DNA of 26,957 nucleotides from Halanaerobiales bacterium (GTDB taxonomy: Bacteria > Bacillota_F > Halanaerobiia > DY22613): the NCBI GenBank assembly GCA_023128035.1, contig JAGMES010000054.1, forward strand, positions 1 to 26,957. Direction: 5' to 3'. Every line of letters begins with the position of its first letter. The first letter of the stretch is position 1. The notes under the pieces are model-generated. The model was not told where the DNA came from. It searched no databases and was given only the letters and a program-made list of their open reading frames with translations. Of the stretch, positions 1 through 26,957 are shown piece after piece. Made by a program: the position numbers and the translations under genes.

Positions 1-32
1 TGCGACTAAAATACTTTTTGTGGGAGAATCAT
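1..32. repeat. Palindromic intergenic repeat, copy 1 (right arm only)
   Basis: The window opens inside a repeat. Bases 1-32 match the right arm of the full copies at 5499-5594 and 26358-26475: the shared core is CTAAAATACTTTTTGTG followed by AATCAT (27-32). The left arm lies outside the window. It sits just upstream of the fapR promoter, so all three copies are at gene boundaries. Seen directly; the family is unnamed to me. Confidence 0.8.
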
Positions 33-60
33 ATTATTTTAAAAAAGTACGGAGAGAGTC

Positions 61-89
61 TTGCATGTTCATGCTGATTAGTATATAAT
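61..89 (+). promoter_or_regulatory. Sigma-A promoter of the fapR-fab operon
   Basis: A -35 box TTGCAT (61-66) is followed after exactly 17 bases by a perfect -10 box TATAAT (84-89). Transcription would begin near base 96, leaving a leader of about 40 bases before fapR. The -10 box lies inside an inverted repeat resembling a FapR site, so binding there would block RNA polymerase. Confidence 0.7.
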
Positions 90-94
90 ATTAA
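78..94. promoter_or_regulatory. FapR-like operator 1, overlapping the -10 box
   Basis: TTAGTATATAATATTAA has half-sites TTAGTA and TATTAA around a 5-base spacer. It has the same architecture as the second site at 104-120. From memory, FapR boxes in Bacillus are near TTAGTACCTnnTACTAA. The site contains the TATAAT box at 84-89. Assignment to FapR is inference from position and half-site sequence. Confidence 0.5.
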
Positions 95-103
95 TATCTG
101 CTA

Positions 104-120
104 TTAGTAGCAGGTATTAA
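104..120. promoter_or_regulatory. FapR-like operator 2, in the leader
   Basis: TTAGTAGCAGGTATTAA keeps the TTAGTA-N5-TATTAA layout. On the opposite strand it reads TTAATACCTGCTACTAA, close to the remembered Bacillus FapR box. It starts 26 bases after operator 1 and ends 18 bases before the fapR start. This is the better match of the two. Confidence 0.6.
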
Positions 121-138
121 AAGCAGGATGTGATAAAA

Positions 139-729
139 ATGTCTGAGAGAAAACTATCTAAAAAAGAACGACATGAGGCACTTCTTTCGACGATTGAGAA
201 TGATCCTTTTAAAACGGATCAGGAGTTGGCAAATCTGTTTGCTGTCAGTATTCAGACTATTCGTTTAGACAGAATGGAGTTGCGAATTCCTGAAGTTAGA
301 AAGAGAGCTAGAGATTTAGCAAAAGAGGCTTATTCAAAAGTAAAATCAATTCCTAAAGAGGATATGATAGGTGAATTGATAGAAGTAAACCTAAATCAGA
401 ATGGCAAGTCAGTGTTAGTTCCTGGCCTTGAGATGGCGTTTCAGGAAGGTGGAGTTACTCGGGGGCATTATATTTTTGCACAGGCAAATTCTTTAGCAAT
501 TGCAATAGTAGATTCTAATATTGCATTAACTGGTTTATCTCATATAAAATATTTGAAACCTGTGCATACGGGGGATCGACTCGTTGCAAAAGCTCATGTA
601 GTTAGATCAAAGAATCATCGCTTTCTTATAAGAGTGTATACATATATATGTGATGAATTGGTTTTTAAAGGAAAATTTATTATTTTTGCAATGGATAATC
701 ATAAATTAATTCAAAATCATGAGAATTAG
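139..729 (+). CDS. fapR: Transcription factor FapR, regulator of lipid synthesis
   Basis: FapR represses fatty-acid and phospholipid genes and is released by malonyl-CoA or malonyl-ACP. The 196-residue product has an N-terminal helix-turn-helix (about residues 26-47, with SIQTIRLDRMELRIPE) and a C-terminal hot-dog ligand domain containing FAQANSLAIAIVDS. Both are characteristic of FapR, which is 188 residues in B. subtilis. The ATG at 139 is chosen because it gives the family N-terminus and has AGGA 10 bases upstream; an in-frame GTG at 130 would add three residues. It is the first gene of the fab operon, as in Bacillus, and two FapR-like sites upstream suggest autoregulation. The stop lies 16 bases before plsX. 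Identification is secure; autoregulation is inferred. Confidence 0.95.
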   Translation: MSERKLSKKERHEALLSTIENDPFKTDQELANLFAVSIQTIRLDRMELRIPEVRKRARDLAKEAYSKVKSIPKEDMIGELIEVNLNQNGKSVLVPGLEMAFQEGGVTRGHYIFAQANSLAIAIVDSNIALTGLSHIKYLKPVHTGDRLVAKAHVVRSKNHRFLIRVYTYICDELVFKGKFIIFAMDNHKLIQNHEN

Positions 730-745
730 TGGAGGGGGTGTAGGT

Positions 746-1756
746 ATGCGTATTGTTTTAGATGTAATGGGTGGAGATTTTATCCCTCATGTTCCAGTAG
801 AAGGTGCTATTCAGGCGGTGAAAGATTTTTCTGATATTCATGTAATTTTAGTTGGATTTGAAGATAAAATAAAAGAAGAGTTATCTAAATACGAGTATCC
901 TAAAGAACGAATCTCTATTGTCCATGCCTCAGAGATTATTGAGATGAATGATGCTCCAGCTACTGCTATTCGGCGGAAGAAAGATTCTTCAATTGTAGTG
1001 GGTGCTAATCTGGTTAAAAAGGGTGAAGCTGATGCTTTCGTGTCTGCTGGAAATACAGGAGCATGTATGTCAGCAGGTGTTTTGAAGATTGGCAGAATCA
1101 AAGGTATAAATCGTCCTGGCATTGCTACTGTTTTTCCAAATATTAATGATCAGACTGTTGTACTGGATATAGGTGCTAATGTGGATATAGGATCTGAAGA
1201 GTTAGTTCAATTTGCATTTATGGGTAAAATTTTTGCGGAAAAAGTATTAAATAAGCCAAATCCTCGTATTGGCCTTTTAAGTATAGGTGCAGAGGAGCAT
1301 AAAGGGAATCAATTAACACATGAAACTTATCCTCTGTTACGGAATGCACCTATAAACTTTATTGGAAATGTAGAAGGTCGAGATATTTTTAATGGCAGTG
1401 TTGATGTAATTGTCTGTGATGGTTTTGTTGGTAATGTTGTTTTAAAAACTGCTGAAGGTTTATTTTCGATTATTAGACAAATTTTAAAGGAAGAAGCAAC
1501 AAAAAACCTGAGGACGATGTTAGGTGGACTTCTGATGAAACCAGCTATTAATGGATTGAAAGAAAGGTTGGATTATACAGAATATGGTGGTTCACCACTT
1601 CTAGGTGTAAAAGGAATTACTATCATTGCACATGGTAGTTCAAATGCTTGGGCTATTCGAAATGCTATTCGTGTTGCACGTGATTCTTTAGTTAATAATG
1701 TTGTAGGTGAGATAGAAAATAATATATCTGAAGGAGTGATGAAAATTGACCATTAG
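746..1756 (+). CDS. plsX: Phosphate acyltransferase PlsX
   Basis: PlsX converts acyl-ACP and phosphate to acyl-phosphate, the donor that PlsY uses to acylate glycerol-3-phosphate; it is a peripheral membrane enzyme. The 336-residue protein shows the typical start MRIVLDVMGGDFIPH, then SAGNTGACM, VVLDIGANVD and VICDGFVGNVVLK, all conserved in the family. The start at 746 is placed by GGAGGGGGTG at 731-740; an upstream in-frame ATG at 719 lies inside the end of fapR and has no site. Its end overlaps fabH by 11 bases, suggesting translational coupling. Its partner plsY lies at 20684-21316 in this same window. Confidence 0.96.
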   Translation: MRIVLDVMGGDFIPHVPVEGAIQAVKDFSDIHVILVGFEDKIKEELSKYEYPKERISIVHASEIIEMNDAPATAIRRKKDSSIVVGANLVKKGEADAFVSAGNTGACMSAGVLKIGRIKGINRPGIATVFPNINDQTVVLDIGANVDIGSEELVQFAFMGKIFAEKVLNKPNPRIGLLSIGAEEHKGNQLTHETYPLLRNAPINFIGNVEGRDIFNGSVDVIVCDGFVGNVVLKTAEGLFSIIRQILKEEATKNLRTMLGGLLMKPAINGLKERLDYTEYGGSPLLGVKGITIIAHGSSNAWAIRNAIRVARDSLVNNVVGEIENNISEGVMKIDH

Positions 1757-2732
1757 AGCAGGAATTACAGGTATTGGTTCATATCTACCAGAAAAGATTA
1801 TGACAAATTTTGATCTTGAAAAGATAGTTGATACTACTGATGAATGGATTCGAACCCGTACAGGGATTATAGAAAGACGGATTGCTAGTGATGATGAAGC
1901 GACATCTGATCTTGCAATTAAAGCTGCAAACAGAGCTCTTGAGGATGCAGGAGTTGATCCAGAGGATTTAGATATGATCATCTGCGCAACAGTAACACCT
2001 GATTATCTCTTCCCTGCTACTGCTTGTTTGCTTCAAGAAAAATTAGGTGCAAAAAAAGCTGCTGCTTTTGATATGGAAGCAGGATGTTCAGGATTTGTTT
2101 ATGCACTATCTATTGCATCCCAGTTTATAAAGACAGGATTTTATAAAAAAGTCTTGGTGATTGGTGCTGAAACTCTATCTAAGATAACCAATTGGAAAGA
2201 TCGTTCTACCTGTGTTCTTTTTGGTGATGGAGCCGGTGCTGCTGTAGTAGAAGCCGTTGAAGAAGGTGGAATTCTTGGGATAGAATTGGGCTGTAATGGT
2301 GCAGGTGGAAAATTCTTAGATATGCCTGCAGGAGGTTCTCGTCGTCCGTCAAGTGTAGCTTCTCTTGAGGAAGAAGCTCATTTTATTAGGATGGATGGTA
2401 CTCAAGTTTATCGTTTTGCTGTGAAGGCGATGGGTAAGGCAGCATTAAATGCTTTGAAAAATGCTGGCCTTACTCCTGAAGATGTAGATTTTATGGTTCC
2501 TCATCAAGCAAATACTAGAATTATTGATGGAGCAGCTAAAAGGCTTAAATTATCATCTGAGAAAGTTTATGTGAATTTACCTAAATACGGAAACACATCA
2601 AGCGCATCGATTCCAATTGCTTTGGATGAAGCATATCAAGAAGGTAAGTTTAAAAAAGGTGATACTATTGTTTTAGTAGGGTTTGGTGCAGGTTTAACTT
2701 GGGCTTCAGTGGTTATGGAGTGGAATAAGTAA
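1746..2732 (+). CDS. fabH: 3-oxoacyl-ACP synthase III (FabH)
   Basis: FabH starts fatty-acid synthesis by condensing acyl-CoA with malonyl-ACP. The 328-residue protein has the full Cys-His-Asn triad: Cys114 in AGCSGF, His253 in PHQANTR, and Asn283 in YGNTSSAS. The start is TTG at 1746, with AAGGAG about nine bases upstream and the expected N-terminus (ITGIGSYLPE). It begins inside the end of plsX. It is followed by 75 non-coding bases containing three spaced AATTAA units and a weak promoter-like pair (TTGAGA, 16 bases, TACACT near 2760-2787), so fabK may have some independent expression. Confidence 0.97.
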   Translation: MTIRAGITGIGSYLPEKIMTNFDLEKIVDTTDEWIRTRTGIIERRIASDDEATSDLAIKAANRALEDAGVDPEDLDMIICATVTPDYLFPATACLLQEKLGAKKAAAFDMEAGCSGFVYALSIASQFIKTGFYKKVLVIGAETLSKITNWKDRSTCVLFGDGAGAAVVEAVEEGGILGIELGCNGAGGKFLDMPAGGSRRPSSVASLEEEAHFIRMDGTQVYRFAVKAMGKAALNALKNAGLTPEDVDFMVPHQANTRIIDGAAKRLKLSSEKVYVNLPKYGNTSSASIPIALDEAYQEGKFKKGDTIVLVGFGAGLTWASVVMEWNK

Positions 2733-2807
2733 AACATAATTAAGAATTAAGAATTAAAAGTTGAGAATCAACAATTATACATTACACTAGACAAAGGAGC
2801 AATACAT

Positions 2808-3848
2808 ATGATATGTTCCAGAATTTGTGACATACTTGGGATCAAATACCCGATTATTCAAGGAGGTATGGCTTGGGTTGCGACGGGAGAGTTAGCCGGA
2901 GCAGTGTCAAATGCTGGAGGTTTGGGAATAATCGGAGCAGGAAATGCACCAGCAAATGTTGTACGTGAAGAGATTCGCAAAGTAAAGAGGATGACAACCA
3001 AACCTTTTGGAGTCAATATTATGCTCCTCTCTCCATTTGTGGAGGAGGTTATGGAAGTTATCATAGATGAACGAGTTCCGGTGATTACTACTGGTGCTGG
3101 TAATCCTGGTAAATATATTTCTCGCTTAAAAGCTGTGGGATGCAAAATTGTCCCGGTTGTCCCTTCAGTCTCTTTGGCACGCAGAATGGAAAGATTAGAT
3201 GTAGATGCCCTGATTGCAGAAGGAACTGAAGCTGGTGGTCATATTGGTGAGTTAAGTACCATGGTTTTAGTGCCTCAAATTGTCGATGCAGTAGATATTC
3301 CTGTTATCGCTGCGGGAGGGATTGCTGATGGGCGAGGTTTAGTAGCTACTTTGGCTTTGGGTGGAGAAGGTGTACAAATCGGTACTAGATTTATTTGTGC
3401 TGATGAGTGTATTGCTCATTCAAACTACAAGGAAGCACTTATTAATGCTAGAGATCGAGATGCAGTTGTCACTGGTCGTAGTACTGGACATCCTGTACGG
3501 AATTTACGTAATAAATTATCGCGAAAGATGGATGAACTTGAGAAACAAGGGGCCAGTATTCAGGAGTTTGAAGAACTTGGTCGTGGCGCATTGCGAAAGG
3601 CTGTCGTCGAAGGAAATGTGGAAGAAGGTAGTGTAATGGCTGGTCAGACAGCTGGAATGATAAAAGAAATTCAACCTGTTAAAGAGATTATCGAAGAGAT
3701 TATCTTTGAAGCCAAAATGATTATTTCTGATTTAGGAAATATAGAAACTGGCGACTTTAAGGGGGTTTTATATAATGATACAGAGAATAGCATTTCTATT
3801 TCCGGGGCAGGGAGCGCAGGAAGTAGGGATGGGAAAAGATTTTTATGA
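2808..3848 (+). CDS. fabK: Enoyl-ACP reductase II, FMN-dependent (FabK)
   Basis: FabK performs the last reduction of each elongation cycle using FMN and NAD(P)H; it replaces triclosan-sensitive FabI in many Firmicutes. The TIM-barrel protein shows IIQGGMAWVA, GGLGIIGAGN, the catalytic His145 in EAGGHIGE, AAGGIADGRG and GGEGVQIGTRF (phosphate binding). The ATG at 2808 has AAAGGAG upstream. At 346 residues it is about 25-30 longer than usual. The reading frame passes through the fabD ribosome binding site and 74 bases into fabD, so the last 25 residues are an out-of-frame reading of fabD. This suggests a lost stop codon or a 3' frameshift. Function is secure; the tail is odd. Confidence 0.94.
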   Translation: MICSRICDILGIKYPIIQGGMAWVATGELAGAVSNAGGLGIIGAGNAPANVVREEIRKVKRMTTKPFGVNIMLLSPFVEEVMEVIIDERVPVITTGAGNPGKYISRLKAVGCKIVPVVPSVSLARRMERLDVDALIAEGTEAGGHIGELSTMVLVPQIVDAVDIPVIAAGGIADGRGLVATLALGGEGVQIGTRFICADECIAHSNYKEALINARDRDAVVTGRSTGHPVRNLRNKLSRKMDELEKQGASIQEFEELGRGALRKAVVEGNVEEGSVMAGQTAGMIKEIQPVKEIIEEIIFEAKMIISDLGNIETGDFKGVLYNDTENSISISGAGSAGSRDGKRFL

Positions 3849-4734
3849 TCGTTTTCTTAAAGCAAAAGAAGTTTTCGAAGCTGCAGATCGGGCATTGGAT
3901 TATAAAATAAGTGATATCTGTTTTAATGGACCTGAAGAGGAATTAAAAAAGACTGAAAATACACAACCTGCTATATTAACTACCAGTATTGCAATATTAC
4001 GTGTTTTTGAACAATTTGGTGTTAAACCTGAGATGGTTGCTGGTCACAGTCTCGGTGAATATTCAGCTCTAGTAACTGCTAACTCTTTAAGTTTTGAAGA
4101 TGCAGTAAAAACTGTGCGTGAGCGTGGTAGATTCATGGTAGAGGCTGTTCCTTATGGTGAAGGAACTATGGCAGCTGTTTTGAAATTAGATCGTGAGATG
4201 ATACAAAATATTTGTGATGAAACTGAAGGTGTCGTGGAACCAGCAAACTATAATAATCCTACGGAAGTAGTAATCTCTGGTGGAGTAAAAGCTGTTAGAG
4301 ATGCTATGGAACGGATGAGAGATGCTGGTGCTATGAAAGTTGTTGAATTGAATGTAAGCGGGCCTTTTCATAGTAGCTTATTAAAACCTGCGTCTGATAA
4401 ACTGGTTCAAGTTTTAGCAGATGTTGAAATTCAAGATCCATCTATTGATGTGATCTCAAATTATACTGCTAATACTGCAAAAAATGCTGCTGAGGTTCGG
4501 GATAACCTAGTTTGTCAGATAAGTAGTGCTGTTAAATGGCAGGATTCAATTGAAAAAATGATTGATGATGGAATCGATACATTCATTGAGATTGGTCCTG
4601 GAAAAGTATTAAAGAGTATGATGAAAAGAATTAATAAAAAAGTAACAGCTTTAAATATTAATAGTATCGAAACAATGGAATCTGTATTAACTAAGCTTGG
4701 AATCGAAGTTAAAGAGTGTGAAGAAATTAGATAA
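3775..4734 (+). CDS. fabD: Malonyl-CoA:ACP transacylase (FabD)
   Basis: FabD transfers malonyl from CoA to the ACP phosphopantetheine arm, supplying every elongation step. The 319-residue protein begins with FLFPGQGAQ and carries the nucleophile Ser92 in GHSLGEYSA and His199 in GPFHSSLL. Both are diagnostic. The ATG at 3775 follows AAGGGGGT at 3759-3766. Its first 74 bases are shared with the fabK reading frame, the longest gene overlap in the window, so its translation is probably coupled to fabK. It ends 21 bases before fabG. Confidence 0.96.
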   Translation: MIQRIAFLFPGQGAQEVGMGKDFYDRFLKAKEVFEAADRALDYKISDICFNGPEEELKKTENTQPAILTTSIAILRVFEQFGVKPEMVAGHSLGEYSALVTANSLSFEDAVKTVRERGRFMVEAVPYGEGTMAAVLKLDREMIQNICDETEGVVEPANYNNPTEVVISGGVKAVRDAMERMRDAGAMKVVELNVSGPFHSSLLKPASDKLVQVLADVEIQDPSIDVISNYTANTAKNAAEVRDNLVCQISSAVKWQDSIEKMIDDGIDTFIEIGPGKVLKSMMKRINKKVTALNINSIETMESVLTKLGIEVKECEEIR

Positions 4735-4755
4735 AATTCTGATGGGAGGCTTGGC

Positions 4756-5499
4756 ATGAATTTAAGTGGCAAGGTAGCTGTTGTAACTGGAAGTTCAAAA
4801 GGCATTGGTGCTGCCATTGCTTTGTCTTTAGCAAAAGCTGGTGCAGATGTTGCTGTAAATTATGCTCGCGATACTGAAGGTGCTGAAAAGATTGTTAGTC
4901 AAATTACTGAATTAGGACGTAGAAGTAAAGCTTATCAAGCTGATGTTTCAAATGTAGATCAGGTTAATACAATGATGAATGAAATTATTGAAAATTTTGG
5001 AAAAGTAGATATTCTTGTCAATAATGCAGGTATTACTGCTGATGGATTATTACTTCGTATGAAAGAAGAAGACTGGGACCGAGTATTAGATATAAATTTA
5101 AAAGGTGTTTTCCTATGTACTAAAGCAATTACTAAGAAAATGATGAAACAAAGAAGTGGAAAAATTATAAATATTACTTCTGTTGTTGGATTAATTGGAA
5201 ATCCGGGTCAAGCAAATTATACTGCTGCTAAAGCGGGTGTGATTGGTTTTACAAAGACAATCGCTAGAGAATTTGGCTCACGGGGAATTCAAGTAAATGC
5301 GATTGCACCTGGATATATTATTTCTAAGATGACAGAATCTCTTCCTGAAGAGGTCAAAGAAAGTATGTTAAAATCTATTCCACTAGGACGTTTTGGTAAT
5401 GTTGAGGATGTGGCAGATTTAACGTTATTTTTATCCTCTGATAAATCTGATTACATCACAGGTCAAGTTTTTAATGTTGATGGTGGAATGGTAATGTAA
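4756..5499 (+). CDS. fabG: 3-oxoacyl-ACP reductase (FabG)
   Basis: FabG reduces 3-oxoacyl-ACP with NADPH. The 247-residue short-chain dehydrogenase has the cofactor motif TGSSKGIGAA (residues 11-20), NNAGI at 89-93, and the catalytic Ser142, Tyr155 and Lys159 (YTAAK). It ends in the family motif GQVFNVDGGM. The start ATG follows GGGAGGC with good spacing. Right after its stop the operon is interrupted by a hairpin repeat (5499-5594) whose first bases overlap the stop codon. Acyl carrier protein comes next, as in Bacillus. Confidence 0.96.
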   Translation: MNLSGKVAVVTGSSKGIGAAIALSLAKAGADVAVNYARDTEGAEKIVSQITELGRRSKAYQADVSNVDQVNTMMNEIIENFGKVDILVNNAGITADGLLLRMKEEDWDRVLDINLKGVFLCTKAITKKMMKQRSGKIINITSVVGLIGNPGQANYTAAKAGVIGFTKTIAREFGSRGIQVNAIAPGYIISKMTESLPEEVKESMLKSIPLGRFGNVEDVADLTLFLSSDKSDYITGQVFNVDGGMVM

Positions 5500-5594
5500 T
5501 GATTAACCCACAAAAAGTAGTCGCATAAGAGCTCTCGTACCATTATGGTACATGAATTCTTGAACGACTAAAATACTTTTTGTGGGTGAATCAT
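5499..5594. repeat. Palindromic intergenic repeat, copy 2 (complete, 96 bp)
   Basis: The outer ends are ATGATT (5499-5504) and AATCAT (5589-5594). Inside them, CCCACAAAAAGTAGTCG on the left pairs with CGAC, TAAAA, TACTTTTTGTGGG on the right. The TAAAA is unpaired and exists only on the right arm. The centre (about 5525-5567) holds its own imperfect hairpin around GTACCATTATGGTAC. The element separates fabG from acpP. It may act as a partial terminator for fabG and may donate a -35-like TTGTGG (5580-5585). Confidence 0.85.
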
Positions 5595-5595
5595 G

Positions 5596-5624
5596 TAATA
5601 TAATATAATATAATATAATATAAT
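5596..5624 (+). repeat. TAATA microsatellite forming a ladder of -10 boxes
   Basis: Five exact TAATA units plus TAAT run from 5596 to 5624. They create overlapping TATAAT boxes starting at 5599, 5604, 5609, 5614 and 5619. A TTGTGG at 5580-5585, in the right arm of the hairpin repeat, lies 18 bases upstream of the box at 5604. This makes a plausible acpP promoter whose spacing would change if the repeat gained or lost units. Repeat seen directly; promoter function inferred. Confidence 0.6.
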
Positions 5625-5647
5625 GGATTTGAAAGGAGGTGAAATTC

Positions 5648-5881
5648 ATGGAGGTATTTGATCGCGTAAAGAATATCGTTGTTGAAGAATTAGGAGTTGA
5701 GCCAGAAGAGGTGAACTCTGAGGCATCTTTCATAAAGGATTTGGGAGCTGATTCTTTAGATATCGTTGAGTTAATTATGGCTTTTGAGGAAGAATTTGAT
5801 ATTGAGATTCCAGATGAGGATGCTGAAAGTATTTCAACTGTACAAAATGCAGTTAATTACATTGGAAAAAATGTCTCATAA
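5648..5881 (+). CDS. acpP: Acyl carrier protein
   Basis: ACP carries the growing acyl chain on a phosphopantetheine arm. The 77-residue acidic protein has the attachment Ser36 in [10 protein letters not shown]. The ATG at 5648 is chosen because AAAGGAGGT (5632-5640) lies seven bases upstream; an in-frame GTG at 5639 falls inside that site. It is probably made in large excess over its enzymes. This fits its own candidate promoter just upstream and the strong hairpin 13 bases downstream that would reduce read-through into fabF. Confidence 0.97.
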
Positions 5882-5893
5882 TAATTTGTATGG

Positions 5894-5931
5894 TCTAAAG
5901 AAAGTCCCCGTGTTGTGGGACTTTCTTTAGA
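5894..5931 (+). terminator. Hairpin between acpP and fabF, probable attenuator
   Basis: A perfect 15-base-pair stem (5894-5908 with 5917-5931) closes an 8-base loop; the arms begin CTAAAGAAAGTCCC and GGGACTTTCTTTAG. No uridine run follows, so it may be a weak terminator, an mRNA 3'-end stabiliser or an RNase III site (rnc is two genes downstream). Its position suits raising ACP over FabF. Confidence 0.6.
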
Positions 5932-5947
5932 AACTATTTGTAGATAG

Positions 5948-5978
5948 TAACTATTTCTCGCTATGCGTGCAATAGTTA
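5948..5978 (+). promoter_or_regulatory. Second inverted repeat upstream of fabF
   Basis: TAACTATT (5948-5955) and AATAGTTA (5971-5978) form an 8-base-pair stem with a 15-base loop. It lies 22 bases before the fabF ribosome binding site (6001-6009). ACTATTT also recurs at 5933. It may be an operator or a leader hairpin; no factor is identified. Confidence 0.4.
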
Positions 5979-6012
5979 TTTATTATAGGTAATTGCTTCT
6001 AAAGGAGGTATA

Positions 6013-7260
6013 TTGAAAGTGGAAAGAAGAGTAGTTGTAACAGGTATGGGTGTCATAACTCCCGTAGGTAGTGGGGTTGATAACTTTTGGAATGCATTAA
6101 TAAATGGAGAATCTGGTATTGATTATATCGATGCCTTTGATACGAGTAATTTTCCGGTTAAAATTGCGGGTCAAGTAAGAGATTTTAATCCTGATGATTA
6201 CTTTGATAAAAAAGAAACGAAACGTTTAGATCGTTTTGCGCAATTTGCGATAGTAACTTCTTTGATGGCTGTAAAGGATGCTGGGTTACCTATTCCTCCA
6301 GTAGATGCGGAACGTGTTGGGGTAATTATTGGTTCCGGAATTGGTGGATTAGCTACTTTAGAAAAACAGGTTAAAATTTTAAACGAAAAAGGTCCACGGC
6401 GTGTTAGCCCGTTTTATATTCCAATGATGATCTCTAATATGGCTTCTGGCCAAGTATCTATTTATTGTGGTGCTAAAGGACCTAACTCTACCGCAGTAAC
6501 TGCGTGTGCATCTTCATCTACTGCTATCGGTGATGCTTCTGAAATTATTCGTCGCGGTGATGCTGATGTGATGATTGCTGGTGGAAGTGAAGCAACCGTT
6601 ACTCCTAGTGCGATAGCTGGTTTTTCTAATATGAAAGCACTTTCTACTCGTAATGATGATCCAAAAGCTGCAAGTCGTCCTTTTGATAAAGATCGTGATG
6701 GTTTCGTTTTGAGTGAAGGTTCAGGAGTTATAATTTTAGAAGAATTAGAACATGCCAAAAAACGTGGTGCAAAGATCTATGGAGAAATTATTGGGTATGG
6801 TTTGTCTGGTGATGCTCACCATATTACTGAACCTGCTCCAGAAGGGGAAGGCGCTGCTCGCTGTATGCAGATGGCAATAAATAAAGCAAGCATTGATCCA
6901 ACTGAGGTAGATTATATTAATGCTCATGGTACATCAACTCCTAAAAATGATAAGTTTGAAACCATGGCAATTAAAACTGTCTTTGGTGAACATGCAAAGA
7001 AAGTAGCAATTAGTTCGACTAAATCTATGACAGGTCATTTGTTGGGTGCTACTGGTGCTATCGAAGCAGTTGTTAGTTTAATGGCGATTAAAGAAGATAC
7101 TATTCCTCCAACCATTAACTATGAAACCCCAGATCCTGAATGTGATCTTTACTACGTTCCAAATAAACCAGAGAAACGAACTGTTAATATTGCTCTCTCA
7201 AATTCTTTAGGATTTGGTGGACATAATGCAACTTTAATTTTTAAAAAGTTCTCTGAGTAA
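6013..7260 (+). CDS. fabF: 3-oxoacyl-ACP synthase II (FabF)
   Basis: FabF elongates acyl-ACP with malonyl-ACP. The protein aligns throughout with Bacillus FabF. It has Cys165 in TACASSS, His305 in AHGTSTP, Lys337 in STKSMTG and His342 in GHLLG, the complete catalytic set, and ends in [16 protein letters not shown]. The start is uncertain: TTG at 6013 lies four bases after AAAGGAGGT, and GTG at 6019 lies ten bases after it. The reported length (415) uses TTG. It is separated from acpP by 131 bases holding two hairpins. Confidence 0.96.
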
Positions 7261-7274
7261 AAGGTTGTGAGCTA

Positions 7275-7988
7275 ATGAATCAAAATACAAAATCTCTAAA
7301 TATGCTTGAAAAACAGATCAATGTAGAGTTTAAAAATAAAGCATATTTAAAAAAATCGATGACACATAAGTCATATGCCAACGAAAATCGGCATAAAAAA
7401 GCTAAGCCAAATGAGCGTCTTGAATTTTTGGGAGATGCTGTTTTGAACTTAGTTATAAGTGAATATATTTTCAAAAGATACCCAAATTATCCAGAGGGGG
7501 AATTGGCAAAAACCAGAGCAGTTGTGGTCAGTTCCCTAACTCTGGCCCGCATCTCGAAAAGAATTAATTTAGGTCAATTTCTTTTGTTAGGAAAAGGAGA
7601 AGAGATGACTGGTGGTAGAGAACGGGATTCAATTCTTGCGGATGTTTTTGAAGCTTTGCTTGGAGGAATTTATTTAGATCAAGGACTAGAGGTAGCTAGA
7701 GAATTTATACATGCCCATCTTATTGATGAAATTTTAAGTGTGGAGCGTGGGGAACATATACATGATTATAAGACCCTTTTGCAGGAAGAAATTCAAAAGC
7801 GTTCTAATACTAGACCTATATATCAAGTTGCTAGTGAAGAAGGGCCAGATCATAACAAACAGTTCGACATTGAAGTTGAATTTAGCGGCAAAATTATTGG
7901 TAAGGGAACTGGGAAAAGTAAAAAAGATGCTCAGCAGAAAGCCGCTGAGGATGCTCTTCAAAGATTTGAAAGGATGACCGATCTATGA
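7275..7988 (+). CDS. rnc: Ribonuclease III
   Basis: RNase III cuts double-stranded RNA, processing rRNA and structured mRNA. The 237-residue protein has the signature NERLEFLGDAVLNL (metal-binding acidic residues), a second acidic patch ADVFEALLGGIYLD, and a C-terminal double-stranded RNA-binding domain (about 160-232, ending GKSKKDAQQKAAEDAL). It starts 14 bases after fabF. As in many Firmicutes it follows the acyl-lipid operon, but the usual smc and ftsY do not follow here. Its stop overlaps the next start by four bases (ATGA). Confidence 0.96.
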   Translation: MNQNTKSLNMLEKQINVEFKNKAYLKKSMTHKSYANENRHKKAKPNERLEFLGDAVLNLVISEYIFKRYPNYPEGELAKTRAVVVSSLTLARISKRINLGQFLLLGKGEEMTGGRERDSILADVFEALLGGIYLDQGLEVAREFIHAHLIDEILSVERGEHIHDYKTLLQEEIQKRSNTRPIYQVASEEGPDHNKQFDIEVEFSGKIIGKGTGKSKKDAQQKAAEDALQRFERMTDL

Positions 7989-9232
7989 GTAAGGCCATCA
8001 AAATCATTGTTATAGGAGCGGGTGCTGGCGGTTTAATGGCAGCTGGAGTTGCAGCAAAAGAAGGAGCAGATGTAACGATTTTTGAAAAAAAAGATCGTCC
8101 TGGAATTAAAATTATGATATCTGGTAAAGGACGTTGTAATTTGACTAATGAAGCAGATACTGAAACTTTTGTAAAGAATTTTCCAGATACTGGACGTTTT
8201 CTCTATACAGCTTTATATAACTTCTCAAATTGGCAGCTTGTTGATTTTTTTGAAAAATACGGCGTTCCTACACAGGTTGAACGGGGGGGACGTATTTTTA
8301 CTGCCTCTGGCAAAGCAAAAGATGTGGTTGATGGATTACTTAAGTTTTTGAAAGAGTTTGGAGTTAGTTTGAGATTAAATACCCCTGTAGATCAAATTGT
8401 TATTTCAGAAGGTAAGGTAGTAGGAGTTAAAACAAGAGAGGGAAAGTTATTTCCCGCAGATCGCGTAATTCTTGCAACTGGGGGATCTTCATACCCAGGC
8501 ACAGGTTCTACCGGCGATGGATATAAGATGTCTGAAAAATTGGGTCATACTATTCAACCATTATTACCTTCTTTGGTGCCTCTTATTACGGAAGAAGGAT
8601 GGGTGCTTCAATTGCAAGGATTATCTTTGAGAAATGTTAATTTAACTGTTTCTCAAAACGACTGTGTTATTGGTAAGGAATTTGGTGAGATGTTATTTAC
8701 CCATTATGGGGTTTCAGGACCGATTGTCTTGACTATGAGTCGAGATGTGGTGTCTTTACTACAAAATGGCCCAATAAAGGCTAGTCTTGATCTAAAGCCT
8801 GCATTAGACCATGAGACACTAGATCAACGAATTCAACGAGACTTTCAAAAATATCTCAATAAGAATTATAAGAATTCTTTGAATGATCTTTTGCCAAAGA
8901 AATTGATTCCAGTTGTTATTAAACTGAGTGAAATTTCTGAGGATAAAAAGGTTCACCAAATTACAACAAAAGAGAGAAGACGGTTAGGTGCATTAATAAA
9001 AAATATGGTCTTTACTATAGTTGACCACCGTGGTTTTCAAGATGCAATTGTCACAAGAGGTGGTGTAAAAACAAAAGAGATTAATCCAAAAACAATGGAG
9101 TCAAAAATAACTGAGGGTTTATACTTCGCAGGTGAAGTGATTAATATTGATGGCTATACTGGGGGTTTTAATTTACAGGCAGCTTTTTCAACTGGTTATC
9201 TTGCCGGGTTTTCTGTAGTCATGAAGGGATAA
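7985..9232 (+). CDS. FAD-dependent oxidoreductase, YhiN/HI0933/BaiN family
   Basis: This 415-residue flavoprotein has an N-terminal FAD-binding motif, IGAGAGGLMAAGVAA, followed by FEKKDRPGIKIMISGKGRCNLTNE. The C-terminal signature GLYFAGEVINIDGYTGGFNLQAA is also shared by HI0933/YhiN proteins. Some members have been linked to bile-acid reduction (BaiN), but for most the substrate is unknown and no function is claimed here. It overlaps rnc by four bases, so the two are translationally coupled. The family call is secure; the physiological role is unknown. Confidence 0.9.
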   Translation: MSKAIKIIVIGAGAGGLMAAGVAAKEGADVTIFEKKDRPGIKIMISGKGRCNLTNEADTETFVKNFPDTGRFLYTALYNFSNWQLVDFFEKYGVPTQVERGGRIFTASGKAKDVVDGLLKFLKEFGVSLRLNTPVDQIVISEGKVVGVKTREGKLFPADRVILATGGSSYPGTGSTGDGYKMSEKLGHTIQPLLPSLVPLITEEGWVLQLQGLSLRNVNLTVSQNDCVIGKEFGEMLFTHYGVSGPIVLTMSRDVVSLLQNGPIKASLDLKPALDHETLDQRIQRDFQKYLNKNYKNSLNDLLPKKLIPVVIKLSEISEDKKVHQITTKERRRLGALIKNMVFTIVDHRGFQDAIVTRGGVKTKEINPKTMESKITEGLYFAGEVINIDGYTGGFNLQAAFSTGYLAGFSVVMKG

Positions 9233-9295
9233 ACATGTTTTTTCTCTCATAGAATGTTATATAAGCATTTTGTGATGAGAAAGGACTGATGAATT

Positions 9296-9751
9296 TTGAT
9301 CTGTACAGATCGATTTATAAAGTGGATTGTCACTGTAGGATTGATCTTGTTAATTACCATTCAGATAATGATGCGATTTGATGGGACACAGCATTATTTA
9401 AAATTAGTAGAAAGCCGGATACAAGGTTGGGTAGGTACTGAAGTTAAAGAAGTTGTGGTATTTAATAGGGAAGAATATATCACCCTAAAGCTATTAAATG
9501 GAGCTATTCACAAAGCTAGGGTATTGCTAAATAATGAAAGAGATTATTATTTTTCTAAGTCAACTATACAGATTCCTGTCAAAGATGGTGATTTATTAAT
9601 TCTGGATACTCGGGGAATAAGTGAAGCTTTATGGTTTGAAGTTATTGATTTTTCAGATAAGATTACAAGTTTAAAATTTGGCCAGCAATTTAGGGTAAAG
9701 AATGATCTACAAGTTATCTCAATTGAGGTAAATAGTCAGAGAAAATTTTGA
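9296..9751 (+). CDS. Unrecognised single-pass membrane protein
   Basis: I do not recognise this 151-residue protein. It has one N-terminal hydrophobic segment (about residues 8-26, WIVTVGLILLITIQIMM) and then a soluble domain of mostly beta-type sequence (for example STIQIPVKDGDLLILDTRG). This suggests an anchored extracytoplasmic domain with a faint, unproven resemblance to YibE-like N-terminal regions. The TTG at 9296 is preceded by AAAGGA about ten bases upstream. A nearer ATG at 9290 is in another frame and stops after 30 codons. It lies 63 bases after the flavoprotein, is probably co-transcribed with it, and is followed by a long hairpin. Confidence 0.7.
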   Translation: MICTDRFIKWIVTVGLILLITIQIMMRFDGTQHYLKLVESRIQGWVGTEVKEVVVFNREEYITLKLLNGAIHKARVLLNNERDYYFSKSTIQIPVKDGDLLILDTRGISEALWFEVIDFSDKITSLKFGQQFRVKNDLQVISIEVNSQRKF

Positions 9752-9761
9752 AATCCATTAT

Positions 9762-9824
9762 TTAATATACCCTCTATAGGTTATCACTAAAAATTAGTAT
9801 GACAACCTATAGAGGGTATATTAA
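9762..9824. terminator. Very long hairpin, probable bidirectional terminator
   Basis: Bases 9762-9786 pair with 9800-9824 over 25 positions with one mismatch, closing a 13-base loop that itself contains CTAAAAATTAG. The right arm is followed by ATTTTAG rather than a long T run. It separates the rnc operon from cmk. The stem is far longer than an ordinary terminator, so a mobile or regulatory origin is possible. The remaining bases to 9946 show nothing beyond AT-rich sequence. Confidence 0.6.
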
Positions 9825-9946
9825 TTTTAGCGTAAGGATTTTTTTGTTATATACCTAATTTTTAAAAATCATGAGAAGGAAATTATATTGAAATCTTGAA
9901 TATAGAATGGATGTTGTATTTTTACCTTTGAAAGGATGATGTTTAC

Positions 9947-10630
9947 ATGGGAGAAAAATTAGTTATTGCCATTGATGGTCCTGCAGGTGCTGGAAAGAGT
10001 ACTACCGCAAAAGCAGTCGCTTTACGTTTAGGTTATAAGTATATAGATACGGGAGCAATGTATCGAGTGATTACTCTTCTTGCATTAGAGAATAAAATAT
10101 CGTTGGCTGAAGAAAATCTATTGACTAAGTTTTCAGAAGAAGCAAATATCAATTTTGCTCCGATTGAATCAGCAAATAATACTGTTTATCTTAATAAAAG
10201 AGAAGTTACAGAAGAAATTCGTTCAGATAAAGTGAATGATAATGTTTCTTTGGTTGCTAAAATTTTTGGAGTAAGAGAGGCACTGGTTAAAAAACAACGT
10301 TTGATGGCTCAAAGTGGCGGTATTGTTATGGATGGACGTGATATTGGAACTGTGGTTTTACCTCAAGCAGATTTAAAAATTTTTCTAACGGCTTCTTTAG
10401 AAACCCGTGCTCAGCGCCGGTTGGATGAAATGAAGTCTAAGGAAGAAGGCTTACAAGTGGAATACACTAAAATCAAGGACAACCTTCAAAAAAGAGATTT
10501 GATCGACTCAGGAAGGGAAGTTTCACCTCTGAAAAAGGCTGAAGATTGTATAGAAGTGGATACAACAGGTATGACTATTGATAAAGTTGTGCAAAAAATT
10601 ATTGCTTTAGCTGAGGGGGTTTGTAAATGA
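9947..10630 (+). CDS. cmk: Cytidylate kinase
   Basis: CMK phosphorylates CMP and dCMP to the diphosphates, recycling CMP released in phospholipid synthesis and RNA turnover. The 227-residue protein has the P-loop IDGPAGAGKSTTAKA (residues 9-23), YIDTGAMYR and MDGRDIGTVVLP, all diagnostic, plus the lid region ETRAQRRLDE. The ATG at 9947 follows AAAGGATG with suitable spacing. It overlaps plsC by four bases (ATGA). The order cmk-plsC-ispH-rpsA is common in clostridia. Confidence 0.96.
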   Translation: MGEKLVIAIDGPAGAGKSTTAKAVALRLGYKYIDTGAMYRVITLLALENKISLAEENLLTKFSEEANINFAPIESANNTVYLNKREVTEEIRSDKVNDNVSLVAKIFGVREALVKKQRLMAQSGGIVMDGRDIGTVVLPQADLKIFLTASLETRAQRRLDEMKSKEEGLQVEYTKIKDNLQKRDLIDSGREVSPLKKAEDCIEVDTTGMTIDKVVQKIIALAEGVCK

Positions 10631-11220
10631 ACTTGATTTATTGGTTTTCCAGGCGACTAGTTTGGATATATCTTAAAGTTTTTAAAGGTTTTACTATATA
10701 TGGGTTAGAGAATATTCCAAAAGAAGGATCATTGATAGTGGTTGGTAATCATACCAGTTTCCTTGATCCACTTGTATTGGGAGTAGCTATGAATCGGATG
10801 GTTCGGGTTATGGCTAAACATGAGCTTTTTAAAAAATTAGGAATTGACTGGTTTCTTCGCCAATTGGGGGCATTTCCAGTTAAACGAGGACAAGCTGATT
10901 TAAAAGCAATGCGGAAATCTTTAAAGATTTTAAAGCATGGTGGGGTATTGGGTGTTTTTCCTGAAGGTACACGAAACAAATCAGGACAATTAGGTAAAGC
11001 ACAGCTTGGAATTGTAAAGATCGCGTTAAGGACAAAAGCTCTTATTTTACCCTGTGGATTAATTAATATTTCTAGTGGTAAAAAGCCATTTATTGCGAAC
11101 ATTGGTAAACCTCTTACTCTTGATAAGTACTATGGACTTAAGCTTACTAAAGAAGAAGAGGAAAAAATAGGGAAATTCATTATGGATGAGATTGCTAAGC
11201 TTTTAGAATTGGATAGGTGA
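10627..11220 (+). CDS. plsC: 1-acyl-glycerol-3-phosphate acyltransferase (PlsC)
   Basis: PlsC adds the second acyl chain to lysophosphatidic acid, giving phosphatidic acid at the membrane. The 197-residue protein has the catalytic NHxxxxD motif (NHTSFLDP, His42 and Asp47), a basic block (FPVKRGQAD) and the glycerol-phosphate-binding motif FPEGTRNKSG (from residue 111). It is translationally coupled to cmk. PlsX and PlsY, the enzymes of the first acylation, are both in this window. Confidence 0.94.
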   Translation: MNLIYWFSRRLVWIYLKVFKGFTIYGLENIPKEGSLIVVGNHTSFLDPLVLGVAMNRMVRVMAKHELFKKLGIDWFLRQLGAFPVKRGQADLKAMRKSLKILKHGGVLGVFPEGTRNKSGQLGKAQLGIVKIALRTKALILPCGLINISSGKKPFIANIGKPLTLDKYYGLKLTKEEEEKIGKFIMDEIAKLLELDR

Positions 11221-11251
11221 AATAATATTTAATAGGAGATAGAAGTCTATA

Positions 11252-11281
11252 AGAAGTAATATAGGAATTCTCTTACTTTTT
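11252..11281 (+). terminator. Weak terminator after plsC
   Basis: AAGTAA (11254-11259) pairs with TTACTT (11273-11278) and can be extended by a G-U pair, followed by a short T run. A second run of nine T (11288-11296) follows without a convincing stem. Likely 3' end of the cmk-plsC transcript. Confidence 0.4.
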
Positions 11282-11347
11282 GCACAGTTTTTTTTTCAGT
11301 CAGGAAGGAATATAGATTTAAATGACGAATGATATATCGTGGTACTT

Positions 11348-11464
11348 GTTTTAACAGCATTTTCGGAAGGCATAAATATCCTCCATCTTTTACAAGTGGG
11401 GAAGCTTGTTTCAAATAATTAGCTTTCTGTGGGGTTACAAATCCTCTTCCGAAAGTTGTTAAAC
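11348..11464 (+). ncRNA. Structured RNA domain upstream of ispH-rpsA
   Basis: Two distant segments close a 117-base domain: TTTCGGAAG (11361-11369) pairs with CTTCCGAAA (11446-11454), and TTTAACA (11350-11356) with TGTTAAA (11457-11463). Inside, ACAAG (11392-11396) can pair with CTTGT (11405-11409), or GAAGCT (11401-11406) with AGCTTTC (11421-11427). These inner pairings share bases and exclude each other, as in switches and attenuators. TCCTCC at 11379-11384 could pair with the G-rich segments at 11398-11401 or 11430-11434, or with a Shine-Dalgarno. It matches no riboswitch class that I recognise. It may be a leader element or an independent small RNA. Confidence 0.45.
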
Positions 11465-11470
11465 TTAAGA

Positions 11471-11502
11471 ATGTAATAACGTAGTTATTACATCGACTTT
11501 AA
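11471..11502 (+). repeat. Direct hairpin repeat A in the ispH-rpsA leader
   Basis: A 32-base unit containing the hairpin GTAATAACgtaGTTATTAC (8 bp) and ending CGACTTTAA. It is 27/32 identical to unit B exactly 80 bases downstream. Function unknown. Confidence 0.7.
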
Positions 11503-11550
11503 TTGTGCGTTTGCGCGAGTAATATACAGCCTAAAACTGGGGAATGCTAG

Positions 11551-11582
11551 ATGCAATAACATAGTTATTATTTCGGCTTTAA
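11551..11582 (+). repeat. Direct hairpin repeat B in the ispH-rpsA leader
   Basis: Second copy of the unit at 11471-11502. The hairpin AATAACataGTTATT and the ending CGGCTTTAA are retained. It ends 26 bases before the ispH Shine-Dalgarno sequence at 11609. Confidence 0.7.
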
Positions 11583-11615
11583 CAGCTTTATGGTTTGTTG
11601 TTGGATGGGGAGGTG

Positions 11616-13703
11616 ATGGTTCTGGAGATTGTCTTAGCAGATCATGCTGGTTTCTGCTATGGGGTTAAACGAGCAACAGATTTAGTTATTAATCTTGCAA
11701 AAAATTCTGAACGACCTTTATTTACTCTGGGTCCATTGATTCACAATCCACAAGTGGTTGAATATTTAGAAACTTTTGGTGTTCAGGCGATTGATGATTA
11801 TAAGGATGTAGATGAGGGAATTATTTTTATTCGCTCTCATGGTGTTCCAGATCATATTATTAGTGAGATAAAACAATGTGATTTGAAAGTTGTTGATGCT
11901 ACATGCCCATTTGTGAAAAGGGCTCAAGAGTATGCAAAGAAGCTTCATGAGGATGGTTATCAGGTTATCATTTGTGGAGATGAGAACCATCCAGAAGTAA
12001 TTGGTATCGTTGGTTCGATTAATTACAATGCTCTAGTAGTAAAAAATGCATCTGAATTAGCCAAACATAACTTAAGGCGTAAAGTCGGAGTTGTTGCACA
12101 AACAACTTTATCTATACAACAGTTAGAGGATGTAGTTACCCAATTGGTGCATCAAGTAAAAGAGTTAAAGGTATTTAATACGATTTGCACCACCACAGAA
12201 GAAAGGCAGAAAGAGGCATCTGATTTAGCTAATAAAGTTGATTTGATGCTGGTAATTGGTGGCAAAAATAGTGCAAATACCAATCGTCTAGCGGAAATTT
12301 GCCGAAATGTTGGGATTCCAACTTATCTTATTGAAACGGCAGATGAACTTAAAAATGATTGGTTTAATGGCATCCACAGTGTGGGTGTTACAGCAGGGGC
12401 TTCAACCCCGAACTGGATAATTAAGGAGGTCATAAGATTTATGAGTGAATTTACTGAAGAAAAAAAAGAAGTCTTAACTGAAGAGGTTTCCAAAGAGGTG
12501 TCTCAGGAGGTTAAGACAGATGATCAAAAAAATATGATGCTTGATCATTCTATTCCTCATCTTAAGAAAGGTGAGAAAATCAAAGGCACTGTTATACAAG
12601 TTAAAGATGATAGTGTTTTTGTAAACATTGGATATAAATCAGAGGGGCTGATTACTCTGGAAGAACTATCCTTCCAACCTGTTCAATCTGCTCACGAAGT
12701 CGTTAAAGAGGGCGACGAACTTGAAGTAGTTGTTTTGGGTATTGACGAAGAAGAGGGAATTGTTAAAGTTTCCCACAAACGTGCTGCCCGTGAACAAGCT
12801 TGGGAAGCTATTATGAGTGCTTACGAGAAGGGCGAAATTCTTGAAGCCAAGGTTACTAGAGTTGTTAAAGGTGGTCTGGTTGCCGATGTTGGTTTAAGAG
12901 GTTTTATCCCTGCTTCTCATGTTGATATTGATTATGTTGAAAATTTAGAACAATTTGTTGGTCAAACTCTGCAATTAAAAGTTATTGAAGTTGATAGAGC
13001 AAACAACAATGTTGTTCTTTCCAGAAAAGCTATTATGGAAGTAGAAAGAAAAGCTAAGAAAGCTGAAACTTTAGCTAACTTACAAGAAGGCCAGTCTATT
13101 GAAGGTACTGTTACCAAAATAGTTGACTTTGGTGCTTTCATTGATTTAGGTGGCGTTGAGGGATTATTACATATCTCTGAAATGTCTTGGGGTCGGATTA
13201 ATCATCCGTCAGAAATAATTAAAGAAAGAGATGCTATCACAGTTAAGGTATTAAAAGTAGACAATGAAAAAGAAAGAATTGCTTTGGGCTTGAAGCAAAT
13301 TTTACCTGATCCATGGTCTGAGTTTTTAGCTAAACATCAAGAAGGTGAAGTTGTTACAGGTACCATTACCAAAACTGTTGACTTTGGTGCATTTATGGAA
13401 ATTGAATCAGGTGTTGAAGGTTTAATCCATATCTCTCAATTGTCTCGTCGTCATGTGGAAACTCCAACTGAAGTTGTTAAAGCTGGAGACAAAGTAGAAG
13501 CTAAAATCCTTAATATCAATGAAAAAGACCGTAAAGTTGGTCTTTCAATGAAAGAGTTAGAACCTGCTCCTGCTCAAAAGCCAAGGGTTGAAAAACCTAA
13601 AAAAGCGAGAAAAGAAAAAACATTTGAAACCTATTCAACTGCTCCAAAAGAAACTAGTGGATTCTCTATAGGTGAAATGGTAGGAGATATTTTTAAGTCA
13701 TAG
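11616..13703 (+). CDS. ispH-rpsA: Fusion of HMBPP reductase (IspH) and ribosomal protein S1
   Basis: This is a clostridial-type bifunctional gene. Residues 1 to about 275 are IspH, the iron-sulfur enzyme ending the MEP isoprenoid pathway, with cluster cysteines Cys14 (AGFCYGV), Cys97 (DATCPF) and Cys191 (TICTTTEE). After an acidic linker (about 277-315) come four S1 domains beginning near 318, 405, 491 and 577; domains 3 and 4 carry the classic VDFGAF. A basic tail ends the 695-residue chain. The start is unclear: ATG 11616 lies within GGAGGTGAT (11609-11617), itself a near-perfect Shine-Dalgarno, so CTG at 11622 is a real alternative. A strong internal site before Met276 may yield free S1. 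Confidence 0.94.
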   Translation: MVLEIVLADHAGFCYGVKRATDLVINLAKNSERPLFTLGPLIHNPQVVEYLETFGVQAIDDYKDVDEGIIFIRSHGVPDHIISEIKQCDLKVVDATCPFVKRAQEYAKKLHEDGYQVIICGDENHPEVIGIVGSINYNALVVKNASELAKHNLRRKVGVVAQTTLSIQQLEDVVTQLVHQVKELKVFNTICTTTEERQKEASDLANKVDLMLVIGGKNSANTNRLAEICRNVGIPTYLIETADELKNDWFNGIHSVGVTAGASTPNWIIKEVIRFMSEFTEEKKEVLTEEVSKEVSQEVKTDDQKNMMLDHSIPHLKKGEKIKGTVIQVKDDSVFVNIGYKSEGLITLEELSFQPVQSAHEVVKEGDELEVVVLGIDEEEGIVKVSHKRAAREQAWEAIMSAYEKGEILEAKVTRVVKGGLVADVGLRGFIPASHVDIDYVENLEQFVGQTLQLKVIEVDRANNNVVLSRKAIMEVERKAKKAETLANLQEGQSIEGTVTKIVDFGAFIDLGGVEGLLHISEMSWGRINHPSEIIKERDAITVKVLKVDNEKERIALGLKQILPDPWSEFLAKHQEGEVVTGTITKTVDFGAFMEIESGVEGLIHISQLSRRHVETPTEVVKAGDKVEAKILNINEKDRKVGLSMKELEPAPAQKPRVEKPKKARKEKTFETYSTAPKETSGFSIGEMVGDIFKS

Positions 13704-13720
13704 AAAATAAGTTATAAAGC

Positions 13721-13760
13721 AAAAGGAGAACCCTGAATTGTACAGTGGTTCTCCTTTTTT
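13721..13760 (+). terminator. Rho-independent terminator of ispH-rpsA
   Basis: AAAAGGAGAACC (13721-13732) pairs perfectly with GGTTCTCCTTTT (13747-13758) around a 14-base loop and runs into T6. It begins 17 bases after the stop codon. Confidence 0.9.
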
Positions 13761-13763
13761 AGG

Positions 13764-13795
13764 AACTTCTGGAGCATTTAGCTTCAGGAGTTTTT
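13764..13795 (+). terminator. Second, tandem terminator
   Basis: AACTTCTGGAGC (13764-13775) pairs with GCTTCAGGAGTT (13781-13792) around ATTTA, with two G-U pairs that exist only in the + strand RNA, followed by TTTTT. With the terminator three bases upstream it insulates the next operon. Confidence 0.75.
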
Positions 13796-13796
13796 C

Positions 13797-13826
13797 GTAT
13801 AGGGGGAAGAATTTAGGGAAATATAA
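13797..13826 (+). promoter_or_regulatory. Possible sigma-F/G-like (forespore) promoter
   Basis: GTATA (13797-13801), a 15-base spacer and GGAAATATAA (13817-13826) differ at one position from my recollection of the sigma-F pattern GYWTA-N16-GGNRANANTW, and the spacer is one short. It lies directly after the double terminator and 33 bases before the GTG start of the SpoIIP/YIEGIA operon. Tentative. Confidence 0.3.
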
Positions 13827-13858
13827 AGATGACACAATGAATTTTGGAGGTGGGCAAT

Positions 13859-14599
13859 GTGACCATTGGACTTTTTCTTTTAGTAGCTGTGGTTGTATTA
13901 ATCTTTTTTGGAATTGCACAAAGAGTTTTGGATAGGTTACATTTAACAGATAAGGCTGCAATTGTCTTTATTGTAGCAATGATTGCTGGAAGTTTTGTTG
14001 ATATTCCGATTTCAAGTTCTCCGAAAATTGTTCTCAATGTTGGTGGTGGGATTATTCCTATAATTTTAGCAGGATATGTCTTATCAAAAGCAGGAACCAC
14101 GAAAGAGTGGATTAGGGCGATAATTTCATCATTGGTAACAGGTACGGCTATTTATCTTTTGGCTACATATTATTTCGTAAATACAGGACATACAAATCGT
14201 GAATTTGTGGATCCACAATACGCGTTTGCAATTGTAGCTGGGATTGTAGCTTATGTCGCTGGACGTTCAAGGCGATCAGCTTTTATTGCTGGAGTGTTGG
14301 GATTTTTGATTTTTAATTTGATTCAGGTTTATAGGATTACTTTTGGGGGAGTGAATGGAAGCGCAAATATTGGAGGCGCTGGAATCTTCGACACTATGGT
14401 TTTAGCTGGGATTATCGCTGTTGGTATTGCAGAAATAATTGGAGAAACTAGAGAACGCCTTGGTGGAGGGCCAGTAGATGGAGATGACAGGCCAAGTGGC
14501 CTACGCAATGCAGAATATGCCAGTTTTCTTGGAGAGAAACCAGATGATCGGAGAAAAAGATTCCAGGTCAAAAAAGGAGGAAAAAACGATGAAAAATAA
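13859..14599 (+). CDS. Polytopic membrane protein, DUF1614-like
   Basis: This 246-residue protein has about seven hydrophobic segments (the first at residues 3-20) and an acidic and basic C-terminal tail (GETRERLGGG to the end). The motif NVGGGIIPIILAGYVL resembles the signature of DUF1614 proteins, which often sit beside SpoIIP-type genes in clostridia; this is from memory and only moderately sure. The start is GTG at 13859 with TTGGAGGTGG placed just before it; an in-frame TTG at 13844 would lie inside that site. It overlaps the next gene by 11 bases, so it is coupled to the SpoIIP-like protein. Role unknown; a sporulation membrane function is inferred. Confidence 0.75.
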   Translation: MTIGLFLLVAVVVLIFFGIAQRVLDRLHLTDKAAIVFIVAMIAGSFVDIPISSSPKIVLNVGGGIIPIILAGYVLSKAGTTKEWIRAIISSLVTGTAIYLLATYYFVNTGHTNREFVDPQYAFAIVAGIVAYVAGRSRRSAFIAGVLGFLIFNLIQVYRITFGGVNGSANIGGAGIFDTMVLAGIIAVGIAEIIGETRERLGGGPVDGDDRPSGLRNAEYASFLGEKPDDRRKRFQVKKGGKNDEK

Positions 14600-15800
14600 G
14601 ATCAAGAGTTTTAAAGTATTATTTCTCCTTGTTCTTTGTGCTGGTGTAGTTATCATTTCTACACAACCAATCCTAGCAGATTATGAGCTAGGAACTAATC
14701 TTGGCAGTGTACTGGAATCAAAATTGGTCGGTCATACTGAAGAGAATGTGATTGAAGTTTACGATGAAGATGATAATTATATTTTTGCTTCAAGTATGGG
14801 GCTTAGTGTAGGCGATCGCTACATCAATGAAGAAAATAATGAATATGAGGTAATAGAAGTTAAGGATAAGAAAGGAAAAGCTAAATTTATTCAAAAGGTC
14901 AATCTTTTAGCAGATGAAACTTTTACTATAACAACACTTAGGGATTTAAACCCTTTTTTTATAGCTCAAAATGAAGAAAAAAAAATAGCTATTTATCACA
15001 CTCATAGTGCAGAATCTTATAAACCTGGGCCAGTGTTTAAATCGAAGGGTGAGATTTATGATGTAGGGGAAATGCTAAAAGCACAACTAGAAAAAAGAGG
15101 GTGCAAAGTTATCCAATCTCAGGATTCCTTTTTACCCCATGACGGTGGTGCCTATGAGCGTTCGCGATCTACTGTAAAACAATTTTTACAACAACGTCCA
15201 GATGCGATCTTTGATATCCATCGGGATGCTATTCCGAGAGCAGAAGAGTATACCGCAAGTGTTGCAGGGGAAAATTTGAGTAAAGTTCGCTTTGTTGTAG
15301 GAAGACAAAATCCTAATAGAAAAGCAAATGATCAGTTTGCAAAAAGATTGAAAGCTGTTTGTGATGAGAAATATCCTGGATTAGTTAAAGGTATCTTTTA
15401 TGCAAATGGAAAATATAATCAAGAACTTTCTCCAAACTGTCTTCTTTTGGAGTTTGGTACCCATGTTACTACTAAAGAACAAGCAGAAGCCAGTACTACA
15501 ATGATGGCTGATTCAATATACACAATGCTTTTTGGAGCAGGAACTTCAGTAGGTGGGGGAAAGCCTCAAACAGATCGAGCTATGAATAGTGCAGGTTGGT
15601 CGAATCTTCTTTGGATTGTCGGTATCGTTATAGTTGCTGGAGGAGCATTTCTCTTTTTAAATGAAAGGGGTCTATCTGGTGTATCTAGGCGTATGAAAGA
15701 ATTTAGTGGTGAAGAGTTTGCCAATGTATTAGGACGCCTTAGAAGGAGAAAGAAAGCGAAATCTCCTGGCCAGCGCAATAAGGATAGAAAGAAGGAATAG
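14589..15800 (+). CDS. Stage II sporulation protein P (SpoIIP) family amidase
   Basis: SpoIIP is an amidase and endopeptidase that cuts septal and engulfment peptidoglycan with SpoIID and SpoIIM. This 403-residue protein has a signal peptide (about 1-30, ending QPILA), then motifs IYHTHSAESY (His137, Glu142), FDIHRDA (His211) and LLLEFGTH (Glu288) that would bind the metal and catalyse. Unlike Bacillus SpoIIP it also has a C-terminal membrane segment (about 338-357) and a strongly basic cytoplasmic tail. The ATG at 14589 has AGGAGG upstream. It is the second gene of a five- or six-gene membrane module. It could be a SpoIIP paralogue rather than the main engulfment enzyme, so no symbol is given. 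Confidence 0.85.
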   Translation: MKNKIKSFKVLFLLVLCAGVVIISTQPILADYELGTNLGSVLESKLVGHTEENVIEVYDEDDNYIFASSMGLSVGDRYINEENNEYEVIEVKDKKGKAKFIQKVNLLADETFTITTLRDLNPFFIAQNEEKKIAIYHTHSAESYKPGPVFKSKGEIYDVGEMLKAQLEKRGCKVIQSQDSFLPHDGGAYERSRSTVKQFLQQRPDAIFDIHRDAIPRAEEYTASVAGENLSKVRFVVGRQNPNRKANDQFAKRLKAVCDEKYPGLVKGIFYANGKYNQELSPNCLLLEFGTHVTTKEQAEASTTMMADSIYTMLFGAGTSVGGGKPQTDRAMNSAGWSNLLWIVGIVIVAGGAFLFLNERGLSGVSRRMKEFSGEEFANVLGRLRRRKKAKSPGQRNKDRKKE

Positions 15801-15812
15801 GAGGCTTTATGG

Positions 15813-16703
15813 ATGGAAAAATATGGTGTTCTGATTGCTGTTAGTATTTTATTAGGGACAGCAGCCAGAATTTATACCTTAAGGACTGATTATCGTCAAT
15901 ATCCTAGTTATCCACATGCCTATGTAACCCATCTTACATTAGGATTTATTGCAGCAGCTTTAGGTGGTCTTGCAATACCTGCACTTTTAGAAGAAAATTA
16001 TGTAGCAGTCACTTTTTTAACTGTTGCTGCTCAACAGTTTCGTGATATTCGGAATATGGAAAGAGATACTTTAGCAGAGATTGAAGAAACAGAACTTGTT
16101 CCAAGAGGAAAAGCATACATTGAAGGAATAGCAAAGCTTTTTGAATCTCGCAATTATCTCGCGATGATTAATGCTTTTGTTACATCTTTAGTAATTCACT
16201 ATTTAGGTTTGATTCCAGGAGTGATCATAGGTATATTATTTCCACTTCTTTTAACGAGGACAATGATTGGCCCAAGGCTTAAAGATATTGCTGTAGTGGA
16301 AAAAGCATCAATAACTTTTAAGGGTAAGAATATTGGAATAGAAGATGTGATTATGATGAATGTTGGTGAAGATGAAGGAATAGAAAATTGGAAAAAATAT
16401 GGTATTGGTTTGGTAATTAAACCTAAAGATGATAATGCAAGAGCAACATTGGCTAATATTGGGCAAAGACAGGCTATACTTCATGATGTGGCAACTCAGT
16501 TAGGGATTAAACTGGATGTAGGAATTCAGCAATATACCCCTTTAGCAAGATTGGATCTTGAAACTGGGCGAGTCTGTATGATTATTATACCTATTGAGCC
16601 TGATATACCTGCAATTATTGAAGCGATTAATAAAGTTCCAGTTTTAGAGAGTGCACAAAGAAAGCCTCTCCAATCAAAAGCGGGAAAGATGGCAGCGGAC
16701 TAA
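15813..16703 (+). CDS. YIEGIA family membrane protein
   Basis: The family is named after a conserved peptide, present here exactly at residues 102-107 (KAYIEGIAKLF). The 296-residue protein has hydrophobic segments near 4-22, 40-58 and 115-150 and a soluble C-terminal domain of about 145 residues. No biochemical activity is known to me. The gene is 12 bases after the SpoIIP-like gene with AGGAGGC before ATG 15813. Its dedicated small partner gene lies 83 bases downstream. Restricted to spore formers as far as I know, and probably part of a membrane complex; this last point is inference. Confidence 0.88.
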   Translation: MEKYGVLIAVSILLGTAARIYTLRTDYRQYPSYPHAYVTHLTLGFIAAALGGLAIPALLEENYVAVTFLTVAAQQFRDIRNMERDTLAEIEETELVPRGKAYIEGIAKLFESRNYLAMINAFVTSLVIHYLGLIPGVIIGILFPLLLTRTMIGPRLKDIAVVEKASITFKGKNIGIEDVIMMNVGEDEGIENWKKYGIGLVIKPKDDNARATLANIGQRQAILHDVATQLGIKLDVGIQQYTPLARLDLETGRVCMIIIPIEPDIPAIIEAINKVPVLESAQRKPLQSKAGKMAAD

Positions 16704-16711
16704 AATATTTT

Positions 16712-16753
16712 GGGATCCTACACCTACTTGGAAAAGATGGGGGTAGGATTCCC
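16712..16753 (+). terminator. Hairpin between YIEGIA and its partner gene
   Basis: GGGATCCTAC (16712-16721) pairs with GTAGGATTCCC (16743-16753) with one bulged base, followed by only TTT. It may attenuate transcription or stabilise the upstream mRNA. The downstream gene has its own ribosome binding site. Confidence 0.5.
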
Positions 16754-16786
16754 TTTAGAAAATGTTGTAAGGGGATGGGATAAACG

Positions 16787-16984
16787 ATGGATTTAAGTCT
16801 AAATAATACGATACTTGCTATAGTTGTAAAAGAAGATTGTAAAACTAAAGTATCTGGTGGAGCACCAATTTTTATTACTGAAAATGATCAAGAGTTAGAA
16901 GAGATGAGCATGTTAATTTCTCGTATCACCATGTCGATGGTTCATGAAATTGCTGACGGTATTCGAATGATTGTAAAACATTGA
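16787..16984 (+). CDS. Capping complex subunit for YIEGIA
   Basis: This 65-residue protein matches the small partner that accompanies YIEGIA genes. It shows ILAIVVKEDCKTKVSGGAPIFI, with the conserved GGAPIF, and a C-terminal helix ending in IVKH. It has no signal or membrane segment, so it is probably cytoplasmic or bound to the YIEGIA soluble domain. AAGGGGAT lies nine bases before the ATG. It sits between YIEGIA and two DUF3189 genes, 12 bases before the first. The name reflects family association only; 'capping' has no experimental meaning that I can support. Confidence 0.82.
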   Translation: MDLSLNNTILAIVVKEDCKTKVSGGAPIFITENDQELEEMSMLISRITMSMVHEIADGIRMIVKH

Positions 16985-16996
16985 GGAGATTGAGAT

Positions 16997-17434
16997 ATGA
17001 AGGTAATCTATCATGATAAAACTGGACGGCACCTTTCGATTCTTGCTGCATCAATACATTTACAGCTTATCAACGAAAATAGTTCCAAGGAGGATTTGTT
17101 TAAATTACCTTATTTTCTAAATACCAAACCACTTGGGACATTGCTCTATATGGGTCTTGATTCACAGGGCAAGGAGGTTTATGTGTTAGGGAGGAAGTCA
17201 AGTTTTAAAGTTATTCGTAATGCATATCTTGGGATGAATCGGATTTTTCAATTAAACCAGGATTTTCTTTTTGTAGATATTTATCCACTCTCAAATTTGA
17301 AAATTAAAATTTTTGATTTGTTTAATAGTAAACCCGAAAAAGAAATTAAGTTTTTCAACTTGTTATCTAAAGGTGTGGATCAAATCATGCCGAATTTGAG
17401 ATCATTTGTTGAGAAAGTCCAACATCTGAAGTAA
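16997..17434 (+). CDS. DUF3189 family protein, divergent copy
   Basis: This 145-residue protein begins MKVIYHDKTGRHLSILAASIHL, which aligns with the DUF3189 start of the next gene (AAxIH, then a shared LP and the pattern GxDxxGxExYVLG). It lacks the usual cysteine-containing CYGxAHSS segment, reading HDKTGRHLS instead. It may therefore have lost a ligand or catalytic site that its neighbour keeps. GAGGAG precedes the ATG, and its start is 12 bases after the capping-subunit gene. Function unknown; tandem duplication with divergence is the simplest reading. Confidence 0.75.
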   Translation: MKVIYHDKTGRHLSILAASIHLQLINENSSKEDLFKLPYFLNTKPLGTLLYMGLDSQGKEVYVLGRKSSFKVIRNAYLGMNRIFQLNQDFLFVDIYPLSNLKIKIFDLFNSKPEKEIKFFNLLSKGVDQIMPNLRSFVEKVQHLK

Positions 17435-17448
17435 GGGGGGGAATTTGG

Positions 17449-17913
17449 ATGAAGATTTTTTATTCTTGCTATGGTAGTGCACATTCTTCTGTGCTTTCAG
17501 CAGCAATTCATACAAAAATGTTAGACACAGAAAAAATCCCTTCAAATCAGGAGATTCTAAATCTTCCCCATTATGATAAAACAGAAAATTCAGAGGTTGG
17601 TACCCCATTTTTTTTTGGTAAAGATGAAATGGATAATGAGATATATATTATTGGAATGAGATCACAAAAACAGTTGGTATTAAATAGTATTCAGAGTCTA
17701 TTACAAGATTCTGGAGTTCCAACGACTAATTATGTATTTATAAATACTTTAAGTCAAGTAAATTGTATTACTCGATTAGGTGGTTTTCTTTCTAGGGGAT
17801 TAGGTTTAGTAAATTTGGGTAGACCTTTAACCATCTATGGGTTAAAAAAAGTATATTTTAATTTTGTAAAATTGGTTGTGAAAATAAAACGAGATTTAAA
17901 GCGATTTCAATGA
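17449..17913 (+). CDS. DUF3189 family protein
   Basis: This 154-residue protein starts MKIFYSCYGSAHSSVLSAAIH, the typical DUF3189 N-terminus with Cys7 and the AHSS motif, followed by LPHYDK and KDEMDNEIYIIG. No membrane segment or signal peptide is clear; the C-terminus is basic. It lies 14 bases after its diverged paralogue, with a G-rich ribosome binding site. DUF3189 genes commonly sit near YIEGIA in spore-forming clostridia. Function unknown. It closes the module; the next gene has its own promoter. Confidence 0.82.
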   Translation: MKIFYSCYGSAHSSVLSAAIHTKMLDTEKIPSNQEILNLPHYDKTENSEVGTPFFFGKDEMDNEIYIIGMRSQKQLVLNSIQSLLQDSGVPTTNYVFINTLSQVNCITRLGGFLSRGLGLVNLGRPLTIYGLKKVYFNFVKLVVKIKRDLKRFQ

Positions 17914-17942
17914 CAAATATTAAACCTATTTTTATTTATCAC

Positions 17943-17971
17943 TTGACGAAATAGATAAATTATTAGATAAT
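17943..17971 (+). promoter_or_regulatory. Sigma-A promoter of the DUF512-der-plsY-gpsA operon, with flanking inverted repeat
   Basis: TTGACG (17943-17948), a 17-base spacer and GATAAT (17966-17971) form a near-consensus promoter. A perfect 7-base inverted repeat, ATTTATC (17934-17940) and GATAAAT (17954-17960), brackets the -35 box and could be an operator. The start of DUF512 is about 50 bases downstream. Confidence 0.6.
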
Positions 17972-18020
17972 GAGATAGTACATATTAATACCTAGTCCTA
18001 ATTTTTGAAGGAGAATGATT

Positions 18021-19352
18021 ATGAGTTTAAAAGGAATACCGATAGCAAATATTGTTAAAGACAGTATCGCTGAGGAGTTGGGAATAGAACTAGGAGATTT
18101 ATTAATTCATATTCAGGGTCAACTTCCTAAAGATTATATTGAATATGTCTATCTAACCAGTGATGAAGAGTTAGAGATTTTAATTCAAAAATCGGATGGC
18201 GAAGAATGGTTGTTGGAAGTAGAGCGAGATCCTGACGAAGAGTTAGGAATTCAGTTAGAAGGAATAATATATGACCAGCTTAAAGAATGTAATAATCATT
18301 GTATGTTTTGTTTTGTAGACCAGATGCCTACTGGATTACGACATACATTATCATTTCGGGATGATGATTATCGTTTCTCGTTTTTACAGGGAAGTTTTAT
18401 GACATTAACTAACCTTTCTGAGAAAGAACTTGAAAGGATAAAAAAGCTTAAATTATCTCCTCTTTATATTTCAGTTCATACTACAAACCCCACTCTTAGA
18501 CAAAAGATGATGGCAAATAAAAAAGCTGGTAAAATTATGGATGTTTTAACTGAATTAAAAGAGGCTGGAATCTCTTTTCACACACAGATTGTTCTATGCC
18601 CAGACATAAATGATGGCGATGAATTAAAGCGAAGTATTGAAGATTTAGCTTCATTGCGTCCAAACTTGCTTTCTTTAGCTATAGTTCCAGTGGGACTCAC
18701 AAAATTTCGGGATAAACTTTATCCTTTGACTAATTTTACGTCACAAAAAGCTGAAGAGGTATATCAAATTGTACGTAAGTACCAGGATAGTTTTAATAAA
18801 GAAGGAGAAAATTTTGTTTATCTATCAGATGAATTTTATCTTTTAACAGGCCATAATTTTCCTTCTGATACCGAATATCATGAATATCCTCAATTAGAGA
18901 ATGGTATCGGCTTATCTCGTCTATTGTTGGATGAATTTTATTCTTTGGAAGAAAAACTCCCACAAAAGATGTTTACATCTACTAGGGTGCTTTTTGTAAC
19001 AAGTATATTAGGTGAAAAAGTATTAATAAAACCAGTTCAACGATTAAGAGAAATTAAGGATTTGCAGATTGATCTTTTAGCTGTAAAAAATAAGTTTTTC
19101 GGTGAGAAGGTAACAGTGACTGGACTTCTTACAGGGAGAGATTTGAAAGAAGCAATACAGAATATCGAATGTGAGCAATATAATTTAATTATTTTATCAA
19201 AAGTTGTGTTAAACGATGAAGAGTTATTTATTGATGGAATGAGTTGTCAGGAATTTAAAGATATTTTTCCTAAATTGATATTTGTTGATGGTTTTGATCA
19301 AATAATTGATAAATTTAGGGAAATGAATTTGCTGGAGGTGAAGGCTAGATGA
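18021..19352 (+). CDS. DUF512 radical-SAM protein with PDZ-like N-terminus
   Basis: This 443-residue protein begins with a PDZ-like segment (about 1-75) and then has the radical-SAM cluster motif CNNHCMFC, Cys90, Cys94 and Cys97 in CX3CX2C spacing. A following barrel and a C-terminal DUF512 region complete the family architecture. It should bind a [4Fe-4S] cluster and S-adenosylmethionine; the substrate is unknown. ATG 18021 is preferred because AAGGAG (18008-18013) lies seven bases before it; an earlier ATG at 18015 is too close. It overlaps der by four bases (ATGA), an arrangement common in clostridia that hints at a ribosome-related role. Confidence 0.9.
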   Translation: MSLKGIPIANIVKDSIAEELGIELGDLLIHIQGQLPKDYIEYVYLTSDEELEILIQKSDGEEWLLEVERDPDEELGIQLEGIIYDQLKECNNHCMFCFVDQMPTGLRHTLSFRDDDYRFSFLQGSFMTLTNLSEKELERIKKLKLSPLYISVHTTNPTLRQKMMANKKAGKIMDVLTELKEAGISFHTQIVLCPDINDGDELKRSIEDLASLRPNLLSLAIVPVGLTKFRDKLYPLTNFTSQKAEEVYQIVRKYQDSFNKEGENFVYLSDEFYLLTGHNFPSDTEYHEYPQLENGIGLSRLLLDEFYSLEEKLPQKMFTSTRVLFVTSILGEKVLIKPVQRLREIKDLQIDLLAVKNKFFGEKVTVTGLLTGRDLKEAIQNIECEQYNLIILSKVVLNDEELFIDGMSCQEFKDIFPKLIFVDGFDQIIDKFREMNLLEVKAR

Positions 19353-20659
19353 AACCAATTATAGCTATTGTGGGACGTCCAAACGTTGGAAAATCTACAC
19401 TTTTTAACAAATTGGTAGGTTATCGTGCTTCAATTGTAGAGGACACACCTGGAGTTACTAGAGATCGACTTTATGGTGAAGGAGAATGGTTAGGTAGGAA
19501 ATTTAATGTAATTGATACAGGAGGTATTGAGCCTGTTACTGAGGATGTTATTTTACGAGATATGCGTTGGCAGGCTGAACTTGCAATAGATGAAGCCGAT
19601 GTTATTCTTTTTTTAGTAGATGGTCGAGAAGGACTTACTTCTGTTGATATAGAGGTTGCTCAGATGCTCCATAAAGCGAAAAAACCGGTGGTTTTGGTTG
19701 TTAATAAGATCGAAAATTATGATGATGTTGAGATGAAGACTTTTGAATTTTATGAGCTGGGTTTAGGAGATCCTTACCCAGTTTCTGCTGAACATGGAAT
19801 GCAAATTGGTGATTTATTAGATACAATTTTGTCATATATCCCAGAAGAAGTTGTAGAAGAAGAGGATGAACGATTAAAGATCGCCATAATTGGACGACCT
19901 AATGTAGGTAAATCTTCTTTAACCAATCGACTTTTAGGAGAAAAGCGTGTGATTGTCAGTAATATTCCTGGAACTACTCGTGATGCTATTGATTCAATTG
20001 TAAAACATAATGATCAAGAGTATGTGATCATAGATACTGCAGGAATGCGTCGAAAGAAAAAAGTATATGAGAATGTGGAATATTATAGCGTTCTAAGAGC
20101 TTTGAGAGCTGTTGATCGTTCTGATGTAGTCTTAATGATTTTTGATGCGTCAGAGGGTGTTACAGAGCAGGATAAAAAGATTGTAGGATATGCACATGAT
20201 GCTGGTAAAGGGATCATTCTTGTAATGAATAAATGGGATCTGGTAGATAAAGATTCGAAGACAATGCAAGTTATGATAAAGGAGGTATATGATGAACTTA
20301 AATTTTTATCATATGCTCCGATAGTTTTTATATCTGCACTCACGGGTCAAAGAGTTCATGAAATATTAGACATGGTCGTGTTTGTTTCTGAAGAACATTC
20401 AAAAAGGATTACAACTGGACTTTTGAATGAAGTTATTGAGGAAGCTGTTCAAATGACTGCTCCCCCAACTGATAAAGGGAAACGCTTGAATATTTTTTAT
20501 GCTACTCAGGTTAGTGTAAAACCACCTACTTTTATTCTCTTCGTGAATGAACCTAAGTTGATGCATTTTTCTTATTTACGCTATCTAGAAAATAATTTAC
20601 GTGAAGCGTTTGGATTCAATGGGACATCAATCAAGTTAATTGTTCGTGGACGAGATTAG
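19349..20659 (+). CDS. der: Ribosome assembly GTPase Der (EngA)
   Basis: Der is an essential GTPase that matures the 50S subunit. The 436-residue protein has two tandem G domains with P-loops GRPNVGKST (residues 9-17) and GRPNVGKSS (182-190), matching DTGG/DTAG and NKxE/NKWD motifs, and a C-terminal KH-like domain. Length and order are normal. It is coupled to the DUF512 gene upstream by a 4-base overlap. plsY follows after 24 bases; the der-plsY-gpsA order is widespread in Firmicutes. Confidence 0.97.
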   Translation: MKPIIAIVGRPNVGKSTLFNKLVGYRASIVEDTPGVTRDRLYGEGEWLGRKFNVIDTGGIEPVTEDVILRDMRWQAELAIDEADVILFLVDGREGLTSVDIEVAQMLHKAKKPVVLVVNKIENYDDVEMKTFEFYELGLGDPYPVSAEHGMQIGDLLDTILSYIPEEVVEEEDERLKIAIIGRPNVGKSSLTNRLLGEKRVIVSNIPGTTRDAIDSIVKHNDQEYVIIDTAGMRRKKKVYENVEYYSVLRALRAVDRSDVVLMIFDASEGVTEQDKKIVGYAHDAGKGIILVMNKWDLVDKDSKTMQVMIKEVYDELKFLSYAPIVFISALTGQRVHEILDMVVFVSEEHSKRITTGLLNEVIEEAVQMTAPPTDKGKRLNIFYATQVSVKPPTFILFVNEPKLMHFSYLRYLENNLREAFGFNGTSIKLIVRGRD

Positions 20660-20683
20660 GAAAATTATAAGGGGGGGTCTTAT

Positions 20684-21316
20684 GTGAAAGTAATATTTTT
20701 ATTACTTACAAGCTATCTTTTAGGATCAATTCCGACAGGATTTATAATAGCTAAAATAATGAATGGTATTGATATTCGCCAACACGGAAGTGGTAATACT
20801 GGAGCAACTAATGTTTTTCGAGTTTTAGGATCAAAAGCGGGTTTAATTACAGCCATTGGTGATATAAGTAAGGGTATTTTAGTTTTAGTTTTGGTTAGAA
20901 CCTTTATGAAGGTACCTGTTTGGGGTTTAGAGATTAGAACTGTACTTTTAATCTGTGCTCTTTCAGTAATCTCTGGTCATAATTGGTCTATCTTTCTAGG
21001 TTTTGAAGGTGGAAAGGGGATTGCTACAACTGCTGGAGTATTGATGTATTTAACCCCATACCTCTTTTTAATTTTAATTTTTGTCTTCGTCTCGATTGTT
21101 TATTTAACCAAATATGTGTCGCTTGGTTCAATCATTACTGGTGCAATGATTCCTGTGATCATGATTTTATTAAAAGAACCAGGGGAGTATATTTTATTCG
21201 GTATTATTGCTGCTATTTTTGTGGTATATCGCCATAGAGGTAATATTGAAAGGCTCTTGGCTGGAACTGAGAATAAAATAAGCAAGCCTGGAAAAGGAAG
21301 CGGGCGAGTTCGTTAA
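20684..21316 (+). CDS. plsY: Acyl-phosphate:glycerol-3-phosphate acyltransferase (PlsY)
   Basis: PlsY is a polytopic membrane enzyme that transfers the acyl group of PlsX-made acyl-phosphate to glycerol-3-phosphate. The 210-residue protein has the three family motifs: GSIPTGFI, HGSGNTGATNVFR and GFEGGKGIATT. The start is GTG at 20684 after a G7 run; the overlapping ATG at 20682 is followed directly by a stop. It lies between der and gpsA, and gpsA makes its substrate. Confidence 0.95.
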   Translation: MKVIFLLLTSYLLGSIPTGFIIAKIMNGIDIRQHGSGNTGATNVFRVLGSKAGLITAIGDISKGILVLVLVRTFMKVPVWGLEIRTVLLICALSVISGHNWSIFLGFEGGKGIATTAGVLMYLTPYLFLILIFVFVSIVYLTKYVSLGSIITGAMIPVIMILLKEPGEYILFGIIAAIFVVYRHRGNIERLLAGTENKISKPGKGSGRVR

Positions 21317-21341
21317 TATAGTTAGACAGGGAGGTTTTTTC

Positions 21342-22373
21342 ATGAAAGTAGCTGTTTTAGGAGGAGGAAGTTGGGGTACTGCCCTTGCGAATCATTTAGC
21401 AAACAATGGATATCATCCGGTAAATACTTTAGTTATTAAAGAAAAATGGCTAAAAGAGATCAACGAGTTTCATACAAATGAAGATTTTCTTCCCAGTGTA
21501 AAATTACATGAAAGTGTAGTTGCTACTATGGATTATAAGGATATTGCTGACGCTGATTTGATCGTATTATCTGTTCCATCTCATGTTTTAAGAAGTGTAG
21601 TTCAAACTTTAAAAAGTTATCTTGATGGTCGAAAGCCAATTTTAATTAGTACTATCAAAGGTGTTGAAGAAGGTACTTATCTTAGAATGTCTGAAGTTAT
21701 TCTTTCAGAATTAGGAGAAGAATGGACAGATAGAATTGCAGTTTTATCAGGGCCAACTCATGCTGAAGAGGTAAGTCGTAAGTTACCAACTTCGTGTGTT
21801 GTTGCAACAAAAAAACAAGAGATCGCAGAAATGGTACAAGATATTTTTATGTCACCTTCCTTAAGAGTATATATCAATCCAGATATTATAGGGGTTGAAA
21901 TGGGAGGATCATTGAAAAACATAATAGCTTTGGCTGCGGGAATTTCTGATGGTTTAGGTTATGGAGATAATACAAAAGCTGCATTAATTACTCGTGGTCT
22001 TACTGAAATTACTCGTTTAGGTACGTTCATGAATGCTAAAGTGGCGACTTTTGCTGGATTAACAGGTTTGGGTGATTTAATAGTAACTTGTGGCTCAATG
22101 CATAGTAGGAATCGTCGTTTTGGTATATTGATTGGACAAGGAAAAACGATGGAAGAGGCTACTGAAATAGTAAAACAAGTGGCAGAAGGTGTTAGAACCT
22201 GTCACGCTGTTTATGATATGATAAAGGACCAGGATTTGGAAATGCCGATAACGACTGAGTGTTATAAGATTCTCTTTGAAGGGAAAGATGCAAGAGAGGC
22301 TGTAAATGAGTTAATGATACGAGGAGCTAAACATGAGATTGAAGAAATAGTCAGAAGTGATTTTGAATGGTAA
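21342..22373 (+). CDS. gpsA: Glycerol-3-phosphate dehydrogenase (GpsA)
   Basis: GpsA reduces dihydroxyacetone phosphate to glycerol-3-phosphate for phospholipids. The 343-residue protein has the NAD(P) motif GGGSWGTALA (residues 7-16), SGPTHAEEV, the catalytic-lysine region GGSLKNIIALAAGISDG and GLGDLIVTC. The stretch after the first helix (YHPVNTLVIKEKW) departs from the usual HxVTLWxR, so cofactor preference may differ; this is inference. It ends the DUF512-der-plsY-gpsA operon at a strong terminator. Confidence 0.95.
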   Translation: MKVAVLGGGSWGTALANHLANNGYHPVNTLVIKEKWLKEINEFHTNEDFLPSVKLHESVVATMDYKDIADADLIVLSVPSHVLRSVVQTLKSYLDGRKPILISTIKGVEEGTYLRMSEVILSELGEEWTDRIAVLSGPTHAEEVSRKLPTSCVVATKKQEIAEMVQDIFMSPSLRVYINPDIIGVEMGGSLKNIIALAAGISDGLGYGDNTKAALITRGLTEITRLGTFMNAKVATFAGLTGLGDLIVTCGSMHSRNRRFGILIGQGKTMEEATEIVKQVAEGVRTCHAVYDMIKDQDLEMPITTECYKILFEGKDAREAVNELMIRGAKHEIEEIVRSDFEW

Positions 22374-22379
22374 CATTTT

Positions 22380-22413
22380 GAGTGGGAGTAAAAAAACTCC
22401 CACTCTTTTTTTT
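22380..22413 (+). terminator. Rho-independent terminator after gpsA
   Basis: GAGTGGGAGT (22380-22389) pairs perfectly with ACTCCCACTC (22396-22405) around A6 and is followed by T8, six bases after the gpsA stop. Confidence 0.95.
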
Positions 22414-22432
22414 ATAAAAAATTTGGGCATGG

Positions 22433-22460
22433 TCATAAATTATTAGTAGGTTCATATATA
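22433..22460 (+). promoter_or_regulatory. Sigma-E-like promoter of spoIVA
   Basis: TCATAAA (22433-22439), a 13-base gap and CATATATA (22453-22460) resemble the mother-cell sigma-E pattern (a -35 of the ATAWW type and a -10 of the CATAYAAT type). spoIVA is a sigma-E gene in Bacillus, and the box is about 85 bases before its start. Confidence 0.5.
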
Positions 22461-22545
22461 TATATTGATATGGGCCTGGTGAAGAAATTAACCATTTGAT
22501 GTTTATATTTTAAAATGTATGCTATGTTTAAAAGGAGGGGAAAAG

Positions 22546-24027
22546 ATGCAGGAGTTTAATATCTATCAGGATATTGCGGAGCGCACAGGTGGTGATATAT
22601 ATATAGGTGTAGTAGGGCCAGTTCGAACAGGAAAGTCAACATTTATCAAGCGTTTTATGGATTTGTTGGTTCTTCCAAATATAAAAAGAGGTTATGACCA
22701 TGACCGGGCAGTTGACGAAATGCCCCAAAGTGGTGGTGGAAGAACAATCATGACAACTGAGCCTAAGTTTGTTCCTGATGAAGCATCAATGGTTACAATC
22801 AATGATGTGATAAACTTTAGAGTTCGTTTAGTAGATTGTGTTGGTTATACTGTGCCTGGCGCTTTGGGATATGAGGATGAGAATGGGAGTCCACGTATGG
22901 TACTTACTCCATGGTTTGACCATGAGATCCCATTTCAGGAGGCCTCAGAAATTGGAACACAACGAGTTATTCAGGATCATTCAACAATTGGTCTTGTTCT
23001 TACTACTGATGGTTCAATTACTGATCTGCCTCGTGAGAATTATATTCAGGCTGAAGAAAGAGTAATTTATGAATTACAAGATTTAGGTAAACCTTTCTTA
23101 ATAGTTTTAAATTCAACCGATCCGAATGGTCCAATTGCACGAAAATTAGCTGATAATTTACGTGTGAAATATGGGGTACCTGTTGTTCCAGTTGATTGTC
23201 AACATTTGAAAAAAGAAGATATTACATATATTTTACAGGAGATATTATATGAATTCCCGATTAGAGAAATTCGGATTAAAATGCCAGAATGGTTGGATTC
23301 ATTAGATGAAAATCATTGGTTGAGTCAGGAGTATAAACGAGTTATCAGGGAAGCTGTGTATGATATTCAGCGTCTTAGAGATATAGATCGAGCAGTGACG
23401 GGACTTTCTAATTGTGAATTTACCCATGAAGTAGTGCTAGAAGAATTAAACATGGGTGAAGGGGCTGCAAAAGTTATTGTGAATGTTCAGAATAATTTAT
23501 TCTATCAACTACTTGAGGAATTTACTGGACATCAAATTAATGACAATCGAGATCTATTCTCTTTAGTTCAAGAACTGAGTTATGCAAAAAAAGAATATGA
23601 CAGGGTTGCTAGAGCATTGATGGATGTAGAGGAGCATGGTTATGGAATTGTTACTCCACAGCTTGAAGAAATGATCTTTGATGAACCTGAAATGATCAAA
23701 AGAGGAACTCAATTTGGAGTTAAACTAAGAGCAAAAGCTCCATCTATTCATATGATTAGAGCTGATATTACTACTGAGGTTACACCAGTTGTTGGTACTG
23801 AGAAACAATGTGAAGAATTGATTCAATTTTTGTGTGATGAATTTGAAAAAAATCCAAGCGCTATTTGGGATAGTGATTTTCTTGGCCGTTCTCTTCATGA
23901 TCTGATAAGAGAAGGAATTCAAAATAAACTTCATAGAATGCCTGAAAATGCTCGTGAGAAACTTCAAGATACTCTTCAAAAGATTATTAATGAGGGTAGT
24001 GGAGGGCTAATTTGTATTATTTTGTAG
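22546..24027 (+). CDS. spoIVA: Stage IV sporulation protein A, coat basement ATPase
   Basis: SpoIVA polymerises on the outer forespore membrane, using ATP, to form the base of the spore coat. The 493-residue protein aligns end to end with Bacillus SpoIVA (492). It has DIAERTGGDIYIGVVG, Walker A GPVRTGKST with Lys30 in the same position, TTEPKFVP, VDCVGYTVPGA, and the conserved C-terminus NEGSGGLICIIL needed for membrane binding. The ATG at 22546 follows AAGGAGGGG. It is the clearest proof that the organism forms endospores. It is monocistronic, between two strong terminators. Confidence 0.97.
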   Translation: MQEFNIYQDIAERTGGDIYIGVVGPVRTGKSTFIKRFMDLLVLPNIKRGYDHDRAVDEMPQSGGGRTIMTTEPKFVPDEASMVTINDVINFRVRLVDCVGYTVPGALGYEDENGSPRMVLTPWFDHEIPFQEASEIGTQRVIQDHSTIGLVLTTDGSITDLPRENYIQAEERVIYELQDLGKPFLIVLNSTDPNGPIARKLADNLRVKYGVPVVPVDCQHLKKEDITYILQEILYEFPIREIRIKMPEWLDSLDENHWLSQEYKRVIREAVYDIQRLRDIDRAVTGLSNCEFTHEVVLEELNMGEGAAKVIVNVQNNLFYQLLEEFTGHQINDNRDLFSLVQELSYAKKEYDRVARALMDVEEHGYGIVTPQLEEMIFDEPEMIKRGTQFGVKLRAKAPSIHMIRADITTEVTPVVGTEKQCEELIQFLCDEFEKNPSAIWDSDFLGRSLHDLIREGIQNKLHRMPENAREKLQDTLQKIINEGSGGLICIIL

Positions 24028-24033
24028 TTTTTG

Positions 24034-24066
24034 AAGGTCTAGACGAAAAAAAGTCTAGACCTTTTT
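24034..24066 (+). terminator. Rho-independent terminator after spoIVA
   Basis: AAGGTCTAGAC (24034-24044) pairs perfectly with GTCTAGACCTT (24053-24063) around an 8-base A-rich loop, ending in T5, seven bases after the stop. Confidence 0.93.
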
Positions 24067-24105
24067 AGATTTTAACTAATTTTTTTTGTGGATATTGGAA
24101 AAATT

Positions 24106-24134
24106 TTTACTGAGAAGCAGGAAAAGCTTTATAT
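24106..24134 (+). promoter_or_regulatory. Candidate hup promoter
   Basis: TTTACT (24106-24111), 17 bases and TTATAT (24129-24134). A moderate match to sigma-A boxes, about 50 bases before the hup start. The spacer contains GCAGGA, part of a motif seen in other intergenic regions of the window. Confidence 0.4.
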
Positions 24135-24182
24135 ATCACGAATAAGGTTAAATTAGATATGGCTCAAAGGAGGTGAAGATCA

Positions 24183-24479
24183 ATGACTAAGACTGATTTG
24201 ATCGATAAGGTAGCAGAAAAGTCTGGATTAACTAAGAAGGATTCAGGTGAAGCTGTTACTGCTGTATTTGAAGCAGTTGTAGAATTTTTAGCTGAGGAGT
24301 CTAATAAACCAGAAGCTGAGCGTGAAAAAGTTCAGATTATTGGTTTTGGTAGTTTTGAAGTTAAAGATCGGGACGCTCGTAAGGGGCGCAATCCTAGAAC
24401 TGGTAAAGAGATTGAAATTCCTGCTCGTTCTGTTCCAATATTTAAAGCAGGTAAAGCTTTAAAAGAAAGTGTACAATAA
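24183..24479 (+). CDS. hup: DNA-binding protein HU
   Basis: HU bends and compacts DNA. The 98-residue protein has the family start [16 protein letters not shown], the core [21 protein letters not shown] and the DNA-intercalating arm ([12 protein letters not shown], with Pro71). It carries about eight extra residues (SNKPEAER, near 40-47) between the helical part and the first strand compared with HBsu. AAAGGAGGTGA precedes the ATG. Single gene with its own terminator; the hup-after-spoIVA order is common in Firmicutes. Confidence 0.95.
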
Positions 24480-24496
24480 CAATTGAAATTTTACTT

Positions 24497-24534
24497 AAAG
24501 TAGAAAGGGTAAATCTCTTTCTACTTTTATTTTT
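24497..24534 (+). terminator. Rho-independent terminator after hup
   Basis: AAAGTAGAAAG (24497-24507) pairs with CTTTCTACTTT (24517-24527) around a 9-base loop, followed by a T-rich tail. Confidence 0.9.
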
Positions 24535-24648
24535 GTGGCATGTCTTTCATAAACCGACGTATTACATATAGACTATTTTCAAATGATCACATACTTTAGC
24601 TCTCTCAAGAATATAATTAACTAATCTAACGGAGTTGGAGTGTTGAAG

Positions 24649-25938
24649 ATGAAGCGTATTCTAAGAATCAACGAGAAGGGGCTTCAGCCTGCTTCTAAAA
24701 CGCCACAAAAACAGATTGTAATAGTAGGGGCTAATGATATAGGAATACACTTAGCACAAGCTCTAGGACGGGAGTTTCAGAATGTTTTCTTAATAGATGA
24801 GAGAGAAGAGTTTTTACGGGAATTAGATGAAGAAGTAGATGTTTTAACGATTACAGGTAATCCTATCGCTCTTGAAACTTTAAAACAAGTGGGAATAGGA
24901 GAAGGTACTCAATTGATTGCGGTAACTAAGTCAGATGCTATCAATGTGCTTTTGTTATTATTAGGGCAAAAATTAGGGATTAAAAGAGGTTATGCTCTGG
25001 TTAATGATCTTGATTATTATGAAAGCTTTTTTCATGAGTTCAGCTACTTCCACGGTCATCTTCATTTGATTCATCTTTGGGAATTAGTTGTTCAAAAAAT
25101 TGAGCAAAGATCTAATCTTGAAGTTCGAATCCTTTATACAGATGATAAATACCATAGTTCATTGGTAGCTATTCGTTTTATGAAAGGGCATCCTATGATA
25201 GGTAATAAACTCAAACAAATGAAAATTGGAAATCGTAGTAGGATATTGCATGTGATTAAAAAAGGGGAATTTAGCAACTTAAAGGATCGCATAACCGTTG
25301 AAGTTGAAGATATCTTGATTATTGGTTTAGATTATTTTGAAAAGGAACGGGTAATGCGGCGTTGGTGTCATTTTGATGGAATGAAAAAGGTAATGGTTGG
25401 AGGAGATGGGTTGAATCAGGCTTTAAAAAGTCACTGGCCCGGTTATTTTAAAGGATTGACTTGTGTAGAAAAAAACGTGCTAAAATGCCAGAAGTTGTTG
25501 AGAATTTTAGAAGATGCGTTGATTTTAAGGGGAGATAGCCTAGATGTTTCTCTTTTAAAGGAAGCGGGCATTGAAGAAGCATCAATTTTTTTAGCAGCCT
25601 CTGAAAATGATGAAGTTAATTTGCTCTCTAGTTTATTAGCGAAAAATTTTGGTGTCCCCGAAGTATTGACTATTTTACGTAGACGTCAACATACTGGAAT
25701 GTTGGAAAGTTTAAAGCTAGACAATATTATCTCCATCCCTCAATTAATTGTAGAACATCTTAAAGTTAGGCTCATTTATCATAAATCAGAATCAGTTTTG
25801 GCAAAATTAAGTGTTCAACCCGATAAAAAAGAATTAGAAGAAGGTTTATCATTGGTATATCGGGCTGGAGTTTTAACACCTTTGACTCAGACAAGATTAA
25901 GAGAAGGGGAAGAAATTCTAACGCTTACAATTAATTGA
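24649..25938 (+). CDS. TrkA-like NAD-binding regulatory protein (two Rossmann/TrkA-C halves)
   Basis: The 429-residue protein has the double layout of TrkA, the cytoplasmic gate of potassium transporters. It has a first TrkA-N domain from about residue 22 (IVIVGANDIGIHLAQALG, then FLIDERE and TITGNPI), a TrkA-C-like stretch near 160-225, and a second, weaker pair after about 245 (MVGGDGLNQAL, LRGDSLDVSLLKEAGI). The first nucleotide loop has Asn where the second glycine of GxGxxG is usual, and no TrkH or KtrB gene is nearby, so potassium control is not assured. Starts at GTG 24640, TTG 24643 and ATG 24649 are all possible; the ATG has GGAG eight bases upstream. Confidence 0.82.
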   Translation: MKRILRINEKGLQPASKTPQKQIVIVGANDIGIHLAQALGREFQNVFLIDEREEFLRELDEEVDVLTITGNPIALETLKQVGIGEGTQLIAVTKSDAINVLLLLLGQKLGIKRGYALVNDLDYYESFFHEFSYFHGHLHLIHLWELVVQKIEQRSNLEVRILYTDDKYHSSLVAIRFMKGHPMIGNKLKQMKIGNRSRILHVIKKGEFSNLKDRITVEVEDILIIGLDYFEKERVMRRWCHFDGMKKVMVGGDGLNQALKSHWPGYFKGLTCVEKNVLKCQKLLRILEDALILRGDSLDVSLLKEAGIEEASIFLAASENDEVNLLSSLLAKNFGVPEVLTILRRRQHTGMLESLKLDNIISIPQLIVEHLKVRLIYHKSESVLAKLSVQPDKKELEEGLSLVYRAGVLTPLTQTRLREGEEILTLTIN

Positions 25939-25969
25939 TTGCGGTGTATCGTAGAAGGGAGATGATTTA

Positions 25970-26353
25970 ATGGCAAATAAAGTTTTTCAAATGAAGGAAG
26001 GAATCAACTATTCCCTTTACATCAATAAATATATTTATTCTTCTGGTGATATAATAGAAATGACCCTTAATAAATATAATGTTAGTAATCAAGAAAAAAA
26101 ATTTCGTTATAACACTTCTCAGTATTATGATTTTATTATAAAAAAAGATGAGCAGGTGATCTGGAGATGGTCAGAGGGAAAATATTTTCTTCAGTCTCTT
26201 CAATTCAAACTTCTAGAACCAGGTCAAGATTATTCTGCTCAAGAGGTATGGGAGATTCCTGATGATCTAAATAGTGGTGTTTATAAAGTTGAAGGTATTA
26301 ATCTTGCGTTTCCTCAAGTAAAATTAGAAGTTTCAATAAAAGTAAATAACTAG
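25970..26353 (+). CDS. BsuPI-type intracellular proteinase inhibitor domain protein
   Basis: The 127-residue protein is one BsuPI-like beta domain: IIEMTLNKYNVSN, then YDFIIKKDEQVIWRWSEGKYFLQSL, then LEPGQDYSAQEVWEIP, matching the family pattern YDFxV..G..xWRWSxGxxFxQ..L. In Bacillus the domain inhibits the intracellular serine protease. No signal peptide is visible, which agrees with a cytoplasmic role. It follows the TrkA-like gene by 31 bases with AAGGGAGATG upstream and is probably co-transcribed with it. The hairpin repeat begins four bases after its stop codon. Confidence 0.85.
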   Translation: MANKVFQMKEGINYSLYINKYIYSSGDIIEMTLNKYNVSNQEKKFRYNTSQYYDFIIKKDEQVIWRWSEGKYFLQSLQFKLLEPGQDYSAQEVWEIPDDLNSGVYKVEGINLAFPQVKLEVSIKVNN

Positions 26354-26357
26354 TTTT

Positions 26358-26475
26358 AATGATTTGTCACAAAAAGTAGTCGCAATCACATACTATATAA
26401 AGTACTGAATTAGACGGGTTCAGTACTTTATATAGTATGCGAGTGCGGCTAAAATACTTTTTGTGACGAATCATT
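26358..26475. repeat. Palindromic intergenic repeat, copy 3 (complete, 118 bp)
   Basis: The ends are AATGATT (26358-26364) and AATCATT (26469-26475). The arms CACAAAAAGTAGTCGCA and TGCGGCTAAAATACTTTTTG match copies 1 and 2, including the extra TAAAA on the right arm only. The centre is a perfect 21-base-pair hairpin (26389-26409 with 26419-26439, loop of nine) unrelated to the centre of copy 2. It lies between convergent genes and may end transcription from both sides. Confidence 0.88.
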
Positions 26476-26479
26476 TTTT

Positions 26480-26502
26480 AAAAAAAGCACGCTTATGCGT
26501 GC
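26480..26502 (-). terminator. Terminator of the reverse-strand DUF1540 gene
   Basis: On the - strand, GCACGC, a 4-base loop (ATAA) and GCGTGC are followed by T7. The stem lies eight bases after the DUF1540 stop. Confidence 0.88.
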
Positions 26503-26510
26503 CTATTATT

Positions 26511-26660
26511 TTACATTCCTTTTGGTGTAAAAGTCATACAGTTAACGACTTCTGTAACTTTTGGGTTTTGAGAATTGCTATTGATTTCTATTTCGCTGGC
26601 ATTGCAGAGTTCATTTTTGTTGTATTTGCAATTTGTTACACCACAATAAATCTTTGACAT
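26511..26660 (-). CDS. DUF1540 small cysteine-containing protein
   Basis: This 49-residue reverse-strand protein begins MSKIYCGVTNCKYNKNELC and later has NCMTF, giving four cysteines (6, 11, 19, 41) in the order typical of DUF1540, which probably binds a metal. Clostridia often carry several such short proteins; their function is unknown. The start at 26660 follows AAAGGAGGT (reverse strand, 26667-26675) with seven intervening bases after GGAGG; an ATG six bases earlier (26666) is too close to that site. It has its own terminator and is the only reverse-strand gene in the window. A forward open frame over the same bases is a shadow. Confidence 0.85.
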   Translation of the reverse strand: MSKIYCGVTNCKYNKNELCNASEIEINSNSQNPKVTEVVNCMTFTPKGM

Positions 26661-26873
26661 TTTCATACCTCCTTTGTTAATCTTATTGGTATTAGTTTTT
26701 ACATTAGCTCGAAAAATATGACATTCTGAAATTCTTGCAGATAATAAATATAAAAAGTTTATGCTTTATTTGCAGGGAATTGCCGAAATATCCAGAATAA
26801 TATTTCTGAGGCAGGGAAGTTTATTAATTTTTAGTTTTAAAAAAATGTAAAACCGAAAAGTTTTCAATTTTAA

Positions 26874-26942
26874 GTTCAAGTGAACTCGTCCAGCTAAAGC
26901 TGAACATCGGGGCTTCAGTAGGGGATTCTACCCCCACTGAAG
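26874..26942 (+). mobile_element. Possible right end of an IS200/IS605-type element (remnant)
   Basis: Three hairpins lie in line: GTTCAagTGAAC (26874-26885), CAGCTaaAGCTG (26891-26902), and CTTCAGT with GGGG (26913-26924) pairing to CCCC and ACTGAAG (26931-26942). The sequence ATCGGGGCTTCAGTAGGGG is of the kind I associate with the right ends, and guide-RNA scaffolds, of tnpB-bearing IS200/IS605 elements. No tnpA or tnpB coding sequence is visible upstream. A simple terminator-like structure is the alternative. Confidence 0.35.
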
Positions 26943-26957
26943 ATTAAAAACAATTCC

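Follow-up and report, generated by a model that had tools for sequence, protein, structure and literature searches.

Genes and repeat copies in the window

The window, meaning here the whole stretch of DNA that was analysed, is 27 kb long with 35.4% G+C, and its long open reading frames (ORFs) lie mainly on the + strand. Fourteen distinct proteins encoded in it were covered by a profile scan against NCBIfam and Pfam. Matches above the cut-offs of these collections were obtained for FapR, FabH, FabG, CMP kinase, an IspH-S1 fusion, SpoIIP, SpoIVA, a BsuPI-domain protein, a DUF1540 protein (minus strand), an acyltransferase and an HU-type protein. TIGR03279-like and TrkA-like proteins matched below the cut-offs, and no Pfam family matched ORF 9296-9751. 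ORF 5639-5881 is presumed to be acpP from its sequence and its place after fabG. Gene content suggests a spore-forming host within the Bacillota, perhaps one of the Negativicutes. Two proteins of the window, compared with plasmids by tblastn, had no match at 60% identity or above. A search with the BsuPI-domain protein gave four proteins, the window's own included, from six candidates, the nearest other being 61% identical; so few relatives suggest that the lineage is sparsely sampled.

Several small features accompany these genes. Upstream of fapR, positions 61-89 contain the arrangement TTGCAT-17-TATAAT, which is absent from the list of the promoter and terminator scan, together with overlapping ATTAGTA-type repeats that we take to resemble the FapR operator. 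These operator-like repeats suggest that fapR may regulate itself. A perfect 5-base tandem repeat of TAATA (5596-5624, 5.8 copies) lies shortly before the ribosome-binding site of the presumed acpP and includes several overlapping TATAAT boxes; it might serve as a promoter of variable length. Two similar stretches, 11473-11502 and 11553-11582, are located between the acyltransferase gene and ispH-rpsA, each with a small palindrome followed by CGRCTTTAA. The region 11473-11582 is possibly a duplicated small membrane-peptide gene.

The window certainly contains a small palindromic repeat family, represented by two complete copies (5499-5594 and 26358-26475) and one right half (1-32). The initial annotation had placed three copies at exactly these positions, and the repeat search, which recovers both the arms and the direct copies, bears the coordinates out. 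The parts of the repeat are as follows.

1-32, + strand: copy 1, right half only, recognised by direct repeats and as an inverted pair with the left arm of copy 2
1-6, 7-11 and 12-32, + strand: parts of copy 1, namely TGCGAC, TAAAA and the outer right arm
5494-5500, + strand: left direct repeat ATGTAAT of copy 2, a possible target-site duplication, which includes the fabG stop codon
5499-5594, + strand: copy 2, complete, 96 nt, between fabG and the presumed acpP (ORF 5639-5881)
5499-5519, + strand: outer left arm of copy 2 (inverted pair)
5517-5520, + strand: GTAG at the 5' foot of the inner stem of copy 2 (read from the sequence)
5520-5525, + strand: inner foot GTCGCA of copy 2, identical in copy 3
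5526-5562, + strand: variable interior hairpin of copy 2 (fold z -4.35 for 5525-5562)
5569-5573, + strand: unpaired TAAAA in the right arm of copy 2 (RNA and DNA folds)
5574-5594, + strand: outer right arm of copy 2 (inverted pair)
5593-5599, + strand: right direct repeat ATGTAAT of copy 2, a possible target-site duplication
26358-26475, + strand: copy 3, complete, 118 nt (repeat search and fold)
26376-26379, + strand: GTAG at the 5' foot of the inner stem of copy 3 (read from the sequence)
26385-26443, + strand: variable interior of copy 3, a nearly perfect hairpin (z -10.9 for 26384-26443)
26450-26454, + strand: unpaired TAAAA in the right arm of copy 3 (RNA and DNA folds)
26455-26475, + strand: outer right arm of copy 3 (inverted pair)

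The window starts inside copy 1, the left half of which falls outside. Copies 2 and 3 are located between the listed ORFs (at least 80 aa). The last base of the fabG stop codon (5497-5499) is the first base of copy 2, and copy 3 starts 5 nt past the last base of the BsuPI-domain gene (25970-26353) and precedes a two-way terminator-like hairpin (26485-26504). The genes that flank the copies are ordinary housekeeping genes, as judged from the 14 proteins scanned.

The arms of copy 2 (5499-5519/5574-5594) and of copy 3 (26358-26378/26455-26475) are each 21 nt long and 95% complementary. The right arm occurs as three direct copies, at 1-22, 5563-5584 and 26444-26465. Its word, CTAAAATACTTTTTGTG, is found three times in exact form in the window, and the left-arm word, CACAAAAAGTAGTCGCA, twice. 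With three mismatches allowed the counts remain exactly three for the right-arm word (shuffles expect 0.32, and at least three were seen in 1 of 100) and exactly two for the left-arm word (0.07 expected, at least two in 2 of 100); all five matches are exact though three mismatches were permitted. A 17-mer present three times, as in the window, was found in none of 50 dinucleotide shuffles. Related copies are thus found at separate gene boundaries, with common arms, GATT...AATC ends and, in both complete copies, a TAAAA on one side only.

Folding of the arms and the interiors

Both complete copies are predicted to fold much better than shuffled sequence. The RNA folds have z-scores of -8.8 (copy 2) and -15.3 (copy 3), none of 200 shuffles being as good for either, and the DNA folds of the + strand have z-scores of -8.9 and -14.6. 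A one-sided 5-base bulge is present in the minimum-energy folds of both copies, on both strands and with both RNA and DNA parameters. The bulge on the + strand consists of TAAAA; that on the minus strand of copy 3 is displaced by one base. The initial annotation had put TAAAA on the right arm alone in every copy, which holds for the two complete copies, copy 1 having no left arm with which to compare.

The arms were compared through lists of predicted pairs, registered by hand from the inside outwards. These pairs were used instead of an alignment because MAFFT misplaced the left arm of copy 3 on account of the unrelated interiors. Between copies 2 and 3, two pairs of the outer arm change on both sides (C-G to T-A and C-G to G-C), one pair of copy 2 is missing in copy 3, and one place reads A/G in copy 2 and T/G in copy 3. 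The remaining outer pairs are identical. With two double-sided pair changes and one pair gained or lost, the arms thus keep their complementarity as they diverge. A single base distinguishes copies 1 and 2 in the variable four bases of the outer right arm.

A single change of an arm pair to G-U had been described for copy 3. The T/G pairing is indeed seen, but the conserved arms contain two such pairs: the first belongs to the outer arm and the second to the inner foot, where GTCG/CGAC becomes GTCG/CGGC. These T/G pairs can pair in the sense RNA only. The sense RNA of copy 3 is more stable than the antisense RNA (-68.8 against -61.3), whereas copy 2 has its more stable RNA on the antisense strand (-45.2 against -42.9 for the sense RNA). 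The strand stabilities of the two copies do not decide for selection at the RNA level.

A feature absent from the initial annotation is the variability of the interiors. The interiors of copy 2 (41 nt) and copy 3 (63 nt) resemble each other no better than shuffled sequences do, with alignment P = 0.13 in direct orientation and 0.35 for the reverse complement (1000 shuffles; one pair of copies). Each interior is nevertheless self-complementary (z -4.35 in copy 2, -10.9 in copy 3; 0 of 200 shuffles as good). The combination of conserved arms with interiors that are replaced but folded is the one unusual trait of the repeat, though two complete copies are too few to make it a rule.

A second long palindrome, of a different sequence, occupies positions 9751-9841. 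It has AAATCC...GGATTT ends and 25-nt arms (9762-9786/9800-9824) that are 96% complementary. It starts at the last stop-codon base of ORF 9296-9751 and has TTTTG on both sides, and its RNA fold leaves 7 bases unpaired in the right arm against 1 in the left. One exact 21-base scan of viral contigs gave no match to it. At the right edge of the window (26870-26957) there is an imperfect hairpin, CTTCAGT-AGGGG/CCCCC-ACTGAAG, with a DNA fold z of -3.1 (1 of 200 shuffles as good), which presumably resembles an IS200/IS605-type end. BLASTN of this hairpin against plasmids returned only weak matches (E 0.8).

Searches beyond the window

No convincing copy of the repeat was found by scans for exact words in viral contigs and in one genome of each GTDB species, or by BLASTN of plasmids and phages. 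This absence is weak evidence because the genomes of close relatives may be missing from these collections.

The right-arm word was encountered in 6 stretches of viral contigs and in 7 of GTDB genomes, where the word included CGNC before the arm, so that diverged families could escape. Eleven of these 13 stretches have no left arm (at most 2 mismatches) within 130 nt upstream. The other two, both viral and of the same sequence where compared, carry TACAAAAAGAA with 2 mismatches. This stretch looks like the tail of a coding frame that stops at the TAA within CTAAAA, and it folds weakly (-12.2 kcal/mol over 143 nt); for these two reasons it was taken for a chance match. The left-arm word was found in 31 viral stretches, 11 of which have the 9-base TACTTTTTG (at most 2 mismatches) nearby downstream; none of the 31 has an 11-base match to TACTTTTTGTG (at most 2 mismatches). 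The pattern of the inner foot led to two viral stretches, identical where folded, which fold otherwise and were rejected. The right arm together with its end gave no match in the exact-word scan. BLASTN of the repeat gave no match in plasmids and, in phages, 14 Campylobacter phage records with E 0.4 over 24 bases, which were attributed to chance, and otherwise nothing.

Comparison with the 4227 families of Rfam gave no match at the gathering score in the whole window. At an E-value limit of 5 there were 17 matches around copy 3 and downstream of it and 3 around copy 2, all below the gathering score. The best match in the copy 3 region was to a miRNA family (E 4.4e-6), and the same region matched the Streptococcus SpF25_sRNA with E 0.0031 and 31.7 bits against a gathering score of 48. 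These sub-threshold matches, mostly to miRNA hairpins, were regarded as generic hairpin matches. Intergenic palindromic repeats are known as a broad kind; the family itself is probably new, and it was not found in print, though the literature search was thin.

Origin and possible role of the repeat

Three dispersed copies with near-identical arms are present in 27 kb of otherwise housekeeping DNA. Together with a direct repeat at one of them, this makes it likely, as far as sequence can tell, that the repeat is or was mobile. Copy 2 has symmetric ends, GATT...AATC, and ATGTAAT stands directly outside both of them as a 7-base direct repeat. At a single fixed register, 7 bases match with a frequency of 0.000155 (200,000 draws from the intergenic DNA of the window, draws closer than 40 bases being counted as misses). 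When 25 end offsets are allowed, 2.05% of 4000 random flank pairs reach at least 6 bases, a few of these being self-overlaps. Since several registers were open, the fair chance figure for the repeat at copy 2 is by our own estimate nearer 1%. The corresponding ends of copy 3 show no direct repeat (ACTAGTTTTAAT against ATTTTTTAAAAA); a 6-base repeat, TTTTAA, appears only if asymmetric ends are chosen, in flanks of low complexity. Evidence of target duplication therefore comes from one of the two complete copies, copy 1 being at the window edge. The suggestion in the initial annotation that the family may be a non-autonomous element gains from the MITE-like direct repeat that bounds copy 2, and loses from copy 3, which has no clean one.

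Our preferred reading, to which we give somewhat better than even credence, is that of a small interspersed non-autonomous palindromic repeat of the MITE or REP kind, spread by a transposase supplied elsewhere. MITEs are described as AT-rich and intergenic, with transcripts that form stable stem-loops (PMC10969869). Like the MITEs Correia/NEMIS, ERIC, RUP and QMITE, the repeat is about 100 nt long and intergenic, has long terminal inverted repeats and would form a stable hairpin if transcribed. The terminal inverted repeats are, as in MITEs, common to the dispersed copies (21-nt arms, 95% complementary, in both complete copies). Unlike MITEs, the repeat has an interior that is not detectably common to copies 2 and 3, and it has no known parent insertion sequence. 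Interiors without common sequence would not be expected if the copies descended recently from one MITE, which argues against the MITE or REP reading. The direct repeat at copy 2 leans slightly towards a DDE rather than a Y1 transposase; among the 14 window proteins scanned there is no transposase.

A rival possibility is that the repeat resembles REPs and travels as single-stranded DNA, moved by a Y1 transposase (RAYT/TnpA-REP or an IS200-type TnpA), with GTAG and the bulge marking the strand and cleavage at the CT after the inner stem. The initial annotation had likewise been reminded of the hairpins that Y1 transposases recognise. We regard this possibility as unlikely. In both complete copies the inner stem has GTAG at its 5' foot, and in all three copies CT follows it directly on the 3' side, a likeness to REPs judged by eye. 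The strand-fixed polarity of the repeat fits single-strand chemistry. The direct repeat at copy 2, however, speaks against Y1 chemistry, which is not known to make such repeats. Sources on REPs describe a GTAG or GTGG tag 0-2 nt from the hairpin, bulges in most families of one subclass, and cleavage by TnpA-REP at CT, and for one studied enzyme also at CA (PMC8266576, PMC6006769). GTAG at the hairpin foot, CT after it and a one-sided irregularity are therefore likenesses to REP/REPIN elements. So is the self-complementary loop, which occurs in some REP families: variable self-complementary loops are described for GTAG-3 and GTAG-14 REPs, and interiors of up to 27 bp for one family, in a GTAG-repeat survey that also mentions RAYT-like genes with flanking long inverted repeats (PMC3733652). 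REPs are stated to be 20-40 nt (PMC3733652) or 21-65 nt (PMC6006769) long, whereas the repeat measures 96 and 118 nt and has a further outer stem of 20-21 bp, absent from REPs as far as these sources describe them. The tag of REPs is unpaired; the GTAG of the repeat is paired within the outer stem in the predicted full fold of both complete copies. IS200-class Y1 transposases are strongly represented in Clostridia (PMC6006769), but the phyla given in the GTAG-repeat survey are Proteobacteria, Cyanobacteria, Chloroflexi and the PVC group, and the word Firmicutes is absent from it (PMC3733652). No RAYT gene is found among the 14 window proteins scanned. The imperfect hairpins with strand polarity are also like the subterminal hairpins of IS200/IS605 elements; unlike these, the repeat has no second end, and there is no transposase in the scanned part of the window.

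Strand polarity has a counterpart in integron attC sites as well. The repeat would then be a folded-strand recombination site in which imperfect arms and extrahelical bases set the strand and the terminal structure varies, a proposal that we find scarcely credible. Conserved outer arms, one-sided unpaired bases and a terminal part that stays folded despite its differing length and sequence agree with the general layout of attC sites (PMC8946536). The surroundings differ: the flanks are housekeeping genes rather than a cassette array, and none of the 14 proteins scanned is an integrase. A further, improbable idea is that the outer arms and the TAAAA bulge form a recognition module for a strand-specific nuclease or recombinase, and that the interior is an exchangeable slot for any self-complementary sequence, so that one family would comprise many unrelated hairpins.

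The repeat might instead be a cis-acting RNA signal that is not mobile, a long 3' hairpin that protects or ends the upstream transcript or marks it for RNase III. In this case copy 2, between fabG and acpP, could raise acpP mRNA over fabG mRNA. The initial annotation had considered an RNA-processing signal as well. We hold an RNA signal to be rather improbable. On the sense strand, copy 2 starts where a stop codon ends and copy 3 starts 5 nt past one, but this nearness has little weight for an RNA role because four terminator-like hairpins in the window start at similar distances (6, 7, 13 and 18 nt) after stops. The double-sided pair changes between the two copies favour an RNA signal, as do the T/G pairs of copy 3, which hold in its more stable sense RNA and not in the antisense RNA; the greater stability of the antisense RNA of copy 2 goes against it, as does the absence of an Rfam family at the gathering score. 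A T-run follows copy 3 and not copy 2, and neither copy is among the results of the terminator scan, whose model is a simple stem closed by a loop of 3-8. That nearly the same arms occur beside unrelated genes has the look of spread.

According to the preferred reading of a non-autonomous element, the copies would have been created by insertion, of which the 7-base direct repeat at copy 2 alone may be a trace, and a transposase encoded elsewhere would spread the repeat in the genome. Copies 2 and 3 would be situated within the 3' untranslated RNA of the upstream gene, and the repeats are probably transcribed as hairpins. A role of the transcribed hairpin is plausible: a long hairpin may block 3' exonucleases or may be cut by a double-strand RNase. 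The interiors might remain self-complementary because open loops do harm, or else through self-repair of the palindrome by template switching.

On two complete copies, the finding amounts to one more unnamed intergenic repeat family. If many copies were to share the arms and have unrelated folded interiors, the family would reveal which part of a palindromic repeat is recognised by its mover, and would provide a natural experiment on why bacterial repeats keep their interiors self-complementary.
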